Source: Candidatus Cloacimonetes bacterium HGW-Cloacimonetes-2 (GTDB taxonomy: Bacteria > Cloacimonadota > Cloacimonadia > Cloacimonadales > Cloacimonadaceae). From it: a DNA stretch of 64,000 bases. Numbering within the stretch: the first letter of the stretch is position 1; the number at the start of each line of letters is the position of its first letter. The translations under genes were made by a program, and so were the position numbers. The stretch is taken from positions 48,211 to 112,210 of the forward strand of contig PHBP01000010.1 of NCBI GenBank assembly GCA_002842035.1, given 5' to 3'. The notes below the pieces were generated by a model that made no database searches, was not told the origin of the DNA, and saw only the letters and a program-made list of their open reading frames with translations. Below are positions 1 through 64,000 of this stretch, in pieces.

Positions 1-191
1 TTGCGCCATATATACAATACAATGATCTTAAAGAAATTAGCATATTTCAAACGCCCTAATCGTCTGGTTCATCATCTTTTGGACTTGGACATTTGAAGTT
101 TTGGTGATGAAATTTGAAGTATTCAGTGAGGGTTTATAATCGCAGTATATCATCTTGCGAGCTACTCATACCGCGTACTTGCGACTATCTC

Positions 192-218
192 TTGACAAAA
201 TATGCGCCTCTTTATTAT
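192..218 (+). promoter_or_regulatory. Candidate sigma-70 promoter for the NifX-like/DUF134/mrp operon
   Basis: A perfect TTGACA lies at 192-197 and a TATTAT at 213-218. The 15-bp spacer is shorter than ideal. It lies 35 bp upstream of the first gene of a three-gene plus-strand operon, whose GAGGAG ribosome binding site is at 241-246. Bases 1-190 hold no gene I can support. Confidence 0.4.
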
Positions 219-252
219 GAGCATATGATCATAAAGATAAGAGGAGTCAACA

Positions 253-621
253 ATGAAGATAGCTATCGCAAGCGACGATCGCATCAATATCTGCCCGCAT
301 TTTGGCAGAGCCACAGGATTTGAAATAGCCGAGATCGAGGATGATAAAATCATCACCCGCGAGTTTCGCCCGAACGATTTTACCGGCCACGCCCGTGACG
401 ATCACGATGCATCCCACGAAGACAAGCACGCCATCATCGTAAATGCGTTGAAGGATTGCAAGGCTGTAATCGCAAACGGGATGGGTCTGAGGATTCAAAA
501 CGATTTGAGAGCAGCCGGGATCGAGGCTTTCCTTACCGACGAGACAGTCGTGGAAGCTGCTATAGACAAATATATCAAAGGCTCTCTGGATAACAATCCC
601 GAGCGCGGATGCAGCCACTGA
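253..621 (+). CDS. NifB/NifX-like dinitrogenase iron-molybdenum cofactor family protein
   Basis: A 122-residue single-domain protein. The N-terminal MKIAIASDD strand, the CPHFGRA stretch and the alternating alpha/beta pattern fit the NifX/NifB C-terminal family, which binds iron-sulfur or iron-molybdenum cofactors. No nitrogenase genes are present in the window, so a role in nitrogen fixation is not implied. The C-terminus is Cys/His-rich (GCSH). The ATG is preceded by GAGGAG with 6-bp spacing. It is followed after 7 bp by a DUF134 regulator and then by an Mrp-type ATPase, a trio often seen together in anaerobes. I infer a part in iron-sulfur or metallocofactor handling. Confidence 0.8.
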   Translation: MKIAIASDDRINICPHFGRATGFEIAEIEDDKIITREFRPNDFTGHARDDHDASHEDKHAIIVNALKDCKAVIANGMGLRIQNDLRAAGIEAFLTDETVVEAAIDKYIKGSLDNNPERGCSH

Positions 622-628
622 GGCAGCT

Positions 629-1099
629 ATGCCACGCCCCAAAAACCTGCGTCATCTGGCTGAACTCCCCATTGTAAAGGGATTTCGTCCCATTTGGCTG
701 CGCCCCAATCTAAGAGAAGCTGTTAAGCTCTCACTGGAAGAATACGAAGTGATTCGTTTGATCGATTATGAGGGGCAGATCCACGAGCAAGCAGCGATAT
801 CGATGCAGGTATCGCGCCCCACGATCACCCGTATCTATGAGGAGGCCCGGCGTAAGCTCAGTACAGCCCTGGTGGAAGGTCGCAGTCTGCTGATCGAAGG
901 CGGTCAGGTAAAATTTGCCGATTCACACTACTATTGCGAGGATTGCCATTCCAAGAGCAGTATAGATGACCCCGGCGATACACCACATTGCCCATATTGC
1001 GGTTCAACGCGGATAATCAGCTTGAATGATTGCTTTCAGCGGGGATGCCACAAATGCCGTAGGTGCCATACACCAAGAAAACGAAACAAGGATACATAA
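629..1099 (+). CDS. DUF134 family putative DNA-binding protein with C-terminal zinc ribbon
   Basis: 156 residues. The N-terminal two thirds (from MPRPK to about residue 100) match the DUF134 family: a sigma-70 region-4-like helix-turn-helix with a recognisable QVSRPTITRIYEEAR helix pair. The C-terminal third carries CxxC, CPYC, C, CxxC and C motifs typical of a metal-binding ribbon. It probably regulates transcription in response to metal or redox state, but no target is known. It sits in an operon with the NifX-like gene (7 bp upstream) and mrp, whose ATG directly follows its TAA. Confidence 0.8.
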   Translation: MPRPKNLRHLAELPIVKGFRPIWLRPNLREAVKLSLEEYEVIRLIDYEGQIHEQAAISMQVSRPTITRIYEEARRKLSTALVEGRSLLIEGGQVKFADSHYYCEDCHSKSSIDDPGDTPHCPYCGSTRIISLNDCFQRGCHKCRRCHTPRKRNKDT

Positions 1100-1915
1100 A
1101 TGGACGAAAAAGAACTCAAGGAACAAACACTAAAAGACAATCTTGCCAGGATCAAGCACCGCGTAGTGGTGATGAGTGGCAAAGGCGGGGTTGGGAAGAG
1201 CTTTATCGCCGTCAACCTGGCTTATGCTCTGGCGATGCAGGGGAAGAAAGTAGGGCTGCTGGATGCCGATGTGCACGGCCCTTCTCTGGCAAAGATGACC
1301 GGCACTGAAGGGATGGAGATTCCCGTTACAGCCTCCGGTATGCCCGGCCCGATAAAAGTTCTCTCCAATCTCAGCGTATTGAGCGTTGCCTCTCTCTTGG
1401 GAGATCCGGATGCTGCGCTGATTTGGAGAGGACCGCTCAAGATGGCTTTGATCAAGCAGTTCTTTACCGATTTCGATTGGGAAGAGCTGGATTATCTGAT
1501 CGTGGATTGCCCTCCGGGCACAGGTGACGAACCACTCTCCGTATTTCAGACTCTAGAACATACGGATGGTACAGTAATCGTTACCACTCCTCAGGATGTG
1601 GCACTCCTGGACGTATCCCGCAGCATAACTTTCGCAGAAAAGATGAATGTGCAAGTACTCGGCATAGTAGAGAATATGAAGCACTTCGTCTGCCCTCATT
1701 GCGGAGATTCAACCGACGTCTTTCCCGGTGATAAAATCGGTGAACTGCTGGTAGAGCGCGAGCTCGACCTCCTGGCAGAGCTGGATCTCGATCCCAATAT
1801 CGTAAAATCCGCCGATGAAGGCAAGCCTTATGTCTATTTCTACAACAAGCTGCCCAATGCCGACAAGCTTGCTAAGATGGCTGCACGCGTTGCAGAGCTT
1901 GTAGAGACAAAGTAA
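1100..1915 (+). CDS. mrp: Mrp/NBP35-type iron-sulfur carrier P-loop ATPase
   Basis: 271 residues of the SIMIBI-class ParA/MinD/Mrp family. The deviant Walker A GKGGVGKS is at about residues 27-34, a DADVHGPS motif follows, and DCPPGTGDE is near residue 136. The CPHC pair at about residues 198-201 is the conserved dimer-bridging cysteine motif that holds a transferable 4Fe-4S cluster in Mrp/ApbC/NBP35 proteins. Known role: cytosolic assembly or delivery of iron-sulfur clusters to apoproteins. The start directly abuts the stop of the DUF134 gene, and the NifX-like protein two genes upstream suggests a shared job in metallocofactor maturation. It is probably the last gene of the operon, since a hairpin lies about 100 bp downstream. 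Confidence 0.9.
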   Translation: MDEKELKEQTLKDNLARIKHRVVVMSGKGGVGKSFIAVNLAYALAMQGKKVGLLDADVHGPSLAKMTGTEGMEIPVTASGMPGPIKVLSNLSVLSVASLLGDPDAALIWRGPLKMALIKQFFTDFDWEELDYLIVDCPPGTGDEPLSVFQTLEHTDGTVIVTTPQDVALLDVSRSITFAEKMNVQVLGIVENMKHFVCPHCGDSTDVFPGDKIGELLVERELDLLAELDLDPNIVKSADEGKPYVYFYNKLPNADKLAKMAARVAELVETK

Positions 1916-2181
1916 GCCATTACTCTATAACAGTACTCTATTTCGGGGCTGCAGGCTCGGAGCTGCAGTCCCGGGGAGATATATCAGATTACCCTCAGCT
2001 CCGGTTAAGGCACTCACCTGCCCCAGCCGGGGTGAGGGTCTTTTCTAAACTGGGGATTGGTCTTTTGCTCTACGGTGTGTTTATTATTCAGGAGTGGAAT
2101 TCCGCTTTGCCTTATCTCTATCTCGAATAGAAAAGCTATAATCAGAATTTGCATAAATCGTAAAGATGATGAATATAATTC
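1916..2181. other. Intergenic stretch after mrp, no gene seen
   Basis: About 380 bp separate mrp from the next gene. The left part is rich in inverted repeats: CTGCAG twice within 20 bp near 1951-1972, then the hairpin at 2013-2036. The right part carries the promoter of the next gene. No ORF with a credible ribosome binding site is seen here. Confidence 0.6.
2013..2045 (+). terminator. Probable rho-independent terminator after mrp
   Basis: CTCACC at 2013-2018 pairs with GGTGAG at 2031-2036 around a GC-rich centre, and GGTCTTTTC follows. It lies about 100 bp past the mrp stop. The T-run is short, so this is moderate support. Confidence 0.45.
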
Positions 2182-2210
2182 TTGACACTATCCGCAAGCT
2201 TGTTTATTTT
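2182..2210 (+). promoter_or_regulatory. Sigma-70-like promoter of the exported protein gene
   Basis: TTGACA at 2182-2187 and TATTTT at 2205-2210 are separated by exactly 17 bp. The transcript would have an untranslated leader of about 80 nt before the GGGGAGG ribosome binding site and the ATG at 2295. Confidence 0.55.
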
Positions 2211-2294
2211 CATCTCAGACATGGGTTTGCCTGCAAGTAATGACTGGCTGTTACTGCCGGCGCAGGTCGCGGGCCAAATCCTGGGGAGGTTTTT

Positions 2295-5200
2295 ATGACA
2301 AAGAAACAGGTGATGACGATTCTGTGTTTCTGCCTTGTTTTATCAATTTGGGCTATGCCAACGCAAAAGGACTTGGATGCGTTTAGGCCGGAACAGGCGC
2401 AGAGATATAATCCCCCACCCCGGTTTTATCACGATTATAGTTTCAGCATCTATCCTATGCAGGTCTTTAGGACATACTACGACTATATGATTGGCAGTTT
2501 CAACGGCAGCCCTCTGCAACTGCTCTCCACCGACACCGGTACATCCTATATGATGACCTTTCACGGCTCCCGACAGGCCAATGCCAATAGAAGAGCATTC
2601 TATGCCTATATCGAAAATGGAGAACCGAGTAACAGCAACGAGATCACAGAAATCTACACCAATGAAGGTTTTCCCAGCCTCACCGTCGATCCAATCCTGA
2701 ATGTACCGCTCTACGCCTTTCAGGGGAATTGCGATGTGGACAGCTCCCTTGAAATACAATTTGTCGCTGATGCCTTTATTGCCGGATTTTCAGGCTTGTT
2801 CAATTATTACGATATCTTGATTAACAACCCTCTTTCGATTGTCAGCGGATCGACTACCACGACGGACAACGTGTTCCTGTGGCCGGTCGTAACAACCGGC
2901 CCTTCACCTGTAATGGGTCATCGCAGAGCCTATGTGCTTTGCACTAATGCCACCGGACATGGCGCTGCCCCCGGGGGAAATCCTATCATCGCTATGACGG
3001 ATTTTGAATATGAGGATATTTTGACGGGGACTAATCTGGTTTGGAGCTATGTTACTGTGCCGGAACTGAATGTATGGAATATCGATCCTTCTCCGATCCG
3101 ACGCCCCTACCTGACCATCCTGGCGGACAACGCCGGCAATATATTTCTCTGCGGGTATCACGAGACAACGCTGGGAGATAATCGTACCAGCGAGATAGAT
3201 ATCTTTAAATGTGCCAATTATGGTGTAGGTACTTGGACACGCAGCAGCAATCCCTGCAATCTGGCTTCTTGGAATCCTCCCTCCGCTTTGGGAAGCAGTA
3301 TCGGTTATTTCACGGATGACGGGATCCCTTATGATGATTCGGAGCTTTACTGGAGCCTGAAAAACTCATCCCATTTCAATGCTGTGCAAGATGCAAACGG
3401 TAAAATCCACATTCCCGGTTTGTGGGCTCTCTGTAATAGCGATGGAGATTATTACCCGGCATTACAATTTGTAAAAGACATTGTAGTGGATCCCTACACC
3501 AATCAATTTACTGTAAGGGATATCTCTCCTCAGAAACACCCGGATGATCAGTTCAACGCCAACATGCAGCCTTGGGATCAGGTCTATCCCTTTGGGCAGG
3601 TTGATTACTGGGTGGATGAAGTAAACCATTCCATTCCCGGCATGCTTACAGCCTGGAACTTCCCCTATCACGATGCAACTGCCCACGATGGCTCTATGAT
3701 GTACCATTACAATAACATCAAGCTCTCGATCAACAAGGAGCAAAACCTAATGGCTGCCGTATGGCAAAACTGCACTCGGGCATGGATAGGGATGACGCCT
3801 TGGATCAATACTCCCGAGATACATATCGCACTCTCTCCGGATAATGGTGTTTCCTGGAGCGAGCCTATCATTCTAAACAATATCGATAATCCTCAATTGG
3901 CAAATATCAAGCCGATGTGGGTCTATCCCGCGAACACGATCAAGTATGTCGGGATGCAGGGTAATCGAAAGGTTGGGAAACTGGGCTTGATGTTTTTGGA
4001 TGATTATACTTGGGGATCTCAAGCCATCAGCCCGCCCGTTCATAATAATATCGATGGTGGACGAGTGATGTTCACAGAGCTGGAGATAGTATTCCCATAT
4101 AATGGCACGAATATTGATCCCTTTGGGAATCCTCAGGGTACGCCCAATATGGTAATCAATGCGGAAATCCGCATAAACAACTTTCCAGCAAGCCCCGGTG
4201 ATATAATTGGAGCCTTTGCAATGGTTGGCGGACAGGAACAACTACGCGGCAAAGCTACAGTCGTTTCCTTGGGATTGAACGATGAGATTACCGCTTGTGT
4301 GCTTCCGGTATCTGTTGTGGCAGATGGTGAACAGCTTCATCTTAAGTACTGGAGCGATGAGTACAACATGGTAGCAAACTGCTCTCAAACTCTTACCGGA
4401 GAGATAGATGGAGCTATCGGAACGTGGCCCTCTAATCTGCTGATAATCAATTTCGATTCAACCGGCGCCGTGGATGCACCGAACTTTTTCCCTCCTCCGG
4501 CCACTTATAGTGCAGCTCAGAACGTAACACTCTCGTGCAGTACTGCCGGCGCAATAATACGGTATACTACGGATGGAACAGAACCCACACTGCAATCGAC
4601 CATATACAACACACCTATCCATATTGGCAATTACAGCAACGTTACCATAAAGGCAGTCGCACATTTCAATCATTTCGTTAGCGAGACCAGCGTAGCGACC
4701 TATACAATCACCGGAGCACTGCCGACACCCGTCTTTTCTCCTTCCCCCGGGGTCTATACAAGCGCTCAGGCCATACAGATATTCTGCAGTGTTCCGGAGG
4801 CTTTGATCCGTTATACCATAAACGGGGATAATCCCCATATCAATTCGCCTGTCTATACAGGACCAATCCATCTTCCGGAGCAATCAGCCACTACTATCAG
4901 AGCCAAGGCTTTTGCAACGAACTGGAATCCAAGTGCTGTCGCGATTGGGAACTATACGATCAACGGGACACTTCCCGGGCTGGAGATCAATCCACCCTCC
5001 GGAGATTATTCTCATCCCTTAGTGCTTACAATTAGCTGCCCGGCTCCGGGTGTCGAGATCCATTATTGTACCAATGGCGATGTGCCGGATTGGGATTCCC
5101 CGCATTATGTGGGACCGTTGCAAATTGATCAAAGCACGACTATCAGGGCCAGAGCTTTGAAAGAAGGATGGAATCCGGGTCCTGTGCTGACCGCTGCCTA

Positions 5201-5513
5201 TAACATAGCGGTGGAAAATGAACCGGAAGAAGCGGCTCCGGCATTCACGGGGATACATTCGCTGTATCCCAATCCCTTTGGGGATCAGCTCTTCATCCGC
5301 CTCGGAATCAAGGATACGGACCAAGCTTATTCAATTAGTGTTTATAATATCCGGGGAGAGCAGGTGTACAGGAATAGCGGCAGAGCAGGCGGATTTGTTG
5401 ATCTTAGCTGGGATGGCAGAGATGCCGGAGGAATGAAACTGGCAGCAGGATTGTACCTGGTGAGGTTCCAGAGCGGAGCAATCAGCCAGACGCGCAAGCT
5501 TGTCCGATATTGA
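2295..5513 (+). CDS. Large exported protein with three chitobiase-type repeat domains and a Por-type C-terminal sorting domain
   Basis: 1072 residues. An N-terminal signal peptide (residues 1-20, ending around WAMP) precedes a long region, about 25-720, that I cannot assign but whose opening resembles sialidase/BNR-like sequence (aspartate-turn strands, ALSPDNGVSWSEP near residue 515). Three tandem domains starting near residues 726, 811 and 895 share the IRYTTDGTEP / TIRAKA pattern of the chitobiase/beta-hexosaminidase C-terminal (CHB_HEX) domain. Residues about 988-1072 (YPNPFGDQ ... YNIRGE ... GLYLVRFQ) form a T9SS-type sorting signal. I infer a cell-surface or secreted protein. No catalytic residues are recognised. 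It appears monocistronic, with its own promoter and a strong GGGGAGG ribosome binding site. Confidence 0.75.
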   Translation: MTKKQVMTILCFCLVLSIWAMPTQKDLDAFRPEQAQRYNPPPRFYHDYSFSIYPMQVFRTYYDYMIGSFNGSPLQLLSTDTGTSYMMTFHGSRQANANRRAFYAYIENGEPSNSNEITEIYTNEGFPSLTVDPILNVPLYAFQGNCDVDSSLEIQFVADAFIAGFSGLFNYYDILINNPLSIVSGSTTTTDNVFLWPVVTTGPSPVMGHRRAYVLCTNATGHGAAPGGNPIIAMTDFEYEDILTGTNLVWSYVTVPELNVWNIDPSPIRRPYLTILADNAGNIFLCGYHETTLGDNRTSEIDIFKCANYGVGTWTRSSNPCNLASWNPPSALGSSIGYFTDDGIPYDDSELYWSLKNSSHFNAVQDANGKIHIPGLWALCNSDGDYYPALQFVKDIVVDPYTNQFTVRDISPQKHPDDQFNANMQPWDQVYPFGQVDYWVDEVNHSIPGMLTAWNFPYHDATAHDGSMMYHYNNIKLSINKEQNLMAAVWQNCTRAWIGMTPWINTPEIHIALSPDNGVSWSEPIILNNIDNPQLANIKPMWVYPANTIKYVGMQGNRKVGKLGLMFLDDYTWGSQAISPPVHNNIDGGRVMFTELEIVFPYNGTNIDPFGNPQGTPNMVINAEIRINNFPASPGDIIGAFAMVGGQEQLRGKATVVSLGLNDEITACVLPVSVVADGEQLHLKYWSDEYNMVANCSQTLTGEIDGAIGTWPSNLLIINFDSTGAVDAPNFFPPPATYSAAQNVTLSCSTAGAIIRYTTDGTEPTLQSTIYNTPIHIGNYSNVTIKAVAHFNHFVSETSVATYTITGALPTPVFSPSPGVYTSAQAIQIFCSVPEALIRYTINGDNPHINSPVYTGPIHLPEQSATTIRAKAFATNWNPSAVAIGNYTINGTLPGLEINPPSGDYSHPLVLTISCPAPGVEIHYCTNGDVPDWDSPHYVGPLQIDQSTTIRARALKEGWNPGPVLTAAYNIAVENEPEEAAPAFTGIHSLYPNPFGDQLFIRLGIKDTDQAYSISVYNIRGEQVYRNSGRAGGFVDLSWDGRDAGGMKLAAGLYLVRFQSGAISQTRKLVRY

Positions 5514-5665
5514 TTGATTAGCGTACCGCGTAAAGCCTGCCCGTTATTGTGCCGGCAAGCAAGCCAAGGGTATTCTATACTTGATGATTCTGCCTTTGCC
5601 GGCCGGGATTCATTCAGATTATCACGGCTTTTGTATTTATCAGAACAGGTAGGAGCGCTCCGGGC

Positions 5666-5693
5666 TTGACAAAAATCCAGTTACTTAAATAAT
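5666..5693 (+). promoter_or_regulatory. Promoter of the ssnA-ygeY-Mo-hydroxylase-ygeW operon
   Basis: TTGACA at 5666-5671, a 16-bp spacer and AATAAT at 5688-5693 (5 of 6 consensus bases). It lies 31 bp upstream of the first ATG. It is the only good promoter I see before a run of ten plus-strand genes. Confidence 0.55.
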
Positions 5694-5724
5694 TGCCTGT
5701 TCAGAAAATGCGAAGGAGTAACGA

Positions 5725-7056
5725 ATGACAAATACATATATTATCAAGTGCGGCACCATCCTCACCTTCGATCCAATGGATCCGGTCAGGCATCATGAGT
5801 GCATATTGGTAGAGGGCGGCAGGATCATCCAGATTGCCCCCGAAGCAGAATTCTCGTTGATCGAATGCGAGCGGATCGACGCTACCGACAAGGTCGTGAT
5901 GCCGGGCTTGATCAATAGCCATCATCACTTTTATTCCAGCTTGGTAACCGGGCTGGGCAAGGCGGCTCCTTCCGCGGATTTCAATGAAGTATTGCAGAAT
6001 CTCTGGTGGCGCTTGGATAAGAAGCTTTTGGCGGAGGATAATTATATCAGCGCGATGGTCTCGATCCTTACAGCTATCCGCAAAGGCACGACCACGATTA
6101 TCGATCATCACGCCTCGCCTTTTGCCATCACAGGTTCGCTTTCCCAGATTGCCAAAGCAGTTACAGAAACCGGTATTCGCGCTTCCCTTGCCTATGAAGT
6201 ATCGGATCGGGACGGGGAAGCCAAATGTGCGGAAGGTATTGCCGAAAATGCAGATTGGATCAGGACTTGCCATATGCAGGGAGGCAATCAGTTACGCGGG
6301 CTTTTTGGGATGCACGCTGCCTTTACATTGGGCGACAAGACTCTGGATACGGTTGCGACGCTGGTGCAGGAACTGGGCTGTGGTACCCATATTCACGCTG
6401 CGGAAGCTGATTCGGACGAGCAGTATAACCTCAAGCATTACGGCCTGAGGGTGGCGCACCGCTTGGACAGCTTTGGCCTGATCAATCCGCTGAGTATCCT
6501 GGCGCATGGCGTCTATCTGGATGATGATGAGCTGGAGCTTATCGGCAATCGTGGTGCAGCAATCGTGACCAATCCCCAGAGCAATCTGAATAATGCGGTG
6601 GGGATCGCCAATCTGGTCAATATGCAGGAGCGCGGGATCTGTATCGGGCTTGGCACCGATGCGATGACGGTCAATATGCTGGAAGAACTCAGAGTGGCGA
6701 TGTGGGCTCAGCATCTGAGGCAGGCAAATCCGACTGCTGCCTTTATGGAAGTGGCTTCGACCCTGCTCTTTAACAATCCTGCCATAGCCCAGAAATACTG
6801 GGGCGAAGGGCACGGGCAATTGGTGCAGGGAGCCGCGGCAGATCTTATCTTCGTAGATTATGATCCGCATACACCGCTCAATAACGAGACCTGGATCGGC
6901 CACGTGATCTATGGCATCTCTCAGGCGGCTGTGGATAGCACCATTGTGGGCGGTAAGTTCCTGATGTGGAATCGCGAGTTGCTGCTCGATATCGATGAAG
7001 CTGAGATCAAAGCCAAGAGCCGCGAACTGGCGGGCAAGCTCTGGGAACGCTTTTAA
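5725..7056 (+). CDS. ssnA: SsnA-type amidohydrolase (putative aminohydrolase, selenium/purine cluster)
   Basis: 443 residues of the amidohydrolase superfamily (ATZ/TRZ-like deaminases). The metal-site motifs are visible: HHHFYSSLVTG (HxH) near residue 73, HIHAAEADSDE near 223, HGVYLDD near 259, and the catalytic aspartate in GLGTDAMTVNM near 311. SsnA belongs to the gene set known from E. coli (ygeWXY-hyuA-xdhD-ygfK-ssnA) and from gut anaerobes, where the cluster was linked to selenium-dependent molybdenum hydroxylases and to anaerobic uric-acid breakdown. First gene of the operon; AAGGAG lies 6 bp before the ATG, and ygeY starts 15 bp downstream. The precise substrate is not proven. Confidence 0.88.
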   Translation: MTNTYIIKCGTILTFDPMDPVRHHECILVEGGRIIQIAPEAEFSLIECERIDATDKVVMPGLINSHHHFYSSLVTGLGKAAPSADFNEVLQNLWWRLDKKLLAEDNYISAMVSILTAIRKGTTTIIDHHASPFAITGSLSQIAKAVTETGIRASLAYEVSDRDGEAKCAEGIAENADWIRTCHMQGGNQLRGLFGMHAAFTLGDKTLDTVATLVQELGCGTHIHAAEADSDEQYNLKHYGLRVAHRLDSFGLINPLSILAHGVYLDDDELELIGNRGAAIVTNPQSNLNNAVGIANLVNMQERGICIGLGTDAMTVNMLEELRVAMWAQHLRQANPTAAFMEVASTLLFNNPAIAQKYWGEGHGQLVQGAAADLIFVDYDPHTPLNNETWIGHVIYGISQAAVDSTIVGGKFLMWNRELLLDIDEAEIKAKSRELAGKLWERF

Positions 7057-7071
7057 AGATAAGGAGAAAAA

Positions 7072-8265
7072 ATGATAAAGAAGATTTATGAGCTGGCAAA
7101 ACAGTATGAGGCGGAGACTGCACGCTTTCTGATGGATATGATCCGCATTCCCGCCTTTTCCACCAAGGAAAAGGACGTCTGCCTTTGCATCAAGGCCGAG
7201 ATGGAAAAGCAGGGCTTTGACGAAGTAAAGATAGACGGATTGGGCAATGTGATCGGCAGGATCGGAAGCGGTCCTCGCGTGATCGCCTTTGATGCCCACA
7301 TCGATACGGTCTATCCCGGCGATCTTTCGCTCTGGGATTTTGATCCCTTTGATGCTCATATCAAGGATGGCAAGGTCTGGGGCAGAGGCAGCGTTGATCA
7401 GGAAGGCGGAATGGCATCAATGGTCACAGCCGGACGCATCATCAAGGAGCTTGGGCTCGACAAGGATTTTACCATCTACTTTACCGGAACCGTGATGGAA
7501 GAAGATTGTGACGGCCTTTGCTGGCAGTATATCATCAACGAGGAAAAGATCAGGCCGGAACTGGTAGTGATCACCGAGCCTACGAATATGAATATCTACC
7601 GGGGACATCGCGGCAGAATGGAGATGCAGGTGCACGTGAAGGGGCTTTCCTGCCACGGATCGGCTCCGGAGCGCGGAGACAATGCGATCTATAAGATCAG
7701 CCGGATTGCTCTGGAGATAGAGAAACTGCACGAACGCCTGATCACCGATCCCTTCCTTGGCAAGGGCAGTGTCTGCGTAACCGAAGTGTACTTTACAGGA
7801 CCCTCTCAATGTGCTGTACCGGATAGTGCCCGCATTCATCTGGACCGCAGGCTTACCTGGGGCGAGACCAAGGAATCCGCGATCGCGGAAGTGGCGGAAG
7901 CTTGCAGACTTGCAGGTGTGGCTGATGCCAGGATCGAGGTACTCACCTATGCTGAAGAGGCTTATACTGGCTTGGTCTATCCCACCGAAAAGTATTATCC
8001 CACCTGGGTAACTCCCGAGGATCACTATGGTGTGGTCGCTGGGGTCAAAGCATACAAGGAACTCTTTGGCAAGGATGCTCTGGTCGATAAATGGACTTTC
8101 AGCACCAATGGAGTGGCGATTGCCGGAATGCACAAGATCCCCTGTATAGGCTTGGGACCGGGTAATGAGATTTACGCACATGCTCCCAATGAAGCTTGTC
8201 CGATTGAGCATCTCAGCGGCGCTGCAGCCTTTTATGCCGGCTTGATATTTGAGCTGGCAAATTGA
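7072..8265 (+). CDS. ygeY: YgeY-family M20 metallohydrolase, selenium metabolism-linked
   Basis: 397 residues. It has the M20 dinuclear zinc-hydrolase pattern: DAHIDTVYPGD (first metal His/Asp) near residue 75, RGSVDQEGGM (bridging Asp) near 106, catalytic EEDCDG near 143, and HAPNE near the C-terminus. Overall it matches the YgeY family, which resembles deacetylase/carbamoyl-amino-acid hydrolases. AAGGAG lies 5 bp before the ATG. It occurs between ssnA and a threonine-synthase-like gene. In the purine/uric-acid cluster model it would hydrolyse an acyclic ureido or amide intermediate; that step is inference. Confidence 0.88.
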   Translation: MIKKIYELAKQYEAETARFLMDMIRIPAFSTKEKDVCLCIKAEMEKQGFDEVKIDGLGNVIGRIGSGPRVIAFDAHIDTVYPGDLSLWDFDPFDAHIKDGKVWGRGSVDQEGGMASMVTAGRIIKELGLDKDFTIYFTGTVMEEDCDGLCWQYIINEEKIRPELVVITEPTNMNIYRGHRGRMEMQVHVKGLSCHGSAPERGDNAIYKISRIALEIEKLHERLITDPFLGKGSVCVTEVYFTGPSQCAVPDSARIHLDRRLTWGETKESAIAEVAEACRLAGVADARIEVLTYAEEAYTGLVYPTEKYYPTWVTPEDHYGVVAGVKAYKELFGKDALVDKWTFSTNGVAIAGMHKIPCIGLGPGNEIYAHAPNEACPIEHLSGAAAFYAGLIFELAN

Positions 8266-8278
8266 GCGGAGCGGGAGA

Positions 8279-9445
8279 TTGAAGCGTTTTACTTACTTCA
8301 AACAGTGGCAATGCACCACATGCGGCAGGAAATATGCCCGGGATGAGGTAACTTACCTCTGTCCGACCTGCAGCATAGATTACCGTCCCGGAATGCCCCT
8401 GACGGGGGTTTTGGAGGCGGTCTTCCATTATGAGGAGATCAGCCGGGTGCTGGCTCAGAAAGGTAGGCAAAACTACAGCCTGAGAGATTTCTGTATGGTC
8501 TTTTCTGCGCTCGAGGCAAGGGACTATCCGCCTCTGCCAGTCGGCAATACACCCTTTTACAAGGTGGAAAGTCTGAACCTCTGGATCAAAAATGACGCGC
8601 TCAATCCCAGCGCCTCCTTCAAAGACAGGGCGTCACAGCTTATGGTGGCCGAGGCAAAGAGGCTGGGAATTGGTGAAATTGCCTGTGCTTCCACCGGAAA
8701 TGCAGCTTCATCACTGGCTGCGCTTTGTGCCTCGGCAGGGATCAAGGCGGTGATCTTTTGTCCCGAAAATGCCCCTGCTGCCAAGCTGGCTCAGGTAAAA
8801 GCGCATGGAGCGGAGCTGCACCTGGTGACAGGAAGCTATGATGATGCCTTCAAAGCAGCAATGGAATACTCCGCATCTCACGAGTGCTTAAACCGCAATA
8901 CTGCCTATCATCCGCTCACCATCGAGGGTAAAAAGAGCGCAGGCTTGGAGATATATCACCAAAATGGCTGCAAGAGTCCGGATTGGATCATTATCCCGGT
9001 TGGGGACGGAGTAATCCTGGCAGGAATACACAAGGCCTTTATCGATCTCAAGCGCAGCGGTCAATTGGTAAAACTGCCGCGGTTGCTGGCGGTGCAGGCA
9101 GAAAGCTCCGATGCTATTACAAGCTATTGGGAGAAGGGTGAGTATCAAGATGCTGCCTCTCCTGAGACCATTGCTGATTCGATCAGTGTTAAAACTCCTT
9201 CCAATGCGCATTGGGCGGTAAGAGCCATCAAGGAGACCAATGGTGCCGCAATCCGGGTGAGTGATGATGAGATCAATCAAGCCAGGCTGGATCTGGCACG
9301 CAAGACAGGCGTCTTTGCCGAGCCTTCTTCAACAGCGACCCTGGCAGGACTATACAAAGCCAAAGAAAGCGGTTTGATACGGGATAACGAGCAGGTGGTG
9401 CTATTGATCACCGGGCACGGACTCAAGGATATAGCCGGGTTTTGA
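8279..9445 (+). CDS. Threonine-synthase-like PLP enzyme with N-terminal zinc ribbon
   Basis: A fold-type-II PLP protein of about 388 residues. The CTTC ... CPTC ribbon lies at about residues 12-31. The PLP-lysine motif SASFKDRAS is near residue 115, and a glycine-rich phosphate-binding ASTGNAASS loop follows. The best start is TTG at 8279, which has GGAG 7 bp upstream; a TTG at 8249 extends the frame by ten residues and overlaps ygeY but has no ribosome binding site. Its stop overlaps the next ATG (TGATG). Sequence features fit threonine synthase, but the operon context suggests a beta-elimination or ammonia-lyase role in place of a recognisable YgeX diaminopropionate ammonia-lyase. That alternative is inference. 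Confidence 0.8.
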   Translation: MKRFTYFKQWQCTTCGRKYARDEVTYLCPTCSIDYRPGMPLTGVLEAVFHYEEISRVLAQKGRQNYSLRDFCMVFSALEARDYPPLPVGNTPFYKVESLNLWIKNDALNPSASFKDRASQLMVAEAKRLGIGEIACASTGNAASSLAALCASAGIKAVIFCPENAPAAKLAQVKAHGAELHLVTGSYDDAFKAAMEYSASHECLNRNTAYHPLTIEGKKSAGLEIYHQNGCKSPDWIIIPVGDGVILAGIHKAFIDLKRSGQLVKLPRLLAVQAESSDAITSYWEKGEYQDAASPETIADSISVKTPSNAHWAVRAIKETNGAAIRVSDDEINQARLDLARKTGVFAEPSSTATLAGLYKAKESGLIRDNEQVVLLITGHGLKDIAGF

Positions 9446-10404
9446 TGCAAGAGATTAGCTTCTACGACTTTCATGTGCATGTAGGTGAACGCATTGCAGG
9501 ATATGTCCTGAGGGATGGCTTTGCCGATCTGGCAAGGATTCCTGGCTTGAAGGGAGTGGGGGTTTTTGTTACGGAAGAGCCGGGTTATAGCTTAAAAGAA
9601 AAGCTGCAGGATATGCGAAAGGATGCTCTGCAGAGCTTTCCGGGGGAAATCCTCTGGCATCTGACACCGGTGCAGACGGAAGTGGGGGAACTAATACCCC
9701 TCCTTTCCGAAGATACCGATCTGAAGTTTTACACTACTTACAAAGATGCGGGGCTTTATCGTTCTTACAAAGAACTGGAGCGCTGGATGCAGGAGCTGAG
9801 TGATCTTAAGCCCAGAATGCTGGTGCATTGTGAAGACAACGAAACTATCGAGACTTACTCTGCTAAAGTGCCTTTCCACAAGCCTCACGACCACTGTCTG
9901 CGCCATCCTGAACTGGCGGAGAACATAGCAGTCGAGAAGCTGCTCGATCTGGCCGTAATGCATAATTATCCTGTGCATATCGTGCATGTATCTTCTCCCA
10001 GATCGGCTCAGCTCATCCATCAGGCCAAACATCACAATCCCTATATCACTTGTGAGACAGCTCCGCATTATCTGCTCCTGAATGAAGATCGACTAAAGGG
10101 AGAAAATGCCCATCGTTGGATCTGTTCTCCACCACTACGGAGCGAGAAGTCACGCGGGGAGCTGTTGGAACTGCTGCAGGATGGTTACTTTGATATTATC
10201 GCGACAGATCACTGCGCTTTTACGATGCAAGATAAGGATAGGTACAAGGATGAGCCTCAGAAGGTTCCTTGCGGGATTGCAGGGATCGGGACTATGAGGC
10301 AAAGTCTGATAGATGGCTTGGTTCAGACAGGAAAAATCAGTTTGGACTATCTAACGAGGCTGATACACGACAATCCGGCAATAATGATCAGGAGTAATCG
10401 ATGA
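9445..10404 (+). CDS. Short dihydropyrimidinase/hydantoinase-like amidohydrolase
   Basis: About 319 residues, against roughly 450 for typical dihydropyrimidinases. Metal-ligand motifs are present: FHVHVG (HxH) at the very N-terminus, LKFYTTYK carrying the presumed carboxylated lysine, HCEDNE, HIVHVSS and ATDHCAF with the catalytic aspartate. The N-terminal beta-sandwich strands and most of the C-terminal sandwich are missing, and the barrel is near-minimal. The ATG overlaps the upstream stop (TGATG) and the stop overlaps the next ATG (ATGA), so translation is coupled. In purine catabolism a cyclic amidohydrolase of this type opens a ring (hyuA position in the E. coli cluster). The exact substrate is inference. 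Confidence 0.8.
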   Translation: MQEISFYDFHVHVGERIAGYVLRDGFADLARIPGLKGVGVFVTEEPGYSLKEKLQDMRKDALQSFPGEILWHLTPVQTEVGELIPLLSEDTDLKFYTTYKDAGLYRSYKELERWMQELSDLKPRMLVHCEDNETIETYSAKVPFHKPHDHCLRHPELAENIAVEKLLDLAVMHNYPVHIVHVSSPRSAQLIHQAKHHNPYITCETAPHYLLLNEDRLKGENAHRWICSPPLRSEKSRGELLELLQDGYFDIIATDHCAFTMQDKDRYKDEPQKVPCGIAGIGTMRQSLIDGLVQTGKISLDYLTRLIHDNPAIMIRSNR

Positions 10405-12629
10405 AGAAAGAGAAAGCTTTTCGCAATGATGCAATCGCCAAAGTAACTGGCATTGCCAAATATACAGATGATTACACTATGCCGGATATGCTGCACGCAG
10501 CACCGGTCTATCCCAATTGCGCCAGTGCGCGGATCTTGAGTATAGATGCGGCTGATGCGCTTGCGCTTCCGGGTGTTGTGGCAGTATTCACTGCCAAGGA
10601 TATCCCCGGCTCGGTGAAGTTTGGACAGATTATCCGGGATTATCCTACGATGGCTGATGAGATCGTAAGGACCACAGGTGATGTATTGGCACTGGTTGTG
10701 GCTGAAAGCAGAAAGCTGGCAATCCGGGCAGCGGGCTTGGTAAAGGTCGAGCTCCAGATGCACAAAGCTCTGCTTGATCCCGAGGAAGCGCTCCAGGATG
10801 GAGCCCCTCTGATAAATCCGGAACATGGCTCTAATATCTGCAATGTCCATCACGTACGTACCGGCGACATCCAAAAGGGAGAAGAGGAATCCGATCTGAT
10901 TCTGGAAGAGACTTTCACCACCAGCAGGATCGAGCATGCCTATCTGGAGCCGGAATCCTCTCTTTGTCACCTTCGTCCCGATGGCGTGATGGAAGTGATT
11001 GGCTCCATGCAGCATCCTTTTTCCACGAGACGCTTTGTGGCGTCCACCCTGGGGCTGCCGCTTGCTGATGTTGAAGTAAAGACCGTTCCGATGGGCGGAG
11101 GCTTTGGCGGCAAAGATGATACCGCTGCGCTGGTCTGTGCCAGGGCTGCTCTGTGTGCATATCTTCTAAAGAGGCCGGTTAAGCTTACCTACACCCGTGA
11201 GTGGAGCATGCGGGAAAGCTACAAGCGTCATCCTTACAAGCTGCAGTATCGCATGGGACTCCGCAAGAATGGCGAGATCCGTTTTGTAAAGGTAAGGATG
11301 GTGGCTGATGGCGGGGCATATTGCTCTGTAACGCCTTGGGTCACCTGGCGTTCCACTGTGCAGTGCTGTGGTGCTTACCGCGTGCCCAATGTCCATTGCG
11401 ACGTCTATGGAGTCTATACAAATAATCCTTTCAGCGGTGCTATGAGAGGTTTTGGCTCACCTCAGGTCAATTTTGCCATCGAACAACTGATCGAGATGGC
11501 GGGGGAGAAGCTGGGACTCAGTGAGCTGGAGATCCGCAAGGTCAATATGCTCAAACAAGGGGATAGTACTATCACCAGTCAGGTACTGGATACCCACGTG
11601 GTATCGCTCTCGCAGGTGATGGAGCGGGTCCTGAAAGAGATAGATTATGACAAGAAACGCAAGAACTGCAGCTATGGCAATCCCATCGCGGATGAGTGGT
11701 ATGGCATCGGCTTTGCCATCAGTTACCGCGGGATGAGTCTGGGTGCGGAAGGAGTGGATTTTAATTCCGCCATCATCAATGTCCAGCCTGATGGCTCTGT
11801 CCTGATCGAGACAGGAGTCCACGAAAACGGTCAGGGCTCTGAAAGCGCAATGATCCTGATTGCGAGCGAGCAGCTTGGCATCCCTATTGAGCGCATCCGC
11901 TACCGAATGCCATCCACATCCAATATCCCGGATGGAGGAACAACGGTTGCCTCCCGGGGCACGATCCTGGGTGGAGGAGCAGTCGTAAAAGCTGCCGAAC
12001 TGCTCAAGAAGATACTCGCTGAAGCTCTAGAGCAGGATGAGATTACGCTCAAGGATTCCTGGGTTTGCGATGCGCACGGCAAGAAGCTCAAGAGTTGGAA
12101 CGATACGATCAAGCTGTGCTTTAGCAAGCAGATATACCCCTATGCTTTTGGCATCTTCCAGGCACCCCGGGTAAGCTGGGATGAAGCTACTGGGCAGGGT
12201 AATGCCTATTTTACCTGGGTCTATGCCTGCCAGGCAGTGGAGCTGAAGGTCGATCCCAAGACGATGAAGGTTACGCTCCTCAATATGGTCGCGGCTCACG
12301 ATCTGGGCAAGGCGATCAATCCGGCTCTGGCTTTGGGGCAATTCTACGGAGGAATGGCTATGGGTACCGGATATGCTCTTTTCGAAGATCTCCCCGTGGA
12401 AGAGGGACTGGTGGTCCCAACCAATTTGCACACTTACAAAATAGCCCGTGCCACTGACCTACCAGAGATGAAGGGCATCATTATCGAACATCCCGATCCC
12501 ACCACTCCCAGCGGAGCCAAGGGAATAGGCGAGCCTACCAATGAGCTGATGGCACCGGCGATTGCCAATGCCATCTACCGCGCCACCGGGATCAGATACA
12601 AAGACCAGCCTCTGAGGATAAAGAAATGA
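10401..12629 (+). CDS. Molybdenum hydroxylase large (Mo-binding) subunit, XdhD-like
   Basis: 742 residues of the xanthine dehydrogenase/aldehyde oxidase family. It begins with the a/b hammerhead domain (KVTGIAKYTDD). Cofactor motifs MGGGFGGKDD near residue 231, GAMRGFGSPQ near 344, GVHENGQGSES near 473 and the catalytic glutamate in KGIGEPTNE (about residue 711) are all present. Unlike E. coli XdhD, in which the iron-sulfur and Mo domains are fused, the 2Fe-2S part is a separate downstream gene. No FAD subunit is found in the window. Probable role: hydroxylation or reductive cleavage of a purine. Selenium dependence is inferred only from the ssnA/ygeY/ygeW neighbourhood. Start and stop both overlap neighbouring genes by 4 bp. 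Confidence 0.9.
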   Translation: MKKEKAFRNDAIAKVTGIAKYTDDYTMPDMLHAAPVYPNCASARILSIDAADALALPGVVAVFTAKDIPGSVKFGQIIRDYPTMADEIVRTTGDVLALVVAESRKLAIRAAGLVKVELQMHKALLDPEEALQDGAPLINPEHGSNICNVHHVRTGDIQKGEEESDLILEETFTTSRIEHAYLEPESSLCHLRPDGVMEVIGSMQHPFSTRRFVASTLGLPLADVEVKTVPMGGGFGGKDDTAALVCARAALCAYLLKRPVKLTYTREWSMRESYKRHPYKLQYRMGLRKNGEIRFVKVRMVADGGAYCSVTPWVTWRSTVQCCGAYRVPNVHCDVYGVYTNNPFSGAMRGFGSPQVNFAIEQLIEMAGEKLGLSELEIRKVNMLKQGDSTITSQVLDTHVVSLSQVMERVLKEIDYDKKRKNCSYGNPIADEWYGIGFAISYRGMSLGAEGVDFNSAIINVQPDGSVLIETGVHENGQGSESAMILIASEQLGIPIERIRYRMPSTSNIPDGGTTVASRGTILGGGAVVKAAELLKKILAEALEQDEITLKDSWVCDAHGKKLKSWNDTIKLCFSKQIYPYAFGIFQAPRVSWDEATGQGNAYFTWVYACQAVELKVDPKTMKVTLLNMVAAHDLGKAINPALALGQFYGGMAMGTGYALFEDLPVEEGLVVPTNLHTYKIARATDLPEMKGIIIEHPDPTTPSGAKGIGEPTNELMAPAIANAIYRATGIRYKDQPLRIKK

Positions 12630-13108
12630 AGACTATTGTAAACGGACGAGAATATACTGTGGCAGAGCAGTCGCTCGATAAGAGCCTGGTCTACTGGTTG
12701 AGGGAAGATCTGGGTCTCACAGGCACCAAGATAGGCTGCGATATCGGAGTCTGCGGAACTTGCACCATCCTGCTGAATATGCAGGCTGTGAGAAGCTGCA
12801 AGCTAAAAGTAAAGGATGCCATCGACAAGGAGATTCTCACCATAGAAGGAGTACAAGCTCCGGATGGATCTCTGCACCCGATCCAACAGGCATTTATCGA
12901 CCAAGGCGCCATCCAGTGCGGCTTTTGCACTCCCGGGATGGTTCTCTCTGCTTTGGCTCTCCTTAGCCGTAATCCCAATCCCAGCCGGATTGAGATTCGC
13001 AAAGCCATAAACGCCAATCTCTGCCGCTGTACCGGCTATCAACAGATCATCGATGCAGTGGAACAAGCTGCCCGTATGATGAAGACGCATTCAAATACTG
13101 ACAAGTAA
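12626..13108 (+). CDS. Molybdenum hydroxylase 2Fe-2S subunit (CoxS/XdhC-like)
   Basis: 160 residues with two [2Fe-2S] domains. The plant-ferredoxin-like cluster uses C38, C43, C46 and C58 (CDIGVCGTC). The all-helical [2Fe-2S]-binding domain uses C98, C101, C133 and C135 (CGFC, CRC). Length and order fit the small subunit of xanthine dehydrogenase/CO dehydrogenase-type enzymes. It passes electrons from the Mo site. Because no flavin subunit is adjacent, the next acceptor is unknown. The start overlaps the Mo subunit stop by 4 bp, so the two are probably made in equal amounts. Confidence 0.93.
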   Translation: MKTIVNGREYTVAEQSLDKSLVYWLREDLGLTGTKIGCDIGVCGTCTILLNMQAVRSCKLKVKDAIDKEILTIEGVQAPDGSLHPIQQAFIDQGAIQCGFCTPGMVLSALALLSRNPNPSRIEIRKAINANLCRCTGYQQIIDAVEQAARMMKTHSNTDK

Positions 13109-13129
13109 ATGATTATAAAGAGGTAAGAT

Positions 13130-14305
13130 ATGAAAGTTGAAACAATGCTCAAAGAACTATCCGGTCTCAAGACTGATCTCTTTGGCAAGGACTTCCTGCT
13201 CACTTGGGAAAACAGCACGGACAATCTCAAAGCCGTGATGCTGGTGGCTGAGATCATGCAGGAACTGCACAAGGTCAAAAAGCCCTTCAAGATCTTTGAC
13301 AGCGGTTTGGGAATAGCAATCTTCCGGGATAACAGCACCCGCACCCGCTTTAGCTACGCTTCTGCGGTCAATGCCCTGGGACTAGCCTTGTCCGAACTCG
13401 ATGAAGTCAAGAGTCAGATCGCTCACGGCGAAACAGTTCGTGAGACTGCCGCGATGATCAGCTTCCTTACGGAAGCTATTGGTATCCGTGATGATATGTA
13501 TCCCGGAGAGGGCCACAGCTATATGGTGGAAGTTGCTGATGCGGTTACAGAATCCTATCGCGAAGGCGTCCTGGCGCAGCGTCCCACCCTGGTCAATCTC
13601 CAGTGCGATCTGGATCACCCCACCCAAAGTCTGGCAGATCTGCTCAAGCTCAAGGACTATTTCGGCGGCCTGGATAACCTCAAAGGCAAGAAGATTGCCA
13701 TGAGCTGGGCTTATTCACCTTCCTACGGCAAGCCACTTTCCGTGCCTCAGGGTGTGATCAACCTGATGACCCGCTTTGGTATGGAAGTAGTGCTCGCCCA
13801 TCCCGAAGGCTATGATCTCCTGCCCGAGACGCTCGATACAGCCTCTAAGTTTGCTTTAGAGAGCGGCGGCAGCTTCCGCATTACTCACGATATGAAGGAT
13901 GCCTTTGCCGGAGCTGATGTCGTCTATCCCAAGAGCTGGGCACCAATGGCTGTAATGCAGGAACGCACCCGTCTCTTGCGCGGAGGAGACAAGGAAGGGC
14001 TGAAGTCCTTGGAACAACAGTGCCTTGCCCAAAACGCCAGCCATATGGATTGGGAATGCACCGAAGAAATGATGGCTCTCACCAAAGATGGCAACGCTTT
14101 ATATGAGCACTGCCTCCCTGCCGATATCTCCGGTGTTTCCTGTAAACAAGGCGAGGTCGCAGCCTCCGTCTTCGACCGCTACCGCCTGCATACATACCAG
14201 GAAGCGGGTTACAAACCCTTTGTCATCGCATCGATGATCTTCAATAGCAAAATAGCCGATCCAGCATCCAAGCTCCTTAGTTTTTTACAAGGAGTAAAGG
14301 AGTAA
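13130..14305 (+). CDS. ygeW: YgeW-type knotted carbamoyltransferase
   Basis: 391 residues. The carbamoyl-phosphate-binding STRTR motif is at residues 69-73, and a central HPTQSLADL motif is near residue 163. The overall sequence fits the YgeW branch of knotted transcarbamylases rather than ornithine or aspartate carbamoyltransferase. YgeW is a marker of the selenium-linked purine cluster, and a carbamoyl-phosphate-yielding transfer would let the cell make ATP from the ureido carbon; its native substrate is not firmly known. Its last eight codons, including the TAA, lie inside the 30-bp left inverted repeat of the element that follows. The C-terminal residues FLQGVKE are therefore encoded by repeat sequence. 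Confidence 0.92.
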   Translation: MKVETMLKELSGLKTDLFGKDFLLTWENSTDNLKAVMLVAEIMQELHKVKKPFKIFDSGLGIAIFRDNSTRTRFSYASAVNALGLALSELDEVKSQIAHGETVRETAAMISFLTEAIGIRDDMYPGEGHSYMVEVADAVTESYREGVLAQRPTLVNLQCDLDHPTQSLADLLKLKDYFGGLDNLKGKKIAMSWAYSPSYGKPLSVPQGVINLMTRFGMEVVLAHPEGYDLLPETLDTASKFALESGGSFRITHDMKDAFAGADVVYPKSWAPMAVMQERTRLLRGGDKEGLKSLEQQCLAQNASHMDWECTEEMMALTKDGNALYEHCLPADISGVSCKQGEVAASVFDRYRLHTYQEAGYKPFVIASMIFNSKIADPASKLLSFLQGVKE

Positions 14306-14774
14306 GGAGATTGACTCATACAGAGCTGGAACGCCTAATTTATAGAATTATCGGTGCTTGTATCGAGGTTCACAAGGCCTGGGGGCCCGGATTACTCGAG
14401 AAAGTCTATCACGATTGTCTATGCTATGAGTTGGATCTAAGAGGTTTGAACTATAAGAAGGAATTCACAATTCCCCTGATATATAAGGGACGCGTGTTCG
14501 ATTCCACCCTAAGAGCAGACCTGCTTGTAGAAGATCACATAGTAGTAGAGGTAAAAGCTGTTAATGGGATCAATCCCGTCCATAAAGCACAGCTTATCAG
14601 CTACCTGAAGCTGGCAGGGAAACCATGTGGAATCCTGGTCAATTTTAATGAAGTACTGCTAACGGATGGGATTTCGAAGCTCTATCCCTCCGGACACCTG
14701 AAAAAGAATTGTACAGATAGTAAAGTGTAATGGGACTTACGATGAATCTCCTTACTCCTTTACTCCTTGTAAAA
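14283..14774. mobile_element. Inverted-repeat-flanked element carrying a GxxExxY nuclease gene
   Basis: A perfect 30-bp inverted repeat bounds the unit at 14283-14312 and 14745-14774. Each arm is itself made of short GGAGTAA-type repeats. The 432-bp interior holds a single GxxExxY ORF and almost nothing else. The left arm encodes the end and stop of ygeW and supplies the GGAG ribosome binding site and first two bases of the start codon of the internal ORF. The right arm ends at the ribosome binding site of the next operon gene. No transposase is present. I infer a small non-autonomous or nuclease-driven mobile unit inserted in an operon. Confidence 0.65.
14311..14730 (+). CDS. GxxExxY protein, predicted PD-(D/E)XK nuclease-like
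   Basis: 139 residues. The family motif GLLEKVY is at 27-33. A PD-(D/E)XK-like active site is visible as D70, E80 and K82 (RAD ... VEVK), followed by a QxxxY helix at about residue 94. The start is TTG at 14311, with GGAG at 14299-14302 (8-bp spacing) coming from the flanking inverted repeat. The domain family is widespread but has no proven function; nuclease activity is inferred from the motif. It interrupts an otherwise tightly coupled operon between ygeW and a PLP enzyme, and it has no obvious link to their chemistry. Confidence 0.82.
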   Translation: MTHTELERLIYRIIGACIEVHKAWGPGLLEKVYHDCLCYELDLRGLNYKKEFTIPLIYKGRVFDSTLRADLLVEDHIVVEVKAVNGINPVHKAQLISYLKLAGKPCGILVNFNEVLLTDGISKLYPSGHLKKNCTDSKV

Positions 14775-14785
14775 TGGAGAATTAC

Positions 14786-16234
14786 ATGTCTAAGATAATG
14801 CCCAAGATAAACCCTGAGATTGCTCTCAAAAACGCCCGTCGATGCAAAGAGCGTGGCATCATACTGCCCACTTTTGCCCAGATGAAGAATCCCGCCCTGG
14901 TTCCGGATGTGATAAAGCATAAGCTCCAGCCTATCGGGCTCTGGGATATCAATCCCCTCAATCTCTTCAGGATCAACTGGAAAAATGACGTTGCCACCGG
15001 TCTCTTTGGTGATGTGAACTATCTGGAGATACCTTCCTCGATTACCGGAGTCAAAGCCCGTATCATCGGCTTGGTCGGCAAATACTTCCCGACCGGTGCC
15101 CACAAAGTTGGTGCTGCCTATGGTTGCCTGGCTCCCCGCCTGGTATCCGGTGAGTTTGATCCGGATTACCACAAAGCTGTCTGGCCTTCGACCGGCAATT
15201 ACTGCCGCGGTGGCGCTTTCGATTGCGCCTTGCTGGATTGCCACTCTGTCGCTATCCTGCCCGAAGAGATGAGCTCCGAACGCTTTACCTGGCTCAAGAG
15301 CATCGGTGCCGAAGTGATTGCCACTCCCGGCTGCGAATCCAACGTCAAGGAGATCTATGACAAGTGCGCTGAGCTGCGTCCCGATCCTCAGTACCTTATC
15401 CTGAATCAGTTTGAGGAGTTCGGCAATCCCCTCTGGCATTACCATGTCACCGGAGATGCCATTTTGGACGTCTATAACAAAATCAAGACCTCAAAATCCC
15501 AGCTCCAGGGCTATGTCTCTGCCACCGGCAGTGCCGGAACCATCGCTGCGGGTGACTTCCTGCGCAAGCTGTTCCCGCATCTTACTGTCACCGCCAGCGA
15601 AGCTTACGAATGCCCCACTCTGCTGATGAATGGCTTTGGCGGTCACCGCATAGAAGGAATCGGCGATAAACACGTCCCCTGGGTGCACAATGTACGCAAT
15701 ACCGATGCTGTGGCAGCCATCCGTGATGAAGATTGCATGCGCAGCTTCAGGCTTTTCAACGAAGCTTCAGGTAAAGAGTTCCTAGCCTCGGAAGGTATTG
15801 CCCCGGAACTGATCGAGCGGCTGGAACTGCTCGGCATCTCTTCCATCGGCAATCTGCTCTCCGCAATCAAGCAAGCCAAGTACTTTGAGCTGGATGAAAA
15901 CGATGTGATCTTCACCTGCTTCACCGATTCCGCCGAGATGTACAGCTCTCGCCTGGTCGAGCTCAATGCCGCCAAAGGTCTTTATACGCGAGATCAGGCA
16001 GCCCGAGATTTTGAAGCATGCCTGATGGCTCAGAGCTATGACAACTTCCAAGAGCTGAACTACCGCGATCGCAAACGCGTTCACAACCTCAAGTATTATA
16101 CCTGGGTGGAACAGCAGGGCAAGACTTACGAAGAAATCCTGGCGCAGTGGGAGCCCGAATATTGGCACGAGATCTTTGAAGAAAGCGTCGATGCTCTCGA
16201 TAAAGCCATCGAGGAATTCAATTCCCTCGCATAA
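14786..16234 (+). CDS. Fold-II PLP-dependent enzyme of the purine-type cluster
   Basis: 482 residues. The presumed PLP lysine is K107 in FPTGAHKVGAAYG, the phosphate-loop region contains PSTGNYCRGG, and SATGSAGT lies further on. It resembles the cysteine-synthase/tryptophan-synthase-beta superfamily with a long C-terminal extension of about 130 residues. I do not recognise a characterised enzyme, and it is not an obvious YgeX diaminopropionate ammonia-lyase. Position in the operon suggests amino-acid cleavage late in the pathway. The ATG at 14786 has GGAGA 5 bp upstream; an ATG at 14774 lies on the last base of the right inverted repeat and is less likely. Confidence 0.72.
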   Translation: MSKIMPKINPEIALKNARRCKERGIILPTFAQMKNPALVPDVIKHKLQPIGLWDINPLNLFRINWKNDVATGLFGDVNYLEIPSSITGVKARIIGLVGKYFPTGAHKVGAAYGCLAPRLVSGEFDPDYHKAVWPSTGNYCRGGAFDCALLDCHSVAILPEEMSSERFTWLKSIGAEVIATPGCESNVKEIYDKCAELRPDPQYLILNQFEEFGNPLWHYHVTGDAILDVYNKIKTSKSQLQGYVSATGSAGTIAAGDFLRKLFPHLTVTASEAYECPTLLMNGFGGHRIEGIGDKHVPWVHNVRNTDAVAAIRDEDCMRSFRLFNEASGKEFLASEGIAPELIERLELLGISSIGNLLSAIKQAKYFELDENDVIFTCFTDSAEMYSSRLVELNAAKGLYTRDQAARDFEACLMAQSYDNFQELNYRDRKRVHNLKYYTWVEQQGKTYEEILAQWEPEYWHEIFEESVDALDKAIEEFNSLA

Positions 16235-16249
16235 GTATCTTGCTTATAG

Positions 16250-16741
16250 ATGAGCATTTGCGTCATCATCCCCGCCTCCGGCAAAGGTATCCGCTACGGG
16301 ATGCCCAAAGCCGATGCTTTGCTGGAGAGCGGGCTTAGTTTTTCCCAAGCCATCATCAGTACCTGCCATGCTGCCGGACTAAACGAGATAGAGCTTATCC
16401 GTGAGGCTGATTGCCTCGAAATGCTCGCTGGGATCCGCCTTGGGATAGAGCGCAGGCCGGGCTACAGGCACTACCTTATCTTCCCGGTCGATCATCCCTT
16501 CGTACTGCCTCAAAGCCTTGTCACTATCTGTAGCACAGCAAGCATACACCCCGGCAAGATCATCCGCCCCTGTTACTTGGGTAAGCCGGGGCATCCGATC
16601 CTCATCCCTTATTCGCTCAATCTGAATGTCGATTCTCCTTGCGGTTTGGCAGGTATCATCCGGGAAAGCGGGATGACTATTATTGACATCCCGGTAGATG
16701 ATCCCGGTATTCTGCGGAATCTAAACCACCCCGGAGACTAA
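16250..16741 (+). CDS. MobA/MocA-like nucleotidyltransferase
   Basis: 163 residues. The nucleotide-binding signature PASGKGIRYGMPKA is at about residues 8-21 and a metal-binding FPVDHPF at about 77. This fits the MocA/MobA-like NTP-transferase fold, which adds CMP (or GMP) to molybdopterin. It is a little shorter than typical MocA (about 190 residues). As the last gene of the operon, 15 bp after the PLP enzyme, it most likely makes the dinucleotide form of the cofactor needed by the Mo hydroxylase upstream. It ends 1 bp from the convergent rmuC stop, leaving no room for a conventional terminator between them. Confidence 0.78.
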   Translation: MSICVIIPASGKGIRYGMPKADALLESGLSFSQAIISTCHAAGLNEIELIREADCLEMLAGIRLGIERRPGYRHYLIFPVDHPFVLPQSLVTICSTASIHPGKIIRPCYLGKPGHPILIPYSLNLNVDSPCGLAGIIRESGMTIIDIPVDDPGILRNLNHPGD

Positions 16742-16742
16742 C

Positions 16743-18008
16743 TTAGCTCTCTTCAGGCTCATCATCAATACTATCCAGGGAAACGAATCCCAGCTCATCA
16801 ACGCTCTCGGTGTAGCTGATCTCCTGCACGTTCTTTAGCTTGCGTTCGATATGCCTGGTGCGGTCTGAGGCATCATCCAGGCTCTTGTGAGCTTCTTCCA
16901 GCTTCTTCTTGGTCTTGTCCAGATATCCGCCAAACTTTGAGAATTCCGTCTTAACCGCTCCCAAAATACGCCAGACCTCGCTCGATCTCTTTTCAATTGC
17001 CAGGCTGCGGAAGCCCAATTGCAGGCTGTTCAGGATCGCTGCAAGGGTCGTTGGCCCCGTCAAAATCACGTGCATTTCACGCTGTATCGTCTCAAAAACT
17101 GCCGGATCTCTCAGAGCTTCGGCAAACAGCCCCTCTATCGGTAAAAAGAGCAGAGCAAAGTCTGTGGTAGCGGGAGGATTGATGTATTTATCCCGAATAT
17201 CCCGAGCGGAGCTCTTTATCCTGATAATCAAAGCCTTGCGATACTGCTCGATGGCAGCGGGATTGCCGCTCTCATAAGCTTGCACCAGATTGTGGTAATC
17301 TTCCAGCGGAAACTTTGAATCTATCGGCAAATAGACCGTTCCTTCACCTTCATCCTTACCCGGTAGCTTGATCGCAAACTCCACCACCTCAGGACTTCTG
17401 GGGCGCGGTTTGTAGAGCTTTTCATATTGCTCCGGACTAAGCAATTGGGAGATGATTTTTTCGAGCTGAAGTTCGCCCATTGCACCGCGAGTGCTCACAT
17501 TGGAGAGCACTTTCTTCAGATCGCCCACGTCGGTAGCCAGCACCTTCATCTCACCCAAGCCTTTATGAACCTGTTCCAGCCGCTCGCTTACCTGCCTGAA
17601 GCTTTCTCCCAGCCTGCTTTCCAGCGTCTGTTGCAGCTTCTCGTCCACTGTATGCCGCATCTCTTCCAGTTTCTTCTCGTTGTTATCGCGAATACGCTGC
17701 ATCTGATCCTGCATTCCGCTATTCAGATCGTTCATTCTGCGGGATAGCGATTCAGATAGACTTTCCAGAGTCAGCCGGATTTCCTCGCGGTTACCTGCCG
17801 TCATTGCCATCAGTTCGGTTCGCAGCTTGTGAAATTCATCCCGCAGGGCTTTATCGGAATTTTCCTGCTGGATCAATAGTCTTTGCATATCTTGCTTGAG
17901 CGCATCCGACGCCTCTTTATCCCTGTTTAGCCGGTTTATCAGCACTAATATCCAGACCAGTAATACTGATATCAAGATAAAAGAAAGAATGACCAATAGA
18001 TCTGTCAC
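16743..18008 (-). CDS. rmuC: DNA recombination protein RmuC
   Basis: 421 residues. An N-terminal membrane segment (about 5-23), a long coiled coil (about 28-160, rich in Glu/Arg/Leu heptads) and the RmuC nuclease-like domain (about 165-375, with LPGKDEGEG, LPIDSKFPLEDY and ILTGPTTLAAILNSLQLGF) follow in order. RmuC limits inversions and other rearrangements at repeats in E. coli. It lies 9 bp downstream of the S24-type regulator gene and is probably co-transcribed with it. This raises the possibility that it is under damage control. Confidence 0.92.
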   Translation of the reverse strand: MTDLLVILSFILISVLLVWILVLINRLNRDKEASDALKQDMQRLLIQQENSDKALRDEFHKLRTELMAMTAGNREEIRLTLESLSESLSRRMNDLNSGMQDQMQRIRDNNEKKLEEMRHTVDEKLQQTLESRLGESFRQVSERLEQVHKGLGEMKVLATDVGDLKKVLSNVSTRGAMGELQLEKIISQLLSPEQYEKLYKPRPRSPEVVEFAIKLPGKDEGEGTVYLPIDSKFPLEDYHNLVQAYESGNPAAIEQYRKALIIRIKSSARDIRDKYINPPATTDFALLFLPIEGLFAEALRDPAVFETIQREMHVILTGPTTLAAILNSLQLGFRSLAIEKRSSEVWRILGAVKTEFSKFGGYLDKTKKKLEEAHKSLDDASDRTRHIERKLKNVQEISYTESVDELGFVSLDSIDDEPEES

Positions 18009-18017
18009 GCTGCCCCC

Positions 18018-18746
18018 TTACTGCACCTTGCGAAACAGGAAGAAGATATAGCCCAAGAGGCTGATATCCTGATGCTCTTCGGGATTGACCACGATCGGCT
18101 GGTATTCATCGTTCAGGGATAAGAGGAAAATCAGCTTCTTGGCATAATCCAGCACCATCTTTTTCAAGGTGATGGAGCCATCCACGCGCACCGCGCAAAT
18201 CTTGCCGGAAAGCTGGTTCCAGTCGTTGGAGGGGCGGATCAGGATTACATCGTTGTTGCGAATCTCAGGCTCCATACTCTGCCCATTTACCCTCAAACAC
18301 ATAAAGTCGTCAGTCACACCCTGGATCATACTGCGGCGGATCGAGATTACATCCAATACTCCTGCGGCGCTTTCCACAGGCGGGCCGGCAGCGATTTCGC
18401 CGGTAACAGGGATATCGATTACATCGGTATCGTCCAGATTGCTTTTGGCCTCTACGATTTCCTTGAGCTGACGGTTCAGCATTTCCTGCAACTGAGTAAG
18501 CTGTGCTTTGGCAGGTGGCTTGCGCACTTCCCCGGTATTCTCATACATATCTCCGCGTCCCGTGATCAACCAGTGTAAATTGATCCCGTAATTCTTTGAT
18601 AAAAGCATCATTGTATCCAGGGATGGACGAATACGTCCGCTTTCCATCTGAGAGATAGCGGAGGGATTTACCCCCAGCTTGTCACTAAGGTCAATCTGGG
18701 AAAGTCCCAGTTCCTTGCGTAACTGCCTGAATCTTTCTCCGGTCAT
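18018..18746 (-). CDS. LexA/CI-like repressor with HTH and S24 self-cleavage domain
   Basis: 242 residues. A Cro/CI-type helix-turn-helix (residues about 4-60, LSQIDLSDKLGVNPSAISQMESG) is followed by a linker and an S24 peptidase domain. The scissile Ala-Gly is in the GEIAAGPP stretch, the nucleophilic serine in NGQSMEP and the general-base lysine in SITLKKM. These are the parts needed for RecA-stimulated or stress-stimulated autocleavage. It is longer than LexA and uses an XRE-type HTH, so phage-CI-like or ImmR-like regulators are alternatives. Its promoter carries a palindrome over the -10 box (18799-18816), suggesting autorepression. rmuC follows in the same transcript. Confidence 0.85.
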   Translation of the reverse strand: MTGERFRQLRKELGLSQIDLSDKLGVNPSAISQMESGRIRPSLDTMMLLSKNYGINLHWLITGRGDMYENTGEVRKPPAKAQLTQLQEMLNRQLKEIVEAKSNLDDTDVIDIPVTGEIAAGPPVESAAGVLDVISIRRSMIQGVTDDFMCLRVNGQSMEPEIRNNDVILIRPSNDWNQLSGKICAVRVDGSITLKKMVLDYAKKLIFLLSLNDEYQPIVVNPEEHQDISLLGYIFFLFRKVQ

Positions 18747-18798
18747 AAGGTCTCCTCTGCAAGTTTATTGACGAGCAAGACCAACCCTTACTCATCAC

Positions 18799-18838
18799 TT
18801 ACACTGAACAGTATAATCAGCCCCACTAATTATGTCAA
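18799..18838 (-). promoter_or_regulatory. Promoter with overlapping operator-like palindrome for the S24 regulator
   Basis: Read on the minus strand, TTGACA (18833-18838), a 17-bp spacer and TATACT (18810-18815) form a near-consensus sigma-70 promoter. An 18-bp imperfect palindrome (18799-18816, centre ACTGTTCAGT, 14 of 18 positions symmetrical) covers the -10 box. This is where an autorepressor would bind. A second small inverted repeat, ACACTTAGGTGT, lies upstream at 18872-18883. Confidence 0.6.
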
Positions 18839-18974
18839 GCAGAAATTAGATTAACTAACAAATTGTAAGCTACACTTAGGTGTGGGCTTCACCATTGCAC
18901 AGATTCTGCGTGAATGTGTTCTGCTCAGTACGGGTTGGTCTCTATCCGCGCTTGCTTAATCCTCGTCTTCGCCT

Positions 18975-19433
18975 TTACCAACCCAAATTACCCGAATAAT
19001 CATTACTATAGCTTACGATGCAGATTTCGCCGCCCTCTTGAAAACCAACATAGCAAATTCTGTTGTAAGGCAGGCGGATACGGTATTCTCCATTCTCCGA
19101 ATCATATTCAGCGGCTTGCCCGTGAAATTCTTCCAGCACGGCCAGTATCTCGGTTCTCCAGTCAATCGGTTCTTTGGCAGTATATTGATAAAACCAAGTC
19201 TCTACGATATTCTCTCTGGATAGACTGATCTTGATCTCTTGGTCCCATTTTGGCTCAATTTTCTTGTATTGCAGGAAGTATTCGAAACCCTCGGAAACGC
19301 TGAAACCCTTGTCTGTCAAAATGCTGTGCACTTCTTCTTTGGAAAGACCGAAATTGATGGATAGCTGATCCGTTTGCGCCGTCAGGGCTGATCCCAGGAT
19401 CAGTATCACAAATAGTACTATTATTTTATTCAT
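18975..19433 (-). CDS. Small exported protein of unknown function
   Basis: 152 residues with a clear signal peptide (MNKIIVLFVILILGSALTAQ, cleavage near residue 20). The mature part is mostly beta-strand-like with aromatic residues, and I recognise no family. An LSKEEVHSILTDKGF stretch near residue 30 resembles the helix seen in SmpA/BamE-like small envelope proteins, but the match is weak. It stands alone between the S24 regulator and an FG-GAP gene. It is separated from the divergent downstream gene by about 330 bp. Confidence 0.6.
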   Translation of the reverse strand: MNKIIVLFVILILGSALTAQTDQLSINFGLSKEEVHSILTDKGFSVSEGFEYFLQYKKIEPKWDQEIKISLSRENIVETWFYQYTAKEPIDWRTEILAVLEEFHGQAAEYDSENGEYRIRLPYNRICYVGFQEGGEICIVSYSNDYSGNLGW

Positions 19434-19763
19434 AAATCGAAATCTCCTATGTTTTATATATACAATCTAAAGCGTATTTACTACCGGGCAAACGGGCATA
19501 CCTGTTATCTTCTCCTGCGGACGTACAACAGCGCTCCCATCGCATTTGCCTTTGTGGAACCCACTGGCGGAGTAAACTCTGCCCATCATCTTCTCTTTAC
19601 AATATCTTGACAATAATCAGGTATTTTGTTTTGCTTGATTTGATCGCAATCCTAAAGAGATAGTGTCCTCGGTGCAACTTTAGACGGTAGTCGCTACCAC
19701 TGGCCGACCGTTGCATTGAGCCTCTGGAAGACACTTGCTCGGGAATAGCGACAGCGAGGAGAG
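19434..19763. other. Divergent intergenic region, no gene seen
   Basis: 330 bp between a minus-strand exported-protein gene and the plus-strand FG-GAP gene. A TTGACA occurs at 19609-19614, but no well-spaced -10 box follows it. No credible ORF or hairpin with a T-run was found. Confidence 0.5.
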
Positions 19764-21395
19764 ATGAGACTGTATTGGAGATTGCTTTTGATGGTGATGC
19801 TGGTAAATATCGCAAGCAGCATCATTGCCACCAATCAGATGAACCTGATGACTACTATCTATGGTGAATTCAACGGAGATGAGTTTGGCGTAGCTATGGT
19901 CTCGATGGATTACAATGGAGATGGCTACGACGACTTGATTGTAATGTCAAAATACTGGAATGCTACGGGTGTCCTAGGGGCTTACTACCCAGGTAAGCTC
20001 TATTTCTACTGGGGTGGTCCAGATGGGCTTGGTAATACCCCAGGTTTTGTGATTGAAGGGCAATCGCACACACAATTTGCACACTGGATGTGTAATGCCG
20101 GAGATATGAACGGCGACGGGATAGAAGATCTGGCAATTACTTATAGCACTGATCTTGTTCAATATGGGACCTATAAGAGCATTGCCATTTTCCTTGGTAA
20201 GTCAACTCCTCAGTCTGCACCAGATTATGTATGCACTATTCCCTATACTCATGTCATTCCGACCTATCTGGGGGACGTAAATGGGGATGGGAAAAGCGAT
20301 CTCGCCTTTATGGGATGGCACCTTTCGCATAGGTATTCGTATTTCACCTATGTCTGGACAGACCTGCAATCTGATCCTGTTCTTCTTTTAAATAGTGGTG
20401 TATATACTGTACCAATCTATCTGGGAGGAGTCGGCGACGTAAATGGTGATGGATTCGATGACGCTTATCTGGCATCACCATACAATCTAAGTACTTTTTG
20501 GTCAGAATTGCTTTTCGGCAACGCAAGTATGTCATTATCGGACAGTCTACTGCTAACACAATCATTTGTCGATGGCTTTCCACTAGTGTCTCCCCTGGGC
20601 GATATAAATAGTGATGGTTACGCAGATTTCATTGGTTATACTGTATGGCCGAATCACTATATTTGGTTTGGCTCTACAGTGCTGGATTCTATCCCTGATC
20701 TAACGCTCAGCCTAAACTCTTCGGATCATGATATGCATTCATTCGGAAGAGCGGACGACGGATATGCCGTGCACGGAGATCTAAACGGAGATGGTTATGA
20801 CGATTTTGTTTGTAGTGACCCCCGCGCCAATGACTATAACGGCCAGGCCGGGCTGTGGCTGGGAGGTACCAATGTGAACGCAACAGTTGATCTGGTGTTT
20901 AATCCACCTATCGACTGGCAGTGGCACAATTTTGGACATGCCAAAGCCGTAGGTGATTTCAATGGTGATGGCTATGATGATCTTGCGTTATCTTGTCCAC
21001 GCTGGATGGATGGCGGATTTCATGATACGGGAAGGATATACGTCTTTTCCGGAAATGCGCAACTCGCGGATACGACGGTTGCCAATGACGATCCTGTGGC
21101 TCCTCCGGTAAGCGTTGAGGATTGGAGGATAAATGTATATCCAAACCCCTGCTCCCGGTATGAGACTGAACTGAAGGTGGACTTACTTGGTTCTGCGTAC
21201 GCAAAAGACGGCAGCTATACTTACAGGATCTATAATGTCCGGGGCCAGCTTCTAAAGCAAGAGGCTATCAGCATAACTGAGCTCAGAGATGGCAGTTTTA
21301 GAGTAAGCCTGGAGCACATTCCGACTGGCATTTACCTGATAACGATCAATAACGAAAGCCAAGTATTGATATCTAAGAAAGTTGCAATATACTGA
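19764..21395 (+). CDS. Exported FG-GAP repeat protein with C-terminal sorting domain
   Basis: 543 residues. It opens with a signal peptide (about 1-22). Seven FG-GAP/calcium-loop repeats of the type GDxNGDGxxD follow (for example DYNGDGYDD, DMNGDGIED, DLNGDGYDD), consistent with one integrin-alpha-like seven-bladed propeller. The tail from about residue 455 (VYPNPCSRYE ... YRIYNVRGQ ... GIYLITINN) is a Por/T9SS-type sorting domain. It is a close architectural paralogue of the gene at 61163-62761. Likely a calcium-stabilised surface protein; the ligand is unknown. GAGGAG precedes the ATG at very short spacing. Confidence 0.8.
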   Translation: MRLYWRLLLMVMLVNIASSIIATNQMNLMTTIYGEFNGDEFGVAMVSMDYNGDGYDDLIVMSKYWNATGVLGAYYPGKLYFYWGGPDGLGNTPGFVIEGQSHTQFAHWMCNAGDMNGDGIEDLAITYSTDLVQYGTYKSIAIFLGKSTPQSAPDYVCTIPYTHVIPTYLGDVNGDGKSDLAFMGWHLSHRYSYFTYVWTDLQSDPVLLLNSGVYTVPIYLGGVGDVNGDGFDDAYLASPYNLSTFWSELLFGNASMSLSDSLLLTQSFVDGFPLVSPLGDINSDGYADFIGYTVWPNHYIWFGSTVLDSIPDLTLSLNSSDHDMHSFGRADDGYAVHGDLNGDGYDDFVCSDPRANDYNGQAGLWLGGTNVNATVDLVFNPPIDWQWHNFGHAKAVGDFNGDGYDDLALSCPRWMDGGFHDTGRIYVFSGNAQLADTTVANDDPVAPPVSVEDWRINVYPNPCSRYETELKVDLLGSAYAKDGSYTYRIYNVRGQLLKQEAISITELRDGSFRVSLEHIPTGIYLITINNESQVLISKKVAIY

Positions 21396-21421
21396 TCCTC
21401 AGAGCCGGTGTTCAGTACCAA

Positions 21422-21528
21422 AATCAACCCATTTCAATGGGTTTTCAGACTGGAGGCGGTGGTTTTAACCACCGTAATAAACCACTCATGATGCCATAAT
21501 CAACCCATGTAAACGGGTTTTCAGACTG
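21422..21528. repeat. Two REP-like direct repeats with hairpins
   Basis: A 31-bp unit occurs at 21422-21452 and again at 21498-21528. Both copies begin AATCAACCCAT and end GGGTTTTCAGACTG. The six bases in between differ but keep pairing (ATGGGTT against AACCCAT in the first copy). Each unit is followed by a second hairpin: CGGTGGTT / AACCACCG at 21457-21474, and GGATT / AATCC after the second. This resembles REP/RAYT-type palindromic repeats. No transposase is nearby. Confidence 0.6.
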
Positions 21529-21668
21529 CGTGAGGATTTTTAATCCGAACTATCTGGCTGACAATCCCAATATAACCTGGGATACGCACAATACAAGGAT
21601 TGAGCTTGCCCGTCGTGGGACTTGTCTTCGGATAAAAAACCTCACTCAGTCTATAGCAGACACCATGT

Positions 21669-22343
21669 TTACACTATCTTGCCGTCTTTAAGCTCGATCA
21701 CGCGTCTTGCCCTTGTTGCAAGCTCCGGATTGTGCGTCACCAGCACGATAGTCTTGCCATAGTCCTGATTTAGAGAATAGAGGATTTCGGCAATTTCTGC
21801 GCTGCGCCTGCTATCAAGATTACCTGTGGGCTCATCTGCCAGGATTACTTTGGGATCGGTCACGATGGCGCGGGCAATTGCCACACGTTGCATCTCGCCG
21901 CCGGAAAGTTCTCCCGGCAAGTGTGAGAGTCTGTGCTCCAGCCCCATCTGTTTGGCTACCGTATGAATGGCGTCGGGATCAGGCTTTTGAGTCTTGAAGG
22001 CATAAGGGAGCAGGATGTTTTCTTTCACCGTAAGGGTCGGTATGAGGTAAAAGCTCTGGAAAATATAGCCAAAGATCCGGCTGCGCAGTCCGGTCAATTT
22101 CTTCTCCGGCATAGCTTTACTATTAGCAAAAACTTCCTGGTTATCGACTTGGAGCCTTCCGCCGCTGGGATTATCCAGACAGCCCAGGATATGGAGCAAA
22201 GAGGTCTTTCCGGAGCCTGAAGCGCCGACTATGGAGAGGAAATCACCTTGCTCTATGCTCAGATCCACTGAATCAACTGCGTGTATCTGTTCGGTTCCCC
22301 GCTGATAGGTCTTGCGTATGGCTTCTGCTGAGATAATCGTCAT
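21669..22343 (-). CDS. ABC transporter ATP-binding subunit (LolD/MacB-like)
   Basis: 224 residues with a complete ABC ATPase core. Walker A is GASGSGKTS near residue 40, the signature is [14 protein letters not shown] near 141, Walker B is [11 protein letters not shown] near 165, and the switch histidine is in VTHNPE. Short length and sequence place it in the MacB/LolD/FtsE class, which drives mechanotransmission to periplasmic partners rather than substrate channels. It overlaps the permease gene upstream by 4 bp. It is the last gene of the operon headed by the CsoR-type repressor. Confidence 0.9.
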
Positions 22344-23536
22344 AATTCACCTTCGCTTTTCTTGATGGCTTCGATCGGCTTGATGCGAGCGGCTCTCCAG
22401 GCTGGATACAATCCGCTGACTACACCGATCCCGATGATGATACCGATGGATTTGAGCATCAGCATTCCATCGATATAGACTAGGGAACCCTTGGGAGAAT
22501 AGGGCAGTAGATAGCGGATCAGGGATTCGGTGACCGCTGCCAGGCCATAAGCCATCGCTGCTCCCAGTAAACCACCGATCAGGCAGAGCACGACCGTCTC
22601 TGTCCAGATCAAACGGAAGATATGCCCGGCAGTTGCTCCCATCGATTTCATAATGCCGATTTCCTGATACCTTTCAAACACAGACATCAATATCGTATTG
22701 ACCACACCCACCATTGCAATCAGAATGGCGATCAATGCGATAGACATCACCATCACACGAGCGGTGCCGACCAGATTTGATATGGTGCTTTTGACCTGCG
22801 CCATCGATACCACCTGTACATCCGGCAGTTCGTAGAGCTTGTCCTCAAAAGCTGTGACATCGACATCCTTACCCACCTGAATGCCTACGCTGGTAAGCTT
22901 GCCTTGCACTTCAAAGATCGATTGCAGCGCCAGATATGGCACAAAGATAGTGCCGTCATCCTGGGTGCCGCTGCGTTTTAGGATACCTACGATAGTAAGC
23001 TCCACATTCTTTTCCGGCACCAGGATCAGATCGCCTACCTCGCGTTGCTCCAGCTCCGCGGCTTCATAGCCGATCACAGCTTCCGTAGCTGTGGGATCGC
23101 TAAACCAGGTGCCTTTTTCAAACTGCAGATAAGATTTCATCTTGGGGAAGGTGGCAGGATCGACACCTGAATAGGCGACCACGGTGCCGTTTTCTCCCAC
23201 CATCGGATCAAAGACTGCCTGCATCAGCATCGGCGTAAGGTTTTGAACTTCCGGCATACTCCTCAGGCTATCTATTACAGTATCCGGCATATATCGCAAG
23301 CCTGCTCCTCCCTGGAGCATCAGTGTTGCAGCTTCATAAGGACAACCTTTGGCAGTAAGTAGTACTTGAAAGCCGAGATTGTCTATATCATCGTCCAAAG
23401 AGCGCTCATATCCCTGATTAAAGCCCAGGAGGCTGATCAGTACCCAGGAAGAGATAGCGATGCCCAATAGGGTAAGAATACTGCGCAAACGCTTTCTCAA
23501 AAGGCTCTTGGAGGCTATTTTGGTTATTGATATCAT
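22340..23536 (-). CDS. ABC transporter permease, MacB/FtsX family
   Basis: 398 residues. One N-terminal membrane segment (about 18-40) is followed by a large periplasmic MacB-PCD-like domain (about 45-255) and three C-terminal membrane segments forming the FtsX domain (about 262-385). This is the type VII ABC layout used to extrude or shuttle envelope substrates. Partners within the operon are the ATPase downstream and, upstream, an outer-membrane protein and two exported proteins. Under the CsoR-type repressor this suggests metal-stress-related envelope transport. The substrate is not shown by the sequence. Confidence 0.85.
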   Translation of the reverse strand: MISITKIASKSLLRKRLRSILTLLGIAISSWVLISLLGFNQGYERSLDDDIDNLGFQVLLTAKGCPYEAATLMLQGGAGLRYMPDTVIDSLRSMPEVQNLTPMLMQAVFDPMVGENGTVVAYSGVDPATFPKMKSYLQFEKGTWFSDPTATEAVIGYEAAELEQREVGDLILVPEKNVELTIVGILKRSGTQDDGTIFVPYLALQSIFEVQGKLTSVGIQVGKDVDVTAFEDKLYELPDVQVVSMAQVKSTISNLVGTARVMVMSIALIAILIAMVGVVNTILMSVFERYQEIGIMKSMGATAGHIFRLIWTETVVLCLIGGLLGAAMAYGLAAVTESLIRYLLPYSPKGSLVYIDGMLMLKSIGIIIGIGVVSGLYPAWRAARIKPIEAIKKSEGEL

Positions 23537-23555
23537 TTTGTCTCCTCTATCTTAA

Positions 23556-23596
23556 AGTGAGCAGTGAACAGAAGGGGTGTCTTGTTACTCGTCACT
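23556..23596. repeat. Short imperfect inverted repeat of AGTGA-type units
   Basis: AGTGAGCAGTGAACAG (23556-23571) faces CTTGTTACTCGTCACT (23581-23596), which is the complement of AGTGACGAGTAACAAG; 11 of 16 positions match. The right arm supplies the TGA stop of the FMN-binding-like gene (23592-23594). The left arm ends just before the ribosome binding site of the permease gene. The units match those flanking the S23 pseudogene at 31045-31546, but there is no ORF inside. Confidence 0.55.
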
Positions 23597-24185
23597 GACT
23601 AAAATGCTTCATCAGGATCAGATTTTTCTTGATCCCTCTCATTATGGCTGCGAAGTCCGGATCATTGGCGACCGGATTTCGGATCGCGGCTACTTTTCCT
23701 GTGCCAGTGGCTCTTGCTACGTTCCAGCGATCAAAATCCTCCAGCTTGAGGCCTATGAATTGATTAGTAAAGCTTTCAGCGCGATAGAGCCGGTTGTTCC
23801 TCGAGCTGATTCTTTGCAGATAGAGCTTCTTGATAATGCCGTTATTATCGAGCGCCAGAAAGATCTGAATCCCGCCGGTGCGGCCCTTTTGGTTCACTCC
23901 GTGAATAACTCCGATCTTGCGGGTTCCGCTAAAGACATCGTAGATTGTATAGGGATTGTCGATGGTCTCGTAGAGCCCGCTGAATCTATCACCCAATCTA
24001 TTTTCTATTGTATTTAGCAAAGCTCTGCCGCCTTCACGCTGTATGGAGCGATAGCTGGTCTTATAACCCGTCGATTCCGGAAAGAGCCTTCTGATGTCTC
24101 CATCCGGATCATTGAGGTCGCAACCGACTGCCGCAACCAGGGGCGTTAAAAGCAGGCACAGAGCTATGATTAGTAGCTGTTTCAT
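23592..24185 (-). CDS. Exported FMN-binding-domain-like protein
   Basis: 197 residues with a signal peptide ending near VAAVG (C22 follows, so a lipoprotein is possible but the lipobox is poor). The central part (GVIHGVNQKGRTGGIQIFLALDNNG and FTNQFIGL, about residues 93-145) resembles the FMN_bind fold of RnfG/NqrC/NosR proteins. A TGTGKVAA stretch near residue 160 sits where those proteins carry the flavinylated Thr. The assignment is by pattern only. It lies between the outer-membrane protein and the ABC permease in the CsoR-type operon. It may couple electron flow to the envelope system. Confidence 0.6.
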   Translation of the reverse strand: MKQLLIIALCLLLTPLVAAVGCDLNDPDGDIRRLFPESTGYKTSYRSIQREGGRALLNTIENRLGDRFSGLYETIDNPYTIYDVFSGTRKIGVIHGVNQKGRTGGIQIFLALDNNGIIKKLYLQRISSRNNRLYRAESFTNQFIGLKLEDFDRWNVARATGTGKVAAIRNPVANDPDFAAIMRGIKKNLILMKHFSQ

Positions 24186-24193
24186 CTTTTCTC

Positions 24194-25207
24194 CTAAAAG
24201 GAAAATCCTTTGTAGTAGTACAATTGAGCTATGATAGCGCCGGTATCCGACAGGTCGTCATAGCGATAAGCTGCTCTGAGGGTTAAATCCGGATTTAGCC
24301 TATATGTTGTTGCAAGAGAGATGGAATTACTACGCAGATCCGCAAGCTCGCGGCTGATGCCTTGCAACTCCAGTAAAGCCCTATCCTCGGGCAGGAAGTA
24401 ATAGCCCAATCTCAGTAGTCCTGAATATGCAGGCTTATCGTGATATTCGCCCGCCAATAGATCTCCCTGCAGCTCGAGCTGACCGGTTTTCCAGCGGAAA
24501 TCAGCGCCTCCCGCGATCAGATCGTGAGTGATGCCACTATGCATAGTGACATATCCCATAGTCTTTTGCACCTTGCCATAGGCAGCGGAGATCCCAAAGC
24601 TGAGATTATCAAGCTGGTATTCTCCGATTCCCATCCGGCTGCTTGCCAGATAGCTATCATTCAGATTCAGAGGCATTCCGGAGCCGGTGGTCAGAGAAGC
24701 GCTAAAACTGGGTTTACCCCTGTCAAAATTGACTCCCAGCCCCCAGTCACGATCGTAATTCATTGCGCTCATCGAATTGTCTTCGAGCAAAAGTGCGTGA
24801 TTATCCATTAACTTGGGCAAACCCAGAGCTGGTTTGTTGTGCCCCAGCCACAGATCAAAGCTCCTGGTCTTGAAATTGACGAAGGCATTGTAGATCTGCA
24901 ATTTGAGCTTGGAATCATAGTATTCATCATAGGCGAGCCTGCTTTGCAGGGATAGATAGCCCAGATCACGGCTCTGGCTGCCAAATCTGTATAGATAATC
25001 GAATCCTACGGATGGCTTTTGCATTGCATCGTGCTCGTGATGGGAATAGGGCAGGAACTCACCTGTCTCGGGAAGGTAGGATCCTACAGCCTGGATTTCT
25101 AAATAAAACAGGCTGCTTTGGGCACAAAGGGGTAAAATCGTTGCCGCTATGACAAGCGACAACATTACCAGCTTCTTGCCCAGCAAAAATGCCGGGGTGC
25201 TAATCAT
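24194..25207 (-). CDS. Outer-membrane beta-barrel protein
   Basis: 337 residues with a signal peptide (cleavage after LPLCAQ, about residue 30). The mature part is alternating amphipathic strands rich in Tyr, Leu and Gly, and the last residue is phenylalanine (YYYKGFSF), the usual BAM-recognised barrel ending. There are His-rich (SHHEHD near residue 55) and Met-containing patches at the start of the mature protein, which could bind metal. No enzyme motif is seen. It sits in the CsoR-type operon after the small Cys/His exported protein, so a metal-related outer-membrane channel is a reasonable inference. Confidence 0.7.
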   Translation of the reverse strand: MISTPAFLLGKKLVMLSLVIAATILPLCAQSSLFYLEIQAVGSYLPETGEFLPYSHHEHDAMQKPSVGFDYLYRFGSQSRDLGYLSLQSRLAYDEYYDSKLKLQIYNAFVNFKTRSFDLWLGHNKPALGLPKLMDNHALLLEDNSMSAMNYDRDWGLGVNFDRGKPSFSASLTTGSGMPLNLNDSYLASSRMGIGEYQLDNLSFGISAAYGKVQKTMGYVTMHSGITHDLIAGGADFRWKTGQLELQGDLLAGEYHDKPAYSGLLRLGYYFLPEDRALLELQGISRELADLRSNSISLATTYRLNPDLTLRAAYRYDDLSDTGAIIAQLYYYKGFSF

Positions 25208-25217
25208 TTGTGCCTCT

Positions 25218-25688
25218 TTAGATATTCAGCCTGATATAGGCTTTACCCAGCGGACTATTGCCGCTATTTACCTTAATCTCGATCTCCCAATCTCCCAGCA
25301 TCATAAAATTCACCGGGATGGCATAGCGATTGCTGCGATTGAGCTGCATCGGCTTATCTCCGGTATCGTGAGCGCCGCGCATCGAGGGCATATAGGCATT
25401 TGCGCTCAGCCTGAGATTGGTCACCGGCCTTCTGTTTTTGTCAAAAGCACGGATCAAAAGGATGCGGTTGCCAATGCGGGGAGTCTTATTCCATTCGTAG
25501 CTGATGTAGTAATTTTCATTTATCCAGTGCGCGGCTCCAGCACGCCCCATTATCTGGCTGCGTTCGGGCGGAGTATTGGGATTGCGGGCTTCCAGGCTCC
25601 CTGCACCGGAAGGGCAGGAACCGCAATGCTGTGCCAGAACCGGCAAAATCAGCATAGTGGCTATTATGATCAGTATAGATATCTTCAT
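25218..25688 (-). CDS. Exported FixH/YtkA-like protein with HCGSC motif
   Basis: 156 residues. A signal peptide (about 1-19) is followed directly by HCGSCPSG, a Cys/His cluster at the mature N-terminus suited to binding copper or a similar soft metal. The rest (WKTP-like strands, MQLNRSNRYAIPVNFMMLGDWEIEIKV) resembles the FixH/YtkA immunoglobulin-like domain that accompanies copper and cytochrome assembly. Second gene in the operon after the CsoR-family repressor. The function is inferred from that context. Confidence 0.62.
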   Translation of the reverse strand: MKISILIIIATMLILPVLAQHCGSCPSGAGSLEARNPNTPPERSQIMGRAGAAHWINENYYISYEWNKTPRIGNRILLIRAFDKNRRPVTNLRLSANAYMPSMRGAHDTGDKPMQLNRSNRYAIPVNFMMLGDWEIEIKVNSGNSPLGKAYIRLNI

Positions 25689-25702
25689 TGTAATCTCCTG
25701 TA

Positions 25703-26005
25703 TTAGTTTTTGGTCATTCTGTCGATAGTTTTGCGGAGCTCAGCCAGCACATCCAACGAGCCGGATTGTATCTGCTCCAGAACGCAGGTATTGAGATGAG
25801 CTTCGAGCAGGGATTTGGAGACAGAGCCCAAAGCGCTCTTGATCGCAGAAATCTGGTTTATGATATCGTCGCAGTAAACATCCGATTCTATCATCTTCTG
25901 CACGCCCCTTACCTGTCCCTCGATCCTCTTTAATCTATTATTCAGCTTCTTCTTAAACTCATCATCGTGATGAGCTTTCTTGGGCTCCATCTTGCAATGA
26001 TCCAT
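25703..26005 (-). CDS. csoR: CsoR-family metal-sensing transcriptional repressor
   Basis: 100 residues, the usual length. All-helical DUF156 fold with LNRLKRIEGQVRGVQKMI near residue 22. The Cu(I)-sensing triad appears as Cys in DVYCDD (residue 44), His and Cys in EAHLNTC (residues 69 and 73), the pattern of copper-type CsoR rather than RcnR. An extra N-terminal MDHCKMEPKKAHHDD adds possible metal ligands. It heads a minus-strand operon of six genes. A G-tract palindrome characteristic of this family overlaps the transcription start (26026-26042). Repression relieved by copper is the likely mode. Confidence 0.9.
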   Translation of the reverse strand: MDHCKMEPKKAHHDDEFKKKLNNRLKRIEGQVRGVQKMIESDVYCDDIINQISAIKSALGSVSKSLLEAHLNTCVLEQIQSGSLDVLAELRKTIDRMTKN

Positions 26006-26025
26006 TATCTCGTTACTCCTTTCAT

Positions 26026-26075
26026 ATACCCCTGGGGGGTATTTTTATAATAAGCAAGATCGGTGCCTATGCCAA
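26026..26075 (-). promoter_or_regulatory. CsoR-type operator and promoter of the metal-response operon
   Basis: On the minus strand, TTGGCA (26070-26075), a 17-bp spacer and TATTAT (26047-26052) give a good promoter. Immediately downstream, over the expected transcription start, lies the near-perfect palindrome ATACCCC-T-GGGGGGTAT (26026-26042), the classic A/T-flanked C/G-tract operator of CsoR/RcnR-family repressors. The AAAGGAG ribosome binding site and the ATG of the repressor gene follow. Confidence 0.8.
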
Positions 26076-26106
26076 GTATTTTTTTTGATTCCCCCTGATT
26101 TCTTTG

Positions 26107-26194
26107 GATCACCGGCAGATCACCAGCAGATCAAGAGCAAATCAAGTCGAACGTGGTTCGAGGTGATTTCGGCTTGATTTCGACTTGATATCGG
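26107..26194. repeat. Palindromic array of eight 11-bp units
   Basis: Eight consecutive 11-mers in exact phase: three of GATCACC/AAGAGCA type, AATCAAGTCGA, a central ACGTGGTTCGA, then GGTGATTTCGG and two CTTGATWTCGR units. The right half is largely the reverse complement of the left, so the whole folds around TCGAACGTGGTTCGA. It lies between the minus-strand DUF1801 gene stop and the upstream side of the csoR promoter. An inverted relative is at 63873-63949. Confidence 0.75.
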
Positions 26195-26224
26195 TATGAC
26201 TGTTAGGTAAGGATGGGGAATTGC

Positions 26225-26563
26225 TTAACTCAGTTTAAAGGATTCCTTAAAGACCAATAGCAGCTCATCCCAAGGGATTTGATCAGTCAGTCTGAGGTTG
26301 ATAGTCCCAATTCTGGTTTTGATCTGGGGATTTCTCTCTCTGAATTGTGCTATTCCCGTTGTGTTTCCGGGATAGATGGAGACTCCGCCTTTCCAGTAAC
26401 CGAGATAGATATATCCTTTGGAATTGAAATACTTAATCACCCCATAAGCCATTTTGGTGCTGATATCCGGGAGCAGTTCTTTCAGTTTGGCTACTACTTG
26501 CAGGTACAGGTCTCTGCGCTGATCAGTGGCACTATCTATATAATTCTGTATGTCGTTAATCAT
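26225..26563 (-). CDS. DUF1801 (YdhG-like) family protein
   Basis: 112 residues. It follows the DUF1801 pattern: an N-terminal helix IQNYIDSATDQRRDLYLQVVAKLKELLPDISTKMAYGV, a beta core with YIYLGYWKGGVSIYPG, and a C-terminal helix with IPWDELLLVFKES. Members include proteins proposed as iron chaperones, but the function is unproven. It appears to be a single-gene unit. An 11-bp repeat array lies directly beyond its stop. Confidence 0.75.
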   Translation of the reverse strand: MINDIQNYIDSATDQRRDLYLQVVAKLKELLPDISTKMAYGVIKYFNSKGYIYLGYWKGGVSIYPGNTTGIAQFRERNPQIKTRIGTINLRLTDQIPWDELLLVFKESFKLS

Positions 26564-26862
26564 AATTACCTCTATTGCGACTATAAACTAGTCCTTATCC
26601 TGGCACTAGCAAACGAATATGGAGCATGCTGCTATATGTCGCCGGTAGTAACAGGCAACCTGGGACTATTTAAATCCTGCTTTGCGGGGGAGAGGCATTA
26701 CGTTCGACTAATCATCCTGTAGTACATATTCAGGCTTGCATTCTTCGCAGGATGTTTACAACTTGGGAGCGGAGAAGTAACGGCAATAGAAAAACCCTTG
26801 ACATCTGATTGAATGATAATAAAGGTGATGTAGGTGGGAAAGAGACAGAAAAGGAGTTTTGT

Positions 26863-29649
26863 ATGAAGATGCCAGGCTTGCTTGTGATTGCATTGCTACT
26901 GATTGTAGGCAGTCTGAGTGGCGGAATAGCATTTGATCAGCCGGTCTCGGTGTTTGAAGCCGAACATTATGGGATTTCCCGAGAGATCAAACCGCTTCCC
27001 GGGGGCAATATGCTAGTGATGTTTACCAAGCATATCGAAGGTAGTGTAGTTTCCCATATTCAAGTGTTTTCTGCAGATTTTCTGCCTGTCTGGCAGACGG
27101 CTGTCCAAGTTCCCAATTTCTTGGATGCAATTGTTCATCCTGATGGAAAGATCACCGTGTTCAGGAAGTATTCTGCTATTAATGACGTCTTAGTCGTTAC
27201 ATTCAGTCCAACAGGAGAAATGATCGAGAATCTATCCGGGCTTCGCCTGTCTTGTAGCAATATATACAAGGCCAGATTTGCGGCTGATGGTACGGGTGGT
27301 TTTCACTTTCTGGCAAGCTTTTCCAACTTTGCAAGATACCAATATGTAAATGACCAGTGTGTCGTAGCGGGAAATGGAATCGAATTGGTACAGGGGAGCT
27401 ATCAGATAACTGACTCATTTCACACTACATCGGATGGTGGCGTCTTGATTGCTCTTATTCGTAGTGGTGGCTTTACGGTCTATAAAATCGGAGCGAATCA
27501 CCAGATATCCTGGTCCAGAGCTATCGATCATTCTGGTTCAATTATCAGTTTGAGACTTGCCAAGCGCAGCGATGGTTCTTCGTATGTTGCCTGGGATGAC
27601 TATCGGCATCACTATGTCAATATGCTTAGTAGCACCGGGCAAAAGTTGTGGACAGAGGATTATACTCCTAGTGGCGTACCTTATTCAAAAATAGAAGGCT
27701 TGGGCGTAGATAATGCAGGTAATCTGATCTTGCACTATTTAGGCAGAATAAATCAATACTTAGATACGGGAAGCCACTGTTTGGAGGTGATAAGTAGTAC
27801 AGCGGTTGTGGTGTATTCATATATCCCGGATTCTAATACCGAACCCGTTCCTCCAATGAAGATGCAGATCTTTCCAGTTAGTACAGGAGGTTGGTATGTA
27901 CTCGCCACCAAGGATCAGGAAGCTGTAAGCCCGGCTCATTATATACAATGCTACGGCAGTTCCTATCAGCCCTGGCAAGATCCTGTTGTGTTCGGTAATT
28001 CAAATAGCATAAGTGTTTACGTAGTTCTCTATGGCGATGAACTCATTGTGAGCTACAATATTGAAAGTGCGGAAGAGACCAGTATATTGGTGCAAAGATT
28101 GGATACAAGCGGTAATCTTCTGTATCCTGGGAATGGACTTCCTGTGCTCTCCGGCTCAAATGGAAAGGCATCAAGTGTCAAAGCTCTGTCTCTAAGCAAT
28201 GGCTCTGTATTTGTAGCTTGGATTGAAAGCCATCCAGCAGGTATAAGGAGTAGCAAGTATCAGATTGTTAGTACATCTGGAATCCCGTGTTTACAAACAC
28301 CTCAGACAATATGGCCACAAGACGCTGAAAATGTAACTCTCTTTGAAACTAACACAACGAATGTTCTGGTTGTATGGGATGCACTTCCAGGATCAGGGTG
28401 GCGCTCCTATGCGCAATTGATCAGCCCAAGTGGAGATATTCTCTGGGAACCGGGCGGCAGATTGTTGCTACAAGATAATTCGGATCATTATTACAGCTAT
28501 TGGAACAACTCTCTGTATGTAGCAACAGAGAGCTCAGACGGTCTCCGCGTACACCGCTTTGATTCCGGATATCAGATCTGGGGTCCGGAAGGTGTTCTGG
28601 TAGCAGCCCTCAATCCGAACTATAATCAATGGAGGTTTCAAGTAACTGTTTTTACTGGAAACCAGGTTTGCTGGTATCAGGGTGATGGTGATACTATAGA
28701 TATGGCTTTTACTAATTTCTTCTTCGAAGATGGTTCTGTTCTATATCCTCCTGATAACGCTGTTCAAGCCTATACAAGCCTGCCTGATCCCTATGTGGGA
28801 GCGTACATATCCGGTGTTTTTAATTTTGGTAACGAAATGTACTATAAAATGCTCTATGAATATTGGGAGTGGGCTGTTTATGGTCATAGCGACCCGGGCC
28901 AATGGGTTCTCAAGTTCTCTACGTTTGTTCAAAAGGTCAATCTTGATGGCAGTCCGTTGGGTCCGGCTATAGCTGTTAATAATTTGTACGCGATAGACAA
29001 CGGTAAGTGCTATCTGGAGGGAACAAGCGAATACAGAATCCGTATAAAACCTTTGAATGGAGGGGATGAACAGGATGTTCTGATGCCATGGCCGGTAGAT
29101 AAAATCATCGGTCTGCAAGATCAGAATGTACTCGTCAATGGCATTACTGCAAGCAATAACTGGCACTATGCCATGATAAATGGGGAAGGATCTCTTGAGT
29201 ATTGGGATGATTCGGTTATTACAACAATGAATATTATAAGGACTTGTGTATCCGGGCAGAGAGTATGGTATGTGGTAAGCTCAAAGGCTTCGTATGAATT
29301 CACGACGGGGCTATATGTGCAGAAAGTGAATCTAAGCAGTACAGGAAGCGATGATCCTGTGATAGCTCCGGCAGTCCCTATAAGTCTGACGAACTATCCC
29401 AATCCATTTAGAGATCAAACACAGGTTTGCGTGAAGCTGGAAGATGCTGCTCCTCTTACCCTTAAGATATATAATATCCGTGGACAATTGGTGCGGACGA
29501 TCAGGCAGGAAGAGGCTATTAGAGGAGATAACTACTTTATCTGGGATGGAAAAGACTCTTCCAATCGCAACTGCGCTACGGGAGTCTATTACCTCAGAGC
29601 AGAGACTGCCAGTTCTAACGCTATTCTCAGGACTTTGAGGATCAAGTAA
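26863..29649 (+). CDS. Large exported protein with C-terminal sorting domain
   Basis: 928 residues from the ATG at 26863, which has AAGGAG 6 bp upstream; an upstream in-frame ATG at 26809 would add a hydrophilic stretch before the signal peptide and is unlikely. Signal peptide KMPGLLVIALLLIVGSLSG. The body (about 30-840) is made of repeated beta-rich segments with aromatic/Asp turns (LDTSGNLLYPGNG, SSTGQKLWTED) reminiscent of beta-propeller blades. No catalytic motif is recognised. The tail from about residue 845 (NYPNPFRDQ ... YNIRGQ ... GVYYLRAE) is a Por/T9SS-type sorting signal. A TTGACA at 26798-26803 may be its -35 box, but the -10 is unclear. Confidence 0.75.
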   Translation: MKMPGLLVIALLLIVGSLSGGIAFDQPVSVFEAEHYGISREIKPLPGGNMLVMFTKHIEGSVVSHIQVFSADFLPVWQTAVQVPNFLDAIVHPDGKITVFRKYSAINDVLVVTFSPTGEMIENLSGLRLSCSNIYKARFAADGTGGFHFLASFSNFARYQYVNDQCVVAGNGIELVQGSYQITDSFHTTSDGGVLIALIRSGGFTVYKIGANHQISWSRAIDHSGSIISLRLAKRSDGSSYVAWDDYRHHYVNMLSSTGQKLWTEDYTPSGVPYSKIEGLGVDNAGNLILHYLGRINQYLDTGSHCLEVISSTAVVVYSYIPDSNTEPVPPMKMQIFPVSTGGWYVLATKDQEAVSPAHYIQCYGSSYQPWQDPVVFGNSNSISVYVVLYGDELIVSYNIESAEETSILVQRLDTSGNLLYPGNGLPVLSGSNGKASSVKALSLSNGSVFVAWIESHPAGIRSSKYQIVSTSGIPCLQTPQTIWPQDAENVTLFETNTTNVLVVWDALPGSGWRSYAQLISPSGDILWEPGGRLLLQDNSDHYYSYWNNSLYVATESSDGLRVHRFDSGYQIWGPEGVLVAALNPNYNQWRFQVTVFTGNQVCWYQGDGDTIDMAFTNFFFEDGSVLYPPDNAVQAYTSLPDPYVGAYISGVFNFGNEMYYKMLYEYWEWAVYGHSDPGQWVLKFSTFVQKVNLDGSPLGPAIAVNNLYAIDNGKCYLEGTSEYRIRIKPLNGGDEQDVLMPWPVDKIIGLQDQNVLVNGITASNNWHYAMINGEGSLEYWDDSVITTMNIIRTCVSGQRVWYVVSSKASYEFTTGLYVQKVNLSSTGSDDPVIAPAVPISLTNYPNPFRDQTQVCVKLEDAAPLTLKIYNIRGQLVRTIRQEEAIRGDNYFIWDGKDSSNRNCATGVYYLRAETASSNAILRTLRIK

Positions 29650-29702
29650 AGCTTCTGTAGTGCTGGCAGTGGGGTGGGCTCTACCATCACCATAAGTTTG
29701 CA

Positions 29703-29736
29703 TAGAAAAAGGCTGAACCCGATGGATTCAGCCTTT
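29703..29736 (-). terminator. Terminator of the eno transcript (possibly bidirectional)
   Basis: AAAGGCTGAA (29708-29717) pairs with TTCAGCCTTT (29727-29736). On the minus strand the stem is followed by TTTTTCTATG, as expected of an intrinsic terminator beyond the eno stop. On the plus strand it sits about 60 bp after the preceding gene with a weaker T-tract. Confidence 0.75.
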
Positions 29737-29753
29737 GTTGTAACTGTGTTTAT

Positions 29754-31541
<1,788 letters not shown>

Positions 31542-31546
<5 letters not shown>

Positions 31547-32486
31547 TCTTAAATATCTGCTCCAGACTCTTAACAGATCCTAGTAAGGCTGAGGACTCGT
31601 ATGGCAGCATTACGACCTTATCGTTTTGCTGGACGAGGCTTTGGAAGGCATCAATGTACTTGAGAGCGAGCTGATATTGTGCTGCATCGGTGCCGGTAGA
31701 GACGACCGCTTCCTGGATCATTTGGATGGACTTGCGTTCGGCATCCGCGACCAGGAGTTTGGATTGAGCTTCACCATCTGCTCTGGCGATCTTTGCCTGA
31801 CGCTCACCTTCAGCCACGCGCACTTGGTATTCACGTTCTCCATCGCCTTGCAGGATTTTGGCACGCTTGTCGCGCTCGGCTCTCATCTCTTTTTCCATTG
31901 CTGTCTTGATCTCTTCAGGAGGCAGAATGTCTTGCAGTTCCACACGGTTTACCTTGACGCCCCACTTGTCCGTGGCTTCGTCCAGAATATCACGCAGCTT
32001 GGCATTGATGGTATCGCGGGAGATCAGGGTCTTATCAAGTTGCAACTCACCGATCACATTACGCAAAGAAGTTTGAGTAAGCTTTTCAATGGCTTCCGGC
32101 AGGTTTCCGATCTCATAAACAGCCTTGTAAGGATCAGTAACCTGGAAATAGAGCAAGGCATTGATATTGATTGTGACATTGTCGCTGGTGATCACATTCT
32201 GCCGGGGGAAATCATAGACCGTCTCACGCAGATCGATCCTGTTTTCAGTTCTCTGCTGCACCACGACTTGACCACGGTAGTCGCTACGTGTATAGCGCCA
32301 GTGAATCGGCCGGGGACGATCAAAGATCGGCACGATCAGGTGCAGACCGGAATCCAGTGTCTTATAGTACTTTCCCAGGCGTTCGATAATCACTACTTCC
32401 GCTTGGCGAACTACGATCAGACCTTTCGAGATAAGCGAGATCACGAATATGGCCAAAACGATCAGAACAAAAATGATAGGGTCCAT
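31542..32486 (-). CDS. SPFH/Band 7 (stomatin/HflK-like) membrane protein
   Basis: 314 residues from the ATG at 32486, which follows GGAGG; the frame extends 11 codons further without a ribosome binding site. An N-terminal membrane helix (about 3-22) is followed by the SPFH domain (IVPIFDRPRPIHWR, VITSDNVTININALLYFQVTDP), a charged coiled coil (EKEMRAERDKRAK, EGERQAKIARADGEAQ) and a C-terminal tail. It fits the paraslipin/QmcA group. No NfeD partner is adjacent. Its TGA stop is formed by the inverted repeat of the S23 element. Confidence 0.9.
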
Positions 32487-32630
32487 TGATACCTCCACTT
32501 TATAGTCAATCAGAGTCAATTTTACAATCGATATTCTCCTGACAAGTAATTTAATCAGCTTTTGGATTATTCCCAGTTGAAAAGGCTCCTTAGCTTCAGG
32601 AAATAAACCTGCAGATCGCTGAAGGGTAAT

Positions 32631-32664
32631 AGAAAAACCGGGACTCCAAAGGGGGAATCCCGGT
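32631..32664 (-). terminator. Rho-independent terminator of fhs
   Basis: ACCGGGACTCC (32637-32647) pairs with GGAATCCCGGT (32654-32664) with one wobble. On the minus strand the stem is followed by TTTTTCT. It lies 20 bp past the fhs stop. Confidence 0.85.
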
Positions 32665-32684
32665 ATATCAAATCCAGCGAGTAT

Positions 32685-34352
32685 CTAAAACAATCCGCTG
32701 ATATTGCCATCACTTTCGACGTCGATCACTTCCGCGCTGGGATGCTTGGGCAAGCCCGGCATCCGCATAATCTCACCCGTGATGGGGATCAGGAAGCCGG
32801 CACCTGAGGCTACCAAGACCTCTCTCACCGTGACCAGGAAGTCTTTGGGACGTCCCAACAGATCAGGATTGTCGGAGAGTGATTTCTGCGTCTTGGCAAT
32901 ACAGATAGGTAGCTTGTCAAAACCGTATTTATTGATCTTTTTGATGTCTGCCTTGGCATCGGCAGTATAATCAACCTTTTGTGCGCCATAGATTTCTGAG
33001 GCTACTTTAAATATCTTGTCTTCCACAGAGCTATTCCAATCGTATAGCCCGCGATAGTGGCATACTTCCTTGTCAACCATATCGATCACGTGCTGAGCCA
33101 GCTCCAAACCTCCGGCACCGCCCTTGGCGTGATACTCCACAATGGAGACGTCAAAGCCTTGTTCTTTTACAAACTTAGCCACTACATCCAGCTCTTCCTG
33201 GGTATCGGTCGGGAAGCGGTTGATCGCCACGATCGACTTCATACCAAATTTATCGATGTTTTCCAGATGCTTAGCCAGATTTGGCAGGCCGTCTTCCACA
33301 GCCTTGGGATTTGGCAGCGAGATCTCTTTGAGCTTGGCTCCGCCGTGTAGTTTGAGCGCTCTGACGGTTGCGACCAGCACCACGGCGTCTGTGCAGAACT
33401 GACCGTATTTGCAGACCAGATCAAAGAACTTCTCAGCTCCCAGATCAAAGCCAAAGCCGGCTTCTGTAACCACGTAATCTCCCAAAGCAAGCGCTGTCCG
33501 GGTAGCTATAATACTATTAGCACCCTGAGCGATATTGGCAAATGGTCCGCCATGCACCAAAGCCGGGGTATTCTCCGTGGTCTGCACCAGATTGGGTTTG
33601 AGCGCATCTTTGAGCAGCGCCGTGATCGCTCCTTCAAAACCCAGTTGCGAGACCTTCACCGGCGCACCGTCGTAAGTAAGCCCGACCGTGATATTGCCGA
33701 TTCGCTCTTTCAGTTCGTCCATATTGTTGGAAAGACACAAGATAGCCATAATCTCCGAAGCCGGAGTGATATCAAATCCATCTTCCCGCGGAAAGCCCTG
33801 CTTGCTGCCGCCCAGCCCGATCACGATCTTGCGGAGCATCCTGTCGTTTACATCCAGGACGCGCTTCCAGGTCACCCGGCGGGGATCAAGCTTCAGCTCG
33901 TTGTCATAATAAATATAGTTGTCCAGTAGTGCTGCCAGAGTGTTGTTTGCAGCGGTCACTGCGTGAAAATCACCCGTAAAATGCAGATTGATATCTTCCA
34001 TTGGGAGCACCTGCGACCAGCCTCCGCCTGCTGCTCCGCCTTTAACGCCAAAGACAGGCCCCAGCGAGGGTTCACGTATGGTGGCAATGGCTTTCTTGCC
34101 CAGTTGGTTCAGAGCTTGAGCCAGCCCAATCACTGTAGTCGTCTTGCCTTCGCCTGCGGGAGTGGGAGTGATAGCAGAGACCAATATCAGCTTGCCGTTG
34201 GGATTGCGAGGCAGATTCAAAAGGGTCTTGTAGCGTATCTTTGCCTTGTAATCTCCATATTGATCGATGTCATCCGGGCTCAGCCCGATCTTTGCCGCTA
34301 TATCTTTGATGTGCTCCAGTTTTATCGAGCGTGCTATCTCGAGATCATTCAT
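32685..34352 (-). CDS. fhs: Formate--tetrahydrofolate ligase
   Basis: 555 residues, the full family length. The P-loop-like TPTPAGEGKTTT near residue 62, EPSLGPVFGVKGGAAGGG near 94 and VVATVRALKLHGG near 326 are present. It joins formate to tetrahydrofolate at the expense of ATP, or makes ATP in the reverse direction. With glyA 8 kb away it indicates folate-based C1 and serine/glycine metabolism. It has its own promoter in the divergent region and a strong terminator, so it is probably monocistronic. Confidence 0.97.
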   Translation of the reverse strand: MNDLEIARSIKLEHIKDIAAKIGLSPDDIDQYGDYKAKIRYKTLLNLPRNPNGKLILVSAITPTPAGEGKTTTVIGLAQALNQLGKKAIATIREPSLGPVFGVKGGAAGGGWSQVLPMEDINLHFTGDFHAVTAANNTLAALLDNYIYYDNELKLDPRRVTWKRVLDVNDRMLRKIVIGLGGSKQGFPREDGFDITPASEIMAILCLSNNMDELKERIGNITVGLTYDGAPVKVSQLGFEGAITALLKDALKPNLVQTTENTPALVHGGPFANIAQGANSIIATRTALALGDYVVTEAGFGFDLGAEKFFDLVCKYGQFCTDAVVLVATVRALKLHGGAKLKEISLPNPKAVEDGLPNLAKHLENIDKFGMKSIVAINRFPTDTQEELDVVAKFVKEQGFDVSIVEYHAKGGAGGLELAQHVIDMVDKEVCHYRGLYDWNSSVEDKIFKVASEIYGAQKVDYTADAKADIKKINKYGFDKLPICIAKTQKSLSDNPDLLGRPKDFLVTVREVLVASGAGFLIPITGEIMRMPGLPKHPSAEVIDVESDGNISGLF

Positions 34353-34391
34353 CTGTATCCTCCTGAATAGTACTAAATACTTGTTTTACAG

Positions 34392-34421
34392 ATAATATCA
34401 GCTTTTTGTCTGATTAGGCAA
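34392..34421 (-). promoter_or_regulatory. Candidate fhs promoter
   Basis: Minus-strand TTGCCT (34416-34421) and TATTAT (34392-34397) with an 18-bp spacer, 40 bp upstream of the fhs ATG and its GGAGG. The -35 match is only fair. Confidence 0.4.
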
Positions 34422-34802
34422 GCTGAAAAAAGACAGCCGGATCCAAGAGCGCAAACCTCCATAAACAATGAGTATAGCCTATGAATACCGGGATATCCCT
34501 ATTCCCACCGCTGCTGATGTGATTTGTCATCGTTTAAGGCTCCTATTCGATTGATATCTCTTAAACACTTGCCAGACAGCTATATGATGGATGCTCATAC
34601 AGGATTCAAGCAGGATACAAGCAGGATTGAAGCAGGAATTGAATAAGAGCGCACCGGGGGATAAATAACTTTACTAAAAAACAGGGCTCTGAATAATGTC
34701 AACTGAGCGCGATTTGGTTTTTGCGACAGCTTGCAGATCAATCAGATAGCGCGTCGCAAGCAAAAGCTATGAAATTACAAAAAAAAGATAGAAGGTGAAT
34801 CA
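34422..34802. other. Divergent intergenic region between fhs and the decarboxylase operon
   Basis: About 450 bp in all separate the two divergent genes. Besides the fhs promoter it contains the 11-bp repeat block at 34600-34643 and an A-rich run just before the mmdA ribosome binding site (AAGGTG). No coding frame is convincing. Confidence 0.5.
34600..34643. repeat. Four tandem 11-bp units
   Basis: CAGGATTCAAG, CAGGATACAAG, CAGGATTGAAG and CAGGAATTGAA follow each other without gaps. The period matches the arrays at 26107-26194, 46249-46309 and 63873-63949, but the unit differs and there is no clear palindrome. Confidence 0.7.
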
Positions 34803-36353
34803 ATGGAAATTCCAAAGCCTGTACTCAAACTCAGACAAGCCCGCGAAAAGGCTATGCTGGGCGGTGGCAGCAAGAGGATCGAAGAACAGCATGCCAAAGG
34901 CAAGCTGACTGCGCGAGAACGCATTGAATTGCTGGTCGATAAGGACAGCTTCGAGGAGTTTGACCTCTTCGTGCAGCATCAATGCACCAATTTTGGAATG
35001 GAGCAATACAAGCACTCCGGCGATGGCGTTGTGACCGGCTCCGCGACCATCAACGAGCGTTTGGTATATATCTTTGCACAGGATTTCACGGTTTTTGGCG
35101 GCTCGCTCTCCAAGACTTATGCCGAAAAGATCTGCAAGATTATGGATATGGCGATCAAAAATGGCTGTCCGCTGATCGGGCTGAACGATTCGGGCGGTGC
35201 TCGTATTCAGGAAGGCGTCGATGCCCTGGCCGGTTATGCCGAGATCTTTTGGCGCAATGTGATGTCTTCCGGAGTGATCCCTCAGATTTCTGCCATTCTG
35301 GGACCCTGTGCCGGCGGAGCGGTCTATTCTCCTGCCATTACGGACTTTGTGATAATGGATAAGACCAATAGCTATATGTTTGTGACCGGTCCCAAAGTGG
35401 TGAAGACAGTACTCAATGAAAACGTTACGACCGAGGATTTGGGCGGTGCAGTGATGCACTCCACCAAGAGCGGAGTGGCGCAGTTTGTTTCCGAGAGCGA
35501 AGAGGAAGCCATCCTGATCATCAAGAAGCTGCTTAGTTTCTTGCCTTCCAATAATATGGAAGACCCTCCCTATTTCCCCACCCACGATCCGATCAATCGG
35601 CTTTGCGAGGAATTGGATCACCTGGTGCCGGAGAATCCCAACAAGCCTTACGATATGCTGGATCTGATCCATTGCGTCGTGGATGATGGTGAATTTCTGC
35701 AGGTGAGCCGCAACTTTGCCCAAAATATTCTGGTGGGTTTTGCCAGGATGAATGGCCACCCGGTCGGTATCGTTGCCAATCAGCCCAAAGTCCTGGCTGG
35801 TGTGCTGGATATCGATGCCTCGATCAAGGGTGCCAGATTTGTGCGTTTCTGCGATGCTTTCAATATCCCGCTGATCGTATTGGAAGACGTTCCCGGCTTC
35901 CTTCCCGGCACTTCGCAGGAGCACAATGGCATCATCCGCAATGGAGCCAAGCTGCTCTATGCCTTTGCGGAAGCAACGGTTCCAAAGATTACCGTGATCG
36001 TGCGCAAAGCCTATGGTGGAGCTTACTGCGTGATGAACAGCCGTCATATGCGGGCTGATTTGGTCTACGCCTGGCCCACAGCCGAGATCGCTGTGATGGG
36101 TCCCAAGGGTGCGGTGGAAGTGATCTTCCGCAAGGAAGCAATGGCATCCGAAGATCCCAAGAAGACACTATTGGAACGCGAAGAAGAATACCGCGAGATG
36201 TTTGCCAATCCCTATAATGCGGCAGAACGCGGCTATATAGATGATATCATTGAGCCCTCCCGCACTCGCTTCAGATTGATCCGGGCGCTGGAAATGCTTG
36301 CCAACAAGCAGGATAATATCCCGCCCCGCAAGCATGGCAATATCCCCTTGTAG
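34803..36353 (+). CDS. mmdA: Methylmalonyl-CoA decarboxylase / acyl-CoA carboxylase carboxyltransferase subunit
   Basis: 516 residues. Carboxyltransferase fold with [22 protein letters not shown] at the start, [17 protein letters not shown] near residue 125, [12 protein letters not shown] near 164 and [11 protein letters not shown] near 363. The sequence is of the propionyl-CoA carboxylase beta / methylmalonyl-CoA decarboxylase alpha type. The next three genes (OadG-like, biotin carrier, membrane beta subunit) show it belongs to the sodium-pumping decarboxylase, which turns methylmalonyl-CoA into propionyl-CoA and exports Na+. No biotin carboxylase gene is nearby, which supports decarboxylation over carboxylation. 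Confidence 0.93.
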
Positions 36354-36361
36354 GTATCGTG

Positions 36362-37216
36362 ATGCGAAAACTACTAATTCTTATAGCACTGAGTCTGATG
36401 CTGGGCGGTCTGTTTGCCCAGGCTCCGGCTCCGGCTGCAGTAGCCAGCCCGGCGATTTCTGATTCTCTGGCAGAGCAAAAGAAGCTGGAGATTTTGGATG
36501 AGTACGGCATCCGCGAGACTTCTACTCTCCTGGAAACAGCTAAGATACTGGAGCTCGAGAATATGCAGCGGTTTAAGCACTTGCTCAATCTGGAAGAGAG
36601 TAACGACAAGCTTGACAGCAGGACTCTCAGGCAGCTTGGCATCACTCCTTACGAAGCCTTTTTGGCAAGTCAGAAGATAAACTATGGCTTCTCTGAGCTG
36701 AATAATCTCACAGAGGTTGCCAGTGTGCTAAACATCCCGATCAAGAAGCTCAAGAGTATGCTGGGAGAGCCAATCGATCCGCTCACCAAGGAGCACGATC
36801 TACGCAGCTTGCAATCCCTCAATCTCAGTCCGGAAAGGCTGATGGAAGTCAAGGATGAATTTGAGGCTGACCGTGTGCCATATGGCTTTAGTCTCACTTT
36901 GGTGGGTATGCTGGTGGTTTTTTCTGCCCTACTAATTACCAGTATTGTGATTGGTCAATTGAGACATCTACAGGCAGAAAAAAAGAAAGAACCTCCCGTG
37001 ATCAAGGTCTCAGCGACCGGAAAGGTGATCAAGGCACCCTCAGGAGTGAGCAGCGACATCATTGTGGCAGCCGTCTCGGCGCTCTACATCTATGAATACA
37101 CTATCAAAGAACGGCGTCGGATCCAACTTACCTTCAACCGCAGCAAGACCAATCAATGGCGCAGCAGTGCCATCCTAAGCATGCCAAACCGTGAATTTAC
37201 CAGGAAAAGGAGCTGA
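36362..37216 (+). CDS. OadG/gamma-type decarboxylase subunit with long periplasmic extension
   Basis: About 284 residues, far longer than OadG/MmdD subunits (usually 80-120). The N-terminus is a signal-peptide-like helix (LLILIALSLMLGGLFAQ). A helical region (about 35-170) contains two similar segments, LRQLGITPYEAF and LQSLNLSPERLME. The single OadG-type membrane helix (FSLTLVGMLVVFSALLITSIVIG, about 178-200) and a cytoplasmic tail with the SSDIIVAAVSAL helix follow. GTG at 36359 or ATG at 36362 could start it. It lies between the carboxyltransferase and biotin-carrier genes. The gamma subunit normally anchors the complex; the added domain is of unknown use. Confidence 0.75.
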   Translation: MRKLLILIALSLMLGGLFAQAPAPAAVASPAISDSLAEQKKLEILDEYGIRETSTLLETAKILELENMQRFKHLLNLEESNDKLDSRTLRQLGITPYEAFLASQKINYGFSELNNLTEVASVLNIPIKKLKSMLGEPIDPLTKEHDLRSLQSLNLSPERLMEVKDEFEADRVPYGFSLTLVGMLVVFSALLITSIVIGQLRHLQAEKKKEPPVIKVSATGKVIKAPSGVSSDIIVAAVSALYIYEYTIKERRRIQLTFNRSKTNQWRSSAILSMPNREFTRKRS

Positions 37217-37220
37217 GATT

Positions 37221-37931
37221 ATGAAGACATACAAGCTTAAGATAAATGGAGATAAATACGAAGCAAGAGTGCTGGAATATACAGGCACACACGCTAAGAT
37301 AAACGTCAACGGACGCGACTATCTGATCGAGATCGAAGACGATGCCCAGCCGGCTCTGCCCAAGCTGGAGCAAAACAAGGCTGTACCCATCGCACCAGCG
37401 ATGAGTGCCAATGAGGTATTCACCGGTGAAGTACGTGCTCCGCTGCCGGGTGTGATCGTTTCTATACCTGTCAAAGAAGGCGACAAGGTCAAGAAAGGCC
37501 AGGCAATCATCATCATCGAAGCTATGAAGATGCAATCCGAGATTGCTGCTCCGGTTGATGGCACGATCGGTAAAATAGTCGTGAAAGAGAAATCTCCGGT
37601 GCAAGAAGGCGACCTTCTGATGCATCTGGCAGGCGACGAAGTGAAAGAAAAGCCAGCTAATGGCAAGCAGAACCGCAATCAGAACCCGGCTCCCGCTCCT
37701 GCTGCAACCCCCAAAGATGGCATTATTCTGGCTCCTATTCCCGGGGTGATCCTCGATCTGCTGGTAAGTCCCGGCGATATGGTGCAGGCAGAGCAGACCG
37801 TGCTTATCCTTGAGGCTATGAAGATGGAATCCGAGATTCACAGTCTGTATAGCGGCAGAGTAAAGAAAGTGATGGTTTCCAAGGGACAATCAGTTCAGGA
37901 AGGCGACCCCTTGATTGAGCTGGAGGTTTAG
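37221..37931 (+). CDS. mmdC: Biotin carrier subunit with two tandem biotinyl domains
   Basis: 236 residues from the ATG at 37221 (AAGGAG 8 bp upstream). After an N-terminal MKTYKLKINGDKYEARV segment come two complete biotinyl/lipoyl domains, each with the EAMKM biotinylation motif: lysine 103 (EAMKMQSE) and lysine 201 (EAMKMESE). A Pro/Ala-rich linker (about 146-166) joins them. Most MmdC/OadA carriers have one such domain. It carries CO2 from the carboxyltransferase to the membrane beta subunit. Two carriers per chain could raise turnover or serve a second enzyme. Spacing to the beta-subunit gene is 5 bp. Confidence 0.9.
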   Translation: MKTYKLKINGDKYEARVLEYTGTHAKINVNGRDYLIEIEDDAQPALPKLEQNKAVPIAPAMSANEVFTGEVRAPLPGVIVSIPVKEGDKVKKGQAIIIIEAMKMQSEIAAPVDGTIGKIVVKEKSPVQEGDLLMHLAGDEVKEKPANGKQNRNQNPAPAPAATPKDGIILAPIPGVILDLLVSPGDMVQAEQTVLILEAMKMESEIHSLYSGRVKKVMVSKGQSVQEGDPLIELEV

Positions 37932-37936
37932 TCTAA

Positions 37937-39064
37937 ATGCAAGAATTGATGCAATTTATCCAGACGACCGGCTTCCTGAATATTGAGCTCAGTAATTTAC
38001 TGATGATCTTTTTTGGCTCGGTCTTTATATGGCTGGGAATCAAGAAGGAATTTGAGCCCTTGTTGCTGGTTCCGATTGGCTTTGGAATGATTCTGGGCAA
38101 TATGCCCGGGCTTAGCGAACAGGGACTCTCGATCGATAGCCAGGGAAGCGTCCTGAACTACCTCTATTTCGGGGTGAAAACAGGTATTTACCCCTCATTG
38201 ATCTTCCTGGGAATTGGTGCGATGACGGATTTTTCCACCCTGATTGCCAATCCCAAGCTGATCCTCTTGGGAGCAGCAGCTCAATTTGGCATCTTTGCCA
38301 CTTTTATAGGTTCTATCCTATTGGGATTCAACGTCCTGGAATCAGCTTCCATCGGTATAATCGGCGGCGCTGACGGTCCTACCTCGATCTATCTGGCATC
38401 CAAACTGGCACCTCATCTATTGGGTCCCATAGCTCTTGCAGCATATTCCTATATGTCACTGGTGCCGGTCTTGCAACCGCCTATTATGAAACTGCTTACG
38501 ACAAAGAAAGAGCGCGTGATCAGGATGAAATCACCCAGAATTGTGAGCCAACGGGAACGCATCATCTTCCCGCTGGTCTGCTTCATTGTGACGGCTCTGA
38601 TTGCCCCCGGATCAATGATCCTGCTGGCGATGCTATTCTTGGGTAACCTCCTCAAAGAGAGCGGAGTGACAGATCGTTTGGCAATCACAGCCAGGAGCTC
38701 TCTAATCGATATCGTGACCGTCCTGATCGGGCTCACAGTTGGTGCCAAGACCTCCGGAAAGGTCTTCCTGACGACTGCTTCAATCCGCATCTTCGTCTTG
38801 GGAGCGGTGGCTTTCTGCGTTGCGACTGCTGCCGGAGTGATCTTTGCCAAGATAATGAATCTCTTCCTCAAGGACAAGATCAATCCGCTGATCGGTAATG
38901 CCGGTGTATCGGCTGTGCCGGTTTCAGCACGAGTATCGCAGGTTGTGGGACAGCAGTATGACAAGAACAACTTCCTGATCATGCACGCGATGGCGCCAAA
39001 CGTTGCCGGAGTAATCGGATCAGCAGTAGCAGCCGGTGTACTGCTGGGTATCCTGGGCAACTGA
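37937..39064 (+). CDS. mmdB: Sodium-translocating decarboxylase beta subunit
   Basis: 375 residues, about nine to eleven hydrophobic segments. It has the conserved GGADGPTSIYLASKLAP motif near residue 140 with the Na+-binding Asp, and the C-terminal GNAGVSAVPVSARVSQ region near residue 320. This is the OadB/MmdB/GcdB family that decarboxylates carboxybiotin and pumps Na+. Last gene of the four-gene mmd operon; a good terminator follows at 39102-39137. Confidence 0.95.
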   Translation: MQELMQFIQTTGFLNIELSNLLMIFFGSVFIWLGIKKEFEPLLLVPIGFGMILGNMPGLSEQGLSIDSQGSVLNYLYFGVKTGIYPSLIFLGIGAMTDFSTLIANPKLILLGAAAQFGIFATFIGSILLGFNVLESASIGIIGGADGPTSIYLASKLAPHLLGPIALAAYSYMSLVPVLQPPIMKLLTTKKERVIRMKSPRIVSQRERIIFPLVCFIVTALIAPGSMILLAMLFLGNLLKESGVTDRLAITARSSLIDIVTVLIGLTVGAKTSGKVFLTTASIRIFVLGAVAFCVATAAGVIFAKIMNLFLKDKINPLIGNAGVSAVPVSARVSQVVGQQYDKNNFLIMHAMAPNVAGVIGSAVAAGVLLGILGN

Positions 39065-39101
39065 TTGATTAGATCCTGACAGCAATAATACAGATACTTA
39101 C

Positions 39102-39137
39102 AAAGGGGATAGCTGATGCCGTCCCCTTTGGCTTTTA
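39102..39137 (+). terminator. Terminator of the methylmalonyl-CoA decarboxylase operon
   Basis: AAAGGGGA (39102-39109) pairs with TCCCCTTT (39122-39129), followed by GGCTTTTATC. It lies 38 bp after the mmdB stop. Confidence 0.75.
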
Positions 39138-39257
39138 TCCCAAGGAAGATTCAGACAATTGAAAAGGCTTGACAAATAAGCTGATGTGCAGGAGCAATGC
39201 GTTCAGGCAAATTTGCAGCCTTGCTATGCCTTAATCTATACAGCTTTTGGAGTTAAC

Positions 39258-39833
39258 ATGCGTCGTCTAGTTATTGTGGGAGTGATCGGCTTGATCCTCC
39301 TGATCTCCGCCTGCGGAAAAAATAAGACCGAAAATCCTGCTCCGGTGGATACTGTCGTTGAAAATAGCATCGGTGTGTGGAGCGTCCAGGATATCCGCTC
39401 AGTTGCGCAGAACCTGGTAAGAGATATGTTGGCAGAGAATTGGCTCAGCCGTTACCAAGAAGAGAACCTGCGCAAACCGGTCCTGATGATTGCTGGGATT
39501 CAAAATCTTACCGATGAACACATCGCGGTCGAAAACCTGGAGCGCGAGATCTCCAGGGAATTGCTGAGATCAGGCCAGGTGAGATTCACCGCCCTGCGCG
39601 AAGACAGACCAATCCAGGAAGTAACCGAAGAAGACGCAGAAGCTGATATCGAACCCGCTGCGGCAGATTATGCCATCAAGGGGATCATCCAACGTGTGGG
39701 CAACACCTCAGATAATGTGCGCAGCAAGCTTTATCAGACAGAGATTACGCTGGTCGAAATGATGAGCGGAACAGCTGTCCACAGAGGTTCTTACACTCTT
39801 CAAATTCAAGTAAACAGAATACAGGAGAACTAA
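39258..39833 (+). CDS. LpoB-like lipoprotein
   Basis: 191 residues from the ATG at 39258 (GGAG upstream); the frame could start at 39186 but would bury the lipoprotein signal. The lipobox is LISAC. The mature region (KPVLMIAGIQNLTDEHI, LEREISRELLRSGQVRF, ADYAIKGIIQR, YQTEITLVEMMSGTAVHRG) matches the LpoB family of outer-membrane penicillin-binding-protein activators. Its TAA overlaps the ATG of the first phosphotransferase gene (TAATG), an odd operon partner for a cell-wall factor. Confidence 0.82.
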   Translation: MRRLVIVGVIGLILLISACGKNKTENPAPVDTVVENSIGVWSVQDIRSVAQNLVRDMLAENWLSRYQEENLRKPVLMIAGIQNLTDEHIAVENLEREISRELLRSGQVRFTALREDRPIQEVTEEDAEADIEPAAADYAIKGIIQRVGNTSDNVRSKLYQTEITLVEMMSGTAVHRGSYTLQIQVNRIQEN

Positions 39834-40735
39834 TGCCGATTACCAAATTGGACCAGATTTTTGACGTGCTGAAGAGCAGACCCAAAAAGAGACTTGTGGC
39901 TGCCTGGGCTGTAGATTCACATACTGTAGTCGCTGTCGCCGAAGCTATCAAGATAGGGATTATCGATGGCATCCTGGTAGGCGATACCAATATGATCAAT
40001 GATATCTGCCAGAAAGAGCAGATCGATCCGGCAATCTTTAGGATCGTCCACGAAACCGATGACATCGCGGCTGCTGCCAAAGCTGTTGCTATGATCAATG
40101 CCGGAGAGGGTGATTTCCTGATGAAAGGGTTGCTCTCCACTGATCGCTATATGCGGGCTATCCTCAATAAGGAAGTGGGTATGATGAATCCTGGAGCTGT
40201 GCTTTCACACGTTACCGTGATCGAGCCTCCTGCCTATCATAAACTACTGGCAGTAGGCGATGTAGCGATAATCCCGGCACCGGATTTGGCACAGAAGACA
40301 GCAATCCTGAATTATCTGATCAAGGTCAGTAAGCTTTTGGGTATCGAGCGTCCCAAAGTAGGCATCCTGGCTCCATCCGAGCAGGTTTTACCCAAGGTTC
40401 CATCAAGTGTTGAAGCCTCAATTTTGAGCAAGATGAATCATCGCGGCCAGATCAAGGATGCGATCGTGGAAGGTCCTCTTGGAATGGACGTGATCATCGA
40501 TAAGGAAAGCGCCGATATCAAGGGACTCAAGAGCGAAGTCTGCGGCGATGCGGATTGCATCCTGTTCCCTGCTATTGAGGCCGGAAACGTGTTTTACAAG
40601 ACAATGACCAAGTTTTGCGGAGCCAATCTCTGCGCAATCGTTATGGGTGCCAGAGTGCCGGCGGTGCTCTCATCCCGTGGAGATAGCGAACAAACCAAGC
40701 TATACAGCATTGCGCTGGCAGCTTTGATGGCGTAA
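39833..40735 (+). CDS. ptb: Phosphate butyryltransferase family enzyme (copy 1)
   Basis: 300 residues of the phosphate acetyl/butyryl transferase family. It has MNAGEGDFLMKGLLSTDRYMRA near residue 91, EGPLGMDV near 218 and the C-terminal VLSSRGDSEQTKLYSIALA. It exchanges an acyl group between CoA and phosphate as the step before an acyl kinase. It is directly followed (2 bp) by a paralogue. No acyl kinase gene is in the window, so the acyl group (butyryl, propionyl or branched) cannot be fixed from context. Confidence 0.88.
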   Translation: MPITKLDQIFDVLKSRPKKRLVAAWAVDSHTVVAVAEAIKIGIIDGILVGDTNMINDICQKEQIDPAIFRIVHETDDIAAAAKAVAMINAGEGDFLMKGLLSTDRYMRAILNKEVGMMNPGAVLSHVTVIEPPAYHKLLAVGDVAIIPAPDLAQKTAILNYLIKVSKLLGIERPKVGILAPSEQVLPKVPSSVEASILSKMNHRGQIKDAIVEGPLGMDVIIDKESADIKGLKSEVCGDADCILFPAIEAGNVFYKTMTKFCGANLCAIVMGARVPAVLSSRGDSEQTKLYSIALAALMA

Positions 40736-40737
40736 TT

Positions 40738-41652
40738 ATGGCGATCAGAAAGCTCTCCGAATTGGCTTTGGCCGTAAAGGCAAAAGGCACCAAGACCCGG
40801 ATTGCGGTCGTGAGCGCGGAGGATTCCAATACCCTCGGTGCAATAATCCGTGCCGCTGTGGAAGAATTTGTAAGCCCCATACTGCTGGGTTCTAAAGACA
40901 AGATAATGGCGCTCTGCGAGGCAGAAGAGCTTCCCTGCCACGAAGGCTGGATCATTGATTGTGCCAGTGAGGTGGAAGCTGCCAAGAAAGCTGTCGAGAT
41001 GGTGCGTGGAGGTGAAGCGGACGTCCTGATGAAGGGCCTGATCGGGACTGATAAGTTCCTGAAGGCAGTCCTGGACAAGGAAAAAGGCTTGCTGCCTCCC
41101 AAGGCTGTGATGAGCTACGTTTGTGCTTTGGAGCTACCCCGTTATGACAAGCTGCTCTTTGTCTCGGATACGGCTGTACTGCCTTATCCCAATCTGGATC
41201 AGTTGATTGCGATGACCAATTATGCTGTCAGGATGGCACATCGTTTTGGCATAGAACAGCCTAAAGTAGCGTTGATATCAGCAACCGAAAAACCCGGTGC
41301 TGCTTTCCCTGCTTCGCTGGACTATGCGATGATCACCAAGATGGCAGAGCGTGGACAGATCAAGGATTGCATCATAGACGGACCTCTGGATATCTTTTTA
41401 GCGTGTGATCCCTCCAGCTTGGAGATCAAAGGTGTGGACACTCCAATCGGTGGTGATGCCGACGTCCTGATCTTCCCCAATATCGAGGCTGCGAATAGCT
41501 TTTACAAGGGCTTGATGCTCTTTGCCGGGGGAGAACTGGCTGGCTTGATTCAGGGTACTATCGCTCCGGTCGTGGTGATGTCACGCTCGGAAAGCGCTGA
41601 ATCCAAATACTACTGCATAGCACTATCCTGTCTGATGGCGGAGGAAAGATGA
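40738..41652 (+). CDS. Phosphate butyryltransferase family enzyme (copy 2)
   Basis: 304 residues, co-linear with the preceding gene along its full length (MVRGGEADVLMKGLIGTDKFLKA near residue 87, DGPLDIFLACDP near 216, VVMSRSESAESKYYCIALS at the end). The two clearly diverged, for example KLLFVSDTAVLPYPNLDQ here against KLLAVGDVAIIPAPDLAQ in copy 1, so they probably differ in substrate or form a hetero-oligomer. Its TGA overlaps the rpiB ATG (ATGA). Confidence 0.87.
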   Translation: MAIRKLSELALAVKAKGTKTRIAVVSAEDSNTLGAIIRAAVEEFVSPILLGSKDKIMALCEAEELPCHEGWIIDCASEVEAAKKAVEMVRGGEADVLMKGLIGTDKFLKAVLDKEKGLLPPKAVMSYVCALELPRYDKLLFVSDTAVLPYPNLDQLIAMTNYAVRMAHRFGIEQPKVALISATEKPGAAFPASLDYAMITKMAERGQIKDCIIDGPLDIFLACDPSSLEIKGVDTPIGGDADVLIFPNIEAANSFYKGLMLFAGGELAGLIQGTIAPVVVMSRSESAESKYYCIALSCLMAEER

Positions 41653-42089
41653 GGCTGGCAATCGCAAGCGACCACGCCGGATACTGCCTCAAAGAGCAGC
41701 TCAAGGCAGCTCTACCGGAATATGAATGGACGGACTACGGCTGCTACAGCGAAGACAGTATGGATTATCCCGATACAGCCCGTCCCGCTGCATTGGCAGT
41801 GGCTACCGGATCCTGCGATAAAGGTATCCTGATCTGCGGAAGCGGAATAGGTATGAGTATCAGTGGCAACAAAGTAAAAGGTATTCGAGCTGCGCTTTGT
41901 ACTAATACCGATGTAGCCAGGCTTTCACGGCAGCATAATGATGCCAATGTCCTGGTGCTGGCAGCTCGTTTTACTGCCTTTCATTATGCCCTGGATATCT
42001 GTAAGACCTGGCTTTCCAGCTCCTTTGAGGGTGGCAGGCATCAAAACAGAATAGAAAAGATTAAAAAGATAGAAGGAGATTCACAATGA
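41649..42089 (+). CDS. rpiB: Ribose-5-phosphate isomerase B
   Basis: 146 residues. [14 protein letters not shown] at the start and [21 protein letters not shown] near residue 60 are RpiB/LacAB signatures, the cysteine and following glycines forming the active site. It interconverts ribose 5-phosphate and ribulose 5-phosphate. Translationally coupled to both neighbours by 4-bp ATGA overlaps, with glyA following. Confidence 0.95.
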
Positions 42090-43381
42090 ATCACATCAAG
42101 AGCTTCGATCCCGAACTCTATACCGCGATGCACGCGGAATTGGTGAGAGAGCGCGAAAACCTCGAGCTGATCGCCTCTGAAAACTTCACCTCGCTGGCAG
42201 TATTGGAAGCCCAGGGCAGCGTCCTGACCAATAAGTATGCCGAAGGCTATCCTTATCGCTGGAGCAAGAAGACCGGCAAGCCCAATTATGCCCTTTATGG
42301 CAGATATTACGGCGGCTGCGAACACATCGACGAAGTGGAACGTCTCGCTATCGAACGTGCCAAAGAGCTCTTTGGAGCAGAACACGCAAACGTACAGCCT
42401 CACGCCGGTTCTCCTGCCAATATGGCAGCCTACTTCACGCTGGTCAAGCCCGGTGACACCGTGCTGTCACTGGAACTGGCTCATGGCGGACACCTTACTC
42501 ACGGACATCCGCTTTCCTTCTCGGGACAGCTTTACAACATCATCCACTACACTGTGGATCCCCAGACCGAGCAGTTTGATTACGAGCAGATTATGCGTCT
42601 GGCAGAAGAGCACAAGCCTCAGATGATCCTCACCGGTGCCTCAGCCTATCCTCGCAAGATAGATTTTGCCCGCTTCCGTGAGATAGCTGACAAAGTCGGT
42701 GCCAAGTTCATGGTGGATATGGCACACATCGCAGGTCTCGTGGCTGCCGGTTTGCACGACAACCCGGTGCCCTATGCCGATGTAGTTACCACCACGACCC
42801 ATAAGACTCTGCGTGGACCCCGCAGCGGCCTCATTCTCTGCAAAGAAGAATATGCCAAGGCGATAGACGGCAACGTCTTCCCCGGTCTGCAGGGCGGACC
42901 TCTGATGCACATCATTGCTGCTAAGGCTGTTGCTTTTAAGGAAGCACTGGAGCCTGCTTTCAAGACCTATCAGCAGAATGTAGTCGCCAATGCTGCAGCT
43001 TTGGCCAAAGACCTGATGGCCAATGGATTCAAGCTAGTTTCCGGTGGCACCGATACTCACCTGATGCTGCTCAATCTGGGCACAGAGGAAGAAGGCGGTC
43101 CCAGCGGCAAGAAGATGGAAGAAGCCCTCGATATGGCGGGCATAACCGCAAATAAGAACACCGTTCCTTTCGATACCCGCAGTCCCTTCGTGGCGTCCGG
43201 TATCCGTCTCGGAACTCCATCTGTCACTACCCGTGGTATGGGCGTCCCGGAGATGAAGCAGATTGCCGACCTCATCAAGAAGGTTCGCGATAATCACGAT
43301 AACGAAGAATTCCTGGCAGGAATGAAGGCAGAAGTGCGTGCACTTACAGCTCGGTTCCCGCTCTATCCTGAATTGGGATAA
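42086..43381 (+). CDS. glyA: Serine hydroxymethyltransferase
   Basis: 431 residues with the family's full set of motifs: [31 protein letters not shown] and the PLP-lysine site [14 protein letters not shown] near residue 236. It transfers a hydroxymethyl group between serine and tetrahydrofolate. In an operon after rpiB (ATGA overlap) and followed by a strong terminator. Together with fhs it supports C1-folate metabolism. Confidence 0.98.
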
Positions 43382-43406
43382 TATACGAAACAGCTTAGAA
43401 AACACT

Positions 43407-43447
43407 CAGACGGGCGGAATGCACAATTCTGCCCGTCTGTCTTTTCT
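43407..43447 (+). terminator. Rho-independent terminator of the glyA operon
   Basis: CAGACGGGCGGAAT (43407-43420) and ATTCTGCCCGTCTG (43426-43439) form a 14-bp stem with one mismatch, followed by TCTTTTCTG. It lies 26 bp after the glyA stop. Confidence 0.88.
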
Positions 43448-43491
43448 GTAATGAACATTCCCGGAACCACCGGGCATAGAAAGGAGTATCT

Positions 43492-44871
43492 ATGAAAGTA
43501 CTGGAATTGAAACAAAGCCTCCCAGCGGGGCTGGATTATTGGGAGATCAAGCAGCAGGAAAACCGCGAGCAAATGGTCTTTTTCCTCGATGGCAATATGA
43601 CAAGCAACAACCGGAGCTCTTCCTTGGGTATTATGTGCCGGGCTTACAAGGATGGTGTCTGGGGACTGGCTTCCAGCGCTCTGGGTGATAGTGCCACTCT
43701 CAGCCGGATCTGCGGTAAAGCAGCTTCCAATGCGGCTCTTCTTGCCAAGCACCGCGCCGGTAAACAATTCCTGCTCCCCTCCAATCCTGCTCAGGGTGAG
43801 TATCTCTTTTACACCAGAAAAGAGCCTTGGAGCTTTGCCCAGAGACGGGACTTCCTGCTGGAACTGGACAACTATCTTAAAACCAAGTATCCCGGTCTCA
43901 GTTCCCGGCAGGTAGGAATTCGTCAGGACGAGACAGAGAAGCATATCATCACCTCCGATGGCGGTGATATGCACGTGATGATCCCCCGATCCTTCCTCTA
44001 TTTATTGATGGTGGATTCAGGTCCAGACGGCCCTGTGCAGAGCTATCGTGCTCTAGGTGGCTTCGGTCAGTTTGAAGATATCTACAGCGACCCCAAAGAG
44101 GTCTATGAGGAGATTGAGAAGATCTACCGGGAAACTCAGGATATGAAAGAAGCTGTATATGCCCGTGCCGGGAGCTTTGATTGCGTATTGGACGCCCGTC
44201 TGGCAGGTATCCTGGCTCACGAAGCTATTGGTCACACCACGGAGGCGGACTTTGTGCTGGGTGGCTCCATTGCCGGTGATTACCTGAACCAGCCGGTTGC
44301 ATCTGATCTGGTGAGCCTGATTGATATCGCCAATACCTACGACAACACGCTTTGCCCCGTGCCCGTTTTTATTGATGATGAAGGCACTTTGGCAGAGGAT
44401 TGCGTGATTATTGATAAAGGTATCCTGAAAAGCTATATGCACAACAAAGAATCCGCCGCAATGCTTGATATGCAGCTTACCGGAAATGCCCGCGGACACA
44501 ATTTTGACGACGAACCCCTGATCCGTATGCGCAATACGATGATAGTACCCGGCAAAGATAAACTTGCCGAGATGATCGCCTCTATCGAGGATGGCTACTA
44601 TCTCGTAGAATCAAGTAATGGTCAGGCCGATGCCACCAGTGAATTTATGTTTGGCATTTCCCTGGGCTACGAGGTCAAGAATGGTAAGCTGGGCAAAGCC
44701 ATCAAGAGCACCACTATGAGTGGAGTGGCTTTTGATCTGCTCAAGACTGTCACAATGGTCTCCGATGATATGTACTGGACTGGCTCCGGAATGTGCGGAA
44801 AGAAACAGAGCATCCAGGTCGGAATGGGCGGACCCGCCATAAAGTGCCGCGTCAATCTGGGAGGTAAATAA
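43492..44871 (+). CDS. tldD: TldD-family metalloprotease
   Basis: 459 residues. It has the zinc-site helix HEAIGHTTEAD near residue 243 and the downstream GNARGHNFDDEPLIRMRNT region. TldD supplies the catalytic metal in the TldD/TldE heterodimer, which degrades unfolded peptides and, elsewhere, matures modified peptides. The tldE partner follows, its ATG overlapping the TAA (TAATG). No RiPP precursor is evident nearby, so a housekeeping role is likely. Confidence 0.9.
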   Translation: MKVLELKQSLPAGLDYWEIKQQENREQMVFFLDGNMTSNNRSSSLGIMCRAYKDGVWGLASSALGDSATLSRICGKAASNAALLAKHRAGKQFLLPSNPAQGEYLFYTRKEPWSFAQRRDFLLELDNYLKTKYPGLSSRQVGIRQDETEKHIITSDGGDMHVMIPRSFLYLLMVDSGPDGPVQSYRALGGFGQFEDIYSDPKEVYEEIEKIYRETQDMKEAVYARAGSFDCVLDARLAGILAHEAIGHTTEADFVLGGSIAGDYLNQPVASDLVSLIDIANTYDNTLCPVPVFIDDEGTLAEDCVIIDKGILKSYMHNKESAAMLDMQLTGNARGHNFDDEPLIRMRNTMIVPGKDKLAEMIASIEDGYYLVESSNGQADATSEFMFGISLGYEVKNGKLGKAIKSTTMSGVAFDLLKTVTMVSDDMYWTGSGMCGKKQSIQVGMGGPAIKCRVNLGGK

Positions 44872-46157
44872 TGGAACATATCTGTAAACAACTGATAGAC
44901 CGTCTCCTAAAGAACGGTGCCGATAAAGCGGTCGTAAGTTTCAATCAGACAGAGACCAGCGAATTCAACCTTATCTACAAGGAGCTGAACCTATTGCGTT
45001 CACTGGAATCCACCCGGCTCAGTCTCTTTGCCATCAAAGACAACAAACGCGCCATCAAATCTATCAACCAGATCGATGAAGCCTCACTTGAAGAAGCCAT
45101 CACCGAGCTGATGCAGAGCGTTAAAGATGGCAATCCCGATCCTGCCTTTGACATCGCCGATTACCAGGAGCCGGCTGCCTTCACCGATGGAGCGCTGGAG
45201 CCGGATAACGACCTGATTGTCAGCCGCTTATCTGAGTTTTCCAGTGAGATGAAGGCTCACTTCCCCTTCGTCCACTTTGATGCCAGTATGAGCCATACAC
45301 ATTCCAAGACCAGGTTTATGAATTCCAATGGTATAGATGTAACGATGGAGCGTGGTTATTACGAATTTTCCACAATGTTTACCGCCAAAAAAGATGGCAA
45401 GATGAGCTCGATGAATTACACCTATTTCCAGGCACCCAATCTGGACAAACCCTGTATGGAGATCAATCAGAGCCGTGAATTGATCCGCCAGATTGTAGAG
45501 CAGACTCATCCGGATACGATTCCGCAAAAGTTTGTGGGAGAGGTGATTCTGGCACCCTTCGTCTTGGGAGGTTTGGTGCACACCCTGATCCAAAGCCACT
45601 TTGGAGATGGCGCTCTGATCAGCAAGGTAAGTCTATATCCTGATCACTTGAACCAAAAGCTCTTTAGCGAAAAACTCACTGTCACGAGCCGTCCCCGCGA
45701 TCCTAAGCAAGCGATGAAGTATTTCATCACCAACGACGGTTATCTCGCCAGTGAGCAAGCCATTATCGAAGATGGAGAGCTAAAAGTCTATCCGATCTCC
45801 ATTTATGCTGCCAATAAGACCGGTAAGCCTTTTGCCCATTGCCACTCCAATAATCTCGTAATCGAGCCTGGAGAAATTGCTTTGGCAGAGATGATCAAAG
45901 ATACCAAAGAGGGAATACTCTGTATGAGAGCCTCTTACGGCAGTCCCAGTCCTCAGGGCGATATGTCCACCGTGGCAAAGAACAGCTATTACATCAAAGA
46001 TGGCAAGATCGTCTGCCCGGTCAAGGAAACGATGATCTCGTTCAACCTGATCGAAGCGATGAATAATATCGTGGATTTCAGCAGTGAAACACACAATGCC
46101 GGTGAGATGATTATGCCCTATATGAGGTTCAGCGGAGCAATCGTATCGGGAGCTTAG
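44871..46157 (+). CDS. tldE: TldE/PmbA-family protein
   Basis: 428 residues of the PmbA/TldE family, lacking the HExxxH motif found in its TldD partner, as expected for the non-catalytic subunit. Conserved segments include FTAKKDGKMSSMNYTY, GEVILAPFVLGGLV and the C-terminal MIMPYMRFSGAIVSGA. It forms a two-gene operon with tldD through a 1-bp overlap. Confidence 0.88.
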   Translation: MEHICKQLIDRLLKNGADKAVVSFNQTETSEFNLIYKELNLLRSLESTRLSLFAIKDNKRAIKSINQIDEASLEEAITELMQSVKDGNPDPAFDIADYQEPAAFTDGALEPDNDLIVSRLSEFSSEMKAHFPFVHFDASMSHTHSKTRFMNSNGIDVTMERGYYEFSTMFTAKKDGKMSSMNYTYFQAPNLDKPCMEINQSRELIRQIVEQTHPDTIPQKFVGEVILAPFVLGGLVHTLIQSHFGDGALISKVSLYPDHLNQKLFSEKLTVTSRPRDPKQAMKYFITNDGYLASEQAIIEDGELKVYPISIYAANKTGKPFAHCHSNNLVIEPGEIALAEMIKDTKEGILCMRASYGSPSPQGDMSTVAKNSYYIKDGKIVCPVKETMISFNLIEAMNNIVDFSSETHNAGEMIMPYMRFSGAIVSGA

Positions 46158-46248
46158 CAGTTAGTAGTCAGGCAGTTATAGCTTGATCGCTGCGCATAGT
46201 TCAAAGATCGTACCTACGCGTATGTAACCGTCCCTCCTGCTTGAATTC

Positions 46249-46309
46249 TCTGGTGATCCCCTAGTGATCCTCTGGTGATTCCCTTGTGGCGACAAGGGAA
46301 TCACCAGAG
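46249..46309. repeat. 11-bp units leading into an 18-bp perfect palindrome
   Basis: TCTGGTGATCC, CCTAGTGATCC and TCTGGTGATTC follow in phase. CTCTGGTGATTCCCTTGT (46270-46287) is then repeated exactly in reverse complement at 46292-46309 around a 4-base loop (GGCG). There is no T-run, so a simple terminator is unlikely. The GGTGAT words are shared with the arrays at 26107 and 63873. Confidence 0.75.
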
Positions 46310-46351
46310 CAGTGCGAGGGGTTTGCCTGTGTTTTCAAAGGGGAGGAATCA

Positions 46352-46390
46352 ACAAGGAGTAAAGAAACTCCTTTCTCCTTTGCTCCTTGT
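46352..46390. repeat. Short inverted repeat of the type flanking the GxxExxY gene
   Basis: ACAAGGAGTAAAG (46352-46364) faces CTTTGCTCCTTGT (46378-46390), pairing in 12 of 13 positions. The right side continues inward as CTCCTTTCTCC. Both arms match the termini of the element at 14283-14774, but only 13 bp separate them and no ORF is present. It looks like an empty copy. Confidence 0.6.
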
Positions 46391-46507
46391 CTAATCTGAA
46401 ATTCGCTATGATCAGCACAAGTAACGAGCCTCAAGAAATTTCTTGGAGTAAAAGCCCTTTAGCGAGTATACTATATTAAAGAACAAAATTTCCTTTAGGA
46501 GGAAGCT

Positions 46508-47851
46508 GTGAAAAATAGCTTGCTGGTAGTATTGGTACTGAGCCTGATGAGTGTTGGCTTGGTGGCAGAAGATTGGATCACAATCTACAACGATGATCTT
46601 TCCTTGGTGCGCAGCCAAATGGATTTGGAACTGCAGGAAGGAAGACAAGAATACAACTATTCGGATATTACGTCCAGAATCAATGCTGCATCGGTGATTG
46701 TAAGCTCGCTGAACAATCAAATCCGCGTGGCAGAGCAGAATTACGAGTATGATCTGGCTGGAAAAGCCCAAATTATGGCAAAGTACATCGACAAAGAAGT
46801 AACGATGCTCACCAAGAATCAGGCGACTGTATATAGCGGCATAATGAAGTTTTACGATGGCAGCTCCATAGGCCTGCTGGAAAGCGGAACAAACAGACTT
46901 TTGATCCTGAGCGAAGCCGAAGTGGAAGTGATCCAACTGGCAGAGCTTCCCTCCAATTTCTATACCCGGCCGACCCTGCATTGGAGCTTGATTGCTCCCC
47001 GCGCTGCCAGGTATCCGCTCCAGCTTACCTATCTTAGCGGTGGTTTTAGCTGGGATGTGGCTTACAACGCAGTCTGGAATGGCGAAAAGCTCGCTCTCAA
47101 TTCCTGGGTGACCATCCGCAATTACTCCGGCAGAGCCTTTAACAACGTCAATCTCAAGCTTGTGGCAGGCGATATCAACCGGGTGAGCAATGTGTACAAA
47201 TCTTATGATGAAATGACATTGGACCGGGCTACGATGGCAGGCGGAATGGCAGCACCCTCCTTTGAAGAGAGAGCATTTCACGATTTCCACCTTTACAGCC
47301 TCGATCAGAAGGTCTCATTTGCAAACAATCAGACCAAACAGTTGGAGCTTTACCCTCTGCAAAATGTCAATGCTCGTTCCGAATATGCTTACTACGTCCA
47401 TTCCAATAGCGTGCTGAGCAATATCATCTTCCGCAATACCGAAGCTGAAGGCCTGGGAAAACCGCTGCCCAAGGGAATCTTCACGATTTACCGGGCGGAT
47501 GTGGATGGAAATCTGGAATTGATCGGCGAAGACAGCATCGAGCATACCAGCCGTAATGAAGAGGTAACCCTCACCACAGGCAAAGCCTTTGATCTGGTAG
47601 CTTCCACAGTTGTCAGAGATGCCCGCAGCATTAGCCAGAGAGTCTCGGAACGTACGATCCAGGTAACGCTGCGCAACAACAGTGAAGAAGCCAAGTCGAT
47701 CAAGGTCTATCACCAGCTCAATGCCAATAGCCGGATTGTCGAATCCCAGAGACCCTACGAGGTCAATAACGAGCTCAAGGCAACGATCCCGATTCAGATC
47801 GCGGCCGGGGAAGAGATTATCTTTACCTTTAGGGAAAGATCAGAGTATTGA
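46508..47851 (+). CDS. Exported DUF4139-domain protein
   Basis: 447 residues starting at GTG (46508) after a strong AGGAGGAAG. Signal peptide KNSLLVVLVLSLMSVGLVA. The second half (LTYLSGGFSWDVAYNAVW ... NSWVTIRNYSGRAFNNVNLKLVAGDINRV ... ITVTLRNNSEEAKSI-like strands) fits DUF4139, a beta-rich domain also found in mucoidy-inhibitor-like proteins. No catalytic residues are evident. Probably periplasmic or surface-exposed. It ends with a clear terminator. Confidence 0.78.
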   Translation: MKNSLLVVLVLSLMSVGLVAEDWITIYNDDLSLVRSQMDLELQEGRQEYNYSDITSRINAASVIVSSLNNQIRVAEQNYEYDLAGKAQIMAKYIDKEVTMLTKNQATVYSGIMKFYDGSSIGLLESGTNRLLILSEAEVEVIQLAELPSNFYTRPTLHWSLIAPRAARYPLQLTYLSGGFSWDVAYNAVWNGEKLALNSWVTIRNYSGRAFNNVNLKLVAGDINRVSNVYKSYDEMTLDRATMAGGMAAPSFEERAFHDFHLYSLDQKVSFANNQTKQLELYPLQNVNARSEYAYYVHSNSVLSNIIFRNTEAEGLGKPLPKGIFTIYRADVDGNLELIGEDSIEHTSRNEEVTLTTGKAFDLVASTVVRDARSISQRVSERTIQVTLRNNSEEAKSIKVYHQLNANSRIVESQRPYEVNNELKATIPIQIAAGEEIIFTFRERSEY

Positions 47852-47863
47852 TTTAGAGCTTGT

Positions 47864-47901
47864 TGTGGGAATCTTGCAAGAGGTTCCCACAGCTTTTTTT
47901 T
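47864..47901 (+). terminator. Rho-independent terminator
   Basis: TGTGGGAA (47864-47871) pairs with TTCCCACA (47884-47891), followed by GC and an eight-T run. It lies 13 bp beyond the DUF4139 gene and directly in front of the hsp20 gene, so hsp20 would need its own promoter or depend on read-through. Confidence 0.88.
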
Positions 47902-47911
47902 GAGGTTTGAA

Positions 47912-48352
47912 ATGAACGACAATATCTATACGAATCTAAAGGGTATTCAGCGTGAAATGCTAAGGCTATTGGGAGAAGTCTCCAGCCTTACCAATAGTCC
48001 CCTGGCGATTGAGGACGCCCTGGATGAAGTTTGGCATCCCAAGTGCGATGTCTATCAGACAGATGACGAATGGGTGATTATTGTGGAACTGGCAGGGGTC
48101 AGCAAAGAAGAGATCAGCATATCGCTGAGCGATGATTATCTGAGGATCAGCGGTAACCGTAGCTTTTGCCCGGACAAGCATCCCGGCTGCTACTACAATA
48201 TGGAGATCGAGACAGGTAACTTTGAGCGGAGGATATTCTTCCCCGATATGACAATCGACAAGGACAATCCCAAGGTAACCTATATCAATGGCATCCTGAG
48301 GATTGCCTTCAAGATTCAGGCCAGGATAGAACGGATTATCCCAATAAACTGA
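47912..48352 (+). CDS. Small heat-shock protein, Hsp20/alpha-crystallin family
   Basis: 146 residues from the ATG at 47912; a TTG at 47900 lies in the terminator T-run and is unlikely. The alpha-crystallin domain spans about 40-140 (CDVYQTDDEWVIIVELAGVSKEEISISL, YLRISGNR, NGILRIAF). The usual C-terminal I-x-I anchor is present as IIPIN. ATP-independent chaperone. Its TGA directly abuts the convergent stop of the ABC permease gene, forming TGATCA at 48350-48355. Confidence 0.88.
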   Translation: MNDNIYTNLKGIQREMLRLLGEVSSLTNSPLAIEDALDEVWHPKCDVYQTDDEWVIIVELAGVSKEEISISLSDDYLRISGNRSFCPDKHPGCYYNMEIETGNFERRIFFPDMTIDKDNPKVTYINGILRIAFKIQARIERIIPIN

Positions 48353-49147
48353 TCAGAACTTCTTTCGCAAGCTCAGGCTAAGCAGATAGAGGAAAAACTC
48401 CAGGATTACGATAGTAGCCCCGGTGGGCAGATTGAGCCACCAGGAGAGGGCAAAGCCACCCAGGGAGGAGATCACTGCGGCAGCCAGGCAGATCACCAGG
48501 ACAGATCGGAACTTTCTGGTGAGATTAGCGGCTATCGCTGCAGGAAGAATAAGCTGAGCACTTACCAGAATGATCCCGGCAGTTTTGAGGCTGATTACTA
48601 TATTGGCAGCCAGTAAGATCAGAAAGAGACGGTTTGTAAGCTGTGTGGGGACCCGAAAGACACGGGCGATCTCTGGATTGTAGGTAAGATAAAAGAGCTG
48701 TTTGTAGAATACCGAGATGAAGATGGCATTGAGAGTAGCCATTACAGCCAGACTGATCAGATCTGTGGCATTGACCATCAGCACGTTTCCAAAAAGATAG
48801 CTGGAAAGATCGAAGGTATAGCCACGCTTGAGAGAGATCAGCACTATACCAAGAGCCATCGAGACGGATAAGAAGATTGTGATGGAATTGGTCTCATCCA
48901 GCTTGCGACGCTCTGCCAGCCTGCCAATAGCGAGAGCGACCAGGATCACAAATGCCAGGGTCGTAATCGTAAAATTGAGCCCGGTGATCAGAGCGATGGC
49001 TATCCCGGCAAAAGCGATATGAGATAAGGCTTCACCCAGGTAGGATATGCGGCGCAGGGTTACATAAGGCGAGAAGAGGGCGAGGGAAAATCCCGAAAGT
49101 AGTGCTCCCAAAATGGCATTGATCAGAAATCCATAGAGTATAGGCAT
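48353..49147 (-). CDS. znuB: Zinc/manganese-type ABC transporter permease
   Basis: 264 residues with about eight membrane segments, ABC-3 family (LSGFSLALFSPYVTLRRISYLGEALSHIAFAGIA at the start, AGIILVSAQLILPAAIAANLT near residue 190). It works with the ATPase 1 bp upstream and the solute-binding lipoprotein to import Zn2+ or Mn2+. Last gene of the transporter operon. Confidence 0.9.
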   Translation of the reverse strand: MPILYGFLINAILGALLSGFSLALFSPYVTLRRISYLGEALSHIAFAGIAIALITGLNFTITTLAFVILVALAIGRLAERRKLDETNSITIFLSVSMALGIVLISLKRGYTFDLSSYLFGNVLMVNATDLISLAVMATLNAIFISVFYKQLFYLTYNPEIARVFRVPTQLTNRLFLILLAANIVISLKTAGIILVSAQLILPAAIAANLTRKFRSVLVICLAAAVISSLGGFALSWWLNLPTGATIVILEFFLYLLSLSLRKKF

Positions 49148-49148
49148 A

Positions 49149-49877
49149 TCAGTATTCCTTCTCGATCAAATGCACTGCTTCGCCAAAGGTTTTGTGGATG
49201 ATTTCTGCATTGAGCAGCTCAGTCTGAGTGTGGCAATGCAGGGTTTTATTCAGGCAGACGAGGAAGCTGCAATAGTCTGTAAGTGTATGCAAGTCGTGAG
49301 AGATGGTAATAATCGTCTTGCCCTGTTGATTGAGCTTTTTGAGCAGGGCGAAGAAGCTTTGGACGCCGGGGCGATCGATACTGGCTTCCGGCTCGTCCAA
49401 AATCAGATACTTACTACCGGTGGCAATAGCGCGTGCCAGTAGCACCCTCTGAAACTCTCCACCGGAGAGATTGCTGATTACAGATTTCTGTAAATTCTGG
49501 CAGCCGGTTTCTTCCATTGCAGACAGAGCGATCTTTCTGTCTTCCTGGCTAAAGCGTTTACCAGGCTTCAGAGAGCCCATCCTGCCGAGCAGTACGATAT
49601 CCAAAGCGGTTGCCGGGAAGTTGCGGTCATACTCTTCTCTTTGTGGCAGGTAGCCTATACTATTGTGCCTGAGCCAGGATTGATGATCCTCTCCATCTAT
49701 GTGGATGGAGCCGCTTTGCATATCAAGGAGCCCGATCATTAGCTTGATCAGAGTGGATTTGCCTGCACCGTTCGGACCGATGATAGCTACAAATTCAGCA
49801 TCCGTGATCTTGAGATCGATGTTCTCAAGAATAGCTTTTGAGTTTAGGCTGTAATTGACTTGCTTGATTTCAATCAT
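49149..49877 (-). CDS. znuC: Zinc/manganese-type ABC transporter ATP-binding subunit
   Basis: 242 residues. Walker A is GPNGAGKST near residue 34, the signature is LSGGEFQRVLLARA near 137, Walker B is YLILDEPEASID, and the switch His is in TISHDLH. The sequence fits the ABC-3 metal uptake class. It overlaps the binding-protein gene by 8 bp and is followed by the permease gene after 1 bp. Confidence 0.92.
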   Translation of the reverse strand: MIEIKQVNYSLNSKAILENIDLKITDAEFVAIIGPNGAGKSTLIKLMIGLLDMQSGSIHIDGEDHQSWLRHNSIGYLPQREEYDRNFPATALDIVLLGRMGSLKPGKRFSQEDRKIALSAMEETGCQNLQKSVISNLSGGEFQRVLLARAIATGSKYLILDEPEASIDRPGVQSFFALLKKLNQQGKTIITISHDLHTLTDYCSFLVCLNKTLHCHTQTELLNAEIIHKTFGEAVHLIEKEY

Positions 49878-50766
49878 TGAATGCGAGCTTCATAATTTGC
49901 CAATTGAGGCGGATAAACTGCACAATATCTGTAGCGCCGGCTTGAGTGCCGAGAGGATCCAGGGTAAGCACCTGCAATCCGAACTCATTGGCGACTACAT
50001 CGGCGGAGTGGCGGCTCATCTGGGGCTCGACAAAGATGGCTTTGACGTTATTACTGCGAATTGTAGTACCCAGATCGCTCATTTCCCGTGCGCTGGGTTC
50101 TTGCCCCGGAGAGCTCTGGATCGTGCCCAACAACTTGATATCGTAATCCCGCAGGAAATAAGCAAAGCTATTGTGGTATGTGATCAAACCAGGCTCGTTG
50201 AATTGAGCACGTTCTGTCTTGATCTGGCTATCGAGTTCCTGTAAACCCAGGTTCAGGTTTTTAGCCCGGCTGGCGATTGTATCTGCAAGATCGGGATAGA
50301 TTTGGGACAAACGAGGAACCAGCTTGTCCAATATCTTGATGATCTGGCGGGGAGCAGTCCAGACATGGGGATCTACAACTTCATCATCGTGCTCTGCTTC
50401 ACCTTCGTGGTGATGATCAAGTGTGGCAATACCCTTGATTTCTGAGATTTGAAAGCGTTTTGTGCTGTGCCTTCTGAGCTGAGGACGGATTGGATTTTCC
50501 AAGCCAAATCCATTACTCAGAATGAAATCTGCCTGTTCCATTAGCACCAGATCGGATGGATTGGGACTCCATGTATGAGGTGAGGAATTGATAGGCATAA
50601 TACTTTTTACCTCGATCTGAGGCTCCAGAAGCTCAGATAAAAGCAATTCGTAGGGATGGATAGTGGCGAGTGCCAAGGGTTTGGCTTTGGGAGTGTCGTT
50701 TTGACAAGAAGACAGCAGTAGGCTGGCAAGGACTGCCAATATCAGTATTAGGTAGCTTTTATTCAC
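49870..50766 (-). CDS. znuA: Zinc/manganese-binding lipoprotein of the ABC importer
   Basis: 298 residues from the GTG at 50766. The frame can be read from a GTG at 50802, but that start falls inside a hairpin following pepA. Signal peptide with lipobox LLSSC. The cluster-9 fold is supported by the metal-ligand His in SSPHTW, a His-rich loop (LDHHHEGEAEHDDE) preceding DPHVW, and the conserved YHNSFAYFLRDY and EPQMS segments. The His-rich loop favours zinc over manganese. Confidence 0.9.
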   Translation of the reverse strand: MNKSYLILILAVLASLLLSSCQNDTPKAKPLALATIHPYELLLSELLEPQIEVKSIMPINSSPHTWSPNPSDLVLMEQADFILSNGFGLENPIRPQLRRHSTKRFQISEIKGIATLDHHHEGEAEHDDEVVDPHVWTAPRQIIKILDKLVPRLSQIYPDLADTIASRAKNLNLGLQELDSQIKTERAQFNEPGLITYHNSFAYFLRDYDIKLLGTIQSSPGQEPSAREMSDLGTTIRSNNVKAIFVEPQMSRHSADVVANEFGLQVLTLDPLGTQAGATDIVQFIRLNWQIMKLAFND

Positions 50767-50789
50767 TATGTTTGACTCACAATAAGTAA

Positions 50790-50818
50790 TAGGGTGACCC
50801 ACCTGTGGCGGATCACCC
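50790..50818 (-). terminator. Hairpin between pepA and the znu genes
   Basis: GGGTGACCCACC and GGCGGATCACCC form a 12-bp stem with two mismatches around a 3-base loop, just past the pepA stop on the minus strand. No strong T-run follows, so it may attenuate rather than stop transcription. It could also stabilise the pepA mRNA 3' end. Confidence 0.5.
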
Positions 50819-50826
50819 GAAATAAA

Positions 50827-52305
50827 TTATTCCATACCACGCAAGAGGCTGGTGAGTAATCTCACGCCTACGCCTGTGGCACCATAAGCATTTACTCCGC
50901 CTTCTTTTTCACGTAAGGCAGTACCGGCAATATCGATATGGATCCAGGGCTTGTCCATCACAAATTCACGCAGGAAGAGCCCGGCAGTGATGCATCCCGC
51001 CATTGGTCCGCCCACGTTTTTCAGATCGGCTATTTCACTCTTGATCATCTCTTTATATTCATCGTGGGCAGGCATCTGCCAGATCAATTCACCGCTGAAA
51101 TCTGAGGCTTGTTGTAGTCTATCCAGCCATGCCTGATCATTTGTAAGGACGGCAGAGATCTGATTTCCCAGAGCTCCTACTGCTGCTCCGGTGAGAGTGG
51201 CGATATCGATCACCCGCTCTACTTTTTCACGTTCCAGAGCATAATGGATGGCATCAGCGAGTGTAAGGCGTCCTTCGGCATCAGTATTAATCACTTCGAT
51301 TGTTTTTCCACTCATAGAGCGGATGATATCGCCTGTTCTATAGGCATCGCCGGAGATCATATTCTCGCAGGCAGCAACAATGCCGATCACATTTATCTTG
51401 AGCTTCAGGGTTGCAATCGCTGACATTGCACCGATCACCGCGGCAGAGCCACCCATATCGTTTTTCATATTGACCATTCCCTGAGGGGTCTTGATGCAAT
51501 AACCACCACTGTCGTAGGTAAGCCCCTTGCCGACTAGTCCGGTGATGTCGTGTTTATTCTCGGGAGCGCCAAGATAACGCATAATGATCAGTTTGGGCTC
51601 GTGCTTGGAGCCTCTTGCCACTGCCAAAAAGGCATCCATCTTGATGCGTTTCAGCTTGTCCAGGGAGATCACTTCTATGGAAAAGCCGTATTGAAGAGCA
51701 GCTTTTTTGGCTGCTTCGGCAAGGGCTTCGGGAGTAAGCACATTAGCGGGCTCATTTACCAGATCACGGGCGAGTATGGTGGATTCGGCAAAGATCTTGC
51801 CTTCCAGGATGCCGCGGTTGATGTGGCGGGTATTCTTTGTATTCATCACCACGTGGATTGATTCCACCGTAAAGGCTTTGGCATCGCTGAGGTATTTATC
51901 GAATTTATAAGAGCTTAAAAGGGCGGCTTCGGAGAGGATGTGACCAAAGATCGTATCGTTGACAGGAATTTCATAACCGACAAAGAGATAGATATTCTTG
52001 GATTTCATCTTTTGGGCTGTGCGGATCACATTTGCCAGAATTGTTCGCATTTTGCTGGCGGTGAGCTTATCAGGATCTCCGGTACCCAGCAGGATTACCT
52101 TGCTGCTGTGTTTGCTGCAAAGATGATGAAAGGTCTTGATCTCACCGAAAGCAAAATCATAGCTCTCTGCTTCGATAAAGCCCAGGGCTGTTTTGGCCAG
52201 AGGTTCGGGGAGGTATTCCACCTGTTCGAGATCAGCTCCCGGTTTGTGGAGAATAATCACTGTATCCATATGTTCGGGTAATTTGCGGATTACATCGATC
52301 TTCAT
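50827..52305 (-). CDS. pepA: Leucyl/cytosol aminopeptidase (M17)
   Basis: 492 residues. Metal and catalytic motifs of M17 are present: VGKGLTYDSGGYCIK near residue 263, MKNDMGGSAAV near 281, and the signature NTDAEGRLTLADA near 343. It removes N-terminal residues from peptides, in line with an amino-acid-fermenting lifestyle. It lies 29 bp downstream of the large peptidase-barrel gene and upstream of the znu genes; M17 enzymes need zinc or manganese. Confidence 0.95.
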   Translation of the reverse strand: MKIDVIRKLPEHMDTVIILHKPGADLEQVEYLPEPLAKTALGFIEAESYDFAFGEIKTFHHLCSKHSSKVILLGTGDPDKLTASKMRTILANVIRTAQKMKSKNIYLFVGYEIPVNDTIFGHILSEAALLSSYKFDKYLSDAKAFTVESIHVVMNTKNTRHINRGILEGKIFAESTILARDLVNEPANVLTPEALAEAAKKAALQYGFSIEVISLDKLKRIKMDAFLAVARGSKHEPKLIIMRYLGAPENKHDITGLVGKGLTYDSGGYCIKTPQGMVNMKNDMGGSAAVIGAMSAIATLKLKINVIGIVAACENMISGDAYRTGDIIRSMSGKTIEVINTDAEGRLTLADAIHYALEREKVERVIDIATLTGAAVGALGNQISAVLTNDQAWLDRLQQASDFSGELIWQMPAHDEYKEMIKSEIADLKNVGGPMAGCITAGLFLREFVMDKPWIHIDIAGTALREKEGGVNAYGATGVGVRLLTSLLRGME

Positions 52306-52334
52306 TTAGTACTCCTGTTTATCATATTAGTATC

Positions 52335-55300
52335 TTAGAAATCTTCTGTAAGGCTGAGGTAATAATAGGGCTTTGAGACTCTTGAGAGATCTGTAAGCCA
52401 GGCTACATCAAACTTTAGAACAAAATATCCCATATTGAGCCTGGGCCCAAAGCCATAGCCCATATGCAGATCATCCAGTTTGCCATCCCTCATTCCCCGG
52501 AAATCGCTATTACGATCCCAGACAGCTCCCAAATCCATAAAGGCAGCTCCGCGGATATTGGAGAGTCCCAGAGGCAGGGGAAAAGCCATATCAATATAGT
52601 CAAAGAAGGGAAAGCGAAGCTCTGTGCTGTACATCAGCTTCTTTTCTCCGGAGAGATCGCCGTCGTAAGCTCTCACACCGTAATAACCGCCCAGGTCAAA
52701 GCGCTGGGGATTACCTCCTGTGCTGATACCGCCTATCAAGCGGTTTGCCCAGGCGTATCTGCGACTAAACAAGCTGTAGCTACGCAGATCAAAGTAGTTT
52801 GTCAAAAAGTCCATTCCATCTTTGGCAAAGCTCTTGCGAATACTGTATGTACCACGCCAGCCGACCAGAGGCCCAGTCGAGCCATAGAGGGCGTTATCGT
52901 GGACAATTGAGATACCGGGAGAATAGACCAGATCTGAGATGGGCTCCCAGGGATTGTTCAATGGATATGTATCATTAATCCACTCTCCTTCCGTATAAGA
53001 GCTGTTCCATTGCCAGGAATCCTGGTGGTATTCCCATTGGTAGAGACGATTCTCAAAATCCAGCCTCCAGAAGCGGTTAAAGGGATATCTGTAAAGCAGA
53101 TAGATACCTGTCTCACGCTGACGAGTCCGGAAGTAATCGTGCTCCGGGTTGTTGGTCAGCCGACGATAGTAAGCCTCATCAAAGAGATTGTAAAGTCCTA
53201 CCCCATAATCGGCTCTGTGTTTGAGATAGAGGTAAGTAAGCAGGATGTTTGAGTTTTCCAGTTTGCCGGCAATACCCAAGTTGATCCCGATACCGTGATT
53301 TCCCATCAGGTCGCTGAGCCCGAGCTCCAGATTACCGACAGCACCGACTGCCGAGGAATAAGCCAGTCCGCCCCAGAGGCTATCGAGGTGAAACTTTGGC
53401 TTGTAAGCTTTGATCGTAGGGATGCGAGTGCCGATCGAATCCGGCTTTTGATCCCATTCATAGTTGATCTCGGCTGGTTTGTACATCTCTTCAGGGTAGT
53501 AGAGCTCTCCAAAGAAAGGACGTCTGATGTCTGCATTTCGTGCCCGATGTTCACGGGGAATAAGCACCCGTGGTCTCTTGCCATAGTTATCCAGTAATCC
53601 CAAGTTTACGCTTTCCAGCAGGTCAGGACGGTCATTTACCGGTTGAGCTGCCAGGTAATCCTGATATTGCAGATCAGGCAAGGGATTATCGCCCAGATAG
53701 ATGTTCCAGGCTCCCTTGAAATAGACGGATAGTACCATATTCTCTTCATCTGAAGAGATGTCTGCGCTGTAGATACCGCAGAGAGTGGGGGCCACTGCTG
53801 CACGGCGACCTGATTCCAGATCCAGGACTTGCAGATTGGAGACACCACCCTGATCGGAGAGGTAGATAATTCGCTTGCCGCTTTTATCCCAGAAGGGTTT
53901 GCTGCATTTAGCATCGTCATAAGTTCTCTGCAACTGACTGCGTGAATCTATCTCGATCGTATAGATATCCGTTGTCATAGCAGCGAAATAGCCATCTGCT
54001 TCGCCAATGGTCTGTCTTTCTGCGCTATAAGCCAGCATCCTGCCATCAGGAGAGAATCTGGGCTGCATCTCCATATAGCTGTCGTCGGTAAGCCTTGTGA
54101 CAAAGCCACTGGCAATATCGTATATAAAGAGATCAGCTTGCATACCGGATTGAGCAGCCATAGCGATTTTTGTCCCATCGGGAGAGACATCCACTTCGTG
54201 GATTGCCGATAGCTGAGGGATCTCTATCTTTTGTAAGATAGTGCCAGTATCAACATCAAGTATATTGATCCTGTCTCCCAAAGCAGTCTTGGATGCGAAG
54301 GCGATGCGCCGATTATCTGGGAACCAGCTCAAGTTTGAGCGGAAGTAATAGAATTCTTCCATTGCCGGAGTGGATTCTCCGGTGATTACCTTTTTGGCGG
54401 GGGATAGGCCCCAAGATCCGGCTGCCCAGATAGAGTATCTGGCACCTTGATCAGAAAAATATACATAACGGCTGCCATCCGGGGAGAAGCGGGGAGCGAG
54501 ATTGAAATAGGAGCCGTCCTTATCGCTAAAGCTACGCTTGTCATAAGCTTCTTCGGGGATGCTGTGAGTATTGATTACAGGGAAGTAGTCCCGTTTCAAT
54601 TGATATCGCCAGCGTGATTCGAGCTCGGTAAATTCCATCCCAAAGACTTTCTTGGTAGCATCTTCCAGGCTGCCCATAGCACGTACAGCATAAAAGAATT
54701 CGCTTACCTTGTCGCTGCCCCAGGTTTTGCCAATATAGGTGAGGATGGATTCTCCCAGACGGTATGCCAGATAGCCTGAGATATAGTCCAAACTGGGCAG
54801 CTTGTCATTAACCACCATATCCAGAATAAACATATTGTTGTATGAATCTTCTCCACCAATGGAGAGATACTCCGGCAGCCCCTCGGAAAACCAGAAGGGG
54901 AAGCTGGTGGGCCTCAAAGATCGGAATGTATTGACCAGCCGGTTATCCAGAGCATTCAGGTATGCATGGGTAAGCTCGTGAGTAAGCAGCTCTTCCAGTT
55001 GTGTATAGCTGCCTTCAAAGGGGATCACCACCCTGTTTTTGAGGCTTTCAGTGAAACCTCCTACACCCTCGGAGAGGATTGGGTAGATGATATTGGTGGT
55101 CTGGAATTCGTTTTTGGAGGGATAAAAGATCACCGGTATCCTCGATACAACGGGGTACTTCAGCACATTCTTGATATAGTAATAGCGCTCTTCTGCCATC
55201 AGTGCAGCAAGCCTTCCAAAATCTTCCTGATCCGCCGGGAAGTAGATGTCAAAGTGCATAGTTTCCAGGTAAGCCCAGTCGCGCTGCACATAGTTCACTT

Positions 55301-55379
55301 TATTTTGTCCAAAGCTATAGGCATAGCCGAGGCTTGCCAGAGCCAGGATCGCGAGCATTAGTAAAAAAGTCTTTTTCAT
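52335..55379 (-). CDS. Gluzincin (peptidase MA-like) - WD40-like propeller - outer-membrane barrel fusion
   Basis: 1014 residues in three parts after a signal peptide (1-20). Residues about 25-280 form a peptidase-MA-like gluzincin domain, with H134, E135 and H138 in THELTHAY and a third ligand E166 in FSEGLPEY. Residues about 285-570 hold PD40/TolB-like repeats (RFSPDGSRYVYFS, DVSPDGTKIAMAA, RFSPDGRMLAYSA). Residues about 680-1014 are amphipathic strands with a terminal phenylalanine, as in an Omp85/BamA-like barrel. A surface protease anchored by its own barrel is the inference. It lies between an MCE gene and pepA. Confidence 0.8.
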   Translation of the reverse strand: MKKTFLLMLAILALASLGYAYSFGQNKVNYVQRDWAYLETMHFDIYFPADQEDFGRLAALMAEERYYYIKNVLKYPVVSRIPVIFYPSKNEFQTTNIIYPILSEGVGGFTESLKNRVVIPFEGSYTQLEELLTHELTHAYLNALDNRLVNTFRSLRPTSFPFWFSEGLPEYLSIGGEDSYNNMFILDMVVNDKLPSLDYISGYLAYRLGESILTYIGKTWGSDKVSEFFYAVRAMGSLEDATKKVFGMEFTELESRWRYQLKRDYFPVINTHSIPEEAYDKRSFSDKDGSYFNLAPRFSPDGSRYVYFSDQGARYSIWAAGSWGLSPAKKVITGESTPAMEEFYYFRSNLSWFPDNRRIAFASKTALGDRINILDVDTGTILQKIEIPQLSAIHEVDVSPDGTKIAMAAQSGMQADLFIYDIASGFVTRLTDDSYMEMQPRFSPDGRMLAYSAERQTIGEADGYFAAMTTDIYTIEIDSRSQLQRTYDDAKCSKPFWDKSGKRIIYLSDQGGVSNLQVLDLESGRRAAVAPTLCGIYSADISSDEENMVLSVYFKGAWNIYLGDNPLPDLQYQDYLAAQPVNDRPDLLESVNLGLLDNYGKRPRVLIPREHRARNADIRRPFFGELYYPEEMYKPAEINYEWDQKPDSIGTRIPTIKAYKPKFHLDSLWGGLAYSSAVGAVGNLELGLSDLMGNHGIGINLGIAGKLENSNILLTYLYLKHRADYGVGLYNLFDEAYYRRLTNNPEHDYFRTRQRETGIYLLYRYPFNRFWRLDFENRLYQWEYHQDSWQWNSSYTEGEWINDTYPLNNPWEPISDLVYSPGISIVHDNALYGSTGPLVGWRGTYSIRKSFAKDGMDFLTNYFDLRSYSLFSRRYAWANRLIGGISTGGNPQRFDLGGYYGVRAYDGDLSGEKKLMYSTELRFPFFDYIDMAFPLPLGLSNIRGAAFMDLGAVWDRNSDFRGMRDGKLDDLHMGYGFGPRLNMGYFVLKFDVAWLTDLSRVSKPYYYLSLTEDF

Positions 55380-55386
55380 ATCTATC

Positions 55387-56289
55387 CTAAAAGAGGCTGA
55401 ACTTGATGTAGCGCCGCGGATTCTGCTTGATATCCGCGATTAGCTGCTCCAGATTATTTAGCGAACTCAGCATTCGGTTGTAAAGCTCCTGGTCGTTTAC
55501 CAGACGTCCGGCTGTGCCACTGCCGTTGTTTACCGCTTCAACTGTCTGAGAGAGTTTTGCGGAAAGCACTTGCAGGCTATCCAGAGTGGTATTGACATTG
55601 GCCATTGCTCTGGGTGTATCACGTAGAATCTGTTCGATATTCTGATCGTTGTTTTCAACCACCTGGTTGATTCCGGTGGTCAAGTGGTCTATCCTATCCA
55701 AACTGCGGCTGATATCGCTCTTGAGCTCTACTGCCAGTCTATCCACATTGTTTACAGCATTATCAGCATTCCCCAGCAGGTTGCGCGAGCGCTCCAGGAC
55801 GCCATCCTCTGCCTTTAGCTCTGCCAGGATAGTGCTTAGCTCATCTATTGCTCCGGATGCTTTGCTCATTACAGCCATAATGCCGGAGGGTTCTTCGCCG
55901 GTAAGATATCCTGCCATAGACACTTCCTTGGGTCCGGAACCTTGGATGATGCTCATCACCGTTCCACCCATCAGGCTGCTATCGCCGATCAGGAATCTGC
56001 ATCCTTCCAATAGCTTTAGCTCACGCAGGATTTTTCCGCTTACGATCACTTTATCGCCCATCAGCTTAATTTCTCTTACGCGCCCTACTTCCATCCCGCG
56101 AAACATAATTTTATCACCCACTTCCAAGCCCATCACGTCTGTAAAGCCAACTCTCAGGTCTTGTTGATTTTTCAGATTGAGGCGACTGGTCATCCATAAA
56201 TAGCTTGCCACCAGGGCTACTATCACCAAGAGGCTGTAGATGCCTACCTTGAGCTGAGTTTTATACTGATTTGGGTAAAACTTGGACAT
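55387..56289 (-). CDS. MCE (MlaD-like) domain protein
   Basis: 300 residues. One N-terminal membrane helix (about 15-32) is followed by an MCE domain (about 38-115: LRVGFTDVMGLEVGDKIMFRGMEVGRVREI). A long helical tail with repeated NxxxxLxxL segments follows. It fits MlaD/YrbD lipid-transport subunits, which work with an MlaE-type permease and MlaF ATPase. Neither partner is in this window. Start preceded by GGAG. Confidence 0.85.
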   Translation of the reverse strand: MSKFYPNQYKTQLKVGIYSLLVIVALVASYLWMTSRLNLKNQQDLRVGFTDVMGLEVGDKIMFRGMEVGRVREIKLMGDKVIVSGKILRELKLLEGCRFLIGDSSLMGGTVMSIIQGSGPKEVSMAGYLTGEEPSGIMAVMSKASGAIDELSTILAELKAEDGVLERSRNLLGNADNAVNNVDRLAVELKSDISRSLDRIDHLTTGINQVVENNDQNIEQILRDTPRAMANVNTTLDSLQVLSAKLSQTVEAVNNGSGTAGRLVNDQELYNRMLSSLNNLEQLIADIKQNPRRYIKFSLF

Positions 56290-56298
56290 TATCTCCGC

Positions 56299-57546
56299 CT
56301 ATGTCTTGAGCTGTTTTTTCTCTGCCGCAGGGAAGAGGATGTTATTAAGGATCAATCTGTAACCGGGAGAGTTCTTATGCAGATCCAGGATAGTCTCGGG
56401 ATCCCCGATTCTGTGCTGGTAATCTTCAGGGTCGTGCCCCCCAAAGAACGTAAAGGTGCCTCTGCCCACATTACCGTGCAGATAACGAACTTCGTTTTGA
56501 TTTGGTACTTCTGCCAGGATGATCACCCCGGGCTTGACCTTATCCTTGAAAAAGCTGGTCGTTTGCCCCAGAAAGCCATTGATCGAATTCACGTGGCATT
56601 GGGTAAGCATTGTCGGGACCGGATCATACTTGGCGGAGAAATCAAAGAGCTGGAAATAATCCGCCTCCGCACCTCGCAGCCGGGAGTAGTCGCTGGCATC
56701 TATATCTGAAAATTCATATTCAAAGGGATTGGGACGGAGGGTGAAATTGTGAAAGGCAAAGGTACGGCTAAAATCCAATTGATTCTGATATCCGGAATCC
56801 AGTCCATCGCCATCGATTGCCGAATCCACTATATCCAGATTGGCGGCAGCAAGCGCAATATCGATCGTATCGGTTGCACCGCACATAGCAAAGAGAAAAC
56901 CCCCGTTTTCCACAAAATTTCTGATCCTTTCTGCCACCGCGTGTTTGAGCTGCCAGACTTTGGAATATCCCAGCCGGGTCGCCATCTCTTCGTTTACCCG
57001 TACATCCTGTTGATACCAGGTGGCATAGCGGTAAGATCCATAGAACTTTCCATATTGCCCGGTAAAATCTTCGTGATGCAGATGCAACCAGTCATAATCC
57101 GAAAGCTCGCCTCTCAAGACCTCTTCGTCCCAAAGCCTGGTATATTCGATCTCTGCATATTCCAGCGCCATCGAAACCGCGTCGTCCCATGGCAGCGTAT
57201 TGGGCGGGATATAGACTGCAATCCTGGGCTCTTTCTCCAGGACTACAGCTTCCATATTGTTATCTTGAATCTCTGTAAGGATGGCAGCTATCTGTCCTCC
57301 GGAGACTGTTTCATAGCGAACTCCGCGTATATTGCACAGCGAAGCAAGAGCGCCTGATTCCGGCAGCAGAAAGCTCCCCCCTCTGTAGTTTAAGAGCCAT
57401 TTCACCGCATACTGCTCCTTCAAGGCTTGAAAGGCGACCCCATAAGCCTTGAGGTGATTGGTCTGGCTACGGTCCATCGGGATCAGTAAATCGGCTGAAA
57501 GACCGATACTGATCATACAAAAGACCGCAATGAGCAGTTTCTTCAG
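56299..57546 (-). CDS. Exported protein of the family usually labelled 'asparagine synthetase B', probable CTG start
   Basis: 415 residues if read from a CTG at 57546. The first ATG (57516) would cut a signal peptide in half (KKLLIAVFCMISIGLSA). The CTG overlaps the upstream stop as CTGA and has AAGGAG 8 bp before it. The body (LIPMDRSQTNHLKAYG, WLLNYRGGSFL, LHHEDFTGQYGKFY, FLFAMCGATDT, FFGGHDPEDYQH) matches a conserved FCB-group family often annotated asparagine synthetase B. I see no AsnB synthetase domain, so that name looks wrong. A class-I glutamine-amidotransferase-like fold is possible from FAMCGAT. Confidence 0.65.
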   Translation of the reverse strand: MKKLLIAVFCMISIGLSADLLIPMDRSQTNHLKAYGVAFQALKEQYAVKWLLNYRGGSFLLPESGALASLCNIRGVRYETVSGGQIAAILTEIQDNNMEAVVLEKEPRIAVYIPPNTLPWDDAVSMALEYAEIEYTRLWDEEVLRGELSDYDWLHLHHEDFTGQYGKFYGSYRYATWYQQDVRVNEEMATRLGYSKVWQLKHAVAERIRNFVENGGFLFAMCGATDTIDIALAAANLDIVDSAIDGDGLDSGYQNQLDFSRTFAFHNFTLRPNPFEYEFSDIDASDYSRLRGAEADYFQLFDFSAKYDPVPTMLTQCHVNSINGFLGQTTSFFKDKVKPGVIILAEVPNQNEVRYLHGNVGRGTFTFFGGHDPEDYQHRIGDPETILDLHKNSPGYRLILNNILFPAAEKKQLKT

Positions 57547-58481
57547 AGTTTCTTCTCCTTGATATAAGCCAATAGTTCTTCGGTGGATGATTCGGGATTA
57601 TCATACCACGCCATTCTGGCAAACTTTAGCATTTTCTGGATGCGCGAAGCTTCCAGTACTCCAAAGTACTCCATCAGGTCTTCAGATGTCAAGCTAAATC
57701 TTTTCTCCGAAAGCAATTCCAGCTTGCGCTGATCTTCTGGCATAATACTGTCCATTATTCCGGATTGCATCAGGAGTTCAAATCCTCTGGCGGCAGCCTC
57801 TCCCTCTGGAGCCTTGCGGTTTCGCAGATGCTTTACCGGGCTGCTTACCATTATCTTGGAAAACTCATCGCTGATTCTGGGACGTGCTAAACTGCGCACT
57901 TGGGGAGCACATTCCCGCAGTGCGTCCCAAGTATTGGACTCAAAACTATAGCCCAATAGTGTGGCAAATCTGATTGCTCTCAGCATCCTGAGCGGATCTT
58001 CCATAAAACTCTTGCGAGGGTCTATGGGAGTGCGGATCAGCCCATCATTGAGATCTCTCAGCCCCATCTTGGTCAAATCTACCAGATTGCCTCCGCTAAC
58101 GCTGAGTAGTAGTGAATTAATCGTAAAATCCCGGCGAAACACATCATCCTGCAAGCTACCAAAATCCACTTTTGGATTGCGGTTTCCCGGATTGTACAGT
58201 TCCCTGCGGGTCATCACAAATTCAATCGTGATACCCTGATAGTTTATATAGGCAGTGCCAAACTTGGGGTAATTGAAAGGCTCTCCTGATGCCAGCTTGG
58301 TATGTAAAAAAGCTGCTAAAAGGATACCACCCCGGGGCAGCTCCACAGTTAGATCAAAATCCTCCGTTTGCCTGTGTATGAGCAGATCGCGCACCGCTCC
58401 TCCGGCAAAGTAAACCTTTCCGGCAAATTCTGTGCCTTCGATCGCTTCCGCTATCGTAATCCTTAGCTGGTGTATGTTCAT
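57543..58481 (-). CDS. tRNA nucleotidyltransferase / poly(A) polymerase family protein
   Basis: 312 residues. The class-II nucleotidyltransferase core is clear: GGAVRDLL at 27-34, DFDLTV with the catalytic aspartates 41 and 43, RRDFTINSLLL near 134 and a DPLRMLRAIRFATLLGY RNA-binding helix near 163. It lacks an HD domain. It could add CCA to tRNA or be a PcnB-like polymerase or an A-adding/CC-adding enzyme; the sequence alone does not decide. It overlaps hemW by 4 bp. Confidence 0.88.
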   Translation of the reverse strand: MNIHQLRITIAEAIEGTEFAGKVYFAGGAVRDLLIHRQTEDFDLTVELPRGGILLAAFLHTKLASGEPFNYPKFGTAYINYQGITIEFVMTRRELYNPGNRNPKVDFGSLQDDVFRRDFTINSLLLSVSGGNLVDLTKMGLRDLNDGLIRTPIDPRKSFMEDPLRMLRAIRFATLLGYSFESNTWDALRECAPQVRSLARPRISDEFSKIMVSSPVKHLRNRKAPEGEAAARGFELLMQSGIMDSIMPEDQRKLELLSEKRFSLTSEDLMEYFGVLEASRIQKMLKFARMAWYDNPESSTEELLAYIKEKKL

Positions 58482-59620
58482 TCGGTCAATTCCCTTATCA
58501 CTGCATTGGAGATAAAATACGCGTTCGGACTCAAGCGGATTGAATCATCGTCTGTTATTAGCATCCCGAGCGAACTGAGCCGCTTGATCTGCTTGTTTTT
58601 CAGATCCCAAAGATCGACTCCAAGCTTGGATAGAGCCTGATCTCTGCGAATTCCACCGCTCAAACGCATACCCATCATAATATAATCATTTACTCGATCA
58701 TTACCAGTATCCTGCACTCCAAAAAGCTTGCCAGCTCTAAGATTCTGCTCGTAAAGCCCCAAATCAGCCGGATTTTCATAGCGAATCCCATCAATATAGC
58801 CCCAGGCACCTGCCCCCAAGCCCAAGTAATCATTACTTTTCCAATAGTGCAGATTGTGCCTGGATTCATAGCCCGAAAAAGCAAAATTGGATATCTCATA
58901 TTGGATAAATCCTGAATTGCTCAGCTTTTCCCGGATCAGTTCATAAGCATCGGCTTGGATATCCTCGCTGATGGCATTGTATTCTGCAAGCCGGGCGCTA
59001 TCACTATGGCTCCATTCACAGCTCTCATCGAGATTCAGGAGATAGGTAGAAATGTGCTTTGGATTTAGCTCAGTATATTCATCCAGTACCCTTGCCAGAT
59101 CAGATAAGCTCTGCCCCGGCAAGCCATAGATCAGATCCAGAGAATAGTTTTCCCAGCCTTTGTCTTGCAAGAGGCCAATCTTCTCTTTGATCTGAGCCCT
59201 GCGGTGGCGACGCTGAAGCCAGATAAGATCCTCATCCCGGGTGGATTGCAGACCTATCGAAAGCCGATTTACAGGAGTCTTTTCGAGTTCATCCAGAAAA
59301 GCTCCGGTAATCTGTATAGGATTGATCTCAAGTGTAAGCTCAGGTTGTGGACTGAGGGTAAAACACGAGCAGATTTCCGATATCTGTGAAGCATCCATGA
59401 TTGATGGACTGCCGCCTCCAAAGTAGATGGTATCGGCATTTACCAGATCTGGATTGTATCTACGGTAGAGCTCGATTTCTTGTAAAAGTATTCCATGATA
59501 GTCAGCTACTGCTTCCCGCCTGTATGGCAAGGAAAAGAAGCTGCAATAACCGCATCTGGTAAGGCAAAACGGGATATGCAGATAAACTGCTAGCGGGCTT
59601 TGCGGAATATCCTGTCCCAT
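58478..59620 (-). CDS. hemW: HemW-type radical SAM protein (coproporphyrinogen oxidase-like)
   Basis: 380 residues. Radical SAM cysteines C19, C23 and C26 (CLTRCGYCSF) follow the CxxxCxxC pattern with Phe rather than Cys two residues on, which separates HemW from true HemN. The IYFGGGSPS motif (SAM glycine-rich) near 66 and RHNLHYWKSNDYLGLGAGAWG near 254 are conserved. Known role: heme chaperone or delivery, not coproporphyrinogen oxidation. It overlaps the end of lepB by about 31 bp. Confidence 0.88.
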   Translation of the reverse strand: MGQDIPQSPLAVYLHIPFCLTRCGYCSFFSLPYRREAVADYHGILLQEIELYRRYNPDLVNADTIYFGGGSPSIMDASQISEICSCFTLSPQPELTLEINPIQITGAFLDELEKTPVNRLSIGLQSTRDEDLIWLQRRHRRAQIKEKIGLLQDKGWENYSLDLIYGLPGQSLSDLARVLDEYTELNPKHISTYLLNLDESCEWSHSDSARLAEYNAISEDIQADAYELIREKLSNSGFIQYEISNFAFSGYESRHNLHYWKSNDYLGLGAGAWGYIDGIRYENPADLGLYEQNLRAGKLFGVQDTGNDRVNDYIMMGMRLSGGIRRDQALSKLGVDLWDLKNKQIKRLSSLGMLITDDDSIRLSPNAYFISNAVIRELTE

Positions 59621-60507
59621 CTGATATGCGGGCTATCGTAAAGCTTGTTAAATTCGATTCCTTTGGAGAAGAAGATAAAGGCGGGAGTTCCCGTGATATC
59701 CTTGCGATCGAGGAAGCCCCAATAACGGCTGTCTTCGCTTACATCGCGGTTATCACCCAAAACAAAGTACTTTCCGGGTGGCACTTTCACGGGACCAAAC
59801 CAGTCACGGTTAAAATTCACCAGCTTCAGGCTATCTGCGGGATCATCAACTATATAAGGATCGTACCAACGGTTTTGCGCTACATAATCGATGAAGTTCC
59901 TGGGATAACGGTGCTCTATGATCTCTCTGGGCGGCATCGGTGGTGATGGATTGGCGATATCGTAAGACTCATAGCCGCGGGTAAACTCTTTGCCATTGAC
60001 GTAAACGATCTTATCTCTAACGCTTACTATATCCCCCGGCATTCCTATCACGCGTTTTACCACGTTTAGCCTGGTATAATAGGTGATGTGGAAGAAGGTA
60101 AGCGGTTGCTTTGCGAAAGCGGTCTTTTTGTTGATATAGATAGGATCAAAGATCTTGATAAAGTTCTTTGCGGCAAGGCTGTCTTCGGGTGTGCCCGGCT
60201 GGATTTTCGGATAGCGGAAAGTGACTATATCTTCGCGCTTGGGATCCGTCAGATAGTATTTGAGCTTGTTGGCAACGAGGTAATCCCCCACCAAAAGGGT
60301 CTTTTCCATCGAGGAAGTGGGGATCATAAAGTTTTGGAAAGTGTAGTTGCGGATGATCATAGCCACCACAAAAGCAAAGAGAATGGCTTCAACCCAATCC
60401 TGAACAAATGGTTTGCGTTTTCTGAACTTTTTGCCCTCGGGAATGGGGCTGATTGTATAGGCTGGCTCGTTTAGCTGTTTTTTGCTGTAACTGCTTTTAT
60501 CTTTCAT
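59590..60507 (-). CDS. lepB: Signal peptidase I
   Basis: 305 residues. A cytoplasmic N-terminal tail is followed by one membrane helix (about 39-54). The catalytic serine lies in PTSSMEKTL (about residue 66) and the general-base lysine in VVKRVIGMPGD (about residue 151). The C-terminal GDNRDVSEDSRYWGF box is intact. It cleaves signal peptides, of which this window has many. First gene of a long minus-strand run; the ATG closely follows AAAGG. Confidence 0.95.
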   Translation of the reverse strand: MKDKSSYSKKQLNEPAYTISPIPEGKKFRKRKPFVQDWVEAILFAFVVAMIIRNYTFQNFMIPTSSMEKTLLVGDYLVANKLKYYLTDPKREDIVTFRYPKIQPGTPEDSLAAKNFIKIFDPIYINKKTAFAKQPLTFFHITYYTRLNVVKRVIGMPGDIVSVRDKIVYVNGKEFTRGYESYDIANPSPPMPPREIIEHRYPRNFIDYVAQNRWYDPYIVDDPADSLKLVNFNRDWFGPVKVPPGKYFVLGDNRDVSEDSRYWGFLDRKDITGTPAFIFFSKGIEFNKLYDSPHIRWDRIFRKAR

Positions 60508-60574
60508 CCTTTAAACTTCCTCATATCGCGCAATATAAGGACAGAGCCCTGATCAGGCTAAATATGTCAAGCAC

Positions 60575-60603
60575 AAAAAGAAAACCGGCTCTTTCGAGCC
60601 GGT
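60575..60603 (-). terminator. Rho-independent terminator of the small membrane protein gene
   Basis: ACCGGCTC (60584-60591) and GAGCCGGT (60596-60603) form a perfect 8-bp stem. The minus-strand loop is GAAA and the tail is TTTCTTTTTG. It separates this gene from lepB downstream. Confidence 0.88.
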
Positions 60604-60629
60604 AACCATAGCTTAAAAGACACAAATCA

Positions 60630-60926
60630 TCATTCAAATGCGCCGGCCATACCACCAACAGCACCGATAATGGCGCCTGCCAGGATAATGTAAAGCACAA
60701 TACCTACGACCATAAAGATCAACTGAGCCTTGGCCCAATTGCTGCGGTTAGGATTCTCAGTACTGCTGGCTGCCCAGACAATTAACATCACCAGATTCAC
60801 GATCGGGACGCACATTATAAGCATCGTGATAATCCAATTTCCCATTGTCATAACTGGTGCCATGGGTTGTTGCGAAACATACTGCTGCTGTTGTGGCGGC
60901 TGTGAATAGTTGGGATATTGTTCCAT
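60630..60926 (-). CDS. Small two-helix membrane protein with Gln/Pro-rich head
   Basis: 98 residues from the ATG at 60926, 9 bp after AAAGGAGG; an ATG further up lies before the ribosome binding site. The head is QYPNYSQPPQQQQYVSQQP. Two membrane helices follow (MGNWIITMLIMCVPIVNLVMLIVWA and LIFMVVGIVLYIILAGAIIGAVGG), joined by a short NPNRSNWAKAQ loop. This layout recurs in many bacteria as an uncharacterised small membrane protein. It is a single-gene unit closed by a good terminator. Confidence 0.75.
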   Translation of the reverse strand: MEQYPNYSQPPQQQQYVSQQPMAPVMTMGNWIITMLIMCVPIVNLVMLIVWAASSTENPNRSNWAKAQLIFMVVGIVLYIILAGAIIGAVGGMAGAFE

Positions 60927-61162
60927 AACCGGAACCTCCTTTTTTATCATATCACCATACTGACTCTATTCATCTGTATGTCAAGCAGAAATTTACATAG
61001 TTCCAAAAGTATCTGTACATTTTTTGCCCGGATCAGTAGTATAAACCCTCACCCCAAACTTCAAATGACCCAAAATGGCTGCAAAACGATTATGTAAAGT
61101 TCCTTCGTTTTGCCCAATGGAAGATACACAAGTCGGGCAAGGGCATTGTAGGCATGATCTCC

Positions 61163-62761
61163 TTATCTTATGATAGTAAATTTCTTAATGTTGGTCTGAT
61201 CGCCAGTCCTTGCCCGGCATAAATACAAACCTGATGTATAGTTGGAGAGATTGATTGATCTGGACAATTCATTAGAAGATATGCTGTTGACTTCTGTACG
61301 ATAGATTGCTTGACCTTTAATATTGAAGATTTCTATTGTTATGGGCATTCTTCCATTTTTTTCCAATCCCGATAGCGAAATCGTGATCTCTCCATTAGTT
61401 CGTACGGGATTGGGACTCAATCTCATATGCAATTGATCTCCCAGTTGAGGTGCAATGAGATCATCATTAGCGACCATTCCGGGATTACCGCCATAGATAA
61501 ATACATACCCTCGAAAATCATGATATGGCCATATACCCTCCTCAAACGGCGCAGAGACAGCAATGTCATCACATCCATCACCATTAAAATCACCACCTGC
61601 AACATCATAGCCGTAGTTTTCGACTGTATTGACTTTCTGCCAGTCTGCAATTCCATCCATATTTTCTGAACCCAACCAGACGGCAAACCGACGACTCTGA
61701 TAAGCAGCTCCGATTACGTCACTGAAGCCATCGCCATTAAAGTCACCATGGTTTATACCACGAAGTTGAGCATTACCAAAAAATATCGGATTTAAGCTAA
61801 CGCTGGGATCCGGTGTAAGACCGGTATCAGTTCCGAACCAAACATTCATTCCTCGACTATCAATGTATCCCAGGAAATCGTCAAATCCGTCATTGTTTAA
61901 GTCCCCAAGTGGCTTACATCTCCGCGTAATAGATACTGGCGTGTGGACGATAATCGTATAATCAGAAAACACTCTTTCACTGTTTCCATAATACACGCAT
62001 ACGGTAGAAAATTGATCATATCCCTGTTGCTCACCAAGATATCCTATGGAAAAATCATGATATCCATCGCTGTTTATGTCGCCAATACCAATAATTGATC
62101 CGTCAGGAGCTCCGCTTTGAAAGTCTAAACTAAGTATGTTTTGCCGGGTAAAAGATCCCCCCCACATGATATCGAAATAAGGATAGTAGTTTATTTGATA
62201 GCAAATACCAACATCACCAAAACCGTCCCCATCAACATCGCCAAGTTCGTACATATTATAAGTGTTTACACCAGGTTGAAGATACTCAATCCTATCAGGG
62301 CTTGATAAATTGCTTGTTCCACCAAAGTAAAACATGAGTCTTACACTTCCGGTAACATCTGGGTTTCTGTCTACAATAATGAGGTCGTCAAAGCCATCAC
62401 CGTTTATATCACCGGGATTTATGATTGAGCCAATCACTCTCTGCATTCCTTGGGGATAATCTCCCTCCAAGGTCATGGCTGGCTCTGATGCGGAGCTAAA
62501 ACCGAGCCCACCATAATATACATAGACTTTCCCATGGGATGGCGTGTAGGGATACACCCAACCATAACCAGCTGAGAGCACTATCAGGTCATCGTAGTTA
62601 TCATGGTTAAAGTCTAAACTCACAATGCTGTAACCAAAAGCAGACGCATTATGTTCACCTTGCAGTTGCGCCAGCAGAGGCATGTCATTTAAACCATGCA
62701 TTACATAGATGGGCATAATTATCAAAAAGAAAGATAAAGCAAACCTGGTCGAAACCAACAT
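61163..62761 (-). CDS. Exported FG-GAP repeat protein with C-terminal sorting domain
   Basis: 532 residues. The signal peptide covers about residues 1-22. Seven calcium-loop/FG-GAP repeats follow (DFNHDNYDD, DINGDGFDD, DVDGDGFGD, DINSDGYHD, DLNNDGFDD, DFNGDGFSD, DFNGDGCDD). The sorting tail runs from about residue 445 (MRLSPNPVRTNGE ... IEIFNIKGQ ... GLYLCRART). Same order and number of repeats as the 19764-21395 protein, so the two are paralogues. AGGAGGA lies just before the ATG. Confidence 0.8.
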   Translation of the reverse strand: MLVSTRFALSFFLIIMPIYVMHGLNDMPLLAQLQGEHNASAFGYSIVSLDFNHDNYDDLIVLSAGYGWVYPYTPSHGKVYVYYGGLGFSSASEPAMTLEGDYPQGMQRVIGSIINPGDINGDGFDDLIIVDRNPDVTGSVRLMFYFGGTSNLSSPDRIEYLQPGVNTYNMYELGDVDGDGFGDVGICYQINYYPYFDIMWGGSFTRQNILSLDFQSGAPDGSIIGIGDINSDGYHDFSIGYLGEQQGYDQFSTVCVYYGNSERVFSDYTIIVHTPVSITRRCKPLGDLNNDGFDDFLGYIDSRGMNVWFGTDTGLTPDPSVSLNPIFFGNAQLRGINHGDFNGDGFSDVIGAAYQSRRFAVWLGSENMDGIADWQKVNTVENYGYDVAGGDFNGDGCDDIAVSAPFEEGIWPYHDFRGYVFIYGGNPGMVANDDLIAPQLGDQLHMRLSPNPVRTNGEITISLSGLEKNGRMPITIEIFNIKGQAIYRTEVNSISSNELSRSINLSNYTSGLYLCRARTGDQTNIKKFTIIR

Positions 62762-63100
62762 TCCTCCTGAAATGATTCTTAGTGTAAGAGTTAGTTACTT
62801 ATTCTAACCACCAAAAACACTTTGGCGTCCAGTAAATTTATTGGGGCAATATCTGTACTAAATATTGATAAACCCCGTATCGGCACGCATCACGCTATGT
62901 TCGTGATCATAATTTTCAATCCAATTGCCATCCTATGCCATGAACCTACTATTCCTAAATTAATCGATGATGATAAAAAAGCAAACGGAAAGGGAAAAAA
63001 TTATTTTCTGTCTCATCCTTGCTCATCCTGATTTGTCAGCATACAGGTCAGTGCTTTCCTGGCTCTGGATCAATGATCACATCTAAAGCAAGGAGATAGC
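62762..63100. other. Divergent intergenic region, no gene supported
   Basis: About 340 bp between the FG-GAP gene and the lysozyme remnant. It is AT-rich. A 69-codon frame at 62822-63031 lacks a ribosome binding site and any recognisable domain. AAGGAG sits 6 bp before the lysozyme ATG. Confidence 0.5.
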
Positions 63101-63594
63101 ATGACCGAAGCGTTGATGAATCGAATCAAGGCGCAGTTAGTCAGACATGAGGGTCTGAGGCTGAAGCCATACCGCTGCACTGCAGGAAAGCTGACCATCG
63201 GTATCGGCCGCAATCTCGATGACCGGGGAATATCGCAGAAAGAAGCTTATGCCATGTTAGAAAGAGATATCCAGGACTGCGAGAAGTGGCTGATCGATGA
63301 GATACCTGAGGTTTATAATAAGCTCGATGAGGTTCGCCAGTCGGTGCTGCTGAACATGTGCATAAGCATCCCACAAAGCCGCAAGTGGATAGTATCGGAC
63401 TTCGTCCGTGCGCTCCTTTGCGGGAACCCTGCTACCTTGGTATCAATGGCCTGCTTGGCTTCAAGAATGCTTTGGCTTTCGTCGGTGCTGGAGACTGGGA
63501 GCGAGCCGCCAATGGCATTCTGGCCTCTAAATGGGCGAAGCAGGTGGGAATGAGAGCCATTGAGCTTTCCGAGATGATGAGGAAGGGCCAGTGA
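63101..63594 (+). pseudogene. Phage-type (T4-like) lysozyme gene broken by an insertion of about 70 bp
   Basis: Residues 1-87 are a normal lysozyme N-terminus: E17, C26 and T32 sit at the spacing of the T4-type catalytic triad (HEGLRLKPYRCTAGKLTIG). After LLNMC (codon ending 63361) the frame leaves the family. The expected continuation LGINGLLGFKNALAFVGAGDWERAANGIL starts at 63436 in another frame and ends in TGA at 63592-63594. The 74 bases between (63362-63435) replace about two codons, shifting frame by two. They contain a small CGGAC-TTC-GTCCG hairpin. A remnant of a phage lysis cassette, or a sequencing/assembly artefact, would explain it. Confidence 0.72.
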
Positions 63595-63863
63595 TCCCTA
63601 TCCCAGTCGAGACCGATGCCATGCTCGCCATCATCAATCTGCCCAAAGAAATGTCCAACAATGGCATCTTCAGGGAGCATCAGGGATTGGTACTTGAGAT
63701 GATCCGCTCTTTGGTTCTGCAAGAGCACTATGATCGAGCAACTCACGAAGATATGCCGGAAGAGGAGCCATTTCTGGTTTCTTTTCGCCACACCCTAAAT
63801 CCTTTGCAAGCAAAGTCTTCAGGGAACCCGATTTTCCCTCCCTCCCCTCCTCTTTCCGCATAG
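63591..63863 (+). CDS. Small hypothetical protein after the lysozyme
   Basis: 90 residues from a GTG whose last two bases and following A form the lysozyme stop (GTGA overlap). This is the coupling expected in a phage lysis cassette. I recognise no domain. The final 20 or so residues (Pro/Ser-rich) look like read-out into non-coding sequence, so the true protein may once have been shorter or continued differently. No membrane segment is predicted by eye, so it is not an obvious holin. Confidence 0.4.
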   Translation: MIPIPVETDAMLAIINLPKEMSNNGIFREHQGLVLEMIRSLVLQEHYDRATHEDMPEEEPFLVSFRHTLNPLQAKSSGNPIFPPSPPLSA

Positions 63864-63872
63864 TCTAAAGCA

Positions 63873-63949
63873 TATCAAGAGCAGATCAAGAGCAAATCAC
63901 CTCGAACCCGGTTCGACTTGATTTGCTCTTGATCTGCTGGTGATCTCCT
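63873..63949. repeat. Palindromic array of seven 11-bp units
   Basis: TATCAAGAGCA, GATCAAGAGCA, AATCACCTCGA, central ACCCGGTTCGA, CTTGATTTGCT, CTTGATCTGCT and GGTGATCTCCT in perfect phase. The right half is close to the reverse complement of the left around TCGAACCCGGTTCGA. Read on the minus strand it matches the 26107-26194 array over most of its length, so the two are copies in opposite orientation. Confidence 0.75.
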
Positions 63950-64000
63950 GTAGATCAAGGAAAACAAAGCGGATGGCAATCGCCGTTGAAAGTGGTGCAA

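Follow-up and report, generated by a model that had tools for sequence, protein, structure and literature searches.

The palindromic array at positions 26107–26194 of the window (the whole 64,000-nucleotide stretch analysed, G000:C6:48211-112210) is one of at least 206 elements of three 11-bp-phased types, A, B and C, in the genome that carries it, G000, a MAG of 2.5 Mb in 14 contigs that is 99.55% complete. The elements measure about 115–130 bp and bear a word every 11 bp, in arms inverted about a short spacer or mainly in one arm. They lie in intergenic DNA, mostly 6–12 kb apart, and copies of all three types avoid one another at 4–5 kb. This exclusion across families is the strongest fact we report: unrelated sequences are spaced as though they were identical in kind. 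Between species the geometry of the elements is conserved and the sequence is not. The spacing rule and the indifference to sequence are strong, novel results, and we give about even chances to the reading that the array is one of a genome-wide set of DNA-level architectural elements recognized by their shape.

Phased elements of types A, B and C

The array comprises 88 bases, exactly eight units of 11 bases with no indels, and its second half mirrors the first about a dyad at 26154, as the first-pass annotation had described from the TCGAAC..GTTCGA centre (Table 1). Tandem Repeats Finder returned a period of 11 in each half. That annotation was also right that the array is neither a CRISPR nor a simple microsatellite: identical repeats with unique spacers are not what is found, the 11-bp units having no spacers and the arms being inverted. 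Its placement of the array next to the CsoR promoter holds for this copy, which has csoR on one side and, on the other, a DUF1801-like gene with its 3′ end towards the array; the neighbourhood is nevertheless incidental, because other copies occupy intergenic gaps of every orientation. The extent it gave was confirmed as array but was slightly short, since conservation reaches further on both sides. A separate sequence upstream of csoR, TACCCCTGGGGGGTA (window 26027–26041), has the look of a CsoR-type operator, which makes self-regulation of csoR probable; this sequence bears no relation to the array.

The oriented core of type B gave 70 matches in G000, corresponding to 57 elements since palindromic cores score on both strands, and a reversed-pattern control gave 0. 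The array is therefore not a chance occurrence. Its first description had staked the idea on further copies that keep phase, and all copies do so, both the 57 in G000 and 27 aligned in the sister species G001. The search for period 11 that it proposed gave, in 191 kb of G000, 17 clusters at lag 11 and at most 2 at any other lag from 7 to 16, making 11 the sole lag clearly in excess. Across 51 aligned type B copies the units fall at exact 11-bp steps while their sequences vary, again as proposed, and conservation fades out some 63 bp to each side of the dyad. The inner unit is not symmetric: about 80% of copies have AATCACC-TCGAAC in one arm and AAATCAAG-TCGAAC in the other. The central triplet (window 26153–26155 here) is nearly confined to CAC/GTG, CGG/CCG and CGC/GCG.

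Type A, (CTAGGGGATCA)n beside CCTTGTCGCCACAAGG, numbers 74 elements (73 by pattern and 1 variant by autocorrelation), and type C, (CTTGAATCCTG)n, at least 75 among the matches listed. The 64-kb window holds two elements of type B, one of type A and one of type C. Computed over whole elements, letter autocorrelation has its peaks at 11 and 22 in each of the three types, and the half of type A without an obvious array likewise peaks at 11. The ends of A and C are alike and inverted (CTCCCTGCTTGA / TTCAAAGGG-like); those of type B differ.

Table 1. Phased elements of the window, with the genes flanking the array (positions are those of the window)
Feature	Position	Strand	Basis and remarks
Whole type B element, dyad 26154	26091..26217	−	Conservation across 51 copies; orientation from the oriented-core match G000:C6:74352-74376:- and from inner-unit polarity (ACC arm to AAG arm on the minus strand)
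Array units in plus-strand order, GATCACCGGCA GATCACCAGCA GATCAAGAGCA AATCAAGTCGA ACGTGGTTCGA GGTGATTTCGG CTTGATTTCGA CTTGATATCGG	26107..26194		
Left arm, four 11-bp units, GATCACCGGCA GATCACCAGCA GATCAAGAGCA AATCAAGTCGA	26107..26150	+	Tandem Repeats Finder, period 11
Central palindrome, TCGAAC-GTG-GTTCGA	26147..26161	.	57 such centres in the genome
Right arm, inverted units in plus-strand letters, TCGAGGTGATT TCGGCTTGATT TCGACTTGATA TCGGTATGACT	26158..26201	−	Tandem Repeats Finder, period 11
csoR	25703..26005	−	Pfam PF02583, E 5e-30
DUF1801-like gene	26225..26563	−	Pfam match below the curated cut-off
Type C element, (CTTGAATCCTG)n	34539..34654	−	Array 34600–34637; outer limits approximate
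Type A element, (GTGATCCCCTA)n beside CAAGGG...GTCGCCAC core	46231..46345	−	Core 46275–46297; outer limits approximate
Second type B element	63846..63972	+	Centre TCGAACCCGGTTCGA at 63902–63916

Spacing and regional distribution

When types A, B and C were pooled, with type C at its listed minimum, 2 of 192 neighbour intervals were shorter than 4 kb, against 57 expected and a minimum of 37 in 5000 simulations under null models that are approximate. The median interval was 9.3 kb, and 32 intervals fell at 6–7 kb. Neighbours of unlike type behaved in the same way, with 2 of their 85 intervals shorter than 4 kb where about 24 were expected. With A and B only, none of 112 intervals was below 4 kb; 5000 runs of uniform placement gave a mean of 27 and a minimum of 14, and with simulated intergenic sites the expectation was 26. 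The longer gaps between A and B elements often hold elements of type C. We considered scarcity of available sites as a cause of the even spacing and ruled it out by the supply of intergenic gaps longer than 150 bp, of which there are 57 in about 255 kb, or roughly one per 4.5 kb. Relatives are consistent with the exclusion seen in G000: 13 intervals in G001, drawn from several families, had a minimum of 4.8 kb (p 0.007), and minima were 7.7 kb in G035 (p 0.05) and 8.5 kb in G028 (p 0.09).

In one of the two close pairs, L292 (G000:C14 ~111.4 kb), a B and a C element stand 87 bp apart, perhaps nested side by side. At L101:5288-5343 (G000:C2 ~425.3 kb) another 11-bp array, built of different words (CCCGGGCCTAT / CCCGGGTCTAT), has a type C element about 100 bp away; this array is an exception to the spacing rule that falls outside the A/B/C count.

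The types also segregate by contig (chi-square p 2e-22). C1, C4, C11 and C14 carry mostly A, C2, C6 and C9 mostly B, and C3, C8 and C10 mostly C; dnaA is on C14, an A contig. GC skew was uninformative for placing the origin or the terminus. DnaA boxes (TTATCCACA) occur in two clusters, with 9 in the dnaA locus (L113, C14) and 6 at L103:8030-8157, which is G000:C1 ~8.0–8.2 kb, near a lon-like protease gene.

Conserved geometry and changing words in relatives

A pattern of three TGATs spaced 11 bp apart, applied to genomes of the taxonomic family, found phased arrays in many of them. Their words are TGATTAAGGCT-like in G010, G016 and G035, TGATTCCGTAT in G028, and TGATAGCGTAA and TGATGACTCCC in G006, a census of word families that is incomplete as some of them came through the TGAT pattern. 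In G011, an unbiased scan at lag 11 brought out arrays that lack TGAT (words GATATGGGAAT, GTAACACTTCC and GTTAGAGGATC). The aligned elements of the sister species G001 have GACTCTTCGCC words around AACACTTTGCT, and the same genome carries rarer phased families built on GCGG, CCTAAAC, ATGGGTG and GGTTC. Samples of four other families of the order (G039, G041, G044 and G046; about 374 kb) had no lag-11 excess.

Between G000 and G001, elements at L012, L056, L057, L058, L070 and L091 agree in position within about 220 bp and have different words; absences are also many. These matches are no proof of conserved position, because roughly a third of long intergenic gaps contain an element. At strain level, one element recurs at the same site in a second strain, L046 (JAQVMI010000243.1), where the flanks are about 99% identical, the inner array is free of indels and the central triplet is CAC instead of CCG. 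This contig is filed in the Cloacimonadota MAG STF1_13, and L046 is, we infer, among the matches of G053. We had considered that type B had spread to another taxonomic family (G053, L046) and rejected this in view of the 99% identity of JAQVMI010000243.1 to G000:C2:386110-388231; on that identity, the contig is most likely a mis-binned one from the same species as G000. The match to a public Cloacimonadota contig also places G000 in the phylum Cloacimonadota.

Proposed shape reading, candidate partners and alternatives

For the array itself, the first-pass annotation had offered protein binding to one face of the DNA or a hairpin that must keep register, 11 bp being about one helical turn. We compared the arms of each element with arms drawn from different elements, and its hairpin option did not survive this comparison, nor did the covariation of paired arms that it had suggested looking for appear. 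Complementarity of an element's own arms was 0.751 against 0.759 for shuffled arms in type B, and 0.858 against 0.867 in G001, giving no pairing signal in either. The innermost unit of type B had a slight own-arm excess (p 0.014), and outer units matched below chance (p_low 0.0005–0.001 in type B and 0.04 in G001), perhaps because long perfect palindromes are avoided. Absence of arm covariation in two species argues that duplex DNA is read and not a hairpin, leaving one-face binding the preferable option of the two. Action at the level of RNA, as bidirectional terminators or as stabilizers of mRNA 3′ ends, would suit the palindromic layout, the near-perfect arms in G028 and in several G001 copies, and the gap orientations of type B (tandem 15, convergent 12 and divergent 7 of 34 elements), among which convergent gaps are somewhat enriched relative to all long gaps (12/34 vs 9/57). 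These orientation counts are approximate, the gene calls coming from a simple codon-scored ORF picker. Yet divergent gaps hold 7 of 34 type B and 5 of 24 type A elements (type A: tandem 13, convergent 6, divergent 5), which argues against a terminator or 3′-UTR role. Together with the anti-correlated outer units, the lack of any Rfam match at E up to 1 across 25500–26700, and an 11-bp repetition within the arms that a hairpin does not need, this makes an RNA function very improbable.

If the elements are instead read by shape, the cell would respond to helical phasing (shape and bendability) and not to the word, since unrelated words keep the spacing that interchangeable ones would. Shape reading would imply a partner protein able to bend or wrap some 120 bp of DNA. 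Copies would spread and be homogenized within a lineage, with the words turning over and the geometry and spacing preserved. From evenly distributed sites, one to each 10-kb domain or so, the elements could then control supercoiling (or anchor loops); supercoils diffuse in 10-kb domains (PMC3420936), with which the 9.3-kb median spacing of the elements may be compared. Somewhat short of an even chance, in our estimate, is the further step that they make up a chromosome ‘ruler’, a class defined by helical geometry, whose unrelated word families are functionally interchangeable, keep about 5 kb clear of one another and are shared out by region, and which marks every ~6–12 kb with shape-coded DNA-wrapping sites. 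What marks out supercoil domains and loops along bacterial chromosomes is a long-standing question; the sites described here are phased and mutually exclusive, match roughly the scale of a supercoil domain and occur in a phylum that has been little studied. Evolution has decoupled sequence from geometry in them, which makes them a natural experiment on DNA shape recognition; repeat finding based on sequence would class them as many unrelated repeat families. A search of the open-licence literature yielded no description of these elements.

The leading candidate partner is DNA gyrase, although we rate its involvement as less likely than not. Gyrase wraps about 130 bp through its GyrA C-terminal domains and prefers GC/AT alternation phased at ~11 bp. 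The E. coli gyrase motif is symmetric, spans 130 bp and has a 10.75-bp GC periodicity in both flanks that is attributed to indirect readout (PMC6379681); a 10–11-bp GC preference is common to the gyrases of three species (PMC12324340), and the right arm of the Mu strong gyrase site (SGS) has AT repeats that face the protein (PMC11626157). The elements resemble such sites in size and periodicity, with ~63 bp on each side of the dyad, two arms of phased GC/AT alternation around a core and autocorrelation at 11 in A, B and C, and are likened to them in being read by shape and not by word (PMC6379681, PMC12324340, PMC11626157). Direct comparison with the Mu site lent gyrase no support. With the Mu dyad set at 17877.5 from the annotated cut site and the scissile positions of the structure paper (PMC11626157), superposing the dyads in a first-harmonic comparison put the GC phase of the elements half a turn from that of Mu (about 7.4 vs 2.3 of 10.75 bp), and the phases match only with gyrase placed some 5 bp away from the centre of the palindrome. 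Scanned over Mu, the raw GC kernels derived from the elements failed to pick out the strong gyrase site. Across families, GC phase measured from the dyad shows weak clustering (p 0.03), a comparison partly conditioned on the TGAT pattern, and the rotational relation of arm to arm across families is not conserved (p 0.7). The pBR322-type site near 992 has full core preference and almost no arm periodicity, so it offers no second yardstick. Moreover, words are exactly repeated, in high copy, and within one genome are far more uniform than the degenerate gyrase motif requires, which counts against gyrase.

That uniformity would be expected if each word family were instead the operator of its own sequence-specific nucleoid or regulatory protein, perhaps of macrodomain type, making contacts on one face every 11 bp. 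The regional segregation of the families favours this as well, and CarH-type regulators, which bind 11-bp direct repeats, offer a precedent, with sites on one helix face. CarH-type operators, however, serve few promoters, whereas the elements number some 200 genome-wide, have inverted arms and change their words. Separate proteins would also leave the mutual exclusion of unrelated families unexplained; the low-copy families of G001 with unique words count against this reading too, and we consider it unlikely.

We give a similarly low probability to non-autonomous mobile elements of the MITE or REP kind, whose phased units would be transposase binding sites and whose spacing would come from target immunity, as in Mu and Tn7, where immunity acts at kilobase scale. 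High copy number, near-identical copies in G028, the ends shared by A and C, and words specific to lineages all fit such an origin. MITE-like small repeats such as Correia/NEMIS, ERIC, BOX and RUP are 100–150 bp, intergenic, present in tens to hundreds of copies and in some cases bounded by inverted ends; the elements are like them in size, placement and copy number but differ in their internal helical phasing and in comprising several unrelated families, mutually exclusive over about 5 kb. Type B, with other ends and unrelated words, is excluded just as strictly from A and C, so that one machinery would have to recognize all three, and the one element compared in the strain with 99% identical flanks occupies the same site. 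REP/BIME elements with their RAYT are likewise intergenic, palindromic and interspersed in about 100 or more copies, and BIMEs bind gyrase. The present elements are longer, have no GTAG tag, contain an internal 11-bp array and lack arm covariation, and the RAYT-like gene of their own genome has another REP.

That gene, the sole Y1 (RAYT-like) transposase gene of G000 (L093:8377-9063, minus strand; G000:C2 ~456.4–457.1 kb), lies in an island of restriction-modification-like character; close to it is a REP of its own, CCGTAGGAGCGACATCCTGTCGC, and no phased arrays adjoin it, so the link to a REP-associated transposase raised by the first-pass annotation was rejected. G024 and G032, with 12 and 11 TGAT-phased matches, have no detectable Y1 transposase. 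In G000, two 188-bp direct repeats, 90% alike, overlap the ends of the Y1 gene.
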